Shown: positions 1-64,000 of the stretch, piece by piece
Layout: every line of letters begins with the position of its first letter
Position numbering within the stretch: the first letter of the stretch is position 1
NCBI GenBank assembly: GCA_017471825.1
Contig: JAFURQ010000033.1
Span: 1 to 64,000 of the forward strand
Source: Clostridia bacterium
GTDB lineage: Bacteria; Bacillota; Clostridia; Oscillospirales; CAG-272
Reading direction: 5' to 3'
Length of the DNA stretch: 64,000 nt
The notes under the pieces: generated by a model
Databases searched by the model: none
What the model saw: the letters and a program-made list of their open reading frames with translations, nothing else
What the model was told of the DNA's origin: nothing
Program-made: the position numbers and the translations under genes

Positions 1-80
1 TGTCAGGTTGCAGGGCGTGTGCTTGTCTGGCGGAGCGCAGCGACGCCACTTGTATCAAGACAAGCACACGCCCTGCTGAC
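1..80. repeat. Large imperfect inverted repeat at mobile element edge
   Basis: An 18-base arm at 11-28 (starting CAGGGCGTGTGC) is exactly complementary to 58-75. The pairing extends outward as TGTCAG (1-6) with CTGACA (75-80 region) after a four-base bulge (7-10). The 29-base loop itself holds TGGCG/CGCCA. The structure lies beyond the last gene of the minus-strand mobile operon and beyond its terminator. Such long hairpins occur at transfer origins, replication origins and element ends, but nothing here decides between these. No relaxase is in the window. Confidence 0.75.
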
Positions 81-123
81 ACGACCTAAACAAAACCCAA
101 ACTTTTCCCAAACTGTTACCGGC

Positions 124-156
124 ATAAAAAAAGGGAGAGTTTTTTACGCTCTCCCT
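124..156 (-). terminator. Intrinsic terminator of the mobile-element operon
   Basis: AGGGAGAG (132-139) pairs with CTCTCCCT (149-156). On the minus strand the hairpin is followed by seven T residues (complement of the A run at 125-131). It sits six bases after the stop of the last small gene. Confidence 0.85.
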
Positions 157-161
157 AAATG

Positions 162-410
162 TCAATCCGTATATTTCAGCATATCCGCTTTTCGATTATA
201 ATAGTCAATCAATGCCTCTGTATATCCCGTAAAGTAATGTCCCCAAGCCCAAGAGTATTTACCGTCCTTGTCCTTTGAGGTATTCCGAGCCGTGATATAA
301 ATTCCGTCACTTTCTCGCTGAAAAAGCCCGACGTTTCGATTGCCTATACTGTGAAACGATATGCAGGTGATAACCATACCGGCGTTTTCAAATCTGTATC
401 CGCTATCCAT
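162..410 (-). CDS. Hypothetical protein, last gene of mobile operon
   Basis: 82 residues, soluble, rich in Tyr, Asp and Lys, with no family I recognise. It starts at an ATG that overlaps the stop codon of the upstream gene (TAATG), with a GGAGG ribosome binding site inside that gene, so the two are translationally coupled. It is directly followed by an intrinsic terminator. The context is accessory DNA of an integrative element. The gene is supported by spacing and coupling rather than by homology. Confidence 0.65.
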   Translation of the reverse strand: MDSGYRFENAGMVITCISFHSIGNRNVGLFQRESDGIYITARNTSKDKDGKYSWAWGHYFTGYTEALIDYYNRKADMLKYTD

Positions 411-733
411 TATACCACCTCCGACCTGTCGGGAACGTACATTCTGCCTGCAACCTCGACGGCGCGGTATGTATTACCGTTTATTGTTACGGTTGTATCG
501 TTCGGCTTACCCTTACGGGCAGCCATAATAAAAACGTGTTCGCCGTCAGCTCTTGCGCGAGGGATATTTCCGTCAATAAATTTCTCGTCTGTGGAAACCT
601 CTAACACCTTAACGCCCTTGCTGACAAGGTACGCGCTGAATTGCCAGAGCTTTTCAAATTTGCCGTTGCAGTCTGCTATAAAGCAGCAATCCTCGGCGGG
701 ATAATAAGCGGTGATTCTGTAATAGTTCGTCAT
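410..733 (-). CDS. Hypothetical mobile-element protein
   Basis: 107 residues, starting MTNYYRITAYYP. It has no membrane segment or recognised motif. A strong AAGGAGG site lies eight bases before the ATG. It follows the PcfJ-like gene by 13 bases and is coupled to the next gene through a TAATG overlap. The N-terminal alternation of aromatic and charged residues suggests a small beta-rich fold, which is inference only. The function is unknown. Confidence 0.65.
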   Translation of the reverse strand: MTNYYRITAYYPAEDCCFIADCNGKFEKLWQFSAYLVSKGVKVLEVSTDEKFIDGNIPRARADGEHVFIMAARKGKPNDTTVTINGNTYRAVEVAGRMYVPDRSEVV

Positions 734-746
734 TTTCTTTTCCTCC

Positions 747-2060
747 TTATGCGGCTATTTTCTTTAATGCCTTATTTGCGTAAGGCAACCATTTTTTGCG
801 TATGTATTTTTCGAGCTCTCCGTTAGGCGTTCTGTGGTTTTTGCCGTAGCTTTGAAGTATCCTGTGGGAGCTTATGGAGTATTCAATAGTAATAAGCGGC
901 ACGTCCGGCTCTGCTACGCTTCGTATGAAGAATATGAGCGTTTCCTCACGCACGAATTTTTGGTCGTAGCCCATTCTGCCGACACAATGACCGAGTGCTT
1001 CACCCTCGGCTATCAGCTCGGCAGGGCTCTTTGCGATAAGGGCAATATATACATCGTCCTGCGCTCGCTGTAAGGGTAAATACTTTTCGGCAACGGTGGC
1101 GAATTTAGCGTAAAGCTCCGCACGTTCCTTTTCATCTGCAATCGCCTTTGCGGTCTTATACTCGTCAATGCGAATATCGTGCCAACGCTTAAAATCGTGA
1201 GGATAGCGATTTTTCGGTAACGTCATATCTAATCCGAGATAGGTGCAGGCTTTCACGTAATCGAGATATAGGCGGTGTGAAATATCCTGCTTTTCGGCGT
1301 ATGCGAAGTATGCCTTATAATCGCCGTTCAGCATTTCGCGGATAGGCTTATAATCCTTTTCACGACAAAAGCACTTTTTCTTTTCCTCAAATTCTTGCAC
1401 GTCGGGCAGAGCTTCTTTTCTGCGGTAAGCAGCAAAGACGGTGGAAACGTAGTAATAATGATTTGCAAGCTCTGTACGGTTGAGCGACAGCCATTTTTGA
1501 AAACGCTTGTCCGTACCGGCTTTCTGTAAAATCTGCTTACTCATAGCGTATTGCTGTAAGCCCAGCTTCATCAGATATTCAGCCTGTGGGTACTGCTCGT
1601 AAATACGGAGATATTTAAGAATATCCGTACCGTTGAAAAGCTCCCAAGCGGCGTATTTGTATTCGGGGAGCTTTGCGAGATAGTAACGGTTGACGATGGG
1701 CGCGTAAGGATCGAAAAGCCTATCTTCGTGCCAGCCCCATTCGGTGCTTTCGTACCATTTCGCATCTTTGGTAAGACCTTCGGCGTACCAACCGACGCTG
1801 TAACCGCTGATATAGTAAAATACAATGTCTTTTATAAAGCATATATCCGAGTGTACGCCGTGGACGGCTACCTGCTTATAATGCCACTGAGAATAACGGT
1901 GTCTAACGGCTACCGTAACCTTTACCAGCTCGCCGTCATTTTTGGTAAGATAAGAGTAAAAACGGATATTGCCGCAAGGCTTAGGGTGTACCTCTTTATC
2001 TCTCTTTCTGATTAACTTAACGATATATTTAGGAACGGGCTTTATCTTATTTTCTTTCAT
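747..2060 (-). CDS. PcfJ-like protein of integrative elements
   Basis: About 437 residues. The C-terminal part (roughly 340-420) carries the pattern typical of PcfJ-family proteins: EGEALGHCVG, then FFIRS, then ITIEYS and a final KKWLPYANKAL stretch. PcfJ was named from an enterococcal conjugative plasmid and is common in clostridial conjugative elements; its biochemical role is not settled. An upstream GTG at 2075 is possible, but GAGGTG lies over it and is well spaced for the ATG at 2060, so I choose 2060. The upstream gene encodes a PcfK-like protein, the usual partner, and its stop lies 12 bases before this start. Confidence 0.85.
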   Translation of the reverse strand: MKENKIKPVPKYIVKLIRKRDKEVHPKPCGNIRFYSYLTKNDGELVKVTVAVRHRYSQWHYKQVAVHGVHSDICFIKDIVFYYISGYSVGWYAEGLTKDAKWYESTEWGWHEDRLFDPYAPIVNRYYLAKLPEYKYAAWELFNGTDILKYLRIYEQYPQAEYLMKLGLQQYAMSKQILQKAGTDKRFQKWLSLNRTELANHYYYVSTVFAAYRRKEALPDVQEFEEKKKCFCREKDYKPIREMLNGDYKAYFAYAEKQDISHRLYLDYVKACTYLGLDMTLPKNRYPHDFKRWHDIRIDEYKTAKAIADEKERAELYAKFATVAEKYLPLQRAQDDVYIALIAKSPAELIAEGEALGHCVGRMGYDQKFVREETLIFFIRSVAEPDVPLITIEYSISSHRILQSYGKNHRTPNGELEKYIRKKWLPYANKALKKIAA

Positions 2061-2071
2061 AGCGTTACACC

Positions 2072-3052
2072 TCACTTTACAATATCTATCTTTTGGTCGA
2101 GAAGCATATAGATTTTATACATCAAATCCATATCTGCGTAATATTCTTCGTTTTGCGGCTCTTGTGTATCAGGAACGGGAGCGATCTCAAACACTTCGCC
2201 GGTTTCTTCGTTTACCGTATAATTAGCGGGAGCTTCAATGACAGGCTTGTTCTTCGGATAAAAATTTATCTGCTCGCCGTCAATAACTGCGACGTTTGCA
2301 AAAGCGCGAATTTTATTGCGATATGCTTCTTCTACGTGGAAAGGATAACCGACCATTTTTACACGTTCCGGGAGTCCAAAATCACGGCTTGTAAGCGTCA
2401 TTTCAAGCTCATTTGCAACCGTAACGGCAGCATCACCGAAAACCTCAAAAAAGTCACCTACACGCATAGCAACGATGGTGTTCGGAAATTCCTCTTGGTG
2501 ATGCAAATATCTTTGATATAAGGGCGAAATAGCCGCGTTTTCGGTGGGTTTTACCTCGGTTATAGGTTCTTCCTCGGCTTCGTCCTCGTCGTTCTCTGGG
2601 GGCGTTTCTGACGGCTCTGTGTCGGTTAAATCATCGGAGAAATCAAACAGCGAAAGCTGTGGAGATTCTTCCTTCGGCTTCGCCTTTGTTGTAGGTGCAA
2701 CCGGCTTGACCGTTTCCGTCTTGGGTGCAGGCGCAGCCTTGTATTCTGTGCCGTCCTCGTTATATAGAGTACCTTCGATGCTATCTTCTTCAAAGTAGTG
2801 GATAGCCCAGCCGAAAACGACGTCACTATGTATGCAAGCGCTTCGCGCTCCTTTTTCGGCTTGTTTTTTAGCTTCTTCGGTGGCGTAACGCATAAATCCG
2901 TCAAGCGTCTTACGGCTTATTAAGGTAACACCGTCTTTGACGATACGCACGCCGTTATTGATTTTCTCTGCAAGTACCTCGCTTGCGTTTTCTTCAAGAT
3001 ATTTTTTAAGTATTTCTTGTTCTGTATCTTTTGCGGTTAAATTCAATGTCAT
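2072..3052 (-). CDS. PcfK/AcrIIA9-like protein with C-terminal MutS domain I
   Basis: 326 residues with two recognisable parts. Residues about 5-105 look like PcfK, the family that also contains the Cas9 inhibitor AcrIIA9 (motifs CIHSDVVFGWAIHYF and EGTLYNEDGTEYK). A Pro/Glu-rich acidic linker follows (about 107-170). Residues about 175-275 look like the mismatch-recognition domain I of MutS (PLYQRYLHHQEEFPNTIVAM, VGDFFEVFG, AVTVANELEMTLTSRD). The MutS clamp and ATPase domains are absent, so it cannot be a mismatch repair ATPase. Start supported by AAGGAGG eight bases upstream. A role in protecting the element from CRISPR or in DNA binding during transfer is inference. Confidence 0.8.
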   Translation of the reverse strand: MTLNLTAKDTEQEILKKYLEENASEVLAEKINNGVRIVKDGVTLISRKTLDGFMRYATEEAKKQAEKGARSACIHSDVVFGWAIHYFEEDSIEGTLYNEDGTEYKAAPAPKTETVKPVAPTTKAKPKEESPQLSLFDFSDDLTDTEPSETPPENDEDEAEEEPITEVKPTENAAISPLYQRYLHHQEEFPNTIVAMRVGDFFEVFGDAAVTVANELEMTLTSRDFGLPERVKMVGYPFHVEEAYRNKIRAFANVAVIDGEQINFYPKNKPVIEAPANYTVNEETGEVFEIAPVPDTQEPQNEEYYADMDLMYKIYMLLDQKIDIVK

Positions 3053-3109
3053 ATTTCAGTCCTCCTTGTATTTATTTTTTTCGTATAAAGTAAAAAAGCC
3101 CCGTCCGTA

Positions 3110-3355
3110 TCAAAAAGGATCTTGATGCCAGATGCCGTCTTTCACCTCTGAATATCGGATAGGGATTATCACCCATTTGGGCTTATTCAATATGTGATTA
3201 TCTTCACGGGCGCGCGGTGGAAAGCGTAGATATCCTGCTTTTGCGTTTACCGCCTGCCTGTATGTATAAGTCATAAAGTGCCGCACGTATTCTTTCGCGC
3301 CTTCTTCTCGGTAGCATACTTTATAGCCGTAGGGGTTATTCTTATTTTTAGCCAT
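3110..3355 (-). CDS. Hypothetical small basic protein of mobile element
   Basis: 81 residues starting MAKNKNNPYGYKVCY. I choose the ATG at 3355 over an in-frame ATG at 3388 because AAAGGAG lies eight bases before it and the longer form would run into the upstream gene. The content is basic and aromatic with no recognised domain. It sits four bases after the DUF6809-like gene in the same operon. Confidence 0.65.
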   Translation of the reverse strand: MAKNKNNPYGYKVCYREEGAKEYVRHFMTYTYRQAVNAKAGYLRFPPRAREDNHILNKPKWVIIPIRYSEVKDGIWHQDPF

Positions 3356-3359
3356 AGCG

Positions 3360-3632
3360 TCAGCTCCTTTCATCGTCAAGGACGTCAAGCATCAAGCTCG
3401 CACCGAGCTTAAAACCGTGTCTGAACGCTTCACGGGCGAGAAGTGATGAAGTTTCGTAGAAATTATCTGCGAGCTTATCAAGGATTGCCTTGCCGTCGTC
3501 CGAGAGCATTTCACGTAAATCGTCCTTTTGCTTTGAGATATGGCGATAGATTTCTCTCATTTCGGCGGTAGGCGTTGTAGCTTCTAAGGGTTGAATATTG
3601 CCGTACCATAGTTCGTTAATAGCGTTTTTCAT
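3360..3632 (-). CDS. DUF6809-like protein, copy 1
   Basis: 90 residues. It begins MKNAINELWYGNIQPLE and ends with a helix carrying FRHGFKLGASLMLDVL. This head-and-tail pattern (short LYxGNI start, helical middle, GFKLGA helix) is the one I associate with DUF6809 proteins of clostridial mobile elements. A second diverged copy lies 800 bases upstream in the same operon. AAGGAG lies seven bases before the start. Function unknown. Confidence 0.7.
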   Translation of the reverse strand: MKNAINELWYGNIQPLEATTPTAEMREIYRHISKQKDDLREMLSDDGKAILDKLADNFYETSSLLAREAFRHGFKLGASLMLDVLDDERS

Positions 3633-3652
3633 TTTCTTACTCCTTATATGTT

Positions 3653-3931
3653 TTATTCTTCCGCGTCCTCGCAGTAGTCAACGAGATCGGCGGCAACCGA
3701 AAGCGGCGTAGGGGTTTCAAGCGTTCCCATACAGTAATCATAATCGTAATAATCTGCCGGGAATTTGTGTATAGCTTCAAGGAGATGTATTGCTACAAAA
3801 AGCCGTTCTTCGTTGATGCTTTTAATGGCAAATTCCTTTAAGCTCTCGTATGTGGTAATCTGGTCTTTTTCCTCGGATAGCTTTTCGCAAGCCTCGTTAA
3901 AGGTCATAGAATAAAGCTCTTTTACCGTCAT
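3653..3931 (-). CDS. Hypothetical acidic mobile-element protein
   Basis: 92 residues, strongly acidic, mainly helical, ending VDYCEDAEE. The start ATG overlaps the stop of the upstream gene by four bases (ATGA), and GGAGGT lies inside that gene, so translation is coupled. The acidic character resembles DNA-mimic or small regulatory proteins of such elements, but I see no defining motif. Confidence 0.65.
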   Translation of the reverse strand: MTVKELYSMTFNEACEKLSEEKDQITTYESLKEFAIKSINEERLFVAIHLLEAIHKFPADYYDYDYCMGTLETPTPLSVAADLVDYCEDAEE

Positions 3932-4176
3932 TTTTGTTTACCTCCGAAAAATTGATTGTAGTGGGTATCCTCGGCAAGCAGCCTTTCAACGTAAGCAAGC
4001 AGGTCGGCTCTCTCGCCCGTGTAGGCAAGCAGCTTTATCATATTGCTGTTAGCCCAGCATATCTCGTGTAATGCGTATTCAGTGAGCTTCGCAACCTTTT
4101 CGTTTGTATGCTCGTCCAAGTGGTTAAGTATGAATATAGCCGTTAGGATCGGCTGTAATTCTTTCGTATGCTTCAT
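3928..4176 (-). CDS. Hypothetical mobile-element protein
   Basis: 82 residues, helical, starting MKHTKELQPILTAIF. No domain recognised. AAGGAGG lies six bases before the ATG. Its last codons supply the ribosome binding site of the next gene and its stop overlaps that gene's start (ATGA). It stands between the two DUF6809-like genes. Confidence 0.65.
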   Translation of the reverse strand: MKHTKELQPILTAIFILNHLDEHTNEKVAKLTEYALHEICWANSNMIKLLAYTGERADLLAYVERLLAEDTHYNQFFGGKQK

Positions 4177-4188
4177 TGTAAAACCTCC

Positions 4189-4446
4189 TTATAAGTCAAA
4201 ATCGTTTATCTCTGTTGCAAGGTGAAAACCGAGCTTTACGCCGCGCTCGAACGTAAATTCAATGCGTGCCGAAAACCTATCGGCTATCTGCTTGTACCAA
4301 GTATCCAAGAGCTTTATTTGTTCCTCGTTAAGCGAGCTGCAAAGCAGGTCATAGGTTTCAAGCTCTTTACCCGTCTGTTTTATCTTCGGGTTTTGCTCGG
4401 CTTCGTTTATCTGACCGTAGTATAAGCGATTAAGTAAAGTATCCAT
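4189..4446 (-). CDS. DUF6809-like protein, copy 2
   Basis: 85 residues, starting MDTLLNRLYYGQINEAEQ and ending with a helix FERGVKLGFHLATEI. The opening and closing patterns match the other DUF6809-like gene at 3360-3632, with low identity between, so this is an old duplication or two separately acquired family members. The ribosome binding site GGGAGG is formed by the last codons of ardA, whose stop is two bases before this start. Confidence 0.7.
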   Translation of the reverse strand: MDTLLNRLYYGQINEAEQNPKIKQTGKELETYDLLCSSLNEEQIKLLDTWYKQIADRFSARIEFTFERGVKLGFHLATEINDFDL

Positions 4447-4448
4447 AT

Positions 4449-5015
4449 TTACCTCCCGATTTCAATTAAGCCCCCGGAGTATTCCTCAATATTTCCGTCA
4501 TAGCGGTAGGACTCGCCGTAGGCTTCAAAGTCAAAATAATCTAAAAGGCTTTCGGGTATCTCATAGCCGCAGGTATTGAACATTTCGCGTCCGTAATCCT
4601 CCCAATCATAGCCTTTATAAATGTAAATATCATCGTCCCAACTGTCGCCGTGGCTGTTGACTCTCTCTATAAAATCATCAAAGCTCCGCACCTCAAGGAA
4701 CACCATCATAGTGTCGTATTTGCTCATATTGTCTAAAACGTCAGCTTCTTTCAAAATCTCAAAGAGCTTTTGAGGACTCATATAATCCCAATTCTTCGCA
4801 TCTGACGGTAGATTTTCAATGTCCTGTACGAACAGTTCTTCATCAATGCCGTCAAGCTGGAAGCCTTGTTTTTTAAGTTCTTCTTCGATTTCTTCCCATT
4901 CGTCATAGTCGGCAAGGTCAAGCCATTTAGAGCCTAACGCCCGCGAGTTGCAGGCGTTATATGATCCCCAAGATCCGATAACGATTTTAATTTCATTACT
5001 TATTGTTGCAATCAT
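4449..5015 (-). CDS. ardA: ArdA-family antirestriction protein
   Basis: 188 residues, very acidic. The opening (IGSWGSYNACNS followed by KWLDLADYDEWEEIEEELKK) and the later alternation of acidic helices are typical of ArdA, a DNA-mimic dimer that blocks type I restriction enzymes when a conjugative element enters a new host. I choose the ATG at 5015 rather than 5051 because GAAGGAG lies at good distance before it. A 36-codon frame (4996-5106) overlaps the start in another frame. Confidence 0.9.
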   Translation of the reverse strand: MIATISNEIKIVIGSWGSYNACNSRALGSKWLDLADYDEWEEIEEELKKQGFQLDGIDEELFVQDIENLPSDAKNWDYMSPQKLFEILKEADVLDNMSKYDTMMVFLEVRSFDDFIERVNSHGDSWDDDIYIYKGYDWEDYGREMFNTCGYEIPESLLDYFDFEAYGESYRYDGNIEEYSGGLIEIGR

Positions 5016-5106
5016 TTTTAATTTCTCCTTCAAGTATAAGTTTTTCTTCAATTCTGTCTTTTGCTTCTTCGAGTAGTTCCGAGTAATCCCATATAGGCGT
5101 ATTCAT
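4996..5106 (-). CDS. Small 36-residue ORF coupled to ardA
   Basis: This short frame begins MNTPIWDYSELLEEAKDR and ends KNDCNNK, giving 36 residues. Its ATG overlaps the stop of the upstream gene (TAATG) and GAGGAGG lies four to ten bases before it, inside that gene. It ends 19 bases past the ardA start, so its last codons contain the ardA ribosome binding site GAAGGAG. The amphipathic, charged helix and the tight coupling on both sides argue that it is translated. Function unknown; it could be a true small protein or a device coupling ardA translation. Confidence 0.55.
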   Translation of the reverse strand: MNTPIWDYSELLEEAKDRIEEKLILEGEIKNDCNNK

Positions 5107-5339
5107 TACGTTACCTCCTCAAAGTCGTTTACGGATAGCTTCTTATATTCGCAACCGTATTCAAAGTAGTATCCCTTTTCATCGGAAAGCAGCGGATATG
5201 TAACAACGCTTATTTTTCCTTGTCTTGTGATAGCGACTTGGATTTCGCCTTTAAGCTCGTTGAGGTCAACGATATTAAAGGTTACATAACATTCACCGTC
5301 GTGATACTGAAATTCATTCATATAAAACTTGTTTCTCAT
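5106..5339 (-). CDS. Hypothetical mobile-element protein
   Basis: 77 residues, starting MRNKFYMNEFQYHDG, predicted mainly beta strand. A second ATG at residue 7 is less well placed than the first, which has AAAGGAG eight bases upstream. The gene ends in GAGGAGGTAACGTAATG, which gives the next small frame its ribosome binding site and start. No family recognised. Confidence 0.65.
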   Translation of the reverse strand: MRNKFYMNEFQYHDGECYVTFNIVDLNELKGEIQVAITRQGKISVVTYPLLSDEKGYYFEYGCEYKKLSVNDFEEVT

Positions 5340-5358
5340 TTCTATTTCTCCTTTTTCT

Positions 5359-5658
5359 TTAATCTACGAATTTGTACCAAATCTTGTAATCTATCTGTAC
5401 TTCGATAGTTTCTTTAGCGCCGTTTTTGGTTTCAACCTCAACTTCGCGTATTTCGTAATAACCGCCTGAGTGTTCACCGGGCTTATAGGGTATCGGGTGA
5501 CAGTCTTTGATACAATCTTCAAATACTCTTATATACGGCTTGTTTTCTTTGCTTTGGCAAGCAATAATCAAATCCGTATCGGTGATGTAACCTAAACCGG
5601 TTACTCTGGTTTGTCCGGTTTTACCGTACCTTGTAACTGCATAAACAACTTTTTTCAT
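5359..5658 (-). CDS. Hypothetical protein, first gene of mobile operon
   Basis: 99 residues, starting MKKVVYAVTRYGKTGQTR, mixed beta-rich with a central HSGGYYEIREVEVE segment. No domain recognised. AGGAGG lies nine bases before the ATG. It is the first sizeable gene after the terminator-rich gap next to tRNA-Ser, and a possible 15-codon leader ORF precedes it. Confidence 0.65.
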   Translation of the reverse strand: MKKVVYAVTRYGKTGQTRVTGLGYITDTDLIIACQSKENKPYIRVFEDCIKDCHPIPYKPGEHSGGYYEIREVEVETKNGAKETIEVQIDYKIWYKFVD

Positions 5659-5680
5659 TTTGGAATACCTCCTGATTTTT

Positions 5681-5728
5681 TTATTTTGCCTTTCGGCAGG
5701 GGCAGAGTAGCACTGTTCGGGTATTCAT
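5681..5728 (-). CDS. Possible 15-residue leader peptide
   Basis: ATG at 5728 with AAAGGGA five bases upstream encodes MNTRTVLLCPCRKAK and stops at 5681, just before the AGGAGG of the next gene. The Cys-Pro-Cys-Arg-Lys tail and the small TGCC-GAAA-GGCA hairpin over its last codons look like a leader. A TTGACA box lies upstream (about 5758-5763) but I see no matching -10. Translation is unproven. Confidence 0.35.
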   Translation of the reverse strand: MNTRTVLLCPCRKAK

Positions 5729-5828
5729 TTTGTCCCTTTGGACTCTTGTGTGAAAATGTCAACGGGCTGTATTCTGACTCGTTTTATTGCTCGATTAAAG
5801 AAAAAATATTACGTTTGGATAAAGAAAA

Positions 5829-5852
5829 AAGCCAAGTATTGCTACTTGACTT
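5829..5852 (-). terminator. Intrinsic terminator
   Basis: Ten-base stem AAGTCAAGTA/TACTTGGCTT with one G-T pair and a four-base loop, followed on the minus strand by TTTTTTC. Confidence 0.75.
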
Positions 5853-5947
5853 TTAAGGCGTTTTTTATAGGTTTTCAGTCATATTTTTTCGCGTTGATAT
5901 TTTCGAGAACCGTGCTACACTAAGCCACCACGAAAGGCAAAAAAATC

Positions 5948-5965
5948 AGGCTTCGTATAAAGCCC
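5948..5965 (-). terminator. Weak intrinsic terminator
   Basis: Six-base stem GGGCTT/AAGCCT (one G-T pair) with a six-base loop, followed on the minus strand by GATTTTTTTG. Confidence 0.55.
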
Positions 5966-5978
5966 GATAAAAGAAAAA

Positions 5979-6011
5979 AGCCCATAGCTCCTTGTAAAGA
6001 AGCTACGGGCT
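5979..6011 (-). terminator. Intrinsic terminator
   Basis: Eleven-base stem AGCCCGTAGCT/AGCTATGGGCT with one non-Watson-Crick pair, followed on the minus strand by TTTTTTCTTTT. Confidence 0.8.
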
Positions 6012-6064
6012 ATATTGATTATTTTAGGTGAATTGTGATGCCGAAATACTCCGTATTAAAAAAC

Positions 6065-6096
6065 AAAACGAACTCCGATTTCTCAAAGTTCGTTTT
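6065..6096. terminator. Bidirectional terminator after tRNA-Ser
   Basis: Perfect ten-base stem AAAACGAACT/AGTTCGTTTT, with T-rich sequence on both sides. On the minus strand it lies ten bases after the tRNA 3' end. Confidence 0.85.
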
Positions 6097-6105
6097 ATTT
6101 CCTTT

Positions 6106-6196
6106 TGGCGGAGAGAATGGGATTCGAACCCATGATACCGGTTAGGGTATACACGATTTCCAGTCGTGCGCCTTAGACCAACTCGGCCATCTCTCC
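6106..6196 (-). tRNA. tRNA-Ser (anticodon GGA)
   Basis: A 91-base cloverleaf read on the minus strand. The acceptor stem is GGAGAGA/TCTCTCC with G discriminator and an encoded CCA. The D arm contains GGCCGAGTTGGTCTAAGGC, the anticodon loop is CTGGAAA between CACGA and TCGTG, the long class II variable arm is present, and the T arm holds GGTTCGAATCC. The anticodon GGA reads UCC and UCU serine codons. It is preceded by a consensus promoter and followed by a terminator, so it is a single-gene unit. Mobile genes begin about 450 bases downstream of its 3' end. Confidence 0.97.
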
Positions 6197-6225
6197 AAGA
6201 TGCTATCGTTATCCACGACCACTAC

Positions 6226-6254
6226 ATTATAACAGAAGAAAACGCAAAAGTCAA
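6226..6254 (-). promoter_or_regulatory. Promoter of tRNA-Ser
   Basis: TTGACT, 17-base spacer, TATAAT on the minus strand, 30 bases upstream of the tRNA 5' end. Confidence 0.85.
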
Positions 6255-6329
6255 TAGATTTTTTCTCTTTTTTGTCAAAAAATAAAAAAATGGTGTTATA
6301 TGGATTGGTAAAGGCAATCTTGTGAAAAA

Positions 6330-6355
6330 AAGCACCGCATTTGAATGCGGTGCTT
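6330..6355. terminator. Bidirectional terminator after EF-G-like gene
   Basis: AAGCACCGCATT/ATGCGGTGCTT stem with A run on one side and T run on the other, seven bases after the stop of the minus-strand EF-G-like gene. Confidence 0.9.
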
Positions 6356-6362
6356 TTTTGGA

Positions 6363-8444
6363 TTATGCGTTATTTTTCCGAGCTTCTGCGATTATTTTAT
6401 CGGTAAGATTCTGGGGTACCTCATCATATCTGATGAAATCGAAATCGAATCTACCTCTGCCCTGCGTTGCCGCTCTGAGAGAGATAACGTAATCGGTCAT
6501 CTCTGCGAAGGGAGCCTCTGCAAGCACTACCTGCATTCCGCTACCGTCCTCTGCGGGCTCAATACCCATAACTCTGCCGCGGCGCTTATTAAGATCACCC
6601 ATAACGTCACCAACGTAGTTTTCGGGAACGTAAACCTTCAGAGCGCCAACAGGCTCAAGAAGGACGGGCTGTGCATTAGGAAGACCCTCGCGGTAAGCGA
6701 TGGCCGCTGCAAGCTTGAAGGAAATTTCGTTAGAGTCAACGTCGTGGTAGGAGCCATCGTAAAGATTAGCCGCAAGGTGAACAACGGGATAACCTGCAAG
6801 CACACCCTTCTGCATGCACTCACGGAGTCCCTGCTCTACTGCCGGGAAGAAGTTTCTCGGAACTGCTCCGCCGAATACCGATTCGGTAAACGTGAGCCCT
6901 TCGTCCTCACCGGGAGAGAACGTGATTTTTACGTGACCGTACTGACCCGAACCGCCGGACTGCTTCTTATGCTTGCCTTCAACGTCAACCTTTTTCTTGA
7001 TTGTTTCTCTGTAGGCAAGGCGAGGCTTCGTAAGCTCAACAGATGCGCCGAAGCGTGTCTTAAGCTTGGAAACTACGATATCGAGGTGGATGTCACCAAG
7101 ACCCGATACAGTGAGCTGCTTGGTTTCGGAATTGTTTTCATATTTTATGGTAGGATCTTCTTCGAGCAGGCGAGCCATACCCGTAGAGATCTTATCTTCA
7201 TCGCCCTTTGCCTTGGGAGCGATTGCCATAGTCATATAGGGGCGAGGATACTTAATGGGCTGATATTTGATATTCTCTGCCGCAGTGGTGAGAGTATCGT
7301 TGGTATTGGTATTGGAGAGCTTCGCAGTAACACCGATATCTCCGCAGGAAAGAGACTCAACGTCAATTTGCTTCTTTCCGCGCATTATCATAAGCTTATT
7401 GAATTTCTCGTTTGCGCCTGTGGTGGTGTTGCGAAGAACCATATCCTTTGTAAGCTCGCCGTTCATAACCTTGAAGAACGACATTTTACCCACGAAGGGA
7501 TCGGCAACGGTTTTAAAAACAAACACGGACGTTGCGCCTTCCATTTCGATGGCGATTTCATTAACGTTGCCCTCTTCATCAACAGTATGCTCAACCTTGC
7601 GTGCGAGGGGGCGCGGGAAGGATTCTGCGATAGTATCAAGAAGGGTCTTGATACCCCAGTTCTTAAGTGCGGCGCCGCAGAATACGGGGACTATATCGCC
7701 TGAAATAATACCAAGGTGAATTGCCTCGAGAGCCTCTTCACGAGAGATGGGCTCTTCGTTGAAGAATTTATCCATAAGGTCGTCGCTTGTCTGTGCGATA
7801 GCCTCAAGGAGCATATTATGATATTCGTCAAACATATCGGCAAACTTCTCGGGAATCGAGGAGCGTATGTATTCGCCGGTGGTTTTTTCGAACGTATAAA
7901 CGCACATTTCAACGAGGTTTGCAAAGCCGATAACGGTGTCGCCGTCGATAATCGGTATCTGAATAGGACATACGTTTACGCCGTATTTTTCTCTGATTGC
8001 GCCGAAGACCTTGAAAAAGCGTGCCTCACCATCATCAAAACGGTTAATGAAAAATGCGCGTGGGATTCCTGCCTGAGTTGCAAGATTCCATGCAAGCTCG
8101 GTACCGACCTCTATTCCTGCCTTACCGTCTACAACGATAATAGCCGCGTCGGCAACTCTTACGCACTGACGTACCTCTGCCTCAAAATCGAAGAAGCCGG
8201 GGGTATCAAGTATATTAATTTTCGTTCCGTTCCAAAGCATGGGAGCCATTGCGGACGAAACAGAATATCCTCTTTTAATTTCTTCGGGATCATAGTCGCA
8301 CACCGTGTTTCCGTCTGCAACGTTACCAAGACGGTCGGTAAGCCTCGAAATATATAACATTGACTCAGCAAGTGATGTTTTTCCGCCCCCGCTGTGTCCG
8401 AGGAGCGCTACGTTACGAATACTTTTCGTATAAACCTTTTCCAT
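6363..8444 (-). CDS. Elongation factor G-like translational GTPase
   Basis: 693 residues, the usual length and domain order of EF-G: GTPase domain (1-270), domain II (about 290-370), then domains III-V with the C-terminal YEVP end. The G1 motif is GHSGGGKT (16-23), not the AHIDAGKT of canonical EF-G, and G3 is DTPG (80-83). The G4 motif reads NRFD (134-137) instead of NKMD. These features place it in the EF-G-like paralogue group found beside true FusA in many Firmicutes. The role on the ribosome is not established for that group. It is a single-gene unit with its own promoter and terminator. Confidence 0.88.
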   Translation of the reverse strand: MEKVYTKSIRNVALLGHSGGGKTSLAESMLYISRLTDRLGNVADGNTVCDYDPEEIKRGYSVSSAMAPMLWNGTKINILDTPGFFDFEAEVRQCVRVADAAIIVVDGKAGIEVGTELAWNLATQAGIPRAFFINRFDDGEARFFKVFGAIREKYGVNVCPIQIPIIDGDTVIGFANLVEMCVYTFEKTTGEYIRSSIPEKFADMFDEYHNMLLEAIAQTSDDLMDKFFNEEPISREEALEAIHLGIISGDIVPVFCGAALKNWGIKTLLDTIAESFPRPLARKVEHTVDEEGNVNEIAIEMEGATSVFVFKTVADPFVGKMSFFKVMNGELTKDMVLRNTTTGANEKFNKLMIMRGKKQIDVESLSCGDIGVTAKLSNTNTNDTLTTAAENIKYQPIKYPRPYMTMAIAPKAKGDEDKISTGMARLLEEDPTIKYENNSETKQLTVSGLGDIHLDIVVSKLKTRFGASVELTKPRLAYRETIKKKVDVEGKHKKQSGGSGQYGHVKITFSPGEDEGLTFTESVFGGAVPRNFFPAVEQGLRECMQKGVLAGYPVVHLAANLYDGSYHDVDSNEISFKLAAAIAYREGLPNAQPVLLEPVGALKVYVPENYVGDVMGDLNKRRGRVMGIEPAEDGSGMQVVLAEAPFAEMTDYVISLRAATQGRGRFDFDFIRYDEVPQNLTDKIIAEARKNNA

Positions 8445-8508
8445 AAAAAGATTCTCCTTAGTGGTATTGGTGCTATGTTACGGATTGCCGTACAAAAAAC
8501 CTACTCCA

Positions 8509-8537
8509 ATTATACTACAAAATTATACTATTTTCAA
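8509..8537 (-). promoter_or_regulatory. Promoter of EF-G-like gene
   Basis: TTGAAA, 17-base spacer, TATAAT on the minus strand. The predicted leader is about 55 bases. Confidence 0.8.
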
Positions 8538-8582
8538 GAATTAAATTTGAAGATTTTGTATATAGGATGTAGAAATTGGAAT

Positions 8583-8613
8583 GGTGATTTTGTTGCAATT
8601 CAACAAAATCACC
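8583..8613. terminator. Strong hairpin after radA without a T run
   Basis: Perfect 13-base stem GGTGATTTTGTTG/CAACAAAATCACC with five-base loop, 18 bases past the radA stop. Neither side has a clear T run, so it may stabilise the radA 3' end rather than terminate. Confidence 0.55.
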
Positions 8614-8630
8614 ACTTTGAGCGTTATTTT

Positions 8631-10001
8631 TTATTCATTAGGTGCCTTGGTAGTCATATGCGCAAGAACCTGATAGATGTTTGACACACCAATGAGCTGA
8701 ACGTCGTCGGGAACCTTAAGCGCGGGGGTAATATTTTTCTTGGGGAGTATGATTTTTTTGAATCCGAGGCGAACAGCTTCCTTCACTCTGTAATCGATGT
8801 GTGACACGGCTCTGACCTCACCGGAAAGACCGATTTCACCGAATGCTATTATTTCGTCGGATATAACCTTGTCGGTTATGCCGCTTATGAGCGCCATTGC
8901 TATAGAAAGGTCGGCGCTCGGCTCGTCGAGGTGAATTCCACCTGCAACGTTGAGATAAACGTCATTTTCATAGAACTTCAAGCCCATACGTTTTTCAAGA
9001 ACGGCAATTAAGAGCGACATACGGTTGTGATCGAAGCCATCGGACGTTCTTTTTGCGGAGGGATATGCCGTTTTTGTTACCAGAGCCTGAATTTCCGAGA
9101 TTATAGGTCTTGTTCCCTGCATTACACATCCTGCACAGGAGCCGCTTGTGTTTACGGGGCGCTCAGCCATTACGACCTCGCTTGGATTTGGGATTTCTCT
9201 CAAGCCCTTATCTCCCATTTCAAAAACACCTATTTCATTTGTAGAGCCGAAGCGGTTTTTAATGGCTCTGATAATTCTGTATGAGTTGGTGCGCTCGCCC
9301 TCAAAGTAAAGGACGGCGTCTACCATATGCTCAAGAATCTTTGGACCCGATATACCGCCCTCCTTATTAACGTGGCCGACGAGGAATACTGCGGCGCTGT
9401 TTTTCTTTGCATACGCAATAAGGCACATTGCGCTCTCGCGCACCTGTGTGACACTTCCCTGTACCGATGTGAAGCGCTCGGATGAAAGTGTTTGAATCGA
9501 GTCTATAATTATTACGTCCGGCTTGAGTCTGTCGCATTCGGCGAGGACGGAATCGGTATCGGTTTCGGTTAACAGATAAAGGGTTTCACCCGTTATTTCA
9601 AGGCGCTCGGCACGGAGCTTAAGCTGCCCCTTGGATTCCTCTCCCGAAACGTAAAGCACCTTGCGCGTTTTACCGAGCTCGGAGCATATCTGCATCAGAA
9701 GCGTTGATTTTCCTATGCCGGGCTCACCGGAAAGTAAAACAACAGAGCCGTCAACGAGTCCGCCACCGAGAACTCTGTCAAGCTCGTTCATACCTGTGTG
9801 AGAGCGCATATATGTAGGCAGAGTGAGCTCTGAAAATTTTTCTGCTTTGTTTTCAGAACGCGCCGCACTTCGAGCCGATACCGAGGGAACGGTTATCTCG
9901 TCATACGTATTCCATTCCATACATTCGGGGCATCTGCCGATCCACTTTATACTCGTAGCGCCGCATTCACGACAGACAAACGTTGTTTTATTTCCCTTCA
10001 T
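8631..10001 (-). CDS. radA: DNA repair protein RadA (Sms)
   Basis: 456 residues, normal length. An N-terminal zinc finger uses Cys 10, 13, 24 and 27 (CRECG and CPECMEWN). The RecA-like core has Walker A SGEPGIGKST (91-100), Walker B VIIIDSIQTL and the family-specific KNRFGSTNE motif. The C-terminal part is the Lon-like domain with the GGIHLDEPSADL segment. RadA is a DnaB-like helicase that helps branch migration in recombination. It follows the amidase gene by 23 bases with AGGAGC as ribosome binding site. Confidence 0.96.
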   Translation of the reverse strand: MKGNKTTFVCRECGATSIKWIGRCPECMEWNTYDEITVPSVSARSAARSENKAEKFSELTLPTYMRSHTGMNELDRVLGGGLVDGSVVLLSGEPGIGKSTLLMQICSELGKTRKVLYVSGEESKGQLKLRAERLEITGETLYLLTETDTDSVLAECDRLKPDVIIIDSIQTLSSERFTSVQGSVTQVRESAMCLIAYAKKNSAAVFLVGHVNKEGGISGPKILEHMVDAVLYFEGERTNSYRIIRAIKNRFGSTNEIGVFEMGDKGLREIPNPSEVVMAERPVNTSGSCAGCVMQGTRPIISEIQALVTKTAYPSAKRTSDGFDHNRMSLLIAVLEKRMGLKFYENDVYLNVAGGIHLDEPSADLSIAMALISGITDKVISDEIIAFGEIGLSGEVRAVSHIDYRVKEAVRLGFKKIILPKKNITPALKVPDDVQLIGVSNIYQVLAHMTTKAPNE

Positions 10002-10024
10002 TTTGAAGCTCCTGTGTTTTAATT

Positions 10025-10792
10025 TCAGCTTTGCGAATCTATATAATTAATAATACCACAAAAAATCGCAAAAGACAATTGTTTTTGATATTCTTTTTCC
10101 GAAAGTTTTTGACACTCGTCCGGATTAGACAAAAAGCCACATTCAATAAGCACTGCGGTGTTTTCTAAATTTTCGAGAAGGTACATATTTTTGCCCGGTT
10201 TAATTACACGGTTATTTTCAGGCTGCAGTGTATCCTTGACCGAGCTCTGAATAGCGGCGGCAAGGTTATATGAGCTATCAGAGTTCTCTGAATAATAGGT
10301 ATGTAAGCCCGAATATTTTGGGTTTGTATATGAGTTCATATGAATACTAACAAATATTGAATCTTCGTACTCTGCCCCGATTTTACATCGGTTTTTCAAA
10401 TCTGAAAACTTTCTAATGCCGTGAATATCCTCCTCTGCGGTATAAAGGAGCTTATCCTCTGTGCGAGTATATATAACGGCATATCCCGCATCTGTAAAAA
10501 GTGCGCCGAGGATGTTGGCGATTTCAAGATTCAAATCCTTCTCATATATGCCACTGGCACCGATGGCGCCGCAATCCTCACCGCCGTGTCCCGCGTCGAT
10601 TATAACGGTAGACTTGCTTGTTATTTCGTTTAGCGCCTCTACGTGATAATCGGAATTTTGAAAAATTAAGCCGGACGAGTAAATGCACAGTGAAAATATT
10701 ATGACAAGCGCCAATAGCTTCGTTCCCACGGACAAGAGCTTAACGGCTCCCCGTAGATTTACGGTTATAATTTTCAAAACAAACGCCCCCAA
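10025..10792 (-). CDS. cwlD: N-acetylmuramoyl-L-alanine amidase, CwlD-like
   Basis: About 255 residues: a short basic N-terminus, one membrane segment (about 23-42), then an Amidase_3 catalytic domain. Zinc and catalytic residues are visible in IIDAGHGG, in GIYEKDLNLE, in VSIHMNSYTN and in LIECGFLSNP. Length and layout match CwlD, which trims peptides from muramic acid during spore cortex making, though a vegetative amidase is possible. No ATG exists before the membrane segment. The frame opens at a TTG (10792) inside a hairpin, or at a second TTG (10777) after GGGGG, so the start is uncertain. Confidence 0.85.
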   Translation of the reverse strand: MGAFVLKIITVNLRGAVKLLSVGTKLLALVIIFSLCIYSSGLIFQNSDYHVEALNEITSKSTVIIDAGHGGEDCGAIGASGIYEKDLNLEIANILGALFTDAGYAVIYTRTEDKLLYTAEEDIHGIRKFSDLKNRCKIGAEYEDSIFVSIHMNSYTNPKYSGLHTYYSENSDSSYNLAAAIQSSVKDTLQPENNRVIKPGKNMYLLENLENTAVLIECGFLSNPDECQKLSEKEYQKQLSFAIFCGIINYIDSQS

Positions 10793-10829
10793 TAAGTCTT
10801 TTTTAAACTATATTAGGAGCGTTTGTTAT
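10779..10829. repeat. Long imperfect hairpin over the amidase start
   Basis: AACAAACGCTCCTAATA pairs with TATTGGGGGCGTTTGTT over 17 positions with two G-T pairs and a 16-base A-rich loop. It spans the gap between the membrane-protein gene and the amidase start codon. It could be an inefficient terminator or a structure hiding the start. Confidence 0.5.
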
Positions 10830-11438
10830 TTATTCACTGTTTTTCTGTTTTTTGATGAAGCCGAAAATTTTAAATTCCTTGGTGCCGAAGAAATATCCGA
10901 TGTGAGTAACGGCTACCGAAAGGAAAAACATAAAGAGGTACGCCAATGACTGAATCAGATAGAAGAGGTATGGCGTCGCTGAGGATGCGAGAGCATCAAT
11001 GACGTTCTTTATCAATCCTTGGTGCATTGCGGCAGTGAAGCGTATAATCAGCATGGATATGGTTCCGATAGAAACGAACGCCCCCTCTGTTCCGTTCAGG
11101 CAAAAGACGAACGAGATGATAGCGAGCGCACAGAGAATGAAGTTTGGTACGTTGGCAATCAAGGCAAGCAGAAGTCCTTTAGTTTTATGCGGTGACATTC
11201 TTCCTGCATCGATGCGAATTTTGTCCTTTGCGCCCCAATCCCATGCGGCAGTATACAGAAGCGTGAAATAAAAAAGGATGCTAAAGACCGAAATTGCGAT
11301 TTGTATAGTAACCGAAACGGTGCTGTCCTCGCTTATTGCACCGCTGGCGGTATACATAATTAAGGCAAAAATGGTGATGCCGAGCTGTGTTATATATAGC
11401 TTTATCGTATCATATAAATGCTCTTTCAGAAACTTCAT
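10830..11438 (-). CDS. Multi-pass membrane protein of unknown function
   Basis: 202 residues with about five hydrophobic segments (roughly 17-37, 45-67, 89-112, 118-136, 158-180) and a basic C-terminal tail. I do not recognise the family. A short hydrophilic loop after segment two carries DWGAKDKIRIDAGRMSPHK. It is the upstream gene of a set followed by the amidase and radA. The start has GAGG-type sequence upstream and the opposite-strand recombinase gene begins 160 bases away. Confidence 0.75.
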   Translation of the reverse strand: MKFLKEHLYDTIKLYITQLGITIFALIMYTASGAISEDSTVSVTIQIAISVFSILFYFTLLYTAAWDWGAKDKIRIDAGRMSPHKTKGLLLALIANVPNFILCALAIISFVFCLNGTEGAFVSIGTISMLIIRFTAAMHQGLIKNVIDALASSATPYLFYLIQSLAYLFMFFLSVAVTHIGYFFGTKEFKIFGFIKKQKNSE

Positions 11439-11597
11439 AAATACCTCTGAAATATTATTTTAAGTTTATTTTACCAAGCAAATGTAAAAAATGCAATATA
11501 AAAATCAAAATGTTTACAGTTTATCCACTAAAAACGCCGAAAATTTTGTATAATTAAATTACCGAGCACGAAATTTCGTATTTTAGGAGGTGCAGTT

Positions 11598-12644
11598 ATG
11601 GCGGTTCTCGCAATGAATAATGATGAATATAAGACCTTCCCTGCCTTTTTGCGTCAATACGCCTCCTATACGGTTGCGATCAAGGGCAACAGCGAAAAAA
11701 CCGTGTGCGAATATCTGCTTGATTTACGAACCTTCTTTCGCTTTTATATTATGTATAAAAACGGGGATTTTTTGCCGATAGATGAGTTTGAAAAAATAAG
11801 TATTTCACATCTTACGGAGAGCATTCTTAAAGAAATAAATCAGCAGACCATAATTGAATACCTGCTTTACGTAAAGGTTGAGAGAAAAAACGATACGTCG
11901 GCGAGAATGCGTAAATTAAGCGCAATCAAGTCCTTCTTCAAGTACGCGTATGCGAGAATGCACTGGATTGACAGCAACCCCGCGACAGATATCGAGTCCC
12001 CCAAAAAAGGCACTGCCCTGCCGCGTTATCTCACTCTCGACGAGGCGATAAGGCTGCTTGAGGTGGTTCGTTCTGATATTTCTTCGCGCACAAGGATACG
12101 GGATTTTGCAATTATCACGTTATTTCTCAACACGGGTATGCGTCTTTCTGAGCTTGTTGGACTCAATCTTGACAGCTTTGACCCCGACCTTACCAAGGTT
12201 ACGGTTCTTGGTAAGGGAAACAAGGAGCGCATCGTTTACCTGAATGATGCTGCCAAGAAGGCGGTGATGGACTACCTGAGAGTCCGCCTCGACCCGAAAT
12301 ACGTTTCTACGGGGGATAAAGCCTTTTTCCTCAGCAAAAGGCAAACCCGAATATCAAACAAAACAGTACAGTGGATGGTTGGAAAATATCTTGAGCTTGC
12401 GGGATTGGGCGGTCGCGGTCTGTCGGTTCATAAGCTCCGTCACACTGCCGCAACGCTTATGTATCAATCTGGCAAGGTGGATATTCGAGTATTGAAGGAT
12501 ATTCTCGGTCACGAGCAGCTTAACACAACTCAAATTTACACTCACGTTGTGGATAGAAATATAGAGGAAGCGGTTGGCAACAATCCTCTTGCAGGAGTGA
12601 AAATATCCGTCAAGGCACCGCACGAGATTATAGACGAGGAATAA
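11598..12644 (+). CDS. Tyrosine recombinase (XerC/XerD-like)
   Basis: 348 residues. Residues 10-125 form a SAM-like core-binding domain and 140-330 the catalytic domain. The catalytic set is complete: Arg182 (NTGMRLSEL), Lys206, His278 and Arg281 (HKLRHTAATLM), His305 (LGHEQLNTTQ) and nucleophile Tyr314. It is longer than the roughly 300-residue XerC/D, because of a longer linker in the N-domain. AGGAGG lies seven bases before the ATG and TATAAT at 11549. It is followed after three bases by an XRE-family regulator. It could be the chromosome-dimer resolvase or a relative with another target. Confidence 0.88.
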   Translation: MAVLAMNNDEYKTFPAFLRQYASYTVAIKGNSEKTVCEYLLDLRTFFRFYIMYKNGDFLPIDEFEKISISHLTESILKEINQQTIIEYLLYVKVERKNDTSARMRKLSAIKSFFKYAYARMHWIDSNPATDIESPKKGTALPRYLTLDEAIRLLEVVRSDISSRTRIRDFAIITLFLNTGMRLSELVGLNLDSFDPDLTKVTVLGKGNKERIVYLNDAAKKAVMDYLRVRLDPKYVSTGDKAFFLSKRQTRISNKTVQWMVGKYLELAGLGGRGLSVHKLRHTAATLMYQSGKVDIRVLKDILGHEQLNTTQIYTHVVDRNIEEAVGNNPLAGVKISVKAPHEIIDEE

Positions 12645-12647
12645 TAT

Positions 12648-13490
12648 ATGACACTTGGTGAAAAAATCAAAGAGGCAAGAAAGTCACTGAAAATGACACA
12701 GTCGCGACTTGCAGGCGATAAGATTACCCGAAATATGATAAGCAGAATCGAGAGCGGTAGCGCTTCGCCTTCGCTTGAAACCATAAAATATATTGCGGAC
12801 AGGCTTTCACTACCCGTTTCATACTTTCTTTCCGAGAGCGAGGATATTCTCTTTTATGAAAAGAACGAATGGATGAAGAGGATTTATGAGGCTTTTTCTA
12901 AAGGGGATTATGCATTTTGCATCAATAAAATTTCCTCATTTTCGGGTGTAGACAACGAGCTGGCTTACATTGCCGCAATTTCCTGCTTTGAGCTTGGAAG
13001 GGATGCGTTTATGCGCGGCTCACTAAAAACGGCGGTTATGCATTTCGAGAGCTCAGAGGCGTTTTCATGCAAGACGGTGTTTGACCTAAGGACAATAGGC
13101 GCTTTGATCGAAATGTATAAATCTGTCGCTATGAACATTCAGGCGCCGTTGCTTGAATTTAATGATGAAAAGTACATTGAGTCGCTTAACTCAACGTACG
13201 ATTTTGAGATGTATAAATATCTGACACAGGATCATAATTTTGAATATACTACCCCTTGCTTTGCTCTCCATTGCAAGGCAAAAAAGAAAATTAAGGAACG
13301 CAAATATCAGGAAGCAATCGCCCCGCTTCTTGAGGCGGCGCAGGCCGCGTTTACAGGAGAATACAATTCATTTGCCGCTTTTAGCATTTACACCGATCTT
13401 GAGCAGTGCTACAAGCAGCTTTACGATTTCGAGAACGCATACAGATATTCAAGCAAAAGAATGTCGATGCTCGAGGGCTTCAAAACCTAA
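12648..13490 (+). CDS. XRE-family regulator with TPR-like C-terminus
   Basis: 280 residues. Residues 4-60 form a helix-turn-helix of the lambda-Cro type (KIKEARKSLKMTQSRLAG, then MISRIESGSASPSLETI). Residues 75-275 are helical repeats that look like TPRs (AFSKGDYAFCINK, HFESSEAFS, RKYQEAIAPLLEAA). Such proteins usually bind DNA and a peptide or partner protein. It starts three bases after the recombinase stop, so it is probably co-transcribed and perhaps linked to it in function. Confidence 0.85.
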   Translation: MTLGEKIKEARKSLKMTQSRLAGDKITRNMISRIESGSASPSLETIKYIADRLSLPVSYFLSESEDILFYEKNEWMKRIYEAFSKGDYAFCINKISSFSGVDNELAYIAAISCFELGRDAFMRGSLKTAVMHFESSEAFSCKTVFDLRTIGALIEMYKSVAMNIQAPLLEFNDEKYIESLNSTYDFEMYKYLTQDHNFEYTTPCFALHCKAKKKIKERKYQEAIAPLLEAAQAAFTGEYNSFAAFSIYTDLEQCYKQLYDFENAYRYSSKRMSMLEGFKT

Positions 13491-13497
13491 AAAAGAA

Positions 13498-13521
13498 AAC
13501 AGTCGGAATTTACCGACTGTT
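13498..13521. terminator. Bidirectional terminator between convergent genes
   Basis: AACAGTCGG/CCGACTGTT with six-base loop, A run before and T run after. It serves the regulator on the plus strand and the ROK gene on the minus strand. Confidence 0.9.
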
Positions 13522-13533
13522 TTTTTAGTGAAT

Positions 13534-14943
13534 TTACATAAGAAGTGATGCGGCGCCGAGTGTTCCTGCGGAATTTTCGAGCGCGGCAATCATAACGGTA
13601 ACCTTAGGACCAGCGTCCTTGGCGAACACTTCCCTGTCCACGATTTCTTGAAGCGGACGAATGAGATTATCTCCCTCGGCGCAAACACCGCCGCCCAGCA
13701 ATACAACCTCGGGGCGGAAAATGTTGGCGAAATTGACGATTCCGGTTCCAAGACACGAAATGTAGTTATCGACAACCTCCTTCGCGTATATATCTTTGTC
13801 GCGGTAGTCGAATGCAGTTTTGCCCGTTACTTTATCTATTGAGCCTATTTCCCACATTTTGCTATCACTGTGTGCCTGCATTGCCCTCTTTGTATCGCGG
13901 ATAAGTGCCGATGCCGATGCGTAAGCCTCGAGGCAACCGCGTCTGCCGCACGTACAAGGCTCTCCGTCCTTAATTATTACAGAATGTCCAAGCTCAGCAC
14001 CAACCGAGAGATTTCCTTCTATTAATTGAGAATTTGCGACTATTCCGCCGCCTACTCCTGTGCCGAGCGTGAGCATAATTACGTTCTTTTTATTTTTTGC
14101 TATACCAAACTTAACCTCAGCAAGTATAGCTACGTTGGCGTCGTTTGCGATTTTTACCCTTAGCCCTGTTAACGAGGAAACGGCATCGGCGATTTTGAAA
14201 TTATACCATTTAAGGTTGTTGGAGAGAATTACAACGCCTGCCTCGCTGTCAATCATACCGGGGACTCCCATTCCAATGCCAACAACATCATCCTTCGAAA
14301 GCCCTGTTTTTTCCAAGAGCATATTTGCAAGCGTGGCAATATTTTTCGCAACGGCATCCTGGCCGCCCTCTGCGCCGGTAGGGATTTTATCGGAGTAAAC
14401 GATGTTGCCAAGGTCGTCAACAATGCCGCCCTTGATAAACGTTCCGCCAAGATCTATACCTATATAGTACTTTCTGATCTCTGTCATAATAAGCTTCATA
14501 TTTCCTTTCAATGTAATTTTTCCGTCAAATGCGGTGATGAGTCTGGAATCGCCCGCGGTAATTGCGAAATCTTCGATATATCCGTCACCGGAAACGCAAG
14601 TAAAGCACTTGAAGGACGCGGAGTCCATATCTATGATTGCATTTCCGTTAACGTCAACAGAGGTAACCGTGAAGTATTTGCTGATACCGAGCAAATTTCC
14701 GTGCTTTGTGAGGACATTAAGGAAATTCGGAATATATTTTTTTAGATTTGTCACCTTGAGTGCCTTATCGACATGAAGCTCGCGCTCGTTGCCGTTCTTG
14801 TCCTTGCGGCCGTAATCGTAAACGCGATACGTTAAATTGCTGTTTTGCTGAATTTCGCATATAAGACAACCGGAGCCGATAGCGTGAATAGTACCTGACG
14901 GTATAAAGTAGCAATCTCCCGGTTTTACAGGATAAAAATTCAA
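13534..14943 (-). CDS. ROK sugar kinase fused to C-terminal half of ManA
   Basis: The open frame of 469 codons has two parts. Residues 1-155 match the second half of mannose-6-phosphate isomerase (FIPSGTIHAIG, EIQQNSN, TYRVYDYGRKD, RELHVDKAL). Residues 157-469 are a complete ROK kinase, probably a glucokinase: DLGGT phosphate loop, VPGMIDSEAG, the GTGVGGGI loop and the zinc motif CTCGRRGCLEAYAS. No stop separates the two. The kinase alone would be about 320 residues and could start at the ATG at 14499, which has AAAGGA just upstream. The frame opens only at a TTG (14943), because a stop at 14965 cuts the isomerase part. Confidence 0.85.
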   Translation of the reverse strand: MNFYPVKPGDCYFIPSGTIHAIGSGCLICEIQQNSNLTYRVYDYGRKDKNGNERELHVDKALKVTNLKKYIPNFLNVLTKHGNLLGISKYFTVTSVDVNGNAIIDMDSASFKCFTCVSGDGYIEDFAITAGDSRLITAFDGKITLKGNMKLIMTEIRKYYIGIDLGGTFIKGGIVDDLGNIVYSDKIPTGAEGGQDAVAKNIATLANMLLEKTGLSKDDVVGIGMGVPGMIDSEAGVVILSNNLKWYNFKIADAVSSLTGLRVKIANDANVAILAEVKFGIAKNKKNVIMLTLGTGVGGGIVANSQLIEGNLSVGAELGHSVIIKDGEPCTCGRRGCLEAYASASALIRDTKRAMQAHSDSKMWEIGSIDKVTGKTAFDYRDKDIYAKEVVDNYISCLGTGIVNFANIFRPEVVLLGGGVCAEGDNLIRPLQEIVDREVFAKDAGPKVTVMIAALENSAGTLGAASLLM

Positions 14944-14964
14944 GAGCTCTGTCAGTGTCTTGTT

Positions 14965-15396
14965 TTAAATGGCAGCGCTGTATTCATCCTCGGTTACATC
15001 GTTTTTGAAGCCGAGGTATATTCCTGCTCCCTCGTCAGCCTCTACAATGTACCACATCTCGGTTTTTCCGTAGCTGTTCTCATTTTTAAGCGCATAGGAA
15101 TCCGACGGGTGAACCTGAACGGAAAGGTCGTCCTTGGCATCTATCAGCTTTGCAAGAACGGGAAAGAAAGAAAAATCGTTGCAGTTTGTGCCCAAATCCC
15201 GCGGCGAAAGCAAATCTATTAAGGTCTCGCCCGATTCTGTGCGGGTTGGCCCGTCCTTGTGAAATGACAGCTCCCATGTTTCAGCAATAATCGGCGCATC
15301 TGATGTCTTGCCATACTTGCTCTTTAATTTCGTTCCTCCCCAGATGTTATCCTTGCATGAGGGTATCAATCTTATGTTTTTCATATTCTGCTCCAT
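14965..15396 (-). pseudogene. manA: Mannose-6-phosphate isomerase, N-terminal half, nonsense-interrupted
   Basis: 143 residues matching the first half of type I phosphomannose isomerases of Firmicutes: the RLIPSCKDNIWGGTKLK start, ETWELSFH, and the zinc-site segment LSVQVHPSDSYA, then GKTEMWYIVEADEGA. It ends at TAA (14965-14967) after EYSAAI. Reading on in the same frame gives NKTLTELLNFYPVKPGD, the normal family continuation, so one AAA-to-TAA change would explain the break. The missing half is fused to the downstream ROK kinase. Alternatives are a sequencing error or two-part reinitiation. Fructose-6-phosphate/mannose-6-phosphate interconversion would be lost if the stop is real. Confidence 0.8.
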
Positions 15397-15411
15397 TTTT
15401 TATTAAGTATA

Positions 15412-16362
15412 TCACAAATCCACCCTGTTCAGAGTGCCATTGCTAAAAAACGATTTTATGTTTTGAATTATTATTCCGAGGCATCTTTCACGTGCCTCGT
15501 ATGCGCCCCATGCAAAGTGCGGTGTAAGGATTACGTTGGGCATGTTCATAATTTGTGTGTACGGATGGTTCGCAGGAAAAGGCTCTGTGGAATAAACGTC
15601 GCATCCGAATGCAGCGATTTCACCGTTAATTATGGCGTTTGCAACGGCTTCCTCGTCGACTACCGCACCGCGCGCTTCATTGACAAGAACAACGCTCTTT
15701 TTCATATTATTGATGCGCTCACGATTTATTAAACTGCGTGTTTCGGGAGTTAGCGGACAGTGAAGCGTTATGATATCCGACTCTTTGCATAGTGTATCTA
15801 TATCAACGCAGGTGTAGTCGCTTATCGGTGAGCGCTTGTTAACTATTACTTCAGCGCCAAGAGCCTCTGCGATCCTTGCAACGGCTCTGCCTATATTGCC
15901 GAAGCCCACTATTCCCCACTTCATACCGCGTATTTCGTGATAGACGGGAGAAAGCATATTAGGAACACCCGCGGCTTGATATGCACCCGAGCAAACAAAT
16001 CCGCGGTATTCAGAAAGGTGAGTAACGAGGGAGAGGACGGTTGCCGCCGTTACCAATGCAACGCTATCCGTGGAATACGCCGGAACGTTGCAGACAGCAA
16101 CACCGTGCTCTTTTGCAGCCTGAATATCAATATTATCGTATCCGGTTGCAAAAACACATATCAGCTTTAATTTACCTGCGTTAGCTAATACCTCGTATGT
16201 GATTTTAATTTTATTGATGATTATTACGTCGGAGTCGCCGATTCTTTCGGCTATCTGTGCAGGAGAAGTTTCGTTAAAAAAGCGAACGGCTCCAAGGACC
16301 CTTAATCTTTCGAATGGAGTATCAATTCCAAGCGATGCGGCATCGAGAACGGTTATTTTCAT
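15412..16362 (-). CDS. D-2-hydroxyacid dehydrogenase (NAD-dependent)
   Basis: 316 residues from the ATG at 16362, chosen because GGAG lies six bases before it; an in-frame ATG at 16374 has no site. Two Rossmann-like domains with the NAD loop GIVGFGNIG (about 147-155). The catalytic triad is present: Arg in NEARGAVVDE, Glu in DVYSTEPF, His in LTPHFAWGA. The substrate may be hydroxypyruvate, glycerate or a branched 2-oxoacid; family members cannot be told apart by eye. It has its own promoter and lies 16 bases upstream of manA, so it may be transcribed with it. Confidence 0.9.
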   Translation of the reverse strand: MKITVLDAASLGIDTPFERLRVLGAVRFFNETSPAQIAERIGDSDVIIINKIKITYEVLANAGKLKLICVFATGYDNIDIQAAKEHGVAVCNVPAYSTDSVALVTAATVLSLVTHLSEYRGFVCSGAYQAAGVPNMLSPVYHEIRGMKWGIVGFGNIGRAVARIAEALGAEVIVNKRSPISDYTCVDIDTLCKESDIITLHCPLTPETRSLINRERINNMKKSVVLVNEARGAVVDEEAVANAIINGEIAAFGCDVYSTEPFPANHPYTQIMNMPNVILTPHFAWGAYEARERCLGIIIQNIKSFFSNGTLNRVDL

Positions 16363-16393
16363 AATAATCTCCATATCGTCGCAATTTGGCTAC

Positions 16394-16413
16394 CGCACGG
16401 AAGTTACCGTGCG
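16394..16413. repeat. Inverted repeat in leader of dehydrogenase gene
   Basis: Perfect CGCACGG/CCGTGCG with a six-base spacer, immediately after the predicted transcription start of the minus-strand gene. It may be an operator or a leader hairpin. Confidence 0.5.
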
Positions 16414-16423
16414 TGACAATGAT

Positions 16424-16452
16424 ATTCTATCATACTTTCACATTTATTTCAA
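16424..16452 (-). promoter_or_regulatory. Promoter of D-2-hydroxyacid dehydrogenase
   Basis: TTGAAA, 17-base spacer, TAGAAT on the minus strand. Confidence 0.75.
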
Positions 16453-16490
16453 TATATAATAAATAAATTAAGGAAAAAATAAAAAATATA

Positions 16491-16519
16491 TTGACAAACA
16501 AGAAAAGTGGTGATATAAT
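16491..16519 (+). promoter_or_regulatory. Consensus promoter of rpmG-secE-nusG-rplK-rplA
   Basis: Perfect TTGACA and TATAAT separated by 17 bases. The leader to rpmG is about 110 bases and holds a short CCTC-TGTCG-GAGG hairpin followed by GCTTTTTTT (16527-16548), which could act as a weak attenuator, and a CGGG-TTTT-CCCG hairpin just before the ribosome binding site. Confidence 0.9.
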
Positions 16520-16636
16520 AGTGGTACCTCTGTCGGAGGGCTTTTTTTGTGTGCTCTTTTCTGGGACGAGCCACACCCCTGACATTGAGGGAGGTATTTT
16601 ACGGGTTTTCCCGAATTTCTATTAGGAGGTGCCGAT

Positions 16637-16786
16637 ATGAGAGTCAAAATTACTTTGGCATGTACTGAATGCAAGCAGAGAAATTATGACACAAAGAAAA
16701 ACAAGAAAAACGATCCGGACAGACTTGAAATGAATAAGTTCTGCCGTTTCTGCCGCAAACACACTTTGCACAAAGAAACAAAATAA
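16637..16786 (+). CDS. rpmG: 50S ribosomal protein L33
   Basis: 49 residues, starting [18 protein letters not shown] and ending HKETK, with the two CxxC pairs (CTEC and CRFC) of the zinc-binding L33 form. AGGAGG lies six bases before the ATG. It is the first gene of the operon with secE and nusG, a common order in Firmicutes. The usual tRNA-Trp between rpmG and secE is absent; the gap is 22 bases. It is too short for most ORF cut-offs but the match is complete. Confidence 0.96.
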
Positions 16787-16808
16787 TTTGATCGAGAGGA
16801 TTATTTAG

Positions 16809-17078
16809 ATGGCAGAAAATAACAAGACAAAAGACACGAAGGAAGTAAACAAGGCTGAAAAAAAGCCGAACTTCTTTGTTCGTATGTGGAAAAAGATTTG
16901 CAAATTCTGCAAGGATGTTACCGGAGAAATGAGGAAGGTTACTTGGACTTCCAAGACCGAGCTCCTTAAGAGCACTAAAATTGTTCTGGTTACAGTAGTA
17001 GCAGTTGCTGCTGTTATCGCAGTTATCGATACCCTGTTCTCTTTGGGTATTAACTCTATCGCCGGCTTGATTGGCTAA
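16809..17078 (+). CDS. secE: Preprotein translocase subunit SecE
   Basis: 89 residues: a charged N-terminal extension rich in Lys, then the conserved amphipathic segment FCKDVTGEMRKVTWTSKTE and one membrane helix (about 55-80). SecE clamps SecY in the protein-conducting channel. It stands directly before nusG, as in most bacteria. GAGAGGA lies before the start. Confidence 0.95.
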   Translation: MAENNKTKDTKEVNKAEKKPNFFVRMWKKICKFCKDVTGEMRKVTWTSKTELLKSTKIVLVTVVAVAAVIAVIDTLFSLGINSIAGLIG

Positions 17079-17092
17079 GAGGCTTTGCAAAT

Positions 17093-17635
17093 ATGAGTAA
17101 CATTAACGAGAAAAACCTCGGTCCCAGATGGTATGTTGCACACACATACACAGGTTATGAGAATAAAGTTAAGGTAAGCATTGAGAAGATCGTTGAAAAC
17201 CGCGGACTTCAGCATCTTATTTACGATGTTCAGGTTCCCGTTGAAACCACGCTCGTTACCAACGAAAAAGGTGTTACAAAAGAGGTTGAAACCAAGCTTC
17301 TCCCCGGCTATGTTCTCGTAAAGATGACGATGACAGACGAAAGCTGGCACGTTGTTCGTAATATTACCGGTGTTACCGGTTTTGTAGGCCCCGGATCTGA
17401 GCCTACTCCCCTTTCTCAGGAAGAGATTGAGATATTCAATGTTGAAGCAAAGACAGGCGAGCTTGCATTCAAGATTGGAGATAAGGTTGAAGTCGTTTCC
17501 GGCGTTTTTGCCGGCTATTCCGGCGTACTTCGTGAAATCAGCGAGGATAAGAAGCAGGTTGTTATTCTTGCCTCGACGGAAAAGCGCGACATTCCCATCA
17601 TGGTTGAGACGCAGGATGTCCGCATCGCTCAATAA
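17093..17635 (+). CDS. nusG: Transcription termination/antitermination factor NusG
   Basis: 180 residues. The NGN domain covers about 10-115 (PRWYVAHTYTGYENKV, LLPGYVLVKM, WHVVRNITGVTGFVG). The KOW domain at 125-178 has the typical KIGDKVEVVSGVFAGYSGV. NusG links RNA polymerase to the ribosome and to terminating factors. It is 14 bases after secE and upstream of rplK. Confidence 0.97.
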   Translation: MSNINEKNLGPRWYVAHTYTGYENKVKVSIEKIVENRGLQHLIYDVQVPVETTLVTNEKGVTKEVETKLLPGYVLVKMTMTDESWHVVRNITGVTGFVGPGSEPTPLSQEEIEIFNVEAKTGELAFKIGDKVEVVSGVFAGYSGVLREISEDKKQVVILASTEKRDIPIMVETQDVRIAQ

Positions 17636-17663
17636 AGTATTTTTCGCTTCGTTTTGAAGCACT

Positions 17664-17710
17664 CGTGGGAGGGATAAAATTTTTCTGATTATCCCGTTTG
17701 AATTACCACA
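17664..17710 (+). promoter_or_regulatory. Probable ribosomal protein L1 binding leader of rplK-rplA
   Basis: GTGGGAGGGATAA pairs through GGGATAA/TTATCCC, and GTGG (17665-17668) pairs with CCAC (17706-17709), leaving a GTGGGAG/ATTACCAC-like internal loop. This resembles the L1-binding site of 23S rRNA that is copied in L11-L1 operon leaders for feedback control. It lies just before the rplK ribosome binding site. A small GCTTC/GAAGC hairpin precedes it. Confidence 0.6.
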
Positions 17711-17728
17711 TTTGGAGGTTTAATTATT

Positions 17729-18154
17729 ATGGCAAAGAAAATTTCCGGTTATATTAAATTGCAGCTTCCTGCCGGCAAGGCTACTCCCCAGCCCCCTGTA
17801 GGTCCCGCACTTGGTCAGTACGGTGTTTCTATCCCCAACTTCACCAAGGAATTCAATGAAAGAACTAAGAATGACATCGGTCTTATTATCCCCGTTGTTA
17901 TTACCGTTTACGCTGACCGTTCTTTCACTTTCATTACCAAGACTCCCCCTGCAGCTGTTCTTATTAAGAAGGCTTGCGGAATTGAAACTGCTTCCGCAGC
18001 TCCCAACAAGACTAAGGTAGCTAAGCTCACCAAGGAACAGCTTCGCAAAATCGCAGAAACAAAGATGCCCGACCTTAACGCTTCTTCCGTTGAAGCTGCT
18101 ATGAGCATGGTAGCAGGTACCGCACGTAGCATGGGCGTTACTGTTGAAGAGTGA
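17729..18154 (+). CDS. rplK: 50S ribosomal protein L11
   Basis: 141 residues, full length. Conserved segments include [20 protein letters not shown] near the N-terminus and the C-terminal rRNA-binding domain with [17 protein letters not shown]11 forms the GTPase-associated centre with the L10-L12 stalk. GGAGG lies ten bases before the ATG. It is followed 15 bases later by rplA. Confidence 0.97.
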
Positions 18155-18169
18155 TAGGAGGAACGAATA

Positions 18170-18865
18170 ATGGCTAATATGAGTAAGAAATATAAGGCAA
18201 GCACCGAGCTTTTCGACAAGGCAAAGCTCTACGACGTAGATGAGGCTATGGCTCTTGTTTGCCAGACTGCAAAAGCAAAGTTTGATGAGACTATTGAAAT
18301 CCACATTCGCTTGGGTGTTGACTCGCGTCACGCTGACCAGCAGGTTAGAGGCGCTATCGTTCTTCCTAACGGTACCGGTAAAACCGTAAGAACCCTCGTA
18401 TTCGCACGCGGTGACAAGGCAGAGGCTGCTCTTGCTGCAGGCGCTGATTACGTTGGTGCTGAGGATTACGTTCAGAAGATCACAACCGAGAACTGGTTTG
18501 AGTTCGACGTTGTTATCGCTTCTCCTGATATGATGGGTCTCATCGGTCGTCTTGGTAAGGTTCTCGGTCCTAAGGGACTTATGCCTAACCCCAAGGCAGG
18601 AACCGTTACTCCCGACGTTGCTAAGGCTGTTGTAGAAGCTAAGGCATGTAAGATCGAGTACCGTCTCGACAAGACCAACATCATTCACTGCCCCATCGGT
18701 AAGGCATCCTTTGGAACCGAAAAGCTCATCGAGAACTTCAACACTCTCGTTGGTGCTGTTATCAAGGCAAAGCCCGCTGCTGCAAAGGGTCAGTACATTA
18801 AGAGCTGCGTTATCGCAACTACTATGGGCCCCGGCATTAAGGTTAACTATGCTAAGCTCGGCTAA
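18170..18865 (+). CDS. rplA: 50S ribosomal protein L1
   Basis: 231 residues, full length. Family segments include [19 protein letters not shown], the second-domain [20 protein letters not shown] and the C-terminal [16 protein letters not shown]1 binds 23S rRNA at the exit side and represses its own operon. The usual rplJ-rplL pair does not follow; a terminator lies 16 bases after the stop. Confidence 0.97.
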
Positions 18866-18880
18866 TTAATAATACTGCAA

Positions 18881-18906
18881 AAGCTCACCGTCACCCCGGT
18901 GAGCTT
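18881..18906 (+). terminator. Terminator of ribosomal protein operon
   Basis: AAGCTCACC/GGTGAGCTT with eight-base loop followed by TTTTTT. It ends the operon after rplA. Confidence 0.92.
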
Positions 18907-19005
18907 TTTTATATTTAATAATGGTTAAGATTTGTATTTATTGACTTTTATAGGTGTGTATGATAACATTTTAATGTAAATACTGCAAGCGAGGTTATCT
19001 GCAAA

Positions 19006-19890
19006 GTGATCATACAAATGTTTAACTTTTGGTATTTTTTCTGGCTATTGATTTTGTCCGGAATTACCGTAGGACTTTATTTTTTGTTAAGGAATAAGAG
19101 CACGAGAACGCAGAAGATAGTTCTCTTCTCTATTTTAGCTGTTGGATTATTACTACACTTTTTAAAAGCATATATTCCGCCATATTCTGTTGACGAGGCT
19201 CGACACTTGAGAGACTCTTGGTTTGTAAATATTTGCGGTGCCAACATTGCCCTGTTTCCATTTTTGTTCTTTTCTAAGAATAAGTATGTGAAGGACTATA
19301 TGTTCTTCATTGGCGTCATAAGTGGACTTATTGCCCTTTTCTACCCGCAAGAGCCCTTGGCAAAGGTAGATCAAGCGGCGGAAATGCTCGATATTGTACG
19401 ATTCTATATCCATCACTGGCTTTTGCTTGCGGTTCCGCTTCTGATGGTGCTTTTTAAGCAGCACAAGCTTTCGTATAAGCGCATTTGGTTTGCACCGACG
19501 GGGCTTTTGCTGGTAATGCTATTTATAATGTTGAATCAGATATTCCAGAGCGAGCTTGGATTTATCCCGTTGCGTTCTGATGATTTCTTTAGCATTAATT
19601 ACAAAAACAACTCATATATTTGGGGGCCGGGAGAAAATGATGCGATTGGAAATTTCCTGGCGATGCTAACCCCCGATTTCTTCAAAACGATTCCTGTGGG
19701 TGAGTATGCAGGTCAGGAGAAATATTGGCCTTGGTTCTGGTTGATCGTTCCTGCTTACGTTTGGGTTACGCTCTTCTCTTTTGTAATCGTTATGATTTTC
19801 GATTATAAAACCTTCGCTTCAGACGTTAAATTTTTATTTAACAAAATTCGTTCCTTTTTCTCTAAAAACAAGGTTACAAAAGTTGAATGA
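19006..19890 (+). CDS. Multi-pass membrane protein, YwaF/TMEM164-like
   Basis: 294 residues, about seven hydrophobic segments. The pattern of an N-terminal helix pair, a loop before NICGANIALFPFLFF, a RFYIHHWLLLAVPLL helix and a C-terminal PWFWLIVPAYVWVTLF helix recalls the YwaF/TMEM164 family, whose role in bacteria is unclear. The frame starts at GTG (19006) with GAGG 11 bases upstream, or at ATG 19018. It is a single-gene unit between two terminators. Confidence 0.7.
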   Translation: MIIQMFNFWYFFWLLILSGITVGLYFLLRNKSTRTQKIVLFSILAVGLLLHFLKAYIPPYSVDEARHLRDSWFVNICGANIALFPFLFFSKNKYVKDYMFFIGVISGLIALFYPQEPLAKVDQAAEMLDIVRFYIHHWLLLAVPLLMVLFKQHKLSYKRIWFAPTGLLLVMLFIMLNQIFQSELGFIPLRSDDFFSINYKNNSYIWGPGENDAIGNFLAMLTPDFFKTIPVGEYAGQEKYWPWFWLIVPAYVWVTLFSFVIVMIFDYKTFASDVKFLFNKIRSFFSKNKVTKVE

Positions 19891-19899
19891 TAAAAAACA

Positions 19900-19925
19900 A
19901 AAGACCGACAGTATTGTCGGTCTTT
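19900..19925. terminator. Bidirectional terminator between convergent genes
   Basis: AAAGACCGACA/TGTCGGTCTTT with four-base loop and flanking A and T runs. It serves the membrane-protein gene and comF. Confidence 0.92.
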
Positions 19926-20696
19926 TTACTTGGGTGAAAAGCGGTCACCCGTGTGGAATCTTGTGCTTCTGTCTCTGTATGCAATAGCAATAGATGCCGC
20001 GGTTATTGCTTTTGCGCCGGCACCCTTGAGTAATGTTGCCATATAGCCCATAGAAGCGCCCGTTGTCACAATATCATCTATTAAGATTACATTTTTCGAG
20101 GATAAATCCAGTTTCGGATTCCGTAATTTAAATTTAACGTTCGTGATTCTTTCCGAAGAATTTGCCGCCTTCTTTTGCGCTCTCTTTGCAAGAGAATATC
20201 CTGTTTTCAGATATTTTGCGCCGAGCTTTTTAGCGACCTGTCTGGCTAAGAGCTCCGCGTGATCAAAGCCGTATTCAACTATTGCGGCTTTTCTTCTCGG
20301 AACAGAAGTAAAAACGTAGCTTTCCGGATTGCTTACAGAAGCTCTGATAGCTCTTACAATTTCGTTAGTCAAGAACTCTAATACGTCTGCCCTGTGATCT
20401 TGCTTTAAGCTATAGATTAGAGCGTTGGTAGGTGGCGTCGTTTCATCGGTTTTATCCTCTTGAAAATAGCGGAACACTTTAATATGCTTGTGCACAAAAT
20501 GAGCATCCAGATATCTATTGGTGCAAGTACATTCGGAATATATTTTTGAGCAGATTGAGCAATTAAACTGAACAAGATTATTGTATTTTTCCTTGCAGAC
20601 CTTACAAAGTGCCAATTCGTTTTTTAGGAGACGTTCCCCACAGCAAGCGCATTTTGGTACGGAAATATAGAACAAGATATTTTTAAGTATATTCAT
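19926..20696 (-). CDS. comF: ComF-family phosphoribosyltransferase-like protein
   Basis: 256 residues from the ATG at 20696. An N-terminal zinc ribbon uses CACC, CKVC, CSIC and CTC pairs (about residues 11-60). The C-terminal phosphoribosyltransferase fold has the PRPP-binding signature NVILIDDIVTTGASM. ComF helps bring in single-stranded DNA in competent cells, but the family is also present in non-competent bacteria. An upstream start at 20735 is rejected because it would lie inside the glnS terminator. Confidence 0.9.
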   Translation of the reverse strand: MNILKNILFYISVPKCACCGERLLKNELALCKVCKEKYNNLVQFNCSICSKIYSECTCTNRYLDAHFVHKHIKVFRYFQEDKTDETTPPTNALIYSLKQDHRADVLEFLTNEIVRAIRASVSNPESYVFTSVPRRKAAIVEYGFDHAELLARQVAKKLGAKYLKTGYSLAKRAQKKAANSSERITNVKFKLRNPKLDLSSKNVILIDDIVTTGASMGYMATLLKGAGAKAITAASIAIAYRDRSTRFHTGDRFSPK

Positions 20697-20709
20697 AACC
20701 TTATAAAAA

Positions 20710-20733
20710 GAGCCGTTACAGTTGCAACGGCTC
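20710..20733 (-). terminator. Terminator of glnS
   Basis: GAGCCGTT/AACGGCTC stem extended through GCAACTGT, followed on the minus strand by TTTTT. It begins seven bases after the glnS stop. Confidence 0.88.
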
Positions 20734-20740
20734 AAATGTT

Positions 20741-22402
20741 TTATTTGTTTTGTTTTGGAAAGCTATCCTTGAGTCCGACAATGCGATTGAAGGTATTTTC
20801 GTTTTTTGAATCCTTTACAAAATAACCGCATCTGACAAACTGGAAGCGCTCCTCTGCGGTAGCCTCTGCAAGTGCGGGCTCGATTTTCGCATCATCAATC
20901 GTTGTAACGGAATTTTTGTTGAGATAATCATCAAAGGTTTTGCCTTCGGGGATATCGTCAACGTTCTCAATATCAAAAAGAAAATCGTAGAGCTTTACAG
21001 TTGTTGTTTGAGCATATTTTGAAGAAAGCCAATGAATCGTACCCTTGATTTTTCTTCCGTCCAGAGGCATGCCGTTTTTGGTTTCAAGATCGGCGGTACA
21101 ATGAATTTCCTTTACTGTTCCGTCGTCGTTCAGTATGACCTCGTTACACTTAACAATGTATGCTCCCATTAGTCGTACTTCACCATCGGGCTTCATACGG
21201 AAGAATTTAGGAGGCGGTACCATTGCAAAGTCGTCTGCATCAATATAGAGCTCTCTTGTGAACGGAAGGAGTCTTGTACCTGCTTCCTCGGGGTGCTGTG
21301 GATTGTTCGAAACCTCGAAATATTCGACCTTATCCTCGGGATAGTTGGTTACAACGACCTTTATAGGATGAAGAATTGCTATTCTTCTCTGTGCCTTGTC
21401 ATTAAGCTCCTCGCGTATGCAATGCTCAAGAAGCTCATAATCAACAACGCTGTATGCCTTTGCGACACCGGCACGGGCAACAAAATCGAATATTGCATGA
21501 GGGGTATATCCTCTTCTGCGCAGACCGCAGAGGGTGGGCATTCTAGGGTCGTCCCAACCGTCAACGAGTCCATCCTCAACAAGACGGCGAAGATATCTTT
21601 TGCTCATAACCGTGTGAGTGACGTTAAGACGGGCGAACTCGCGCTGCTTTGGCTTCTGCGAAAAGCCGATGTTATCGATAACCCAATCATAAAGCGGGCG
21701 GTGATTCTCAAACTCTATCGAACACAAGGAATGTGTAATGCCCTCAAGTGCATCCTGGATAGGATGTGCATAGTCGTAAAGCGGGTATATGCACCATTTG
21801 CTTCCCTGTCTGTGATGATTGGTGTGAACTATTCTGTAAATAGCGGGGTCGCGCATATTCATATTTGATGAGGACATATCGATTTTTGCGCGAAGAGTTT
21901 TGGAGCCGTCGGGAAATTCTCCGTTTTTCATGCGTTCAAAGAGATCAAGATTCTCCTCAATGCTTCTATCACGGTAGGGGCTGTTTTTGCCGGGCTCTGT
22001 AAGTGTGCCGCGGTATTCGCGAAGCTCTTCTGCATTAAGATCACAGACGTATGCCTTGCCGTCCTTGATAAGCTGAACTGCAAACTCATAGCATTTGTCG
22101 AAATAATCCGAGCCGTAAAAAACGCCGCCCGTGGGCTCACATCCAAGCCACGTCAAGTCACGGTATATACTTTCAACGTATTCGTTATCCTCTTTTGAGG
22201 GGTTGGTATCATCGTAGCGAAGATTAAAAAGACCGCCGTATTTTTTCGCAGTCATGGCGTTGATCCATATCGCTTTAGCTGAACCGATATGAAGATATCC
22301 GTTGGGCTCGGGCGGGAAACGGGTATGAATTTTGAGCTCGGGATTTTCTGCAATATCGGCATCAATAATGTCGTGGATAAAATTATTTCTGATTTCTTCC
22401 AT
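20741..22402 (-). CDS. glnS: Glutaminyl-tRNA synthetase
   Basis: 553 residues from the ATG preceded by AAAGGA; an in-frame TTG seven codons earlier is less likely. The class I signature is PEPNGYLHIGSAK and the second is VMSKRYL. The C-terminal half holds the two beta-barrels that read the anticodon. The enzyme charges tRNA-Gln directly, so this organism need not rely on the GatCAB transamidation route for glutamine. It is a single-gene unit; a TATACT box with a weak -35 lies upstream. Confidence 0.96.
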   Translation of the reverse strand: MEEIRNNFIHDIIDADIAENPELKIHTRFPPEPNGYLHIGSAKAIWINAMTAKKYGGLFNLRYDDTNPSKEDNEYVESIYRDLTWLGCEPTGGVFYGSDYFDKCYEFAVQLIKDGKAYVCDLNAEELREYRGTLTEPGKNSPYRDRSIEENLDLFERMKNGEFPDGSKTLRAKIDMSSSNMNMRDPAIYRIVHTNHHRQGSKWCIYPLYDYAHPIQDALEGITHSLCSIEFENHRPLYDWVIDNIGFSQKPKQREFARLNVTHTVMSKRYLRRLVEDGLVDGWDDPRMPTLCGLRRRGYTPHAIFDFVARAGVAKAYSVVDYELLEHCIREELNDKAQRRIAILHPIKVVVTNYPEDKVEYFEVSNNPQHPEEAGTRLLPFTRELYIDADDFAMVPPPKFFRMKPDGEVRLMGAYIVKCNEVILNDDGTVKEIHCTADLETKNGMPLDGRKIKGTIHWLSSKYAQTTTVKLYDFLFDIENVDDIPEGKTFDDYLNKNSVTTIDDAKIEPALAEATAEERFQFVRCGYFVKDSKNENTFNRIVGLKDSFPKQNK

Positions 22403-22556
22403 TTTTTGAGTCCTTTGAAACAATAATTCACTTTAGTATATCACAAACTTAAGTAAAAGTCTATACTTTTTTTATTTTTTGTCGACTGTAACTATAAAAT
22501 TCTTTATACATAAAATAATAATGTGCATATTATTATGCGCAGGAGGAGTTTCAGTT

Positions 22557-22769
22557 TTGAACAAGACGACAATAACTGTCGGTTCAGCCACCTACGCCAT
22601 GAAGGCAAAAAGGGTTTTACAGCGCATGAAGATCAGAACAAAACTCGTAAAAGTAGATGCTGCGAGATCAAAAAACGGTTGCACTCACGGACTTGAGTTC
22701 GCATCCGAAGATTTTTTTAGTGTCGTAATGGGACTGAACAATGCAGGAATAGAATACTTTATTTATTGA
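22557..22769 (+). CDS. DUF3343-like small protein
   Basis: 70 residues starting with TTG at 22557, ten bases after AGGAGG. Opening KTTITVGSATYAMKAKRVL and the later CTHGLEF resemble DUF3343 proteins, which pair with aminotransferase class V cysteine desulfurase-like enzymes and selenium or sulfur carrier genes. The cysteine in GCTHG may be the working residue. It is 20 bases upstream of such an enzyme here. The longer frame back to 22479 has no ribosome binding site. Confidence 0.75.
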   Translation: MNKTTITVGSATYAMKAKRVLQRMKIRTKLVKVDAARSKNGCTHGLEFASEDFFSVVMGLNNAGIEYFIY

Positions 22770-22789
22770 TTTTCGGCCGGGAGGGTGCG

Positions 22790-23911
22790 ATGATATATTT
22801 AGACAACGCCGCGACAACGTATAAAAAACCTGCAAGGGTGTATAGAGTTGTTAATAAGGCAATAAGAAAATATGCCGCCAATCCCGGCAGGAGCAGTCAC
22901 AGATTAGCTCTGAAGGCTACCGAGATTATATATGATGCTCGCGAGGTTGTGAGCAATTTTTTTGGACTTAATGAGCCTGAAAACGTTATTTTCACCCAAA
23001 ATGCAACATACGCACTTAACATTGCGATAAAGGGCATGATAAACCGAAGGTGTCACGTGATAATATCGGATTTGGAGCACAATTCAGTCCTCAGACCTAT
23101 AAATGCTCTCTGTGATTCTATAGGAATAGAATATTCTGTCTTTCGGAGCGGCACAGATAACGTTTTTAAGGAAATCGAAAGCCTGATACGCCCCGATACC
23201 GCCTTTGTGATTACGACCTTGGCATCCAACGTTACCGGAAAAGAAATTCCACTGCTCGCACTATCCGAAATAAAAAAGCGATATAATATAGGGCTCATAA
23301 TTGACGCATCACAGCTCGCAGGACACAAACGAATTGATTTGTCAAGGTATGCGTTTGATGCATTTGTAGCCCCTGGGCATAAAGCGTTGTTTGGGATTAT
23401 GGGTGGCGGATTTTGCATTTTTTCTTCGTCCGCAAAAGCTAAAACAATTATAGATGGTGGCAGTGGAAGCGAATCCGTAAGCGCGCATATGCCAGAGAAA
23501 AATCCCGAAAGATTCGAGGCAGGTACCCTCGCCCTACCTGCTATTGCATCAATTGCCGAAGGAATACGATTTATAGAAAAAAGAGGGATTGAGCGAGTAG
23601 AAGAGGAGATTTCTGTATTAACTAACAGGTTAAAGGAAATGCTTTGTGGCGTAAGAGGAATCAATATTTACGGCGGAGAAAACGGTGTTTTATCCTTTAC
23701 TTTGGACGGAATGAGCACGGAGGGGGTGTCTGCCGCCTTAGATAAAAAAGGAATTTGCACACGCGCGGGCTTGCACTGCGCGCCTCTTGCACACAAGACA
23801 TACGGCACGTTAGATAGCGGCACCGTGAGAATCAGCGTCTCGTGTCTAAATACTGTCAATGATATAGAAAAAGCGTATGAGGGATTGCTGGATATAAGAA
23901 GAAGGAGCTGA
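22790..23911 (+). CDS. Cysteine desulfurase-like aminotransferase class V
   Basis: 373 residues from ATG 22790 (GGAGGG four bases upstream). PLP-dependent fold: YLDNAATTYKKP opening, SDLEHNSVLRP, IIDASQLAGH and the lysine in APGHKALFG. A cysteine in RAGLHCAPLAHKT is in the position of the active cysteine of SufS/NifS. The layout fits the subgroup often linked to selenium metabolism and DUF3343. Whether it makes persulfide or splits selenocysteine cannot be told. No scaffold protein or SufU is adjacent. Confidence 0.88.
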   Translation: MIYLDNAATTYKKPARVYRVVNKAIRKYAANPGRSSHRLALKATEIIYDAREVVSNFFGLNEPENVIFTQNATYALNIAIKGMINRRCHVIISDLEHNSVLRPINALCDSIGIEYSVFRSGTDNVFKEIESLIRPDTAFVITTLASNVTGKEIPLLALSEIKKRYNIGLIIDASQLAGHKRIDLSRYAFDAFVAPGHKALFGIMGGGFCIFSSSAKAKTIIDGGSGSESVSAHMPEKNPERFEAGTLALPAIASIAEGIRFIEKRGIERVEEEISVLTNRLKEMLCGVRGINIYGGENGVLSFTLDGMSTEGVSAALDKKGICTRAGLHCAPLAHKTYGTLDSGTVRISVSCLNTVNDIEKAYEGLLDIRRRS

Positions 23912-23928
23912 GATTAAATCTCGGCTCC
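23904..23928. terminator. Bidirectional terminator between convergent genes
   Basis: GGAGCTGAGAT/ATCTCGGCTCC with three-base loop then CCTTTTTG. It overlaps the last codons of the desulfurase and ends the glycogen operon from the other side. Confidence 0.85.
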
Positions 23929-25866
23929 CTTTTTGTTGTAAGATAAGGTATTTTTTGTTTTTGTGACAAAAATCGCGGCAGACTCATTATATAAGAGATG
24001 TCTTTTGCCAGAATCGCCTGTGAGAATTTCCTTCACCTTACGAGAAAATTTAATCTCAAGAGGGAGATTAGAGTTGTTATATACCGTTATGAAGGTGTCA
24101 TCGCCTTTAGTTCTTTTATAAACGAGAAGCTCGGAATCAAGGTGTAACAGCTTAAAATCACCATCCTTGTAAACCTCATGCTCCGTTCTGTTTTTTCCAA
24201 CCTTCAAATAGTGGTTTAAAATTTCGGTATTTTCCTTACCCCAAGGAAACGTTCTGCGATTAAATGGATCGGAATAGCCTTCCATTCCGACCTCATCTGC
24301 GTAAAAGATTGCGGGTATTCCGGGAAGGGTTGACAAAATAGTATATGCAGCCTTTAGACGACGGGTGGCTATTTTATACGTATTGTCATACATGCGTATG
24401 TCCTTTAGCTCGGAATTACTTTTTCCGTTTGATGATTCGCCACCAAGCACGGTCAGGATGCGCTCAGTATCGTGGGTGCCGAGAAGATTCATAGTAAGAT
24501 CACGAATTCTCTTAGGCATATTGAAAAACACTTCCGTAAGTGCAAATCTTAGTGAATCGGTTGATTTATCTCTTATATATTCGATAATGCCGGTTCTGAT
24601 GGGATAATTCATTACACCGTCGAGCTCTGCCCCGAGATAATATTTTTTGCGTTCGCCGTATGCTATCTTATTGGATGCATCCTCCCAGACCTCACCGTAT
24701 AATATCGAGTGGTCATTTTTATTATTCAGCGCGGATTTGATGCTTGCAATGAAGGTATCCGGCAGCTCATCCGCGACATCGAGTCTGAAGCCGTCTATTC
24801 CGAGGGCTGAATACTTTTCGATTATTCCATCCCTACCAACGAAAAAATCCGAGCATGCGGGAGTGTCGGGATGAATTCTCGGGAGTATATCTATTCCCCA
24901 CCAGCTTTCATATTTGTGCGGATGATTTTCGAAATTATACCAAGAAAAATACTTTGAATCCTGTGATTGATATGCGCCGAGCGTTGAGTATCTGCCGTTC
25001 TTATTAAAATAGACGCTATCAGAGCCTGTGTGATTGAAAACGCCATCGAGAATAATTCCTATGCCGTATTCCTTTGCGCGTTTGATGAGCTCGGTGAGTG
25101 CTTTGTCTCCGCCAAACATATCGTCGACTTTCGAGTAGTCGCCGGTATCGTATTTATGGTTTGAATATGCCTCGAAAATCGGGCTTAAATATATAGTATC
25201 AACGCCAAGTGATTTTATATATTCGAGCTTATCGATTATACCGTAAAGATTGCCACCATAAAAGGTGTTATTCCTTAAGAATGCGCCGGGATACTCCGGA
25301 TATTCCGGAATTTCCGAATACCAGTCGTCGATATATAAGGCATCCTCGCGACATTTTTTGAAGCTTCCGCGGTTGAATCTATCGACAAAAATATGATAAA
25401 TTATGCCGCCGGCTTTGTGAGCCGGGGGCGAATATTCAAAATTATAAACCGTCAGCTGAAAAAGGTCACCACACTTGTCGTGGGACATAAATACAATGTC
25501 GCTTCTCTTGCGATATCCGTTTAACTCTGTTATGCCCGATATCGTGAAGTAGAAGAAATACAGCCCTATCGGCAATACGGCTGACTTAACGGACAGCGAA
25601 TATACGTCGTAGTTTTCCATTCTGCCGATCCAATCAAGCTTCTTTGTAAGAACCGTGTGAGCGTGTGATCCATCAACAAAAACGGCGCTGATATCACGTG
25701 TTCCGATTGCTCGGGGGATATGCAGCAAAAGGCTTACCGCCTCTGAGGAGGAGTAAGCCGTTCCGCTTTGCTGTTTATCTTTATGCTTGTATGAAATTTC
25801 ACCGAGCATTCCTTCGTAGGCCGACTCGGTTATACGAAGGAATGCGGTATTTGGAGTGTTTATCAT
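23914..25866 (-). CDS. Glycoside hydrolase family 13 (amylase/neopullulanase type)
   Basis: 650 residues. An N-terminal beta-sandwich (about 1-130) is followed by the TIM barrel with all four GH13 regions: DGVFNHTG, GFRLDVADEL (nucleophile Asp), GEVWED (acid Glu) and LLGTHDTER. A small C-terminal beta domain ends the protein. The N-terminal domain and length fit cyclomaltodextrinase or neopullulanase, which cut maltooligosaccharides. There is no signal peptide, so it acts inside the cell, probably on glycogen-derived chains. It overlaps the glgP stop by four bases and has no own ribosome binding site. Confidence 0.92.
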   Translation of the reverse strand: MINTPNTAFLRITESAYEGMLGEISYKHKDKQQSGTAYSSSEAVSLLLHIPRAIGTRDISAVFVDGSHAHTVLTKKLDWIGRMENYDVYSLSVKSAVLPIGLYFFYFTISGITELNGYRKRSDIVFMSHDKCGDLFQLTVYNFEYSPPAHKAGGIIYHIFVDRFNRGSFKKCREDALYIDDWYSEIPEYPEYPGAFLRNNTFYGGNLYGIIDKLEYIKSLGVDTIYLSPIFEAYSNHKYDTGDYSKVDDMFGGDKALTELIKRAKEYGIGIILDGVFNHTGSDSVYFNKNGRYSTLGAYQSQDSKYFSWYNFENHPHKYESWWGIDILPRIHPDTPACSDFFVGRDGIIEKYSALGIDGFRLDVADELPDTFIASIKSALNNKNDHSILYGEVWEDASNKIAYGERKKYYLGAELDGVMNYPIRTGIIEYIRDKSTDSLRFALTEVFFNMPKRIRDLTMNLLGTHDTERILTVLGGESSNGKSNSELKDIRMYDNTYKIATRRLKAAYTILSTLPGIPAIFYADEVGMEGYSDPFNRRTFPWGKENTEILNHYLKVGKNRTEHEVYKDGDFKLLHLDSELLVYKRTKGDDTFITVYNNSNLPLEIKFSRKVKEILTGDSGKRHLLYNESAAIFVTKTKNTLSYNKKGAEI

Positions 25867-28331
25867 TTTGTCTTGTTAACGGGAGAAGCATGCCATATCT
25901 CTTCTGCATACTTTCTAATACTGTTATCCGAAGCAAAAATTCCGCTTGAGGCAGTGTTCATAAGCGATTTCTGCGCCCACTCTTCCCTATTGGCGTAGTC
26001 CTTAATAACATTTTTATAGGTGTAGAGATAAGAATCGAAATCTGCAAGACACATAAAGGGATCGGCAATTCCGTAACCGGGACCTACAAGGTAATCTGCT
26101 ATGTGTGAGAAATCGTGAGATGCAATCGGCTCATAGAATCTATCTACAACCTTGCGAAGAGTTGGCGAGGAGAGATAATAATCCTTTGAGGTATATCCGT
26201 TGCGCCAAAGCTCATCAACCTCGTGAGTGTTCATACCGAAGATATAAGCATTCTCTCTTCCGACGGCTTCAAGTATTTCTACGTTTGCGCCGTCGAGTGT
26301 GCCGAGCGTAGGTGCGCCGTTCATCATGAGCTTCATGCAGCCTGTGCCGCTTGCCTCTTTACCTGCAAGCGAAATCTGCTCGGAGATATCGGCGGAAGGA
26401 ATAAGAATCTCGGCAAGAGAAACGTTGTATTCCTCCATGAAAACAACCTTGAGCTTATCCTTTGTAAGCGGATTTCTCTCAAGCTCTTCAGCAAGGAACC
26501 AGATAAGCTTAATAAGCTTCTTTGCCATAACGTATCCGGGCGCTGCTTTACAGCCGAAAATGAAGGTTTGAGGCTGGATATCCGCGTTGGGATTTTCGAG
26601 GATTTCGTTATAGAGCGCGATTATCTTCATAACGTTAAGAAGCTGGCGCTTATATTCGTGCATTCTCTTAATTTGAACGTCGAAAATCGAATCGGGGCTT
26701 ATGCGCTTTCCGGTCTTTTGGAAAACGTAATGAGCAAAGCGCTCCTTGTTAAGATACTTAATCTCGTTAATTTTTTCGAGAACGCCCTTATCGTCCTTGA
26801 ATTCCTTGAGCTTTGAAAGATTCATTGCATCCTCGCGGAATTCGGGGCCTATAAGCTCGTCAAGGAAGCAAGCAAGACGCGGATTAGCAGTGTTGAGCCA
26901 ACGGCGATGAACAACACCGTTAGTAACGTTGGTGAACTTCCAGGGAGTCATTTTATAAAAATCATGGAATATGGTTTTGGTAAGAATATCGCTGTGCAGG
27001 GCTGAAACACCGTTAACGGCGTGAGAGCCTACGACAGAAAGATTTGCCATTCTTACCTGATTATAAGCAACAATAGCCATTCTGGAAATTCGATCCCAGT
27101 CTCCGGGATACAGATTCCAAAGATCAGCTGTGAAGCGCTTGTTAATTTCGCACACAATGTTATATATTCTCGGAAGCTTCATTGAGAAGAGATCTACTCT
27201 CCAGCACTCAAGCGCCTCGGGAAGCACTGTGTGGTTAGTGTATGATACGGTTTTTACAACTATGCTCCAGGCATCCTCCCAAGAATATGAATAGATATCC
27301 ATAAATATTCTCATAAGCTCGGGGATACAGAGAGCGGGATGCGTATCGTTGATGTGGATAGCAACGTTGTCCTCAAAGCCCTTTAATGAGCCATGCTCTG
27401 CGAAATAATCACTAATGATGCTCTGAAGCGAGGCTGAAACAAGGAAATATTGCTGCGTGAGTCTGAGGAGCTTTCCTTCATCGTAGTCATCCTTGGGATA
27501 CAGCTGCTTCGTTATAACCTCGGCATTGTCGTTCATGGAGAGGTTACGAACGTATGAGCTCTGTGTTGTGTTGTAATTAGTAAGAGTAGAGTGTGTAGGA
27601 CGGGCGCGCCACAGGCGTATGGTATTGACAGCATCCGTAGTCGTGCCAGGAATCAGGAGATCGTACGGTACTGCTCTAACCTCATCATACTCATAATTTG
27701 AAATTTTGAGAGATACACCATCCCATTCCTCCTTCAGCTTACCGCCAAGGCGAATGGAAACACTCTTTTCGGGGTGAGGCACAAGCCAAGCTCCGCCACT
27801 GCCAAGCCATTCATCGGGAAGCTCTACCTGCTCGCCGTCAATTATTTTTTGCTTAAAGAGTCCGTTTTCATAAAGCAGTGAGTATCCGTTAGCTGCATAA
27901 TCGAGCGCGGAAAGCGAGTCCATAAAGCAAGCGGCAAGTCTACCGAGACCGCCATTGCCAAGACCGGGATCGACCTCGCAGGCGTAAACCTTCTCAAAGC
28001 TTGTACCAAAGTCGCTTAGAATTTCAACGAGCTGGTCGTATATACCAAGGTTTACAGAGACGTTTTTCATAGAACGTCCAACGAGGAATTCCATGCAAAG
28101 ATAACATATCTTCTTTGCGCCGGTTGCTTTTTTGCGCTTTTTAAACTCCGCACGATAATCAATCATAATCTCTTTGATTACCGCGGCGGTAGCCTGATAA
28201 AGCTGCTCGTCAGTTGCTGTTGATGGGTTGGAGATACCCCTGATTATGAGCTTCGCTTCGATTCTTTCACGAAGATTTGTGATCGGGGCCTTCATTCCGG
28301 AGTGTGATGTGGTGTTTGCGTTGCTTATCAT
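25863..28331 (-). CDS. glgP: Glycogen/starch phosphorylase
   Basis: 822 residues, full length for GT35. It has the PLP site EASGTGCMKLMMNGAPTLGT with the Schiff-base lysine, and the N-terminal LGNGGLGRLAACFMDS. The enzyme releases glucose-1-phosphate from glycogen or maltodextrin ends. It lies between glgA and the GH13 gene in the operon. An AGGT-type site lies 13 bases upstream of the ATG. Confidence 0.97.
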   Translation of the reverse strand: MISNANTTSHSGMKAPITNLRERIEAKLIIRGISNPSTATDEQLYQATAAVIKEIMIDYRAEFKKRKKATGAKKICYLCMEFLVGRSMKNVSVNLGIYDQLVEILSDFGTSFEKVYACEVDPGLGNGGLGRLAACFMDSLSALDYAANGYSLLYENGLFKQKIIDGEQVELPDEWLGSGGAWLVPHPEKSVSIRLGGKLKEEWDGVSLKISNYEYDEVRAVPYDLLIPGTTTDAVNTIRLWRARPTHSTLTNYNTTQSSYVRNLSMNDNAEVITKQLYPKDDYDEGKLLRLTQQYFLVSASLQSIISDYFAEHGSLKGFEDNVAIHINDTHPALCIPELMRIFMDIYSYSWEDAWSIVVKTVSYTNHTVLPEALECWRVDLFSMKLPRIYNIVCEINKRFTADLWNLYPGDWDRISRMAIVAYNQVRMANLSVVGSHAVNGVSALHSDILTKTIFHDFYKMTPWKFTNVTNGVVHRRWLNTANPRLACFLDELIGPEFREDAMNLSKLKEFKDDKGVLEKINEIKYLNKERFAHYVFQKTGKRISPDSIFDVQIKRMHEYKRQLLNVMKIIALYNEILENPNADIQPQTFIFGCKAAPGYVMAKKLIKLIWFLAEELERNPLTKDKLKVVFMEEYNVSLAEILIPSADISEQISLAGKEASGTGCMKLMMNGAPTLGTLDGANVEILEAVGRENAYIFGMNTHEVDELWRNGYTSKDYYLSSPTLRKVVDRFYEPIASHDFSHIADYLVGPGYGIADPFMCLADFDSYLYTYKNVIKDYANREEWAQKSLMNTASSGIFASDNSIRKYAEEIWHASPVNKTK

Positions 28332-28343
28332 TTTGTCTTATAC

Positions 28344-29771
28344 CTACCAATTTATTAAAACATTATAAAGCTCAATATATTTTGCGGCAGACTTGTCCCA
28401 AGAGAAGTCTGTGTCAATTGCGCTTTTGCGTAATATAGCCCATTCCTTTGGATTGTTATATACCGAAAGAGCATTTTTTAAAGTGAAAAGAAGCTCATGT
28501 GCGTTATAGTTGTTGAAGGTAAAACCGTTAGCACCCTCAGAGCCGTATGGCTTTATAGAATCGTACAAGCCACCAACGGCGCGTACTACCGGCACCGTTC
28601 CGTATGCGCACGCAATCATTTGTGCAAGTCCGCAGGGCTCACTCTTTGACGGCATAAGGAATATATCCGCCGCGGCATACATCTTCTTTGAAAGCGTTCT
28701 GTCAAACTTAATGAGAGCGCGGAAATTAGGATGAATTGAATCGAGATTTGCGAAAGCCTCCTCGTATTTCTCATCTCCTGTTCCGAGTACGGCAACCTGT
28801 ACCCTCTCCTTAAGGAACTCATTCAATATATGAAGGACAAGATCAAGTCCTTTTTGATCAGTTAAACGAGTTACCATTACAACAAGAGGAACGGTTTCAT
28901 CCTCCGGAAGACCGATTTCACGCTGAAGCGCTAACTTATTTTTTGCCTTACCGGACTTTATGGTGCGCTTATCAAAGGTTGCATAAATTTCGCCGGCAAC
29001 CTTTGGAGAAAAGGCTGTATAGTCTATGCCGTTTATAATTCCGCACATTTTGTGAGATATGGAGCTTACAATCGAGGCAAGGCCAAAGGCGAAAAAGTCG
29101 TGACGCAATTCGCAGGCGTAGTTTGGACTAACGGTTGAGGTATAATCGCTGACGGTCATAGCACCCTTCAAAAGATTTATGCAACCGTTGAATTCAACTA
29201 TATCGCGGTATTTTTCATCCAGATCAAAAACGTCACCCAAAATCAAGGGATCGTATTTTCCCTGAAATTCTATGTTGTGTATTGTGAAAAGAGTGCGAAT
29301 TTTGGAAAGTGCGGATACGCCGGAATATTTGGTTTTGAGATAAATAACCGCAAGAGCCGATTGCCAGTCATTCGCGTGCAAAACGTCCGGAATGTTACCT
29401 GTTTTGATAATAAACTCAATAACAGCCATGGAGAAAAAGGCAAATCTTTCGCCATCGTCCCACTCTCCATAGGTTTTTGCTCTGTCAAAATAATAGTGGT
29501 TCTCAACAAAGTAATAGGTAACGTTATCCTGTTCGATTTTAAATATTGTTGCGCCGGTAGTTCTCCATGAAAGTTTGAAGGTCAAGTCGGCAACGTATTC
29601 GAGCGCCGCACGGTGCTCGACCTTCATATTGCCGTACAGAGGAAGTATAACCTCGCATTTAGAGGACGGATCCTTTGCGGCGACAGATTTCGGCAATGCA
29701 CCTATAACATCGCCGAGACCGCCGCTTGCCGAATAAGGAGCGCCTTCGCTTGCAACGTAAAGTATTTTCAT
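28344..29771 (-). CDS. glgA: Glycogen synthase (ADP-glucose type)
   Basis: 475 residues from the ATG at 29771, which has AAGGAG seven bases upstream; a start seven codons earlier lacks one. GT5 fold: KILYVASEGAPYSASGGLGD with the KxGGL-like loop (here SGGLGD), GIDYTAFSP, and SKSEPCGLAQMIA near the C-terminus. It extends alpha-1,4-glucan from ADP-glucose supplied by GlgC. It follows glgD by 21 bases. Confidence 0.96.
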   Translation of the reverse strand: MKILYVASEGAPYSASGGLGDVIGALPKSVAAKDPSSKCEVILPLYGNMKVEHRAALEYVADLTFKLSWRTTGATIFKIEQDNVTYYFVENHYYFDRAKTYGEWDDGERFAFFSMAVIEFIIKTGNIPDVLHANDWQSALAVIYLKTKYSGVSALSKIRTLFTIHNIEFQGKYDPLILGDVFDLDEKYRDIVEFNGCINLLKGAMTVSDYTSTVSPNYACELRHDFFAFGLASIVSSISHKMCGIINGIDYTAFSPKVAGEIYATFDKRTIKSGKAKNKLALQREIGLPEDETVPLVVMVTRLTDQKGLDLVLHILNEFLKERVQVAVLGTGDEKYEEAFANLDSIHPNFRALIKFDRTLSKKMYAAADIFLMPSKSEPCGLAQMIACAYGTVPVVRAVGGLYDSIKPYGSEGANGFTFNNYNAHELLFTLKNALSVYNNPKEWAILRKSAIDTDFSWDKSAAKYIELYNVLINW

Positions 29772-29792
29772 TTTTATCTCCTTAAAGAGCAA

Positions 29793-30923
29793 TTAAACTT
29801 TTCTTTTCTTCTGAACAAAGAAAGGCATATTTGGGTTTCCGGAGAGCTTTACGCCGGCTGTAACGTGAACATCCTTATCGGTAACGATACAATTAAGCTC
29901 TGCGTTATTCTCTACGTACGTACCGTGGAACAAAACGCTGTTTTTAATAACCGCGCCCTTGCCTACGTGAACTCCTCTGAAAATTACCGAATTGATAACG
30001 GTTCCCTCGATTACACATTCATCGGCTATCATTGAGTTTTCTACTACAGCAGATGAGGTGTGCACCGTGGGGGCGGAGTTATGAACTCTTGTGAAAATCG
30101 GGAAGCCCTTTTGTCCGAGCAAGGATTCGCGCGCATTTTCATTAGTTGCAAGCTCCATAGAGTGCTTGTAGTAGTCAAGGAAGCTCGAAACCGAAGCTAC
30201 ATAGCCCTCGTGGCAGTAAACGTGATAGTTGGAGGATTTATAGCTCGAGAGGAACATTTTTGTCAGGCTGTCTAACTCATAGGCATCTGCCTCTTCTATA
30301 ATTGTGCGCAAGTGAAGCGTTTTCATTACAAAAATGTTGAGGGCGAGCTCAGGATTTTTTTCATTGTAGGTGGAGTTCATGGATATGTCGGTTATTTTAC
30401 CGGCAACCGATGAAACCATCATACGGGGAGTTTTTGATGTGTAGTCCTTGGATACCTTCTGAGTAACAAAGGTGACATCGGCATTGGTCTGCTCGTGTGC
30501 TTTGATTACCTTCGTAAGATCAATTGTAAGAACGTGGTCAGAGTCCATAAGGACAACGTAATCCTCTTTCAGCTCGTTGATGTACTCCTTCATGTTTTTA
30601 AGTGCCTGTAAATGAGTGGAAAAGAGCTGTGTTGATGAGGCGTATGCGGTCTGGAACGGAGAAATCATGGTTATACCGCCTTCTCTTCTCGCGAGATCCC
30701 AGTCCTTACCGCTTCCGATGTGCTCAAGAAGCGAACGGTAATTGTAGTTTGCAACAATATTTATGTTGGAAATGTTCGCGTTTACCATATTTGAAAGGCA
30801 GAAGTCAACGAGTCTGTAACGACAAGCAAACGGTATAGCCGCAACCGTTCTATCTGCGGTCAATCTTGACAATGTATTGTTATTAAGACTTGAAAATATA
30901 ATTCCTGCTGCACTGATTGCCAT
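29793..30923 (-). CDS. glgD: Glucose-1-phosphate adenylyltransferase subunit GlgD
   Basis: 376 residues. It has a nucleotidyltransferase-like N-domain and a left-handed beta-helix C-domain with hexapeptide repeats (VIEGTVINSVIF, VHVGKGAVIKNS). The GGxGxRL substrate loop of GlgC is missing at the N-terminus (FSSLNNNTLSRLTADR instead), as is usual for GlgD, so it is probably a regulatory partner of GlgC. GlgC-GlgD pairs are typical of Firmicutes. Confidence 0.93.
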   Translation of the reverse strand: MAISAAGIIFSSLNNNTLSRLTADRTVAAIPFACRYRLVDFCLSNMVNANISNINIVANYNYRSLLEHIGSGKDWDLARREGGITMISPFQTAYASSTQLFSTHLQALKNMKEYINELKEDYVVLMDSDHVLTIDLTKVIKAHEQTNADVTFVTQKVSKDYTSKTPRMMVSSVAGKITDISMNSTYNEKNPELALNIFVMKTLHLRTIIEEADAYELDSLTKMFLSSYKSSNYHVYCHEGYVASVSSFLDYYKHSMELATNENARESLLGQKGFPIFTRVHNSAPTVHTSSAVVENSMIADECVIEGTVINSVIFRGVHVGKGAVIKNSVLFHGTYVENNAELNCIVTDKDVHVTAGVKLSGNPNMPFFVQKKRKV

Positions 30924-30942
30924 TGTAATATCTCCCTTCCCT

Positions 30943-32106
30943 TTAATCGTTTACCTTGTCACCGGGGGCGATCACTTTACCCTTGCCAATGACGGTAATA
31001 TTTTCCTTGGTTGCGGATTCCGTACCGACTACGGCTTCCTCGCCAATTAAAACGTCGGAATCAATTATAGAGGTGTAAACCTTAGCGTTTTTCTTAACTA
31101 CAACGTCCTCCATAATTACCGAATCGCAAACCACGGCACCCTCTTCAACGATAACGCCGCCCGAAAGAATAGAGTTAATAACGGTACCGTATATTTTACA
31201 TCCTTCCGAAACGAGAGAATTCTTTGTTTTTGAATTCTTGCCGTGAACCTGAGGAGGACGGGCAAAGTTTCTTGAGAATATTCTGAAATTATTATCCTGA
31301 ATATTAAGGATGGGTTTTTCGCCTATCAAATCCATATTTGATTCCCAAAGCGAAGAAATAGTTCCTACGTCCTTCCAATAGCCGGAGAATTTGTAGGAGT
31401 AAAGCTTTTCGCCGTTGTTGAGAAGGTTGGGGATTATGTTCTTACCAAAGTCGTTGGAGGAATTTTCATCAGCTTCGTCGGTCTCAAGATATTCAATGAG
31501 CTTTGAGGTAGAAAAGATGTAAATACCCATAGAGGCTTGATTGTTCTTAGGCTGCTTGGGCTTCTCCTCGAACTCGTAAATGACGCCGTCGGGTGTAGTG
31601 TTGCATATACCGAATCTGCTTGCTTCTTCAATCGGGACGGTTATGGTAGCCACAGTACACGCCGCACCGGTAGCCTTATGCTGCTCAAGCATCTTCATAT
31701 AATCCATTTTATATATATGGTCACCCGAAAGGATGAGCACGTAATCCGGATCATATTGCTTGATAAAGTTTATGTTCTGGTAAATTGCATTGGCAGTTCC
31801 CTTATACCAATCAGAGCTCTTGTTGCCCTGATATGGCGGCAGAACGGTAAGTCCGCCTCTTGAACGGTCAAGATCCCAAGGAGCGCCGTTGCCGAGATAT
31901 TCATTAAGCGCCAGGGGCTGATACTGAGTTAAAACACCTACTGTGTCAATGGAGGAATTAATGCAGTTGGAAAGCGGAAAATCGATAATCTTATACTTTC
32001 CTGCAAAGGTTACGGCGGGCTTTGCTGTTTGCTTAGTGAGATCGTATAACCTTGATCCTTGTCCGCCTGCAAGTAACATGGCAATACATTCTTTTTTGCA
32101 ATACAT
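30943..32106 (-). CDS. glgC: Glucose-1-phosphate adenylyltransferase
   Basis: 387 residues. The N-terminal loop [14 protein letters not shown] is intact, followed by [19 protein letters not shown] and the sugar-site [10 protein letters not shown]. The C-terminal domain is a beta-helix with hexapeptide repeats. It makes ADP-glucose from ATP and glucose-1-phosphate, the committed step of glycogen synthesis. AAGGAG lies seven bases before the ATG. It is 19 bases upstream of glgD. Confidence 0.97.
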
Positions 32107-32119
32107 AACGTTTCTCCTT

Positions 32120-34003
32120 CTATATTGTGATTTTGTTCTTACTTGGAATTTGCTTATAAATTTTACCCGAAAACGGATGCAATTTTACCGTCACAAAGCG
32201 CTCCTGCTTTTCTGAAACAAATTCAACGTCGTCCGATTCATCGGTGGGCTCGGTTGAAAAGACGCAGGTGGGCTTAATATTTTTCTTGAGATCAATTCTT
32301 ACGGTACGCTCGGCACCCGAGAAATTGATCACGGTTATGAGCTCGGAGCTTTTTGATTTTCTACGATATGCAACAATATTTAACTCTGCCTCATCGGGTA
32401 GAATCCACTCGAATCCTCGCGGTGAGAAATCAAATTCCCACAGGGCTTTGTTTTCAATATAGAAACGGTTGAGTGCAACTACGTAGTCGCGCATTGCTCT
32501 GTGATTCGGGTAGTCAAGCATAAACCATTCGAGCGCGCTTGCAAAGTCCCACTCGCGGAATTGCGCATATTCGGTACCCATAAAGAGCATCTTTTTGCCG
32601 GGGTAAGTCATAATCAGCATAAGCGAGGCGCGCATCTGCCTGAACTTGTCCTCATATGCTCCGTACATTTTATCTATAAAGGATAACTTTCCGTGCACCA
32701 CCTCGTCGTGCGATATCGGCAATACGTAATTTTCGGAAAAGGCGTACATTATCGGGAAATTCAGAGCCTTATGCTTATATTTTCTGAAAAACGGATCCGT
32801 CATGACGTAATCGTAAAAGTCATTGGCGAAGCCCATGTTCCATTTCAGATTGAATCCAAGACCGCCGTCGTAAACCGGCTTGGTGATACTGCCGAAATCT
32901 CCCGATTCCTCGGCAATCATAAGTGCCTCGGGAAATTCGGAAAATACTGCGGTGTTTAATTTGCGAATAAATGCGGTAGCCTCGAGATTTTCGCGTCCGC
33001 CAAAGGCGTTGGGAACCCATTTGCCCGGTTCCTTATCGTAGTCGAGGTATATCATTGATGCAACGGCATCAACGCGCAGTCCGTCAACGTGATATTCACG
33101 GAAGAACCATAATGCGTTTGAGATAAGAAAGCTCTGTACCTCTTCTCTACCGAGATCAAAGAAGCGAGTTCCCCAGGATGCAGATTCCTTGCGGTCGTCG
33201 CCCTGGTATTCATACAGAGGTGAGCCGTCGAACTCATAGAGTCCCCACTGATCCTTGGGAAAATGCGCGGGCACCCAGTCTAAAATAACGCCGATTCCCG
33301 CCTTATGCAGGCTGTTTATCAGATACTTGAAATCATCGGGGTTGCCGAAGCGAGACGTAGGGGCGTAGAATCCGCATACCTGATATCCCCAAGATCCGTC
33401 AAAGGGATACTCGGCAATAGGCATAAACTCAACGTGAGTGTAGCCCATATATTTGAGATACGGGACAAGTGAGTCGGCTAATTCGCGATAGGTCAAATAA
33501 TCGCCGTTTTCCTTGCGATTGAAGCTACCGAGGTGAACCTCGTAAATATTGAGTGGCATTGCAAGGTAGCCGCTCTTGGCAAGAACCTCGCGCTTGCGCC
33601 TTTTCAGCCAGGCTGAATCCGTCCAGGAGTGCTTGGATTCGTTGAAGATTATAGATGAGCCGTCAGCGCCGCCGCGTGAATATCTGGCGTAGGGGTCGCC
33701 CTTGTAAACTCGCGTACCGTTGCGCTCTATGATGAACTTATAGGTGCTCCCCTCGAGTGAGCGGTCGGCGGTGTAGGTGCATTCCCATACCCCGTGTGTA
33801 ACTCTGTATAGCGGCAAGATCCCGTGAGTCCAGCCTGTAAAATCCGAAGCGAGAAAAACCGCATCGGCACCGGGTGCCCAAGTTCTGAAGGTATATATAT
33901 ATTGATTGTTTTCTCGGTGCAAAGTGCAGCCAAGATATTCGTAGGAGTAGAAGTTTGTCCCTTGATGGAATAAAAACGCAGCCTGGTTGTTTTCTGTAGT
34001 CAT
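32120..34003 (-). CDS. glgB: 1,4-alpha-glucan branching enzyme
   Basis: 627 residues from the ATG at 34003; a GTG three codons earlier overlaps the ribosome binding site GGAAGG and is rejected. A CBM48 domain (about 20-110) precedes the GH13 barrel, with [23 protein letters not shown] (nucleophile Asp), LMIAEES (acid Glu) and [12 protein letters not shown]. It adds alpha-1,6 branches to glycogen. It is the first gene of the operon. TATAAT lies at 34027-34032, but the matching -35 is poor. Confidence 0.96.
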
Positions 34004-34108
34004 TCTTTTCACCTTCCGAGTTGTTGATTATAGAATTTTAACACAAGCGTAATGTCGAATTTAAATAAAACGTGTATAGTCATCAAAAGAAATTACATCA
34101 GCGGTGTT

Positions 34109-34678
34109 TTATTTTCCCTTTTTTATCGGATGCTTTCTCTTAAATGCGAGCTTTCCTTTGATGGATCTCATATTCTTTAGCAAATAGCCGCAGAGGCGCG
34201 AGATAGGAGATTTCAAACAGCCGATCAGAAGCTTTAGCGGGTAATTCAATATGTAAGCCAAAGCGAATGCAAAGGAATAAATAAAATAGAAAAACCAGAG
34301 TATTATCCTTTGAAATAATGAGCCGATGGTTTTTACAGAAAAGAAAAATGTTATAACCGTAATTGCGAACAAATAGAAGCGGAAAACGCCATCCGTTATT
34401 ACGTAACAGATTATTAGATATGAAAGACCGAAAATCAGGAAAAAGAAAAAATCGTAAACATTGCGCCCCACGAATTTTTTAGTGCTTGAGTCGATAATTT
34501 TCCCTTTTTTGTATTCGGATATCGATTTAGCCTTCAGTACGTTTATTTCGAGCAGTAATAAATTCTTAATTGAAGCTATTATTGCAGAAAATGAGTGATA
34601 AGCCCCTCCGAAAAGCAAACCGAAGAAAAAGGAGATACAAACCGCAAGGAGTATTTCGGAAAAGGTATATGAAATCAT
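34109..34678 (-). CDS. yabQ: Spore cortex protein YabQ-like
   Basis: 189 residues with four or five hydrophobic segments in the first 150 residues and a very basic tail (KRKHPIKKGK). The place directly after yabP, with a four-base overlap, and the membrane layout match YabQ, needed for cortex formation in Bacillus. The sequence is diverged, so the call leans on context. divIC, which often follows, is not present. Confidence 0.75.
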   Translation of the reverse strand: MISYTFSEILLAVCISFFFGLLFGGAYHSFSAIIASIKNLLLLEINVLKAKSISEYKKGKIIDSSTKKFVGRNVYDFFFFLIFGLSYLIICYVITDGVFRFYLFAITVITFFFSVKTIGSLFQRIILWFFYFIYSFAFALAYILNYPLKLLIGCLKSPISRLCGYLLKNMRSIKGKLAFKRKHPIKKGK

Positions 34679-34947
34679 CCGAAGATTCTCGCCATAAAGC
34701 CTTTTTTATCTTCGGCGGTTTTATAGAAGAACGCATCAATGCGGCCTATTACAACAATTTTGCCGTTTTCCTTTGACAGCTCTTCGATTTTCATATCTTT
34801 TCCTTCGATACAAACGGTTCCGCTGTTTGTCGAAAGAGTTAGTGTGCTTTCGTCAAAATCAATGACACCGAGGACTCCGCTGAGCGTGAGGGTGGAACGG
34901 TTCTTTAATAATAATTCCTGATGTACGTTATCTGCAGATGTACCCAT
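34675..34947 (-). CDS. yabP: Sporulation protein YabP
   Basis: 90 residues, all-beta, with the family opening HQELLLKNRSTLTLSGVLGV and GRIDAFFY near the end. YabP and YabQ act in spore cortex assembly under the mother-cell sigma factor. GGAGG lies eight bases before the ATG. It overlaps yabQ by four bases. A terminator separates it from rqcP upstream, so it must have its own promoter. Confidence 0.9.
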   Translation of the reverse strand: MGTSADNVHQELLLKNRSTLTLSGVLGVIDFDESTLTLSTNSGTVCIEGKDMKIEELSKENGKIVVIGRIDAFFYKTAEDKKGFMARIFG

Positions 34948-34964
34948 AAATTCCTCCGAGAAAA

Positions 34965-35002
34965 TTTAAAATCACATACTCTAAAGAATATGTGATTTTA
35001 AA
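34965..35002 (-). terminator. Terminator after hup-rqcP
   Basis: Perfect 14-base stem TTTAAAATCACATA/TATGTGATTTTAAA with ten-base loop. A short T run follows on the minus strand. It lies between rqcP and yabP. Confidence 0.8.
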
Positions 35003-35062
35003 TAAAAATATGCCTGAACACAACGTGTTATCATTGTTATACAGGATTTTCTCGTGAAAAAC

Positions 35063-35317
35063 TTACATATTCCCTTCGGAGATTATTTCGTACATTCCTA
35101 TAGCCTCAGACTTTTTGGTGGTTTCCTTTAAGTCGAGGACACGAATTGTAACCTGCTTCGACCCGAAAGAAATGGTCAAAATGTCACCGAGTTTGACGTC
35201 GTGAGACGGTTTTGCTGTTTTTCCATTGACACACACGCGCGCAGAATCACAAGCTTCGTTTGCCACTGTGCGTCTTTTGATTAAACGCGAGACCTTTAAA
35301 AATTTGTCGAGTCGCAT
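35063..35317 (-). CDS. rqcP: S4-domain RNA-binding protein RqcP (YabO)
   Basis: 84 residues: an S4 domain opening MRLDKFLKVSRLIKRRTVANE and a beta-strand tail. RqcP acts with RqcH in ribosome quality control, adding alanine tails to stalled chains. The position four bases after hup and before yabP-yabQ is the standard order in Firmicutes. Confidence 0.93.
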   Translation of the reverse strand: MRLDKFLKVSRLIKRRTVANEACDSARVCVNGKTAKPSHDVKLGDILTISFGSKQVTIRVLDLKETTKKSEAIGMYEIISEGNM

Positions 35318-35321
35318 TTAA

Positions 35322-35597
35322 TTAACCGTTTACCTGCTCCTTGAGAACCTTAGAAGCGGAGAAAACGGGCTTCTTGGAAGCGGGGATGGTGATGGTTTCG
35401 CCAGTCTTGGGATTACGTCCCTCGCGAGCGGGCGCAGCCTTAACTTCAAAGTTACCAAAGCCGATAAGCTGAACCTTGTCACCCTCCTTCAAAGCATCGG
35501 TAATAGCCTTAAGAGTAGCAGAAACAACTGCATCAACATCCTTCTTGGAAAGCTGGGTTTCAGCTGCAACTACATTTACAAGCTCTGTCTTGTTCAT
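35322..35597 (-). CDS. hup: HU-family DNA-binding protein
   Basis: 91 residues, full length. It has MNKTELVNVVAAETQLSKKD, the GFGNFEVKAAPAREGRNPKTG arm region and the C-terminal KKPVFSASKVLKEQV. HU is the main nucleoid protein, bending DNA without strong sequence choice. AAAGGAT lies upstream of the ATG and a strong promoter 35 bases before the gene. Confidence 0.97.
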   Translation of the reverse strand: MNKTELVNVVAAETQLSKKDVDAVVSATLKAITDALKEGDKVQLIGFGNFEVKAAPAREGRNPKTGETITIPASKKPVFSASKVLKEQVNG

Positions 35598-35632
35598 TGG
35601 TTAACATCCTTTCTTTTAAATTAACTGTAGTA

Positions 35633-35661
35633 ATTATACCAAATATAAAGCGCAATTGCAA
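35633..35661 (-). promoter_or_regulatory. Promoter of hup-rqcP
   Basis: TTGCAA, 17-base spacer, TATAAT on the minus strand. Confidence 0.82.
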
Positions 35662-35719
35662 GAAAAAAACACTTTTTTAATACAAAAAAATTAAAATTCG
35701 TCTATATTTATAATAGATT

Positions 35720-37282
35720 TTATGGCTTTTTGTTAAATTTGACAAGTTTTATTATGTTTTGACGCGCTTTTTTGGATAATAGTAGCAATAACACAAGGTA
35801 AAGTGCGCCGAATAAAAGACTTGTTATTATTGAAAAAAGCCTTGCGCTTATAGGAAAAGTCAAATAATGCTTTAGCACTAAAACCGTCACAGCACCGACC
35901 GATGCACATATGAGCGGTGAAATAAGTGTGGAGAAAAGAAATCCGACGCTCTCCCTCCGGCTTTTTATGGCAAAGGTAGATACGATAAGCGATATCATAT
36001 ACGATGCCGAGGTGCCGATGGGGGCGGCGAGTATGGCAACATCTTCATTCGTTATTAAGAGTGCGGTAATTGTGAATTTTGCGACGGTACCGAGCATCAG
36101 GGAGAAAACAGAAAGGCCAACCCTTCCGTCTGCTTCAAGCGCGGTGTTTAAAACTGTCAGGTGGCCTATTATCAACACGCTTGGCGCTAATGCCGCGAGC
36201 ATTGAGAATCCTATTACCGCGCTTCCCTCCTCAAATATTATAGTGAGGGCATCCTGAGCAAAAAACAGAAAATATATAAATGCCGGGGCAGTCAGAAGCG
36301 AGGTGAGCGTCAGAGCTGTGCCTAAATTTTTGTTATATTCTTCCCTGTTCTTTTGTGCCGCATTTGATGCTAGTAACGGCATAACTGCAGTGGAAATAGG
36401 CATAAGGAGGGTTGTCACCAATGATAGCATAGGTACGGCGAGAGTTGTATAGTTTCCGTATAAGGATACCGACAGAGCGTTACTGTAGCCTATTCTTTGC
36501 AAGCCGTTCATAATGATGCTTAAATCAAAAATACCGCTCATACCGGCTACTATTGCTCCACAGGTGATAGGAAGTGCGATTTTCAACACGTCGGATATGA
36601 TTCGTCTTGGAGCAAGCGAGGCAATTGCACCTCCCCTGAAATTGATTTTATAGGCGATCAGAAGATATATAAGGCCCAAGAATGAGCCAAGGGTTATACC
36701 CAAGATGACATACGCGCATATCTCGGTCAACGGGCGATTGAATTTTAATCCCTGTACCGCAAAGAACAAGCCGAAGAACAGCTTGGATATTCCGCCTATC
36801 AGCTCTGAAATTGCAATGGGAGCAAATTTCATTTTGCCGGTGAGATAGCCCCTCACAACGCCGCCGGCGCAAACGAAAAGCAGAGACGGTGACACAGCGT
36901 ACATCGCCGATAAGGCGCCGGAGTTACCGATAGCGCGCGATAAAAGCGGGCTGAAAATTACAAACAAAACAGTTAAAATCACGCCAATAATAAGGAAAGT
37001 ATAAAAGGAGACTTTAAATATAGCATCTGACGAATCTTTGCTTTCTGCCTCATTTTTTGATACCAATATTGAAATTGCTTTTGGTATACCGCCTGTTGCA
37101 ACGATATAGAAGAATGTGTATATCGTATAGGCGGAATTGAAATATCCCATTCCCTCGTCACCAAGCAAATATGAGATGGGAATTTTGTAAATCAGACCGA
37201 TAATTTTCAGTATCAAGGCGGACACGGTCAACCATATGGCACCGTTTATAAACTGCTTTTTTGATTGGATAGTTTTCTTCAT
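35720..37282 (-). CDS. SpoVB/YabM-like oligosaccharide flippase
   Basis: 520 residues with about fourteen membrane helices, MOP superfamily. Opening FINGAIWLTVSALILKIIGL and the loop YTIYTFFYIVATGGIPKAI are typical of the SpoVB/YabM branch. Members flip lipid-linked wall precursors; SpoVB is needed for spore cortex. The neighbours hup, rqcP, yabP and yabQ match the yabM-yabN-yabO-yabP-yabQ region of Bacillus, but the mazG-like yabN is missing. Confidence 0.88.
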   Translation of the reverse strand: MKKTIQSKKQFINGAIWLTVSALILKIIGLIYKIPISYLLGDEGMGYFNSAYTIYTFFYIVATGGIPKAISILVSKNEAESKDSSDAIFKVSFYTFLIIGVILTVLFVIFSPLLSRAIGNSGALSAMYAVSPSLLFVCAGGVVRGYLTGKMKFAPIAISELIGGISKLFFGLFFAVQGLKFNRPLTEICAYVILGITLGSFLGLIYLLIAYKINFRGGAIASLAPRRIISDVLKIALPITCGAIVAGMSGIFDLSIIMNGLQRIGYSNALSVSLYGNYTTLAVPMLSLVTTLLMPISTAVMPLLASNAAQKNREEYNKNLGTALTLTSLLTAPAFIYFLFFAQDALTIIFEEGSAVIGFSMLAALAPSVLIIGHLTVLNTALEADGRVGLSVFSLMLGTVAKFTITALLITNEDVAILAAPIGTSASYMISLIVSTFAIKSRRESVGFLFSTLISPLICASVGAVTVLVLKHYLTFPISARLFSIITSLLFGALYLVLLLLLSKKARQNIIKLVKFNKKP

Positions 37283-37303
37283 ATTTATTTATACCATAAA
37301 AAT

Positions 37304-37336
37304 AAGAGTTTACTAAATTTTTATTAGCAAACTCTT
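37304..37336 (-). terminator. Terminator of the cdaA-to-hemZ operon
   Basis: AAGAGTTTGCTAA/TTAGTAAACTCTT (one G-T pair) then ATTTTTAT on the minus strand, just after the hemZ stop. Confidence 0.8.
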
Positions 37337-37343
37337 AAATTTA

Positions 37344-38849
37344 TTATATTTTTGCGTAAAAATTTGTTACGCGTTCTTCAAAAGCTTTTTTGGTGTCAGT
37401 GGGTACCTCGCCCTTCTTTTGACGCAGATACTCATAGGGATACTTTGGGTTAAAAATTCTCTCTATGACGGTTTCATCGTTATCTCTGCGGTGAACAAGC
37501 TTGGTAACCGCGCTTGCGCCTATTCCGAAGATGGTTTGCATATCCTCCATCATAAATATATTGTAAAGTCCCTCGTGACCCTCGCGTGAAAAGCCAACGT
37601 TTTCCAAATTGCCTACAGTATTCTTCTGACGGTACATATAATATGGCTTATATCCTGCGAATTTTGCCTTCAACTGCGAATATGAAACACCCTTCGCGGC
37701 ATCTGCACTTGCGATAGAATAAATGTTCGAATTGTTTTTCAGTATATCTGCCGCCTTTTTTACGCAAAAGGTATGTATTGTAATATTGGTTGGCTCCAGC
37801 TCAATGATTTTATCCACGCTTTCCGAAAAGCTCTTGAAATCATCTCCCGGAAGTCCCGCAATCAAGTCTACGTTAATATCCCGTATCCCGCTCTTTTTAG
37901 CAAGCCTGAAGGCGCGGTAAAAATCCTTGGTAGTATGCTTACGTCCTATTTCGCGCAAAACATCGTTATTCAAGGTTTGAGGGTTTACGCTTATTCGGGT
38001 TACACCGTAATTTTTTGCGATAGTAAGCTTTTCAGCAGTTATAGTATCAGGGCGTCCCGCCTCTAAGGTGAATTCATAAAGCTGATCCATCGGAATCTGG
38101 GCGTTAATTTCCTTTAAAAGACGCTTTAACTGCTTTCCGTTAAGCGTTGTAGGAGTACCGCCGCCGATATAAACGCTTAGAATAGGCAAATCGAGTTTTT
38201 TGATGAGGGCTACCGTTGTTTTTAAGTCTTCGATAATCCAATCAAGATACTCGTCAATCATAGCGAGCAGTCGCGGTGTCGTTGATGAAACGAAGCTGCA
38301 GTACGCGCAGCGTGATGGGCAAAACGGTATAGAAATGTATATCGAGCACCCGTTTTTCTTGATTTTTTTCATCAGCTTATTCTCGTTTGAAGCAACAGAT
38401 GTGGCGAGAGCGGCTTTCTGAGGATTAAGGAAATATTCATCGCGCAATATACGACGGGTCTTAAAGATTCCCTTTCCCGATGCCAGAAGCCCGCTTGCAA
38501 CCTTCGCAGGTCTGATGCCTGTGAGGATACCCCATGGCGGAATATGACCGAGTAGCTCCTTGCCTGCGGCAAAGAGAGCACGTCCAACGGCAATTGAGGC
38601 GTGTGTAGCAAAGGTTATCTCCTCGTCGTGACTTACAGTCTCTGTTGCCTCCGAAACTCTGTCATTAAGGCGAATTGAGGCGTAGGCGGTTTCTGAATTG
38701 TTTTCCTTATCATTATAGACACTTATAGTAACCTCGGGAACGTCATCGGAGCGTTCTTCCTTTTCTCCAAACGTTGCTCCGGGGAAAAACACCATGCAGA
38801 GCGTTTGAGCATAATAGCGGTTAATATTTCCCTCAAGATTAAGAATCAT
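37344..38849 (-). CDS. hemZ: Oxygen-independent coproporphyrinogen III oxidase-like HemZ
   Basis: 501 residues. Radical SAM protein with iron-sulfur cysteines 177, 181 and 184 (CPSRCAYC), preceded by a 165-residue N-terminal domain that marks HemZ. GGGTPTTL is the SAM-binding loop. HemZ-type proteins are called coproporphyrinogen dehydrogenases, but no other haem genes are nearby, so a haem-chaperone or other role is possible. It overlaps dtd by four bases. Confidence 0.9.
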   Translation of the reverse strand: MILNLEGNINRYYAQTLCMVFFPGATFGEKEERSDDVPEVTISVYNDKENNSETAYASIRLNDRVSEATETVSHDEEITFATHASIAVGRALFAAGKELLGHIPPWGILTGIRPAKVASGLLASGKGIFKTRRILRDEYFLNPQKAALATSVASNENKLMKKIKKNGCSIYISIPFCPSRCAYCSFVSSTTPRLLAMIDEYLDWIIEDLKTTVALIKKLDLPILSVYIGGGTPTTLNGKQLKRLLKEINAQIPMDQLYEFTLEAGRPDTITAEKLTIAKNYGVTRISVNPQTLNNDVLREIGRKHTTKDFYRAFRLAKKSGIRDINVDLIAGLPGDDFKSFSESVDKIIELEPTNITIHTFCVKKAADILKNNSNIYSIASADAAKGVSYSQLKAKFAGYKPYYMYRQKNTVGNLENVGFSREGHEGLYNIFMMEDMQTIFGIGASAVTKLVHRRDNDETVIERIFNPKYPYEYLRQKKGEVPTDTKKAFEERVTNFYAKI

Positions 38850-39325
38850 ACGTCTGCTCCTTTTGCAGATTTGCCCCTTTTCAGCACGTCGGATTTCATA
38901 ACAATAGTTACAGGACCGTCGGTTGACATCTCGGTTCTCATATCGGCACCGAAGACGCCGGAAGCTACCACCGTTAATTTATCGGATAGCATTTCAAGAA
39001 ACGTGTTGTAGAGGCGTTCGGCATCCTCAGGCGCGGCGCCTGAGAAATAATCCGGGCGGTTGCCGTGAGAGTAATTGGCGTTTAACGTAAAGTTTGAAAC
39101 TACAAGCGCTTCTCCGCCAACGTCTTTTACAGAAAGATTCATTTTGCCGTTTTCGTCCGAAAAAATTCTGAGCTTGGAGATTTTCTCGGCGAGCAGCTCT
39201 GCATCCTTCTCCGAATCGTCCCTTTCAACGCCGAGAAGGATATAAAGCCCTTTTCCTATTTTACCGCTGAGAATTTCGTCGGCGTATACCGTTGCGGAAT
39301 TTACACGCTGTAATACTGCTATCAT
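38846..39325 (-). CDS. dtd: D-aminoacyl-tRNA deacylase
   Basis: 159 residues, full length. It starts MIAVLQRVNSATVYADE, has the catalytic segment VVSNFTLNANY (the common form is SQFTL) and the second motif TDGPVTIVM (the common form is NDGPVT). The enzyme removes D-amino acids and glycine from mischarged tRNAs. It overlaps hemZ by four bases and follows rel by 13 bases, the usual rel-dtd order. Confidence 0.94.
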   Translation of the reverse strand: MIAVLQRVNSATVYADEILSGKIGKGLYILLGVERDDSEKDAELLAEKISKLRIFSDENGKMNLSVKDVGGEALVVSNFTLNANYSHGNRPDYFSGAAPEDAERLYNTFLEMLSDKLTVVASGVFGADMRTEMSTDGPVTIVMKSDVLKRGKSAKGADV

Positions 39326-39338
39326 AGTGTCCTCCGAA

Positions 39339-41555
39339 TTAGTGTGAAAAGCCTCTCGTTACTGATATAACCGTGGGTATGGAACGAAGTCGAGAAACTA
39401 TTGAATCGTAGTGTGAGGTGCTCTTACAGCCTATATGAAGATTTATCATCATATCGCCATTTTTCTGAGGCTGGGTGTTAATTTGAGAAATTGAAACCTT
39501 CATATCCGCAAGAGCCATGGAAATTGCGGCAAGAACGCCAATGCTATCCTCGGCTATGATTTGAATAAGAGCCTCGTAAATACCGGTATTTTGTCCGGGC
39601 TGAGGATCGGGCTTTTCCCATTCTGCTCTAACCCAGCGAGCGAGATTTTCTTCATTTTTTCTCGATGAAGAAACGTTAGGGCAATCGGATTTATGAATCG
39701 ATACGCCAAAGCCGCGAGTAATAAATCCAACGATTTTATCTCCCGGTAACGGGTTACAGCAACGTGCAAATTTCACCTGACAGCCTGCCTCGCCGTCGAT
39801 AATTATGCCACCGTTTGAGCGTTTCTTATCAACAGAGGTGGTTTTTATTTTCGAAATTTCTTCCTCTGTCGTCGTCGGCTTCGATTCATCGGCGGTCATC
39901 TTATCGATTTCTTCCTTTACGCGCGGAATAAAGCGCTGGAAGGAAAGTCCGCCAAAGCCGATGGTATTATAAAAATCGTCGCAATTGTTAATGCCTATTC
40001 GTTTTGCAATTATTGTAACGATTTCGGTAATCTGAGCATCGGTTAGATTGCGGTTAATCTTCCTGATTTCCTTTTCAACCTCCGCCTTACCTACGACAAT
40101 ATTCTCTGCTCTTTTTTCCTTTTTGAACCACTGTCTTATCTTGCTTCGCGCTTCACCGGTCTTAACGATTTTGAGCCAGTCGCGGCTTGGTCCCTTTGAG
40201 GATTGTGAGGTAATTATTTCTATTATATCGCCGTTTTGGGGCGTTTTGTCAATCGGAACGATTACGCCGTTGATTTTTGCACCGACCATCTTGTTGCCGA
40301 CGGCGGAGTGGATCGCGTATGCAAAGTCGATAACGGTTGCGCCCAGAGGCAAGGAAATGACGTCACCCTTAGGTGTAAACACAAAGGTTTCGTCGTGGAA
40401 AATGTCCGTCTTGAACGAGCGCATAAACTCGTCGGGGTCGCGAGTGTTTTCATCAGACTCCAAAAGCTTGGATATCCAACGCAATTTCTCGTCGATATTG
40501 GAGTCGGAGTTTTCACCGGATTTGTACTTCCAGTGTGCCGCAATACCGTATTCTGCCTCCTCGTGCATTCGACGGGTTCTGATTTGAATCTCAAACGGAA
40601 TACCGCTTCTGCCTATAACCGTAGTGTGGAGCGAACGGTATAGGTTGGGCTTGGGTGTTGAAATATAATCCTTGAAGCGACCCGGAACCGACTTGAAAAG
40701 CTCGTGAACAAAGCCAAGGGCGGTATAGCACTCAAGCTCCGTTTCAACTATAACTCTTAAGGCGTAAAAATCGTATATTTCATCAAACTGCCTGTCATAC
40801 ATATACATCTTTCTGTACAGGCTATATACCGATTTGACTCTTCCCTCGAGGGTGAAGTTGATATTGTTTTCTTTTAGCTTGTCGTGAACTATCTGTTTAG
40901 CCTCGTGAAGAAAATCGCGACTCTGACCGTATTTCTTGCTTATTGCCTCTTGAACCTCATCATATCCGACTCTGTCAAGATAATAAAGGCTTAAGTTTTC
41001 CAGCTCCTGCTTTATTTTTTGAATACCGAGACGGTGTGCAAGAGGGGCGTAAATATACATCGTTTCAAGCGCGATTTCTCTTTGCCGCTGCTCTCTTTTT
41101 GCTGACAGAGTACGCATATTGTGAAGTCTGTCGCAGAGCTTTATGAAAATTACTCTGATGTCCTTGGTCATCGCAAGAAGCATTTTTCGTATATTTTCAA
41201 TGTGAGCCTCTTCCTTATCGGCGAGCTGGACCTGAATTATCTTGGTAAGTCCGTCGACGAGCATAGCTATATCGGGGCCGAATTTCTTCACAAGAATTTC
41301 GAGGTTAGTTTTGTCGGAGCAGTCCTCAACCGTATCATGAAGCAGGGCGGCACAAATAGAATCCGTGTCGAGTCCAAGCTCCGCGACGATAACGGCAACG
41401 GCTACCGGATGGCAAATATACGGCTCGCCGCTCAATCTGAACTGCCCTTCATGCAGCTCGGCGGCGTACAGAAAGGCGCTTTTTATTTTTTCAATATCGT
41501 AATTCTTCTCGTTTTTTTCTATCATGTCGAGAAGAGGTTGCAATTCTTTATACAT
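39339..41555 (-). CDS. relA: Bifunctional (p)ppGpp synthetase/hydrolase Rel
   Basis: 738 residues, the full RSH layout: HD hydrolase domain (His35; HD at 73-74 in LLHDTVED), synthetase domain with RFKDYISTPKPN, TGS domain (FVFTPKGDVISLP), a zinc-finger/RIS part with KFARCCNPLPGD and a C-terminal ACT domain. It makes and degrades the stringent-response alarmone. RFKD fits a bifunctional Mn-type enzyme. It is 11 bases downstream of recJ. Confidence 0.96.
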   Translation of the reverse strand: MYKELQPLLDMIEKNEKNYDIEKIKSAFLYAAELHEGQFRLSGEPYICHPVAVAVIVAELGLDTDSICAALLHDTVEDCSDKTNLEILVKKFGPDIAMLVDGLTKIIQVQLADKEEAHIENIRKMLLAMTKDIRVIFIKLCDRLHNMRTLSAKREQRQREIALETMYIYAPLAHRLGIQKIKQELENLSLYYLDRVGYDEVQEAISKKYGQSRDFLHEAKQIVHDKLKENNINFTLEGRVKSVYSLYRKMYMYDRQFDEIYDFYALRVIVETELECYTALGFVHELFKSVPGRFKDYISTPKPNLYRSLHTTVIGRSGIPFEIQIRTRRMHEEAEYGIAAHWKYKSGENSDSNIDEKLRWISKLLESDENTRDPDEFMRSFKTDIFHDETFVFTPKGDVISLPLGATVIDFAYAIHSAVGNKMVGAKINGVIVPIDKTPQNGDIIEIITSQSSKGPSRDWLKIVKTGEARSKIRQWFKKEKRAENIVVGKAEVEKEIRKINRNLTDAQITEIVTIIAKRIGINNCDDFYNTIGFGGLSFQRFIPRVKEEIDKMTADESKPTTTEEEISKIKTTSVDKKRSNGGIIIDGEAGCQVKFARCCNPLPGDKIVGFITRGFGVSIHKSDCPNVSSSRKNEENLARWVRAEWEKPDPQPGQNTGIYEALIQIIAEDSIGVLAAISMALADMKVSISQINTQPQKNGDMMINLHIGCKSTSHYDSIVSRLRSIPTVISVTRGFSH

Positions 41556-41566
41556 AGCTTTACCAA

Positions 41567-43759
41567 TTATTTAAAATCCATCTGTGAGCGAATCCTTCTC
41601 AGAAGCGAGGATTTTTCGAGGTCTGTTTTTGAGGTGCTGTACTGAACCTTGAATCTATAGATTTCTTCGGCAATTTCCTCAATACCTACGAGATTGAGCT
41701 CTTGAAAGACTTTGATTATTATTTTTAGTTTGATGTAACCTATTTCATGCGGCTCGTGACCGTGCGAGAGGTTATAGCAAATATCGCGGTGAGCAATTAC
41801 ATCATTGCCCGAGCGAACGGATGCCACTATATATCTGTACACTGCAGCGAAGTCTTCTCTTGAGGGGAGAATTTTTTCATCACGGGTGTAATGTGCGCCG
41901 TTCCAGATTTCTTCAAAGCGGCGATGCTCCGCTTCATTTTTGATATCCTGATTCTCGGTAGGCTTGATGTCCTTGACAAAAAGCTGAACGCTTCTTCTGC
42001 CGAGATATTCGTTGATATCAATATTGAAGATGAGATCCACCTTGTCACCGTTGTATATTCCAAGGGACGCAGGTGAGGTGGAAAAGAACATAGCGGAAAC
42101 CGTCTGTCTATCCTGCCCAAACGAAAATCTTGTGTGCTTATTATCGCTTACACCCGATATTTCGTTGACGTGCACGCCGTGCATCATAAAGTTGGGAATA
42201 GGATTGCCAACGCCGTAGGGCTCAAGTATCTGAAGCTCCTCTGCCAGCCTGAGCGAGATGTCCGAAAGAGATACCTCGCAGTCAGCCTCCACGGTAGGAA
42301 TCATAGCATCCTTATCAAGATTATTCATCGCATATTCGTTTATTTTCTTACGAAATGCTTTTAGGTTGCCGCGCGTAACCGACAGACCTGCCGCGAGCTC
42401 GTGTCCGCCAAACTTGACCAGAAGATCGTCGCAGTAGCAAAGCGCTTCTACGAGGTTCATTCCCTTAATGCTTCTGCCCGATCCCTTGCCGATGTCGGAA
42501 TCGCAGGGCTCACCCGAGGCCGTCTCAAACGAAACGAGGATAGTGGGGCGAGAATACTTTTCGGTAATACGGGATGCCACTATACCGATGACACCGTGAT
42601 GCCATCCGTCCGCGTCAAGAACGATAACGGGATCGTCAGCCATATTTTCACTGTCGATCTTAAGATATGCCTCTTGCATTATCTTATTTTCTTCGTTCTG
42701 TCGCTCTTTATTAGCTGAGCAAAGCTCCTCGGCAATGCGTGAGGCGTCGCGCGAGTTATTCGAGAGAAAAAGCTCGACGGCAAGCTCGGCACTGCGGATT
42801 CTACCTGCCGCATTGATTTTCGGAGCGAGGGTGTAGCCTATGTATCCCGTGGTTATTTTCGTGCGCTTCCTGCGTTTGTCGGATCTTGCGCTCTGCTCGT
42901 TTTTCCCTGCCGCCGCTTCCATAAGCGCGATAAGACCGAGGCGCTTGGTGGATTCAATCATTTTCAAGCCGTAGCTTACAATGATTCGGTTTTCGTTACG
43001 AATGGGCATAACGTCGGCGATTGTACCGATTGCAACAAGATCGGCATATTCGGCAAAAATTCTCACAGCCGCTTGCATTCTTGAGCAATGCCCTATTCTC
43101 TCCTCGTATGCGGTTACGAATTTGAAAACAACGCCTACGCCGGCAAGCTCCTTAAAGGGATATGCACAGTCGGGTCTGTGAGGATTGATAACGGCGGTAG
43201 CGGCGGGAATATCTCCGTGGCACTCATGGTGGTCGGTGATAAGAAAATCAACATCGACCGATTTTGCGTACTCAACCTCCTCTATCGCCGTGATACCGGT
43301 ATCAACGGTTATAATAAGAGTTGTGCCGGAATCCTTCAGAGCATCAATAGCAGGTGCGGAAACACCGTATCCCTCGCCTGCGCGGTTGGGGATATAGTAG
43401 CTTACGTCAGCGCCCTTTGACTTTAAGTACAAATAGAGTGTACAGACAGAGGTAACGCCATCTACGTCGTAGTCGCCGTATATGGTGATTTTTTCGCCGT
43501 TGTCTATGGCCTTTTTTACGCGCAAAACGCCCTTTTCCATATCTGCCATATCAAACGGGTTGCACAGCATTTCGCTCTCCATATAGAGAAAGCGTTTAGC
43601 CGCTTCGGGGGTTTCAAAGCCGCGTGTGTAGAGCAGGTCCGCAACTATCGGATTGATGCCGAGCTCTTCGGCGATTTTTCGCTTTGATTTAACGGCTTCG
43701 GGACTCTCTGACGATTTGAGAATCCATTTTTTCTCCTTTTTTAATCCTTTTGAGTTCAT
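41567..43759 (-). CDS. recJ: Single-stranded-DNA-specific exonuclease RecJ
   Basis: 730 residues. The DHH phosphoesterase motifs are YGDYDVDGVTS, ITVDTG and ITDHHE, followed by DHHA1 with KFGGHELAAGLS and an OB domain. There is a further C-terminal helical domain (about 600-730). The start is odd. The ATG at 43759 has no ribosome binding site, while a good one, GGAG, lies inside the gene before an out-of-frame ATG. Family members usually begin near the KKWILK found at residues 10-15. Confidence 0.94.
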   Translation of the reverse strand: MNSKGLKKEKKWILKSSESPEAVKSKRKIAEELGINPIVADLLYTRGFETPEAAKRFLYMESEMLCNPFDMADMEKGVLRVKKAIDNGEKITIYGDYDVDGVTSVCTLYLYLKSKGADVSYYIPNRAGEGYGVSAPAIDALKDSGTTLIITVDTGITAIEEVEYAKSVDVDFLITDHHECHGDIPAATAVINPHRPDCAYPFKELAGVGVVFKFVTAYEERIGHCSRMQAAVRIFAEYADLVAIGTIADVMPIRNENRIIVSYGLKMIESTKRLGLIALMEAAAGKNEQSARSDKRRKRTKITTGYIGYTLAPKINAAGRIRSAELAVELFLSNNSRDASRIAEELCSANKERQNEENKIMQEAYLKIDSENMADDPVIVLDADGWHHGVIGIVASRITEKYSRPTILVSFETASGEPCDSDIGKGSGRSIKGMNLVEALCYCDDLLVKFGGHELAAGLSVTRGNLKAFRKKINEYAMNNLDKDAMIPTVEADCEVSLSDISLRLAEELQILEPYGVGNPIPNFMMHGVHVNEISGVSDNKHTRFSFGQDRQTVSAMFFSTSPASLGIYNGDKVDLIFNIDINEYLGRRSVQLFVKDIKPTENQDIKNEAEHRRFEEIWNGAHYTRDEKILPSREDFAAVYRYIVASVRSGNDVIAHRDICYNLSHGHEPHEIGYIKLKIIIKVFQELNLVGIEEIAEEIYRFKVQYSTSKTDLEKSSLLRRIRSQMDFK

Positions 43760-43856
43760 TGTATTTTTAAAACCGGTTGGGCAAAAGCCCGCCTTCCATT
43801 TTTATTATCGATTTTGCAACGGTCTAAATTTCACCCGTTGAATATAAGACTGTTAT

Positions 43857-45467
43857 TTAGTTAAATCGTTTCATTATAGCGATGGCGGTTTTTACACCGT
43901 CAATTGCGGCGCTTGTTATGCCGCCTGCGTAACCTGCGCCTTCTCCTGCCGGATATATATTATCGAATCCGACAGCAAGACGTGTTTTTTGATCTCTGAT
44001 AATTCTTATAGGCGCGCTTGTTCTTGTTTCGGCACCTGTTAAAATTGCCGAACCGTCGGCAAATCCGTGAATTTTTCTGTCAAAATCTCTGAGTGCATTT
44101 TTTATTGAGTTAGAAACTGTTTTCGGTAAATATGATTCAGGCGAAGCAAGGCGTATATTTTTTCCATTCATATACGTGGGAAAGACCTCATAAGGCTCTC
44201 TTTTGCATTCGCCATTCAAAAAATCGCCAACTGTGATTATTGGTCCAGAATAATCGGAGCCGCCCGCAATAAACGCGGCACGCTCGATAGCTCTTTGAAA
44301 TTCTATAGCCTTTTGCGGAGTTGATCCGTAATCCTGCTTGAATATACTGCATACGACCGCTGAATTTGAGTTGTCGCCCGATCTCGCATGTCGGCTCATT
44401 CCGTTAACAACAACTCCATGCTCCTCGCTCGCCGCGGCAACAACCTCGCCGCCGGGACACATACAGAAGGTATAGACTCCGCGCTCCTTAGTATTGTACG
44501 AAAGATTATATTCCGCGTGTCCGAGAGCGCTGTGCCCTGCGAAATTTCCGTACATTGACTTATCTATCATAGCTGTTTTATGCTCTATTCTCAAGCCTAC
44601 CGAAAATGCTTTCGGCTCGATAAGAAAGCCTGAATTGAACATATTTTGATACGTGTCGCGCGCGCTGTGACCGAGCGCGAGTAGGATAGCACCGCATTTT
44701 ATTTCTCCGCGAGAGGTATGTGCTATTGTTTCACCGTTTTGGTGCGTACAACTGAGATATTTTGTGTGATACAGAACTGTTCCACCGAGAGCGGAGATTC
44801 TTGCGAGAATATTTTCGACTATTCCCGAGAGAATGTCGGTGCCTATATGCGGCTTAGCAAGATAGAGTATCTCGTTCGGCGCACCAAACTCTACCAAACG
44901 CTGCAAAACGTATGCTGAAATCGGATCGTTGACTCGCGTAACAAGCTTGCCGTCGGAGAAGGTTCCCGCTCCTCCTGCGCCGAACTGTATGTTTGTTTCC
45001 GTATCGAGAATTTTTAACTCGTTAAATGCTTTAACCTTGCTTTTCCGTTCTTCAACGGATCCACCGCGCTCGATGATTATGGGAGCGTATCCGTTTTCAG
45101 CAAGAAGGAGTGCGGCAAAAAGTCCGCATGGCCCCGAGCCGACAACAAGCGGCGGTGCGGAAAGCTCCTCGGTTCCGCGCTCGAAGTCGAGTGGGTCGCC
45201 TTCTGTAAGCAATGAGCCGGAAATTTTACTAAGCATTGCATCGGTGATGTTTTTATAGGTGCCTTTTGCACAGATGCTGTACACGAGCTTGATATCGCCT
45301 TTGTTGCGCGCATCAACGCTTCTTTTGTAAATTGACAGGTCGTTATCGCCTACATTGATACCGATTTGGCGCAACCGTTTTTTAGCAATTAAAAACGCCT
45401 CGTTGGAAGAGGCGTTTAAGGGAAGCTTAATGTTGTTAACAATTAAAACTTGAGTGTTTGAACTCAT
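43857..45467 (-). CDS. FAD-dependent dehydrogenase-like protein
   Basis: 536 residues. The FAD-binding GSGPCGLFAALLLAENG loop lies near residue 110, after an N-terminal domain of about 100 residues, and the C-terminal end has AGEGAGYAGGITSAAIDG. It matches the uncharacterised COG2509-type family in Firmicutes. Substrate unknown. GAGGT lies six bases before the ATG and eight bases after the stop of the small membrane-protein gene. Confidence 0.9.
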   Translation of the reverse strand: MSSNTQVLIVNNIKLPLNASSNEAFLIAKKRLRQIGINVGDNDLSIYKRSVDARNKGDIKLVYSICAKGTYKNITDAMLSKISGSLLTEGDPLDFERGTEELSAPPLVVGSGPCGLFAALLLAENGYAPIIIERGGSVEERKSKVKAFNELKILDTETNIQFGAGGAGTFSDGKLVTRVNDPISAYVLQRLVEFGAPNEILYLAKPHIGTDILSGIVENILARISALGGTVLYHTKYLSCTHQNGETIAHTSRGEIKCGAILLALGHSARDTYQNMFNSGFLIEPKAFSVGLRIEHKTAMIDKSMYGNFAGHSALGHAEYNLSYNTKERGVYTFCMCPGGEVVAAASEEHGVVVNGMSRHARSGDNSNSAVVCSIFKQDYGSTPQKAIEFQRAIERAAFIAGGSDYSGPIITVGDFLNGECKREPYEVFPTYMNGKNIRLASPESYLPKTVSNSIKNALRDFDRKIHGFADGSAILTGAETRTSAPIRIIRDQKTRLAVGFDNIYPAGEGAGYAGGITSAAIDGVKTAIAIMKRFN

Positions 45468-45474
45468 TGTGACC

Positions 45475-45639
45475 TCATATCAAATTTGAGAAATATGCAA
45501 ACGAATTGGCGGTAGCCTCCGCCTCTTCGGATGACATATTAACGTATTGAACTATAAACCAAATAATAAAGGCAAGTGCGACGCAAAAAACAAATTGCAG
45601 TATTGCACTGATTTTTATTCCTAAAAACTTTTTATCCAT
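45475..45639 (-). CDS. 54-residue single-pass membrane protein next to cdaA
   Basis: ATG at 45639, 54 codons, TGA at 45475. It starts MDKKFLGIKISAILQ, has one membrane helix (about 10-30, ending FIIWFIVQYV) and an outer tail with SSEEAEATANSFAYF. The start lies 13 bases after the cdaA stop, with GGTGAT as a modest ribosome binding site, and the stop is eight bases before the next gene. The place is where cdaR/ybbR normally stands, and the helix resembles the YbbR N-terminal anchor, but there is no YbbR domain. Too short for common ORF cut-offs. Confidence 0.75.
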   Translation of the reverse strand: MDKKFLGIKISAILQFVFCVALAFIIWFIVQYVNMSSEEAEATANSFAYFSNLI

Positions 45640-45652
45640 AGCAATCACCAAA

Positions 45653-46513
45653 TCAATTGTCGGCCTTGTTTTGACCGGGCTTTATCAGTTTTTGAACGAG
45701 AAATTTGCGAAGAGTGTCTACGGTGTAGTTACGGGTAAGCGTGCATTCGTATGCCACGGAGATGATTCCCGTTTCCTCAGATACGATTATTATGATTGCA
45801 TCGCTTATTTCACTCATACCGATAGCGGCTCTGTGGCGCGTACCAAGATCGCCGTCGATGTCGGTTCTCCTGGTGTTCGGGAGCACGCAGCCCGCGGCGG
45901 CAATTCTGGTATCGTCGATAATTACCGCGCCGTCGTGCAACGGTGCCTTATCGTAAAATAGATTGCGGAGCAGAAATGATGATACCTCGGAATCAATTTT
46001 TACACCCGTCTGAGTCACCTCGTCAAGCGTAGTGGTGCGTGATATAACAATAAGTGCTCCGGTTTTGGAGCGAGAGAGCTCTCCAATCGCCGCAGATACG
46101 TTGTCGATAACAGAATAATACATCTGATGCTTCTTTTTTTGATCGCCAAAGCTCATAAGACCGCTTATAGAGCCCGATCCCACACGCTCGAGAGCATCGC
46201 GTATTTCCGGCTGAAAGATAATAACAATAGCAATAACGCCAACCTTGAAAAGCTGTGAAAATACATAGTGCGTAGCATCAAGATTGAACGCATACGCAAC
46301 AGTTGTAATGAGAAGCACAACTGCGATGCCTATAAGCAATACCCCGGCCTTTCTTCCGCGAATAAAACGGAAGAGGAAAAAGAGGATAACCGAAAGAAGA
46401 AGAATGTCTATTGCGTCAATAAACGAAAAGCCTGAAAAGCATTTCTGTGCGGATTCTCCGATTTTTGAGAAAAATTCTCCGATGCTGGAGTGTATATATG
46501 AAATGTTAAACAT
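45653..46513 (-). CDS. cdaA: Diadenylate cyclase CdaA
   Basis: 286 residues. Three membrane helices (about 34-50, 56-76, 85-100) precede the DAC domain, with the DGA motif at 194-196 (PLHDGAVIID) and the RHR motif at 226-228 (GTRHRAAIG). It makes c-di-AMP from two ATP. It is the first gene of its operon. The usual next genes, cdaR and glmM, are missing; a small membrane protein follows instead. gdpP, which breaks down c-di-AMP, is at 61 kb. Confidence 0.96.
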   Translation of the reverse strand: MFNISYIHSSIGEFFSKIGESAQKCFSGFSFIDAIDILLLSVILFFLFRFIRGRKAGVLLIGIAVVLLITTVAYAFNLDATHYVFSQLFKVGVIAIVIIFQPEIRDALERVGSGSISGLMSFGDQKKKHQMYYSVIDNVSAAIGELSRSKTGALIVISRTTTLDEVTQTGVKIDSEVSSFLLRNLFYDKAPLHDGAVIIDDTRIAAAGCVLPNTRRTDIDGDLGTRHRAAIGMSEISDAIIIIVSEETGIISVAYECTLTRNYTVDTLRKFLVQKLIKPGQNKADN

Positions 46514-46565
46514 AAAAACCTCGTAACACGCGTGTAAAGGCGCGTATATAAAATATTACGAATTA

Positions 46566-46594
46566 AGTATAGCACAGCGAAAATAAAAAAGCAA
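46566..46594 (-). promoter_or_regulatory. Promoter of cdaA operon
   Basis: TTGCTT, 17-base spacer, TATACT on the minus strand. A ten-base palindrome ACACGCGTGT (46526-46535) lies in the leader. Confidence 0.75.
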
Positions 46595-46655
46595 TGTTTT
46601 TTAATAAAAAACTTATTTTTTTACTGATTTTTTGTCATTTGCCGACGGTCTGCTA

Positions 46656-46684
46656 TTGACATTCAAGGAAAACGATGCTATAAT
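46656..46684 (+). promoter_or_regulatory. Promoter of Crp-like regulator/ABC importer operon
   Basis: Perfect TTGACA, 17-base spacer, TATAAT. Confidence 0.88.
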
Positions 46685-46700
46685 TGTATCAAATGATACA
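46685..46700. promoter_or_regulatory. Probable operator (perfect inverted repeat)
   Basis: TGTATCAAATGATACA, a perfect dyad with four-base spacer, abuts the -10 box and covers the transcription start. Its size fits a Crp/Fnr dimer site, so the regulator encoded next probably represses its own operon. Confidence 0.65.
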
Positions 46701-46714
46701 CTTTTGGAGATAAA

Positions 46715-47410
46715 ATGGAAGAAAATATACAAAACATCAGCCCTAAAAGGCTATGCCGCTTTTTGCAATCCACGTTCCTATTTAAGGACATTTCGAGCGA
46801 AAAGGTAAGTTTACTTTTGAGCTGCGTTACCCCACGGCTTCTCGCCTTTTCTGCAGACGAGATTATATTTTCGCCTGGACAGTTTGACAAGAAAATGGGC
46901 TTTGTTTTTTCCGGAGAATGTGTCGTGGAAAGAGTAAAAAGCGGACATCCCTCACTACTTCTCAATACACTCGGTGAGTTTGATTCCTTCGGCGTTTTGA
47001 CGTTATTCTCTGCCGAAGAAAAATATCCTACTTCTGTTAGGACAAAGCGGGCATCCACGATATTGTTTTTTGAACGGGGGGATGTGATGACCTTGATTGA
47101 AAAGGAATCGCAGATCGCTATAAATCTACTTGAGTTCATGGGTGGTCGTATAAGCTTTCTTAACGCGAAGATTGCAACATTTTCAGGCGATAATGTTGAG
47201 CAGAAGGTTGTTTCGTATTTAATAGAACTCCAATGCTCCTTGGGCAATCGCTTTAAATTTAACTGTAAAAAAGCGTCCGAGGAGCTCAACATCGGCCGTG
47301 CCTCGTTATACCGCATTCTTTCATCCCTGTCCGATGAAGGGCTCATTACATTTGAAAACAAAATAATTTATATAAACAACCCCGAAGGGTTGGAAAGGAA
47401 ACTAAAATGA
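46715..47410 (+). CDS. Crp/Fnr-family transcriptional regulator
   Basis: 231 residues. A cyclic-nucleotide-binding-like beta barrel (about 20-130) includes IFSPGQFDKKMGFVFSGEC. It is followed by a dimer helix and a winged helix-turn-helix (about 175-225; KKASEELNIGRASLYRILSSL). There is no N-terminal cysteine cluster, so it is not an iron-sulfur Fnr. The ligand is unknown. It overlaps the next gene by four bases, tying control to the importer genes. GGAGA lies upstream. Confidence 0.92.
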   Translation: MEENIQNISPKRLCRFLQSTFLFKDISSEKVSLLLSCVTPRLLAFSADEIIFSPGQFDKKMGFVFSGECVVERVKSGHPSLLLNTLGEFDSFGVLTLFSAEEKYPTSVRTKRASTILFFERGDVMTLIEKESQIAINLLEFMGGRISFLNAKIATFSGDNVEQKVVSYLIELQCSLGNRFKFNCKKASEELNIGRASLYRILSSLSDEGLITFENKIIYINNPEGLERKLK

Positions 47411-48411
47411 AAAAACTATTGGCAATTTTACTCACTCTCACCACTCTGCTCTTCTCCCTTGCGGCATGTCAGGATAACAATTCTGATGATCCTACGCCCG
47501 AAATCAATCTTGTTTCGGAAGCGGATCACGATGCCGTTGTTGCAAAGATGCTGACCGGAGAAATAGAGGTTGCGGTTCTTCCCGAGCCGAAGGCTACCGT
47601 TGCGGTTCTTAATGCAAAGCAAAACGGACATAGCTACTCTGTTAAGCTCAACATTTCAAACGAATGGTCGAGCGTATCAGAAAATGAGCTTGCTATGGGA
47701 TGCATAGCTGTCAGAAACGATTTTATTACTTCCTACGAGGCATCTCTTGTTGATTTCCTCGCAGAATACAAGGCTTCCATTGAATATATCGGCAACAAAA
47801 GCAATGCGGAGTCCTCTGCACAAATGATTGTAGATGCCGGTGTTTTGCCGAAGCTTCCCGTCGCGAAATCAGCCCTCAACAATCTCTACGGCGCAATCGT
47901 ATATCAGGACGGTGCCGAAATGAAGGCTACACTTAAGGACTTTTACTCTGCTATATCACTTACACAGCCTGCCGATGCATTTTACTATATTCCCGATAGT
48001 ACCGCTCAAAATACAGTTGACAGAAAGATAGTTATAGGTATAATGAACGGTCCCACAGGTATGGGCATGGCGAAGCTGATATCTGATTACGGAAAAGAAA
48101 ACGATAAATACGAATTTGTTATGTATTCCGACCCTTCTCTTGCAACTGCCGATCTTAACAATGGTGAAATTGATATGGCGTGTCTTCCCACCAACACGGT
48201 CGCAAATCTTGCAAACAAGGGCTCACAGATATCCGTAGCGTCTATTAACTGTCTCGGTTCGCTTTACGTGGTTGCGAAAGACGGTATAGAAATCAACTCC
48301 GTTGCAGACCTTTGCGGCAAGAATGTTTATTACGGCGTTCCAAATTCCACAACTGCTCCGATATTGCGTTATATTTTCGGTAAGCACAATATAGCTACAA
48401 AGGAATCCTGA
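47407..48411 (+). CDS. ABC substrate-binding lipoprotein with swapped halves
   Basis: 334 residues. A signal peptide with lipobox ends at Cys21 (FSLAAC). The rest carries both halves of an SsuA/NMT1-like binding protein in reversed order. Residues about 32-196 match the usual second half (AVLPEPKATVAVLNAKQN, then GAEMKATLKDF and ADAFYY, which is normally the C-terminus). Residues about 204-331 match the usual first half (IVIGIMNGPTGMGMAKL, NGEIDMACLPTNTVANL, GSLYVVAKDG). Joining the end to residue 32 restores the normal order. Permease and ATPase follow, so this is a NitT/TauT-type importer of unknown substrate. Confidence 0.85.
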   Translation: MKKLLAILLTLTTLLFSLAACQDNNSDDPTPEINLVSEADHDAVVAKMLTGEIEVAVLPEPKATVAVLNAKQNGHSYSVKLNISNEWSSVSENELAMGCIAVRNDFITSYEASLVDFLAEYKASIEYIGNKSNAESSAQMIVDAGVLPKLPVAKSALNNLYGAIVYQDGAEMKATLKDFYSAISLTQPADAFYYIPDSTAQNTVDRKIVIGIMNGPTGMGMAKLISDYGKENDKYEFVMYSDPSLATADLNNGEIDMACLPTNTVANLANKGSQISVASINCLGSLYVVAKDGIEINSVADLCGKNVYYGVPNSTTAPILRYIFGKHNIATKES

Positions 48412-49184
48412 TGCAAGATAACGCCAAAAACAGCAAAAAAGGATTTGTTTTACGTCTTATCATAACGGCCGTATCCATACTGCTCTGGCTTGCTATTTGG
48501 GAGCTTGCAGCATATTTAATAGGATATGATTTCATATTTGTCGGCCCGATTAAAACCTTCACCGCTCTTTGTACCCTTGCAGGAACATTAAGCTTCTGGC
48601 AAACGGTTGCTCTATCTGTTTTGCGCATTTTAGCCGGGCTTGCGCTTGGAATTTTACTTGGTGTTACATTAGCCATACTGTGCCGCGCATTGCCGATCAT
48701 AATAACGTTTGTATCTGTTGGTATGACTGTAATTAGATCTACTCCGGTTGCCTCAATTATAATGATTCTATGGATCATTGTCGGCAGCACGAGTGTACCG
48801 GTTGTGATTGCGGTACTTATGGTTGCGCCGATTATATGGCAAAATCTTATGGACGGATACGAATCCATTGATAAGGATTTACGCGAAGTGACGTTGGTTT
48901 TCAATTTTTCCAAGCGAAAGGCTTTTGTTCATTTGACTCTCCCCACACTTTTGAGATACTTTGTTCCCGCCGCCTTAACATCGGTTGGACTCGCATGGAA
49001 ATCGGGTATAGCCGCTGAAATAATCGCCTATACGAAAAATTCTATCGGAAAAAACGTGTTAGATGCAAAATCTTATTTTGAAGCTGACGTTCTTCTCGCT
49101 TGGACAGTTGCGGTCATCGTCATCAGCTTGGTATTTGAATACCTTGTGAAATATCTTGTCAAAAGGAGTAAATTATGGGATTGA
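48411..49184 (+). CDS. ABC transporter permease (NitT/TauT type)
   Basis: 257 residues with six membrane helices. The coupling loop motif lies in NLMDGYESIDKDLREVTLVF, matching the EAA-like loop of SsuC/TauC permeases. It starts on the last base of the binding-protein gene and overlaps the ATPase gene by ten bases, so the three are one translational block. The permease moves the unknown substrate inward. Confidence 0.93.
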   Translation: MQDNAKNSKKGFVLRLIITAVSILLWLAIWELAAYLIGYDFIFVGPIKTFTALCTLAGTLSFWQTVALSVLRILAGLALGILLGVTLAILCRALPIIITFVSVGMTVIRSTPVASIIMILWIIVGSTSVPVVIAVLMVAPIIWQNLMDGYESIDKDLREVTLVFNFSKRKAFVHLTLPTLLRYFVPAALTSVGLAWKSGIAAEIIAYTKNSIGKNVLDAKSYFEADVLLAWTVAVIVISLVFEYLVKYLVKRSKLWD

Positions 49185-49789
49185 AATTAAAAAGCATAAA
49201 AAAATCCTTTGACAGCAAGACGGTTATTGATGATTTTTCTTACTCATTTCCTGACACAGGGCTTTATATAGTCAAAGGTGATAGCGGAAGCGGAAAAACA
49301 ACTCTGCTTCGAATTATATCCGGAATTGACGATTTATTTGACGGTGAATTAATCGGGGGAGGAATCCAAAACTCCTCATTCTGCTTTCAAGAATACCGAC
49401 TTTTTCCGCATCTTTCGGCACTTGAAAACGTGACGGTTGCATCCTTTGATAATGCCACAGATGAGGACAGGGCTCTGGCATTACAATTGCTTTTGCGCTT
49501 AAATTTTTCTACCGAGGATACCACCCTTCGCCCTGCACAGCTCTCAGGCGGAATGAAGCAGCGCGTTTCCTTCGCAAGAGCAATTCTAAAAAAATCCCCT
49601 GTTCTTTTGCTCGACGAGCCGACCAAAGAGGTTGATTCTTCTATTGCAAAAATTATGCATGAAATTATAACCGAGGAAGCTGCCACAAGGACGGTAATAC
49701 TTGTTACGCACAAGAATGAGGATATTTCTGCGCTGAACGGAGAGATAATTTTTCTTTCTCCTTCTGAAAAGAAGCAGGACTCGAAATAA
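49175..49789 (+). CDS. ABC transporter ATP-binding protein
   Basis: 204 residues. Walker A is GDSGSGKT (35-42), the Q-loop is in CFQEYRLFPH, the signature is LSGGMKQR and Walker B is VLLLDEPTKEVD, then the H-loop VTHKNED. At 204 residues it is shorter than SsuB/TauB (about 250) but has every motif. It energises import with the permease upstream. Confidence 0.94.
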   Translation: MGLKLKSIKKSFDSKTVIDDFSYSFPDTGLYIVKGDSGSGKTTLLRIISGIDDLFDGELIGGGIQNSSFCFQEYRLFPHLSALENVTVASFDNATDEDRALALQLLLRLNFSTEDTTLRPAQLSGGMKQRVSFARAILKKSPVLLLDEPTKEVDSSIAKIMHEIITEEAATRTVILVTHKNEDISALNGEIIFLSPSEKKQDSK

Positions 49790-49796
49790 TTGTTAA

Positions 49797-49821
49797 CGCA
49801 AGGCAGATGATCTGCCTTGCG
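49797..49821 (+). terminator. Terminator of importer operon
   Basis: Perfect 11-base stem CGCAAGGCAGA/TCTGCCTTGCG, three-base loop, then TATTATTTTTC. Confidence 0.88.
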
Positions 49822-49865
49822 TATTATTTTTCAAAGATTTATATTAAATAAATATTAAATTACTA

Positions 49866-49894
49866 TTGACTTAAAGGCTTTTTGATGGTATATT
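49866..49894 (+). promoter_or_regulatory. Promoter of sodium-pump decarboxylase operon
   Basis: TTGACT, 17-base spacer, TATATT. Confidence 0.8.
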
Positions 49895-49963
49895 ATATTT
49901 GGTGAAAGTTGGATATTTATATCAGACTGCACCGAATAGAAAGTTATTTTTAAAGGAAGGAGA

Positions 49964-49982
49964 GATTTGCATTTTGCAAATC
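49964..49982 (+). promoter_or_regulatory. Hairpin between ribosome binding site and TTG start
   Basis: GATTTGCA/TGCAAATC is a perfect eight-base stem with a TTT loop. It begins two bases after AAGGAAGGAG (49953-49962). The TTG start is at 49993, so looping out the hairpin brings site and start to normal distance. Confidence 0.6.
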
Positions 49983-49992
49983 GGGAATTCAG

Positions 49993-51429
49993 TTGGAACA
50001 ATACAGAAAAACTGAAATCTGTGGATTGCCTACCGTAGAGGAGCTTCGTGCTACTCTTGCAGACGGCTCAGGCAGTGAGGCGCGTGCTAACCTTGCATTG
50101 CTTTTTGATAGAGACACATTCGTAGAAACCAATGCGTACGTTAAGCGTGCTATCACCGACTTTATTACCACAGAGCAAGCAAACGAATTTGAAGGAGTCA
50201 TCACCGGTTACGGTGCAATTGACGGCAAGCTTGTGTTTGCTTTCGTTGAGGATTCTTCAAGAATGGGCGGCGTTATAGATGAGCGCCACGCTAAAAAAAT
50301 TGCTGATCTTTATAGCCTTGCTATTAAGAACGGCGCGCCGGTTATCGGTATTTTTAATTCAAACGGTACCGATATTTTCCAGGGTACTGCAGGACTTGCG
50401 GCGTACGGAAGAATAATGAACTCGGTTATTTCTGCCTCCGGAGCTATTCCGCAAATAGCATACGTATCAGGCAAGTGCATCGGCTGTGCAGCCGCAATTG
50501 CAGCTATGTTCGATATTGTTGTTAAGGATGCCTCGGCATCATTCTACGTTTCTTCTCCCAATCTTACAGGAAACAATGACGCTCAGAACTGCGTGGTTGC
50601 TTTCAGCGGTGAAGCTGCACAGTGTGCCGGCTACATACGCGATGTAATATCCTTTATTCCTGACAATTCAGCAACTGGAGCGATCGTTTCCACCTGTGCG
50701 GACAACCTCAACAGAAAGCTCGGTGAGCTTGATTTCTCCGGTGATGCTCTTGCTGCAATATCGGTAATTGCCGACAATGGCGTATATTATGAGCTTGCCC
50801 GTGATTACGCCCCTGAGCTTTCGACAGTATTTTCTACCGTTGGCGGTGTAAGATGCGGAATCCTCGCATCCTCTTACTCGGTTAACGAGGGGCGTCTCTC
50901 TGCCGCTTCGGCAAGAAAGGCTGCTAAATTTATTAGCTTTTGCAATGCCTTCTCCATTCCTCTCGTTACCCTTGTTGATTCATACGGTCTTGTAATTGAT
51001 TCGGAAAACGAGTCTGCTTATTTCTCGTCAGAGCTTGCAAGGCTTGCGATGGCATATTCTACCGCAGACGTTCCCAAGGTAACCGTGATTATCGGTCATG
51101 CAATCGGTGCGTCCTTCGTCCTTCTCGGCTCCAAGGCGCTTGGTGCCGACCTTGTATACGCTACCAACGATTCCGAAATCGGTGCGCTTCCCGCTGATAG
51201 CGGTGTTGCGTTTGCTTGGAATTCTAACATTTCGCTTGAAAATCCGAGAGAGGCTCTTGTTGAGCGTTGGAAGTCCACCGTTTCCTCCCCTGCTGTTGCC
51301 GCCGCAAGCGGTGAAATAGACGATATAATCAGCGTTAATGAGCTTCGCGCACGTATTTGCTCTGCCCTGCTTATGCTCGTTGCAAAGGGCAAGGTTGAGC
51401 CAAGCGATCGCAAGATACTTCCGCTTTAA
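49993..51429 (+). CDS. Carboxyltransferase alpha subunit (MmdA-like), divergent
   Basis: 478 residues, two crotonase-like halves as in biotin-dependent carboxyltransferases. The N-half has LFDRDTFVETNAYVKR and GVITGYGAIDGKLVFAF; the C-half has FISFCNAFSIPLVTLVDSYG and VIIGHAIGASFVLLGSKALG. It is shorter than typical MmdA (about 510) and lacks the GKLTARERI start. The acyl-CoA substrate could be methylmalonyl-, glutaconyl- or malonyl-CoA. It starts with TTG; a GGGA close to it and a stronger site beyond a hairpin are both possible. Confidence 0.82.
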   Translation: MEQYRKTEICGLPTVEELRATLADGSGSEARANLALLFDRDTFVETNAYVKRAITDFITTEQANEFEGVITGYGAIDGKLVFAFVEDSSRMGGVIDERHAKKIADLYSLAIKNGAPVIGIFNSNGTDIFQGTAGLAAYGRIMNSVISASGAIPQIAYVSGKCIGCAAAIAAMFDIVVKDASASFYVSSPNLTGNNDAQNCVVAFSGEAAQCAGYIRDVISFIPDNSATGAIVSTCADNLNRKLGELDFSGDALAAISVIADNGVYYELARDYAPELSTVFSTVGGVRCGILASSYSVNEGRLSAASARKAAKFISFCNAFSIPLVTLVDSYGLVIDSENESAYFSSELARLAMAYSTADVPKVTVIIGHAIGASFVLLGSKALGADLVYATNDSEIGALPADSGVAFAWNSNISLENPREALVERWKSTVSSPAVAAASGEIDDIISVNELRARICSALLMLVAKGKVEPSDRKILPL

Positions 51430-51442
51430 TTCGGAGGTGACT

Positions 51443-51796
51443 ATGAATAGTATGTTCATTTCAGCCGCTATGGATTATTCAAAGCCCATCGAGGGATTTG
51501 CAGATACGCTTTCCTTTGGCGGTATGATGGTTTTGCTTGGACTTGCAACTGTATTTGCGGTTCTTATTATCATAATGCTCGCATTGATTCTCTTTAAGTA
51601 TTTCTTCTCTGATTTAGCTTCGAAGGGCTCACAAAAGGAAGACAATAACAGCGCTACCGCTCCTGTTATGACTGTCGCCCCCACGGTAGCTAGCCAAGAT
51701 GAAGAGATTGTGGCAGTTATTGCTGCCGCGATTGCAATGGCAGAAAGCGAAGAAAGCGGCGTTAAATTTAAAGTTGTCTCATTCAAACGCATATAA
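51443..51796 (+). CDS. Sodium pump decarboxylase gamma subunit, OadG family
   Basis: 117 residues from ATG 51443 with GGAGG eight bases upstream. One membrane helix (about 27-51; MVLLGLATVFAVLIIIMLAL) is followed by a polar stretch and a C-terminal helix EIVAVIAAAIAMAESEE. This is the OadG/MmdD layout, which holds the biotin and carboxyltransferase subunits to the membrane beta subunit. Confidence 0.9.
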   Translation: MNSMFISAAMDYSKPIEGFADTLSFGGMMVLLGLATVFAVLIIIMLALILFKYFFSDLASKGSQKEDNNSATAPVMTVAPTVASQDEEIVAVIAAAIAMAESEESGVKFKVVSFKRI

Positions 51797-51815
51797 ATGA
51801 AAGGAATAATTACTT

Positions 51816-52238
51816 ATGAAAAGATACAATATTACCGTTAACGGTCACAATTACGACGTTATAGTTGAAGAGGTTGATGCAAATGCTTCGTATAGCGCTC
51901 CCGTTGCTCCTGTGGTTACTCCCGTAGCACCTGCGGTTCCGGCAACTGCTCCTGTTGCTCCCGCTGTTGCACCCGCGCCTGCGGCTGCTCCCGTAGCTGC
52001 TCCCGCAACCTCCGGCTCACAGGGGGCTACCAAGGTTACCGCGCCCATGCCAGGAACCATTCTCGATGTTAAGGTAACCGTTGGCCAGTCTGTTAAGAAG
52101 GGTGACGTTATATGTGTGCTTGAAGCAATGAAGATGGAAAACGACATCCCCGCTCCGTGTGACGGAACCGTTGCTTCCGTTAACGTTCAGAAGGGCGCAT
52201 CCGTTTCTGCAAACGACATTATCGCAACTCTTAACTAA
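51816..52238 (+). CDS. Biotin carboxyl carrier subunit
   Basis: 140 residues. A short N-terminal beta part is followed by an Ala/Pro/Val-rich flexible linker (29-68) and a biotinyl domain (72-140) with the biotin-accepting Lys106 in EAMKMEN. It carries CO2 from the carboxyltransferase to the membrane decarboxylase. AAAGGAA lies upstream. It is 19 bases after the gamma-subunit gene. Confidence 0.94.
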
Positions 52239-52258
52239 GAAAGATAAAGGTACCAATA

Positions 52259-53659
52259 ATGTTAGATGCTATTAAAAACTTTCTTGGCACCACGGGTATA
52301 GCCAAGTTGTTTGCGGAATCTAATTGGTGGCAATATCTTGTAATGTATCTGATAATCGGAGTTCTCTTCTATCTTGCTATTGTTAAAAAGTTTGAGCCAC
52401 TCCTTCTCTTACCCATTGCATTTGGTATGCTACTCGCAAATCTTCCCGGTGCCGAGCTTATACATCTTGATTATTTCTTCGACGACTATTACATAGCGGT
52501 TGAAAACGGAGAGCTTGTAGGAATGTTAGCTTCTGATTTTAAATTATTCCTTGCTAATATTCCTGAGCAGCTTTACACGTTGTCAAACGATTCTCTGACC
52601 TTTAATCTTTCAGGCCTCGACGAGCAAAACCTTGATACATTCAATTTCCTTTTTGATCAGTATCTTGACGGTTCAGCATACATTGAGGACGGTGCCGTTC
52701 ATATCAAGATGACAACAATGGTCGGTGAGGTTATTAACCACGGCGGTCTTGTTGATATACTCTATCTTGGCGTAAAGTTTGGCGTTTATCCCTCGCTCAT
52801 ATTTATGGGTGTAGGTGCCATGACCGACTTCTCGCCGCTGATTGCAAACCCGAAATCTTTGCTTATGGGTGCGGGAACACAGCTCGGTGTATTTGCCGCA
52901 TTCTTCTTTGCTCTCTTTCTCGGCTTCTCACCGATGGAAGCCGGCGCAATCGGCATTATCGGCGGAGCTGACGGCCCCACAGCCATACTTGTAACCAAAA
53001 CGCTTGCTCCTCATTTGCTCGGTGCGATAGCAATTGCCGCATATTCGTATATGGCACTTATTCCGATAATTCAACCACCGTTTATGAAGCTTTTAACCAC
53101 GAAGGAAGAGCGCAGCATTAAGATGAACAACTTGCGCCCTGTATCCAAGCTTGAAAAGATTGTATTCCCTATCCTTGTTACGGCAATCGTATCGTTTATA
53201 GTTCCCGATGCTGCGGCACTTGTAGGCTTCCTGATGTTAGGCAACCTGTTCAATGTTTCCGGAGTAACAGAACGACTCTCTAAAACCTCGCAAAACGAGC
53301 TCTGCAATATCATTACGATTTGCCTTGGAGTTTCTGTTGGAGCTACTGCCAATGCAGAAAACTTCCTCAAGCCTCAAACGATCTACATTATATTGCTCGG
53401 CCTTTCCGCGTTTATACTTTCTACCTGCGGTGGACTTATCGTAGGAAAAATCATGTGCAAGCTTACCGGTGGAAAAATCAATCCCCTTATCGGTGCTGCG
53501 GGCGTTTCTGCAGTTCCTATGGCGGCGAGAGTGGCACAGGATATGGGACGCAAGGAGGATCCCTCTAACTTCCTTCTTATGCACGCTATGGGCCCCAACG
53601 TTGCCGGAGTTATCGGCTCTGCTGTTGCCGCGGGCGTATTCCTTAGCTTTTTCCAATAA
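52259..53659 (+). CDS. oadB: Sodium-translocating decarboxylase beta subunit
   Basis: 466 residues with about eleven membrane helices. Family motifs: FEPLLLLPIAFGMLLANLPG, FMGVGAMTDFSPLIANP, and GGADGPTAILVT with the sodium-site aspartate. The loop at about 75-165 is an acidic insert larger than in OadB of Klebsiella. It decarboxylates carboxybiotin and drives sodium out. It can serve either of the two carboxyltransferases of this operon. Confidence 0.93.
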   Translation: MLDAIKNFLGTTGIAKLFAESNWWQYLVMYLIIGVLFYLAIVKKFEPLLLLPIAFGMLLANLPGAELIHLDYFFDDYYIAVENGELVGMLASDFKLFLANIPEQLYTLSNDSLTFNLSGLDEQNLDTFNFLFDQYLDGSAYIEDGAVHIKMTTMVGEVINHGGLVDILYLGVKFGVYPSLIFMGVGAMTDFSPLIANPKSLLMGAGTQLGVFAAFFFALFLGFSPMEAGAIGIIGGADGPTAILVTKTLAPHLLGAIAIAAYSYMALIPIIQPPFMKLLTTKEERSIKMNNLRPVSKLEKIVFPILVTAIVSFIVPDAAALVGFLMLGNLFNVSGVTERLSKTSQNELCNIITICLGVSVGATANAENFLKPQTIYIILLGLSAFILSTCGGLIVGKIMCKLTGGKINPLIGAAGVSAVPMAARVAQDMGRKEDPSNFLLMHAMGPNVAGVIGSAVAAGVFLSFFQ

Positions 53660-53677
53660 ACAGAAAGGAATTTTAAG

Positions 53678-55078
53678 ATGTCAAAGGTATTAATTACAGA
53701 AACTGTATTGCGCGATGCTCACCAGTCCCTCGCAGCTACAAGAATGACAACCGAAGAGATGGTTCCGATTCTTGACGAAATGGATAAGGTCGGCTATTAT
53801 TCGCTTGAAGCATGGGGCGGAGCTACGTTCGATTCCTGCCTCAGATTTCTCCATGAAGATCCATGGGAAAGACTTCGCACCATAAAATCACACGTCAAAA
53901 ACACCAAGCTTCAAATGCTTTTCCGCGGTCAGAATATTTTGGGTTATCGCCACTATGCTGACGACGTGGTTGAATATTTTGTTCAGAAATCTATCGCTAA
54001 CGGCATTGATATTATCAGAATTTTCGATGCGCTTAACGATGCAAGAAACCTTGAAACCGCAATTAAAGCAACCATTAAAGAAGGTGGTCACGTTCAAGCT
54101 GCAATTTCGTACACCACCTCTCCCTTCCACACGAACGAGGGCTTCGCTCAGTACGCAAAGCAGCTCGAGGAGATGGGTGCGAACTCGATATGCATTAAGG
54201 ATATGTCTGGCTTGCTCAAGCCCTACGAGGCATATCAGCTTGTAAAGACTATCAAGAATAGTGTTAAGGTTCCGGTACACCTGCACTGTCATTACACTGC
54301 CGGACTCGGTTCAATGACGCTCCTCAAGGCAATTGAGGCGGGTGTAGACGGCGTTGATACCGCTATCTCTCCTCTTGCAATGGGTACCTCTCATACTCCT
54401 ACCGAGGCTCTTGTTGCAACCCTTCAGAAAACTCCTTATGATACAGGTCTCGACCTTGCTGCTCTCGATGTAATTGCGAAGCACTTCAATAAGATTCGCG
54501 AGAATTATATTGCAAGCGGACTTATCGACCCCAAGGTTCTTAAGGTTGATGTTAATGCTCTTCGCTATCAGGTTCCCGGCGGTATGCTCTCCAACCTTAT
54601 CTCCCAACTTAAAATGGCGGGCAAGCTTGACAAGCTCGATGAGGTTTTGGAGGAGGTCGCAAACGTCAGAGCAGATGCAGGCTTCCCTCCTCTTGTAACT
54701 CCCACGTCCCAGATAGTAGGTACACAGGCAGTTAACAACGTCCTTTTCAATGAGGATGGCAGATACTCAAGAGTAACTAAGGAATTTAAGGGCCTTGTTC
54801 GCGGTGAATACGGAAGATGCCCTGCCGCTATCGACGATGATTTTAAGAGAAAGATCATCGGTGACGACGATATCATCGATTACCGTCCCGCAGATAAAAT
54901 TGCTCCTGAAATCGACTCTCTCAGAGAAAGAGTTGAGCCCTATCGCGAGCAGGATGAGGACCTTCTCTCTCTTGCATTGTTTGAGCAGGTTGCTATTAAA
55001 TTCTTCGAGTGGAGAAAACAGCAAAAGTATAAGCTCGACTCCAACGCAGACCCTGCAAACGGAATACACACAATTTAA
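53678..55078 (+). CDS. oadA: Oxaloacetate decarboxylase alpha (carboxyltransferase) subunit
   Basis: 466 residues. TIM-barrel carboxyltransferase with TVLRDAHQSLAATRM, EAWGGATFDSCLRFL, IKDMSGLLKPYEA and the metal-site HCHYTAGLG, then a PYC/OadA conserved C-domain. The C-terminal biotin domain of classical OadA is missing; the separate carrier subunit at 51816 replaces it. It moves CO2 from oxaloacetate to biotin. AAAGGAA lies before the ATG. It is the last gene of the operon. Confidence 0.94.
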   Translation: MSKVLITETVLRDAHQSLAATRMTTEEMVPILDEMDKVGYYSLEAWGGATFDSCLRFLHEDPWERLRTIKSHVKNTKLQMLFRGQNILGYRHYADDVVEYFVQKSIANGIDIIRIFDALNDARNLETAIKATIKEGGHVQAAISYTTSPFHTNEGFAQYAKQLEEMGANSICIKDMSGLLKPYEAYQLVKTIKNSVKVPVHLHCHYTAGLGSMTLLKAIEAGVDGVDTAISPLAMGTSHTPTEALVATLQKTPYDTGLDLAALDVIAKHFNKIRENYIASGLIDPKVLKVDVNALRYQVPGGMLSNLISQLKMAGKLDKLDEVLEEVANVRADAGFPPLVTPTSQIVGTQAVNNVLFNEDGRYSRVTKEFKGLVRGEYGRCPAAIDDDFKRKIIGDDDIIDYRPADKIAPEIDSLRERVEPYREQDEDLLSLALFEQVAIKFFEWRKQQKYKLDSNADPANGIHTI

Positions 55079-55085
55079 AAATAAA

Positions 55086-55109
55086 AGGTCGGTTTTACGA
55101 AACCGACCT
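55086..55109. terminator. Bidirectional terminator between oadA and ASCH gene
   Basis: AGGTCGGTTT/AAACCGACCT with four-base loop, T-rich on both flanks. Confidence 0.9.
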
Positions 55110-55115
55110 CTTATT

Positions 55116-55454
55116 TTATTTGTATACGCGAATTTCTATTCCGACTACGCCGTATTTTTCTATGTCCTCTTTTGAGTAATATCGTTCCATATCGTCGGGG
55201 TGCGCTTGCTCATTCTCTTTATACCCAAGTCTTATTTTATCAAATATGGCGTAAAGCTCGGCAAAGCTTTTAAATATGTGCTTATCGACAACCACCGTGT
55301 TAAGTATATCGCCTGTCAGAACATTTTTAAACTCTATTACATCAGATATTTGTATTTGCTGCCTTTTGGGATCGTTTAGGCGAAGCTCTATATCCTTCGT
55401 TCCGTTTAAAATTGATATAAACGGGGCGCTTTGAAGGTTCATTTTCCAAACCAT
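55116..55454 (-). CDS. ASCH-domain protein
   Basis: 112 residues. The segment ILNGTKDIELRLNDPKRQQI followed by SDVIEFKN is the hallmark of ASCH domains, beta-barrel relatives of PUA thought to bind RNA or nucleotides. AAGGAG lies six bases before the ATG. It follows the ftsH terminator and so is probably a separate unit. The substrate is unknown. Confidence 0.85.
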   Translation of the reverse strand: MVWKMNLQSAPFISILNGTKDIELRLNDPKRQQIQISDVIEFKNVLTGDILNTVVVDKHIFKSFAELYAIFDKIRLGYKENEQAHPDDMERYYSKEDIEKYGVVGIEIRVYK

Positions 55455-55474
55455 ACCATTCTCCTTGTTTAAAA

Positions 55475-55498
55475 GAAAGCGGACCGAAGTCCGCTTTC
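55475..55498 (-). terminator. Terminator of gdpP-to-ftsH operon
   Basis: GAAAGCGGAC/GTCCGCTTTC with four-base loop, then TTTT on the minus strand, two bases after the ftsH stop. Confidence 0.9.
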
Positions 55499-55499
55499 T

Positions 55500-57713
55500 T
55501 TATTTGTTGGAATTATCGGAATCTGAGGGATTCTCGTCGGTTGAATCAGTGGTTGATTCATCGTCACCCGAAGTGTTTGGTGCGTTCCAAACAGTGCTGA
55601 AGAAATCATCGCTTGAGAAGGCGCCGGAATTTGCACGCTCCTGACGCTCACGGGATTCCTTAGCTATTCTTTCTGCCTCAAGGCGCGCTCTTTCACGAGC
55701 TTCCTCTTCTGCTTTTCTGTTGGTTTCGTGCGCGATGTTGTTCTCCTCTGCGCTCTTTTTCTTCTTATCCTCTGCAATGTTCTCTATCTGCTCTATCGTG
55801 GGATTTTCGGTCTCCATAGCAACTCTGAACTGCTCTTCATCCATTGACTCATTCTTAAGCAAGAATTCTGCAACGAAATGAAGCTTGTCGATGTTGGCAG
55901 ACAAGTGATTCTTACAGGTCGTATAACAATCGGAAATGATAGCGCGGATCTCATCATCAATCTCTGCGGCTGTTTTTTCGGAATAGTCCTTGCTGGTCGA
56001 GAACTGACGGCCAAGGAATACCTCATCAGAGCTGTTAGCAGAGCCGTAAAGGACGGTTCCGAGCTTGCTGCTCATACCGTATCTTGTAACCATATTACGT
56101 GCGATATTGGTTGCTTGCTGAATGTCATTCGAAGCACCTGTCGAGATATCGTCAAGCACGATTTCCTCGGCAACTCTACCGCCAAGAGCAAGCACGATGT
56201 GGTCTATCATTTCGTTTCTCGATGAGGTCATTCTATCCTCTGTGGGCACGCTGAGAGTAACGCCGCCGGTCGAGCCTGCGGGGATGATGGTGATGTGCTT
56301 GATGGGGTCGGTATGCTTACAGAAATATGAAGCAACGGCGTGGCCGGCCTCGTGATATGCGCAGAGCTTATTGTCAGCCTCTGTTCTGAGCTTAGATTTC
56401 TTTTGAGGACCGAGGAGAAGCTTCATATAAGACTCTTCGATATCCTCCATACCGATGAGCGCCTTATTTTTCTTAGCTGCTCGAAGAGCCGCTTCGTTCA
56501 TAAGATTCGCAAGCTCAGCGCCTGTAAATCCAATGGTTGTCTGAGCGATTTTACGTAGATCAACGCTTTCCTCGAGGGGCTTATTGCGGCAGTGAACGCG
56601 GAGAATAGCCTCTCTGCCGTTCATATCGGGATAATTTACAGTAACGCGACGGTCAAAGCGTCCGGGACGAAGGAGTGCCGGGTCAAGTATATCGGGGCGG
56701 TTTGTTGCCGCCATAACTATAACTCCGGAGTTTGTGCCAAAGCCGTCCATTTCAACAAGGAGCTGGTTGAGTGTCTGCTCGCGCTCGTCGTGACCTCCGC
56801 CGAGGCCCGCGCCTCTGTGACGTCCTACTGCATCGATTTCGTCTATAAAAATTATGCTTGCATTTGTTTTACGTGCGTTTTCAAAAAGGTCACGCACTCT
56901 CGAAGCACCGACACCAACGTACATTTCTACAAAATCCGAACCGGAGATGGAGAAGAAAGGAACGCCAGCTTCACCGGCAACAGCCTTTGCAAGCAAGGTT
57001 TTACCCGTACCGGGAGGGCCAACAAGAAGAACACCGCGAGGTATTCTTGCGCCAAGCTTGACGAATTTTTCGGGTGCCTTCAAAAACTCGACTACTTCCT
57101 CAAGCTCTGCCTTTTCTTCATCTGCTCCCGCTACATCAGCAAATTTCACGGGATCCTTGTCATTGTTGGTGACCTTTGCCTTTGACTTTGAGAAATTATT
57201 CATATTTCCACCGCCCGGAGCCTGCTTGAGCATAAAGATCCAAAGACCTATGAAGCAAATACCGACAATGACATAGGGCAATATCGCCTGCCACCAAGGA
57301 GTTCCTTCGGCGGGGGTATAGTCATATTCCTCGAGGTTCGACGAGGCATCGGTGGTATATTTTTCATACGCTATTTCGTTGAGCTGATTAAGCTGTGTCG
57401 TGGTGCTCAGCTCGTATGAATATTCTGTATATACAGGAGCTCCGCTACTGTCTTGCTGGAATACTATTCTTCCCTCAGCGGTTCTCTCATAAGACCCGTC
57501 CTCATTTAGCTTGGGCGTTAAGGTCTTGAGCTGAAGAACAGAGGTCTCCTTGACAACAAATGAAACTATAATATCGTCCTCGAACATTTGTATTATTTCG
57601 CTGTAGGTTAAGTCATCCTTTTTGTTCAGGGCGCCCGAGAAATACGAGAACGCCGCAATAACTACAACGACGATTAATACGAGCAAGAGTATGCTCCGGA
57701 AATTAAACTTCAT
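55500..57713 (-). CDS. ftsH: ATP-dependent zinc metalloprotease FtsH
   Basis: 737 residues. Two membrane helices (7-26 and 143-162) flank an extracytoplasmic domain. The AAA domain has Walker A GPPGTGKT (232-239) and Walker B IIFIDE (287-292). The protease site is HEAGH (454-458). It degrades misfolded membrane proteins. After about residue 640 there is a charged coiled-coil tail (KKKSAEENN through [11 protein letters not shown]) and a Ser/Asp-rich end, longer than usual. The ribosome binding site is weak. tilS lies 42 bases upstream, the usual tilS-ftsH order without hpt. Confidence 0.97.
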
Positions 57714-57755
57714 TAAGTATAGTCCATACCTTTCTTATAATAAATAAAAGGAAAA

Positions 57756-59192
57756 TTATAAAGTTTTAAAAGTAAATGTGGTGGTATCCGATAAGGAATC
57801 TGTGTCCTGAATAGGCTCTGCAATAGCAATATACAACTCTCTCGGCTGAGAGATACCGTCGCGGAGCGGCAATCCGGGTACCCAGAGTATACCCTCGGAA
57901 TCGCAAATTACGGGAACACGAGAGCGGTCGCAGGCTTCAATTTTTCGATCGTTAAAGATTTTCTTTAACCTGCGTGTCATTCCGCCATAGCGATAAGAGT
58001 CGCCGTCCTGCTTTTCTCTGACGTGCAGACCGTTATTAATTATATCACAAGGTATTTTCTGTTGTATTGAAATTTTGTAAATATTTGAATAACAATCAGA
58101 TATATTTGCGTCGATTATAATTACCGTGGAAAAGCCGTCGATTACGTTTACACCCAACGATAGCGCTTTAAAAAAGGTGGGGGTGACTGCGGTAACGTTC
58201 TCGGTTATAAAGCAACGCCCGTTTCTTGACTCGAATTTAAGCCCTCCCGGTAGCGAATAGGAAAAATCGCCGTGATTCAAATGACTGTATATGCTGTCGA
58301 TATGAGTTCGCTCGGGAACCTTGCTTGTTTTCTGCCTTAATATTTTTACCAAAAAACGCGAAACTATTGCTTTGTCCGCAGATAACAATGCATCAAGAGC
58401 AATTGATTCGTCGTGATAATTTTTAGAAATGAAATCATCAAGGGCAGAGTTTATGAAGCGGATATCATCGCGCAAATTAGTCGATAGCCTTGTAAACATT
58501 TTCTCCGGTGTTGCGTTTATTTTTTTGAGAAGCGGTGTGATTTCGTTGCGAATGTAATTTCTTGTGTATTCAACGTCATAATTTGTGGAGTCAATCACGT
58601 AATTGACTTCTGCACTGTCAAGAGCGCAAACTATTTCTTCCTTAGAGGAATATATGAGCGGTCTGATTATATTATCACGCACGGGCGAAATTCCTGCAAC
58701 ACCGTTAATACCCGCGCCGCGCAAAATATTGAGGAGTGCGGTTTCGAGATTATCAGTCGCATTATGTGCGACGGCGACGGTCGAAAATGACGGATGCTCG
58801 GCTATAACGTCGGCAAACGCCGCGTAGCGCACTTCCCTTGCCGCTTCCTCGATTCCGCGGCGCTTCTCTGCCGCAATACTCGGCACGTCAATTCTTTTTA
58901 CAATCAGATTAACTTCGGCACGGCGGCAAAATTCAACGGAAAAATCTTCATCGCGCTGTGCTTCGCCACCTCTTATCAAATGATTGATATGAACAGCGAG
59001 TATGGGAAAATCGTAATAATCTCGCCGAAGCTTTTGCAGGAGCATAAGAAGCATAACCGAATCGGGACCGCCGGAGAAGCCGACAATAACGCCCGCTTTG
59101 ATTCTCTGCTCCATCTCATAGTCGAGGATTGCGAGAAGCGCGTTTTGAAAAACCGTTTCACCGGCCTTGGAATTAAAAATGCTGTCAATCAC
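57756..59192 (-). CDS. tilS: tRNA(Ile)-lysidine synthetase
   Basis: 478 residues. The PP-loop is GFSGGPDSVML (SGGPDS 40-45), followed by AVHINHLIRGG and the TilS C-terminal domain with YRYGGMTRRLKKIFNDRKI. It modifies the wobble base of the AUA-reading tRNA-Ile. The start overlaps the dnaB stop by four bases. Confidence 0.95.
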   Translation of the reverse strand: MIDSIFNSKAGETVFQNALLAILDYEMEQRIKAGVIVGFSGGPDSVMLLMLLQKLRRDYYDFPILAVHINHLIRGGEAQRDEDFSVEFCRRAEVNLIVKRIDVPSIAAEKRRGIEEAAREVRYAAFADVIAEHPSFSTVAVAHNATDNLETALLNILRGAGINGVAGISPVRDNIIRPLIYSSKEEIVCALDSAEVNYVIDSTNYDVEYTRNYIRNEITPLLKKINATPEKMFTRLSTNLRDDIRFINSALDDFISKNYHDESIALDALLSADKAIVSRFLVKILRQKTSKVPERTHIDSIYSHLNHGDFSYSLPGGLKFESRNGRCFITENVTAVTPTFFKALSLGVNVIDGFSTVIIIDANISDCYSNIYKISIQQKIPCDIINNGLHVREKQDGDSYRYGGMTRRLKKIFNDRKIEACDRSRVPVICDSEGILWVPGLPLRDGISQPRELYIAIAEPIQDTDSLSDTTTFTFKTL

Positions 59193-60550
59193 TCTCTATC
59201 ACCGTCAAGGGAGCGGAATTTGGTAAACTGTCCAACCCAGCCCATCTTTATATTACCGGTAGATCCGTGTCTGTTTTTCGCAACTATAATTTCGGCGGTA
59301 TTTGCGGTATTGGGCGCGTTGGGGTCGGTGTTTTGAGTTCCGCTGGTTTCCTTATAATACTCATCGCGATACAGGAAAAGAACGATATCGGCATCCTGCT
59401 CAATGGAGCCGGAATCTCTAAGATCGGCAAGCGTCGGCTTTTTTGCATCTCCTCCGCGCTGCTCAGTGCCACGGTTAAGCTGAGCGCAACAGACGATTGG
59501 AACGCCGAGGTCTTTTGCCATAATTTTAAGGTTACGTGAAATTTCGCCGACCTGCTGTGCTCTGTTGTCAGAGTTTGACGTCGATTGCATAAGACCGATA
59601 TAGTCGATAACAACAAGGCCGAGATTTGGTATTCTGCGAAGCTTGGACTTCATAACCGTTGCGGTGATTGCGGACGTATCGTCAATATAAATGTCACAGC
59701 CCGACAGGTCTGCCGCTACATTGGCAAGGTTATCCCAATCCTCAGGCTTTAGCTGACCTGTTCTTAATCTTGATGAATCTATAAGCGCTTCACTCGAAAG
59801 AATACGGTTAACGAGCTGCTCGCCCGACATCTCGAGGTTAAAAATAGCGACTGCCTTTTTAGTTTTCGCCACATTAACGGCAATATTCATCGCGAAAGAA
59901 GTTTTTCCCATACCGGGACGCGCACCGACGATTATAAGGTCTCCCTTACCCATCTGGATAAGAGTTTTGTCAAGCGCGGAGAATCCGGTCTTAGCGCCGG
60001 TTACGGCGCCGCCTGTTTCGGAGAGGGTTTCTATATCCTTATAGACATTCGTAAGAATATCCCTTATATGACGAAAATCCTTCGTTTCGTTGCTATGAGA
60101 GATATCGAATATTTTCTGCTCTGCAGAATCAATAATAGCACCGACTGGCGCTGATTCCTCATACGCGGTTGTATTGATTTCATCACAAGCCGCTATAAGC
60201 TTGCGAAGAGTAGACTTATCCTTAACTATTCGCGCGTAATCCCGAACGTTCGAGGTTGACGGAACCGAGCCTGCGATAAGTGAAATATACTGTATTCCGC
60301 CTGCCTCGTCCCTGTCGCCCTGCTCAACAAGTGCGTTTATAAGGGTTACGGTATCAATTTTTTTGCTTTGCATATACATCGTGGCAAGAGCCGCGAATAT
60401 ATGCTGATGCTCCGGAAGATAGAAATCATCTGCCGTGATCATTCCTCCTATAACGTCAAAGGAGTCGGGCTTGATAATGATAGTTCCAAGCAAGGCCCTT
60501 TCTGCTTCGATTGAAACGGGCATCTGTCTGATAAGACTTGACGCTTCCAT
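59189..60550 (-). CDS. dnaB: Replicative DNA helicase DnaB
   Basis: 453 residues. The N-terminal primase-binding domain (1-110) has EAERALLGTIIIKPDSFD. The RecA-like helicase has Walker A GARPGMGKT (209-217) and the later GSIEQDADIVLFLYRDEYY. It unwinds DNA at the fork. It follows rplI by 17 bases with AAGGAG before the ATG; the rplI-dnaB order is standard in Firmicutes. Confidence 0.97.
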   Translation of the reverse strand: MEASSLIRQMPVSIEAERALLGTIIIKPDSFDVIGGMITADDFYLPEHQHIFAALATMYMQSKKIDTVTLINALVEQGDRDEAGGIQYISLIAGSVPSTSNVRDYARIVKDKSTLRKLIAACDEINTTAYEESAPVGAIIDSAEQKIFDISHSNETKDFRHIRDILTNVYKDIETLSETGGAVTGAKTGFSALDKTLIQMGKGDLIIVGARPGMGKTSFAMNIAVNVAKTKKAVAIFNLEMSGEQLVNRILSSEALIDSSRLRTGQLKPEDWDNLANVAADLSGCDIYIDDTSAITATVMKSKLRRIPNLGLVVIDYIGLMQSTSNSDNRAQQVGEISRNLKIMAKDLGVPIVCCAQLNRGTEQRGGDAKKPTLADLRDSGSIEQDADIVLFLYRDEYYKETSGTQNTDPNAPNTANTAEIIVAKNRHGSTGNIKMGWVGQFTKFRSLDGDRE

Positions 60551-60567
60551 AAAATTTCTCCTTTAAG

Positions 60568-61011
60568 TCAGTTATGCACCTTAACGGTAAAGGTTGCGGT
60601 AATATCGGTATAAAGCTTAATGCTAACGGAATAGCTACCGTAAGCCTTTATGGGATCCTTAAGCGTAATCTTTCTTTTGTCTATATCTATGGAAAGAATT
60701 TTTGAAAGCTGCTCTGCAATATCCTTCGGTGTAACAGAGCCGTAAAGTCTGCCGTCCTGTCCGTGCTCCATTTTGATTTCAACGGTTACGTCCTTTATTC
60801 TGTCGGCAAGAGCCTGAGCAGCCTTCTTTTCTTCGTTGATTTTATATTGCTTTGCATCTTCCTTGCTCTTAAGCTCACTCGTTGCCTTCGCATCGGCAGG
60901 AATTGCTTTCTTCTGTGGGAAAAGGAAATTACGTGCATAGCCATCGGAAACGTTGATTATCTGATCCTTTTTTCCCTGTCCTTTTACGTCACAAAGTAAA
61001 ATTACCTTCAT
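60568..61011 (-). CDS. rplI: 50S ribosomal protein L9
   Basis: 147 residues: the N-domain [20 protein letters not shown] with [17 protein letters not shown], a long charged central helix and the C-domain with [23 protein letters not shown]9 projects from the large subunit and helps keep the reading frame. It lies between gdpP and dnaB. Confidence 0.97.
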
Positions 61012-61028
61012 TGTTTAACTCCTCGCAA

Positions 61029-63032
61029 TTAAATTTCCAAATATTTATCTATGCTTTCCTTGAGCGAAACCAAGACGGATTCAACAGAATCAGAAACGAC
61101 CTGCGCACCTGCCACGTCAAAATGACCGCCGCCATTCAACCTTTCAAGTATGAGCTGAACATTGATTTTGCCGTTCGAACGTCCTGATATGTGTATCTGA
61201 TCGCCAATTCTTACTAATGTAAATGCGGCCTCAATTCCGCGAAGGGTAAGCATTTTATCCGCCGCCTTAGAAGCAATAATTCGATAGGATTCGTCTGTTT
61301 CTCCATCGCAGCAGGATATGGCAATATTTTCCCTGTAAATACTGATTGCCGTATGGAACCGCGCCTCCTTTGAAAGCTCGGAGGGAGCGGTTTTGAAAAG
61401 ATTGTAAACGTCCTGAGGGCTTGCACCTGCACCACGCAGATACTGAGCGACGCCAAACGTTCTTGTTCCTGTATTTCTTGTAAACTGCTTTGTATCTAAC
61501 AGAACGCCTGCAAGCAGCATATCTGCCACCTCTTTCAAGAGGTTTTGAGAGCTGATAGCATTCTCAAGCATTTCGCTGACAAGCTCGCACGCGCTCGACG
61601 CCGAGGGCTCTATATAGGAAAGCTTAACGACAGGGGGCAAAGCCTCTGTTGTTCTATGGTGGTCAATTATAGCAATAGTATCAACCTTGTTAGCTATATT
61701 CGCGAACTGTGCGCGAGCGACGGTGTTGTGGTCGACAAGGATTACGAGAGTGTCGGGACCTACAAGGTCGAGTCCCTCTGCATTATCAACGAACATTTGC
61801 TGATATCCCTCTGTCGACTGCAAAAGTCTGATGCAGGGCTCAAGATTTTTATCGCGCATATCTATGGCGATATTGGTACGAACGCCGCAAAGCATACACA
61901 AGCGAGCAATACCTACCGAGGCGCCGAATGAATCGAAATCGCCATAGCGGTGTCCCATAACGACAACGTTATCGGCGCGCGCCATAAGAGACGTGAGCTG
62001 TGTTGTGAAGGTGCGGGAGCGAACGTTAGAGCGCTTATAAACGGATTTTGTACGTCCTCCATAGTACTCGGTGGAATTTTCCGTTTTGTAAACTACCTGG
62101 TCTCCGCCGCGCTGAAGCGCCATATCAATTGCATCCTTAGCAGCCGCTTCTCTTTCCGCAAGCGAGCCGCTGATTCTGGAAACGCCTATGGATACGGTAA
62201 TCGAGACTCCGTCACCTACGCGGGTCTCTCTTATGGAATCAAGTATAGAGAAGCGATCCGCAATGCAGTCGTCCAGATACTTGGACTCGAAGATCATAAT
62301 ATATTTTTCGTTCTCGTATGCTTTAATGACTCCGTTGACGGATGCCGCCCAATTTTTCAGCTTATCCTCAACTATCGCAACGGCATCACGGAATTTTTCC
62401 TGAACATACTGCAAAACGTCCTCAACGTTATCAATGGCGATATAAGCAACCGCAACGCGCTCGTCGTTGTAACGATCCATCACTTCGGTAAGCGCGGTAA
62501 CGTCGGTCAGGAGCATGAGATATATTCCCTCCTCGCGCTCCGAAACGGTGAAGCCCTCTACGTCATAGAGCTTGTCCCCGAGGGTAACGGTCTCACCGCT
62601 GAAAAGCCCAGCCCTGACTTCAGGAGAAAAAATATTATCAATATTTTCGCCGACGAGATATTCCTGATTATTGAAAATAGGCTGCATAGCCTCGTTATAC
62701 CAGAGGATGGTGCCGTTAACGTCAAGAGCAACAATGGGAGATTTCGAGTTTTTCAATACAATGCTTCCGTCTTCCATTAAAAGATCGTGTATATCCGTCT
62801 TTGGCAAAAAGGTGCTGTTATTTGCACGCTTTATTCCCACTATTGCAATTTCAATCAAGTAGATTGCCAGCAACGCAATGGCAAAAAAGACCGTGCTCAC
62901 TCCATTTGCGAACTCGGCGAGCAAGGCAAACAATATGATATTCAAGCATCCAAGTGCGATTACAATGGCAAATTCAAACCTTGATGCATAAGGGATGCGA
63001 TTTTTATTTGATGAAGAAGGCTTTTTGGACAT
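61029..63032 (-). CDS. gdpP: c-di-AMP phosphodiesterase GdpP
   Basis: 667 residues. Two membrane helices (about 21-40 and 47-66), a PAS-like domain (about 95-180), a degenerate GGDEF domain (about 185-320) and the DHH-DHHA1 phosphodiesterase (GHRYGDFDSFGASVG, VDHN, DHHRTTE, then GGGHFDVAGAQV). It splits c-di-AMP, opposing CdaA at 46 kb. It heads the operon gdpP-rplI-dnaB-tilS-ftsH, the common Firmicutes order. Confidence 0.96.
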   Translation of the reverse strand: MSKKPSSSNKNRIPYASRFEFAIVIALGCLNIILFALLAEFANGVSTVFFAIALLAIYLIEIAIVGIKRANNSTFLPKTDIHDLLMEDGSIVLKNSKSPIVALDVNGTILWYNEAMQPIFNNQEYLVGENIDNIFSPEVRAGLFSGETVTLGDKLYDVEGFTVSEREEGIYLMLLTDVTALTEVMDRYNDERVAVAYIAIDNVEDVLQYVQEKFRDAVAIVEDKLKNWAASVNGVIKAYENEKYIMIFESKYLDDCIADRFSILDSIRETRVGDGVSITVSIGVSRISGSLAEREAAAKDAIDMALQRGGDQVVYKTENSTEYYGGRTKSVYKRSNVRSRTFTTQLTSLMARADNVVVMGHRYGDFDSFGASVGIARLCMLCGVRTNIAIDMRDKNLEPCIRLLQSTEGYQQMFVDNAEGLDLVGPDTLVILVDHNTVARAQFANIANKVDTIAIIDHHRTTEALPPVVKLSYIEPSASSACELVSEMLENAISSQNLLKEVADMLLAGVLLDTKQFTRNTGTRTFGVAQYLRGAGASPQDVYNLFKTAPSELSKEARFHTAISIYRENIAISCCDGETDESYRIIASKAADKMLTLRGIEAAFTLVRIGDQIHISGRSNGKINVQLILERLNGGGHFDVAGAQVVSDSVESVLVSLKESIDKYLEI

Positions 63033-63097
63033 ATACGTACCGTCCTTTCATTTTGTATATCACTAATGTGACAACCGAAAATACAACTTTACAGTAT

Positions 63098-63126
63098 ATT
63101 ATAGCATACACTCGCGCAAAAGTAAA
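63098..63126 (-). promoter_or_regulatory. Promoter of gdpP operon
   Basis: TTTACT, 17-base spacer, TATAAT on the minus strand. Confidence 0.75.
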
Positions 63127-63176
63127 GAAAATATTTATTTAATTTTTATTTTTAGTGAAAATATTTCGGTTGATTA

Positions 63177-63205
63177 TTGCAAAATAAACAAAAATGTTGT
63201 AGAAT
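63177..63205 (+). promoter_or_regulatory. Promoter of recG
   Basis: TTGCAA, 17-base spacer, TAGAAT, 32 bases before the recG start. Confidence 0.7.
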
Positions 63206-63237
63206 AATCTTATCAAGACAATGAAGGAGGGGTGTTT

Positions 63238-64000
63238 ATGCAGAAACTTACGCTTGAATCATCGGTTGCAGAGCTCCACGGTGTCGGTCCTGCAAAGCAG
63301 AAGTCACTTGAGCGACTCGGCCTTTTTACAATACGCGACCTGCTCTATAACTTCCCTCGCTGTTATGAGGAGCGCGGTAACGTTCTTCCCTTGAGCGCGG
63401 CAGATACAGAGTCGCCGTATGCCTTCTTGCTTACGGTTGCTACCGAGGTTAAGAGTGTGATGATTCGCCGCGGACTCACGATTTCAAAATTCAGGGCTTT
63501 TGATGAAACGGGCGCTGTCGAGGTCGTTTTCTTCAACTCCCCCTTCGTAAAAGAAGTATTCCACACGGGCTCAACCTTCAGATTCTATGGCAAGCTGAAT
63601 TTGTCGAAAAAGACTCTCCAGCTTACAAACCCCAAATACGAGCCCTACGTAGAGGGCTGCCCTCTTCCTCAATTTGTTCCCGTTTATCCGCTTACACACG
63701 GCGTAAACTCGAAGTTTATTGAAAAAACCACAACCATTGCTATGGAGGCGGTGCTCCCCTCGCTTATTGATCCCCTGCCGGAAAATATCAGACTTCAGAA
63801 TTCGCTCCCAACCCTTTCCTTTGCTATAAAAAACGCACATACTCCCGACGATGCCCCCACGCTCGCAAAGGCGCTGAAAAGACTTGCCTTTGATGAAATG
63901 CTGTACTTTGGAATCGGCATCTCGCGTGCCGCTCGACACAAAAGCAAGGGCGAGGGGTTACGGTTTTCAAAATGCGATCTACAACCGTTCCTTAATCTTT
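63238..64000 (+). CDS. recG: ATP-dependent DNA helicase RecG, N-terminal part
   Basis: Open frame of 254 codons that runs off the window end. It starts MQKLTLESSVAELHGVG with GAAGGAGG eight bases upstream. The helix-hairpin-helix-like VAELHGVGPAKQKSLERLGL, RDLLYNFPRCYEER and the wedge OB-fold (FRFYGKLNLSKKTLQLTNP) are typical of RecG. The helicase motifs lie beyond the window. RecG reverses stalled forks and moves branch points. Confidence 0.94.
   Translation, partial: MQKLTLESSVAELHGVGPAKQKSLERLGLFTIRDLLYNFPRCYEERGNVLPLSAADTESPYAFLLTVATEVKSVMIRRGLTISKFRAFDETGAVEVVFFNSPFVKEVFHTGSTFRFYGKLNLSKKTLQLTNPKYEPYVEGCPLPQFVPVYPLTHGVNSKFIEKTTTIAMEAVLPSLIDPLPENIRLQNSLPTLSFAIKNAHTPDDAPTLAKALKRLAFDEMLYFGIGISRAARHKSKGEGLRFSKCDLQPFLNL

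Follow-up and report, generated by a model that had tools for sequence, protein, structure and literature searches.

A circularly permuted substrate-binding lipoprotein and repeated changes of segment order, at two cut sites, within one family of Clostridia

Does the substrate-binding protein (SBP) gene of an ABC importer operon in a member of the Clostridia truly carry its two halves in swapped order and, if it does, do relatives share that order, how often has it changed and by what route? We addressed these questions for a window of 64,000 nucleotides, by which we mean the whole stretch of DNA that was analysed, in which an earlier note had described the gene at 47407..48411 (+ strand, 334 residues) as encoding a circular permutation. 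We find that this open reading frame (ORF) encodes, in circularly permuted form, the SsuA/NMT1-like lipoprotein that is canonical for the same operon slot. Compared with a doubled canonical profile, the protein gives one unbroken match, over positions 126-415 (446 bits), and is a rotation that starts at position 126 of 289, with both parts homologous, their order rotated and the reference covered once. A permutation-aware alignment agrees with the earlier claim: against the canonical protein P0056, 168 residues align in the order as it stands and 291 after rotation, at 64.9% identity.

The window protein has the segment order A1-A2-linker-B, hereafter type 1, with every part on the + strand. 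Its signal peptide (47407..47469), read from the sequence, ends in the lipobox LAAC at C21, the cysteine expected of a lipoprotein and invariant in an alignment of 57 type 1 proteins. A tether (residues 22-31; 47470..47499; pLDDT below 50 at residues 22-26) would then connect the anchoring lipid with the N-terminus that the permutation created, presumably in lobe 2. Segment A1 (residues 32-72; 47500..47622) covers canonical profile positions ~126-164 as strand, helix, strand (PEPK) and helix, and A2 (residues 76-194; 47632..47988) is the canonical C-terminal part. The loop KQNGH (region of residues 72-76; 47620..47634) is the place where a second, type 2 permutation is cut in relatives, most type 2 proteins beginning at profile positions ~159-172. 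The family's C-terminal half, from EINLVSE at residue 32 to ADAFYY at 189-194, therefore precedes its N-terminal half. Between the two, a linker of 12 residues (195-206; 47989..48024) joins the old C-terminus to the old N-terminus. Segment B (residues 207-331; 48025..48399), the canonical N-terminal part from GPTGMGM to FGKHNI, opens with KIVIGIMNGPTGMGM at residue 207, and the protein ends in FGKHNIATKES. The clean seams and the kept signal peptide that had been proposed are thus both seen.

The protein is predicted to adopt an ordinary two-lobed fold. Secondary structure agrees at 96.6% between the rotated window protein and its canonical homologue, and the structure model has a pLDDT of 91.6; both figures come from prediction. 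The new termini, which the earlier note had expected at the hinge, are instead predicted at a helix-to-strand loop of what we take to be lobe 2. As to family, the second segment matches PF12974 (Phosphonate-bd; 31.1 bits, cut-off 27) and PF09084 (NMT1; 21.8 bits, cut-off 20.5), and the first part gives below-cut-off matches to the C-terminal parts of PF02621 and PF13379. The NCBIfam model for SsuA, TIGR01728, scored 28.1 bits and missed its curated cut-off of 163.5; judging by these matches, the protein resembles SsuA in fold, yet is not filed as SsuA. Pfam matches up to an E value of 1 comprise NMT1, phosphonate and menaquinone-type families and none of Type I, an absence that is no proof against a Type I fold. 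The canonical homologue matches structures of the SsuA/TauA/NrtA type, and a sequential fold search with the permutant returned middling matches only, as expected; the pair is a warning that sequential structure searches mis-rank circularly permuted proteins. Set against SsuA/TauA/NMT1-like SBPs and 3hn0 (Parabacteroides BDI_1369), the window protein differs in segment order and in the position of its anchor.

The operon lies on the + strand and begins with a gene for a Crp/Fnr-like regulator (46715..47410; PF00027 and PF13545 above cut-off), whose stop overlaps the SBP start. Downstream, an ABC permease gene (48411..49184; PF00528, 59.7 bits against a cut-off of 26.4) begins in overlap with the SBP stop, and an ABC ATPase gene follows (49175..49789; PF00005, 83.3 bits against 25). 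Permease and ATPase are intact, as stated before, and are encoded alongside the SBP, as is usual for an ABC importer. The permuted protein is likely to work, which had been suggested, and it probably binds a putative ligand and docks on the permease. Upstream of the regulator, on the opposite strand, is a CdaA-like diadenylate cyclase gene (45653-46513; PF02457, PF19293), and after the ABC operon come carboxyltransferase, biotin-carrier and Na+-transporting oxaloacetate decarboxylase beta-type genes (49993-53659; PF01039, PF00364, PF03977).

The same slot recurs among relatives. All 13 permutants taken from genomes have a Crp-like gene upstream and a permease downstream, and 11 of the 13 have an ATPase match, which is missing in loci L070 and L071. 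A permease is present in 58 of 58 canonical locus rows and a Crp-like gene in 48 (no match in L020, L026, L028, L030, L033-L036, L038 and L039), a count in which some genomes appear twice and outside which stand 20 canonical loci added later. Since permutants and canonical proteins share the Crp-like/permease slot, the change of order most simply took place in situ, within the operon. Where DNA was compared within a genus, for example between L074 and L102, the flanks are colinear and the interior is rotated; at 80% identity, these two are also the closest pair of permutant and canonical relative.

Draft assemblies might produce such an ORF if a tandem or full-length gene collapsed into one that looks swapped, and the window's own genome consists of 33 contigs, 89.8% complete with 5.23% contamination. 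Against this, the same cut occurs in 57 protein clusters and a fragment, the type 2 order recurs in four genomes from the genus g55 and in two from g50, and the junctions at tether, linker and stop are not repeats. A repeat search of the locus returned short repeats only, none of the direct ones exceeding 21 nt, and a collapsed repeat was rejected. We consider an assembly artefact so improbable that it hardly enters the argument. Chance is excluded as the source of the swapped order, because 56 protein clusters besides the window's own, and one fragment, show the same rotation.

Neither is the gene a lone oddity. Among the best 120 of 1821 homologues, the order is swapped in 58, the window protein and one fragment included, and canonical in 62. 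When these were pooled with the best 120 of 4281 and order was read by doubled profile, the 240 homologues showed three orders only: canonical (166), type 1 (57 and one fragment) and type 2 (16). Type 1 proteins start near profile position 126 and type 2 proteins at ~159-172, mostly 162-167, which puts the second cut ~38 residues beyond the first; no further cut site was found among the 240 classified proteins or the locus ORFs. The swapped order is stable among homologues. At least 95% conservation is reached at 76 positions of the type 1 alignment; the consensus residue is shared with canonical proteins at 75 of these, and at 59 the canonical proteins too are at least 95% conserved (22.7 expected).

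Searches of genomes place permutants in 7 scattered genera of one family. The window's own genome (89.8% complete) has one match to the SBP gene, and whole-genome searches found in G030 and G088, of the same genus, a rotation that differs from the window's. From a draw of 395 genomes of the family, 213 matched at 1e-45 and at least 12 of them have a match spanning both segments, 10 being type 2 and 2 type 1 among the matches listed; the genus search adds one more (G030). An order-wide draw of 394 genomes gave 200 matches at 1e-35, with permutants in at least 3 of 29 matched genomes of the own family and in 0 of 171 from other families, among the matches listed. Spanning matches rank high in such lists, so unlisted permutants are unlikely. 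A Fisher test of 12/213 against 0/171 mixes two E-value limits; the like-for-like comparison is 3/29 against 0/171.

To count changes of order, we built trees from sequences that had all been put into canonical order first. A FastTree of 295 rows needs 8 changes. The same number is needed by a tree of 81 rows, chosen from the 295 by identity and built under a better model, with 7 of the changes falling between canonical and permuted and 5 of those 7 forced by starred branches; the bootstrap of this tree had not settled. Within the 81 rows, forcing all permutants into a single clade is rejected (p 7.2e-5), as is doing so for type 1 with that of genome G445 included (p 3.9e-5) and for type 2 (p 3.6e-9); the test does not reject one clade when only the main type 1 group is so constrained (p 0.4). 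The canonical protein P0055 is nested in the main type 1 clade, a possible reversion to canonical order or else a second origin for P0086, in a group for which one clade is not rejected. The fragment P0119 was kept outside the trees.

The fullest count comes from a tree of 66 genome-derived proteins (53 canonical, 11 type 2 and 2 type 1) from seven genera picked because they contain permutants, with the partial L025 and duplicate loci of the same genomes set aside. This tree needs 9 changes, all 9 forced by starred branches, and the 5-95% range over 200 bootstrap trees is 9-9. In every case a permutant stands beside canonical proteins from the genus to which it belongs: g1 has two type 2 events besides the type 1 event of the window, g42, g50, g51, g54 and g55 have type 2 events, and g60 has a type 1 event (G445). 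The protein of G445 (L069) stood among type 2 proteins in the 81-row tree, which was without canonical g60 proteins, and joined these once they were added. AU tests reject uniting all type 2 proteins and uniting the two type 1 proteins, as well as joining the type 2 proteins of g51 with those of g54 and the two of g1, pairs that were named after the tree was seen. The order has therefore changed at least nine times within one bacterial family, at two cut sites. Counts of changes on a tree do not separate gain from reversion; nine gains are the simplest reading, because other families of the order show the canonical order among the matches listed.

One or a few ancient permutations, since scattered by horizontal transfer or by reversion, would also place permutants in seven scattered genera, and could draw on the canonical protein within the main type 1 clade and on the fact that the tree counts changes and not gains. 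Yet the AU tests reject single clades, for 13 of 13 permutants the nearest protein is either a canonical one from the same genus or a permutant that goes back to the same event, and reversions would themselves count among the nine order changes. When the proteins are compared segment by segment, then in 7 of 7 segments 10 to 13 of the 13 permutants are nearer to their best canonical match within the genus than to the best-matching permutant from another genus, with comparison pools that differ in size and are largest for g1. Transfer combined with gene conversion is disfavoured by this comparison as well. We regard an ancient origin as improbable.

The nine changes concern only two loops. In P0056 numbering, the cuts lie after helix 140-150 and after helix 184-194, each before the next strand, and from the topology of type II SBPs we take both to be in lobe 2. 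Both lie no more than about four residues from a peak of indel tolerance in the canonical alignment, number 3 and number 1 respectively, and occupy two of its three most indel-tolerant regions. Hardly any indels occur in the short loop that separates the cuts (around 174), and other tolerant regions (~282, 252, 305 and 54 of P0056) are unused as cuts in the classified proteins. The probability that nine events would fall on at most two sites is 2.3e-5 for 10 equal loops, 4e-8 for 25 and 0.012 for 4, figures that assume equal loops and were computed after the data had been seen.

Does such recurrence need a benefit? Adjacent old termini and two loose loops might suffice for neutral permutation to recur. 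This would fit the coincidence of the cuts with tolerance peaks 1 and 3, the conserved residues kept in permutants and the minority status of the permuted order (at least 12 of 213 matched genomes in the family draw), and it fits less well with the tolerant regions left unused and with the contrast between families (0/171 against 3/29 among the matches listed). We give neutral recurrence close to an even chance. Selection is another possibility: the lipid anchor likely moved from lobe 1 in canonical proteins to the outer end of lobe 2 in permutants, and the changed geometry of the tether may alter permease docking or surface exposure. That all nine changes fall at two loops of what is presumably the same lobe speaks for a selected move and the scarcity of permutants against it; we hold it to be possible but doubtful. 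Tentatively, and as somewhat less than an even prospect, we propose a natural permutation hotspot: parallel evolution in which an operon gene was opened and closed again nine or more times within the family, on each occasion at one or the other of two lobe-2 loops, taking the lipid anchor of the importer's binding protein off lobe 1 and onto lobe 2.

Purifying selection seems to act on the permuted genes. We obtain a dN/dS of 0.068 for a pair of g55 type 2 genes and of 0.094 for a pair of canonical genes; across the 9 pairs, out of 14, for which a value could be computed, the range is 0.068-0.149. dS is high, and in the remaining 5 pairs it is saturated.

The linker bears on the route by which the order was swapped. 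It spans the old termini with 11-14 residues in the 13 genome-derived permutants. Canonical proteins mostly end 0-2 residues after the domain (46 of 53; 4-10 in six, the one remaining value being a numbering artefact), so most of the linker would have come from elsewhere than the canonical C-terminal tail. In g55 it resembles the tether that follows the lipobox in canonical neighbours (SKADSALE against AKPDSELE). Over all genera, with g1 left out, the observed likeness was reached in 85 of 5000 shuffles, a signal driven by g55 alone, where one event counts four times; in g60 the likeness is below the other-genus mean. Four loci that lack the motif (L017, L027, L028 and L067) were dropped from this test, and the row for L040 is wrong in that the motif search hit the N-terminal tether. 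These data are at most suggestive of a linker derived from the old tether. A close pair, the type 2 P0124 and the canonical P0161, in which the linker VDSELEIK echoes the tether VDSDLEIK, is a good site at which to look for a recent event.

Permutation by duplication is the likely route. The coding region of the mature protein would have been duplicated and fused in place, and in-frame loss of the first part, with the signal peptide kept and a new stop gained, would have left the old termini bridged by a linker of 11-14 residues and the new termini in a lobe 2 loop. The earlier note had proposed a tandem copy followed by loss of the outer halves; this stands as the likeliest route, although the likeness of linker and tether is modest and no tandem or one-and-a-half-copy intermediate was found: an 800-residue query against long proteins, with scoring confined to the 7993 candidates that had the most words in common with it, gave 11 hits, of which 0 have two SBP domains. 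The search for long proteins also turned up P0241 (511 residues), in which a cNMP-binding (Crp-like) sensor domain shares a frame with a canonical-order SBP and no HTH family appears at E 1e-5, as in a regulator-SBP fusion or a frameshifted regulator, and P0244 (590 residues), a canonical-order SBP and a BPD_transp_1 permease in one chain. The permuted SBP would deliver a small molecule to the adjacent ABC permease. Taken whole, the account of a permuted SsuA/NMT1-like SBP with a two-lobed fold, at least nine order changes at two loops, an anchor likely on lobe 2 and a route by duplication seems to us well founded and probably right.

The best counterpart is TpMglB-2 (Tp0684), termed 'Type Ic', a naturally permuted glucose-binding lipoprotein, with ABC transporter genes, shared by a clade and reported to bind ligand and change conformation (PMC4990184). 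The window protein is likewise a permuted SBP lipoprotein with ABC transporter genes. The fold of TpMglB-2 is that of Type I/cluster B sugar-binding proteins, with the permutation in its N lobe; its permuted parts are reported to match poorly, at 13% identity, and the paper allows acquisition from another gene (PMC4990184); the window protein, by contrast, is NMT1/SsuA-like and 65% identical to its canonical counterpart after rotation, and its changes recur at two cut sites. The GTPase families YRG and cpRAS are also two different permutations of one fold, of which one is dated to before LUCA and the other to an early stage of eukaryote history (PMC2430557); they do not represent recurrence within a single orthologous slot of an operon. 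The duplication model drawn from saposin/swaposin and the DNA methyltransferases predicts intermediates (PMC3320104). It accounts best for the linker and for the retention of the signal peptide; the intermediates that it predicts were not found among the 11 long proteins.

A literature search, with most subscription journals outside it, did not turn up an earlier account of one orthologous binding-protein gene being permuted repeatedly. The circular permutations known from nature mostly go back to one deep event each, and the steps that led to them can no longer be traced. Several events within genera, the nearest canonical relative standing at 80% identity, amount to a replicated natural experiment in this family, one that could show how permutations arise, which loops take new termini and whether moving the tether changes transport.
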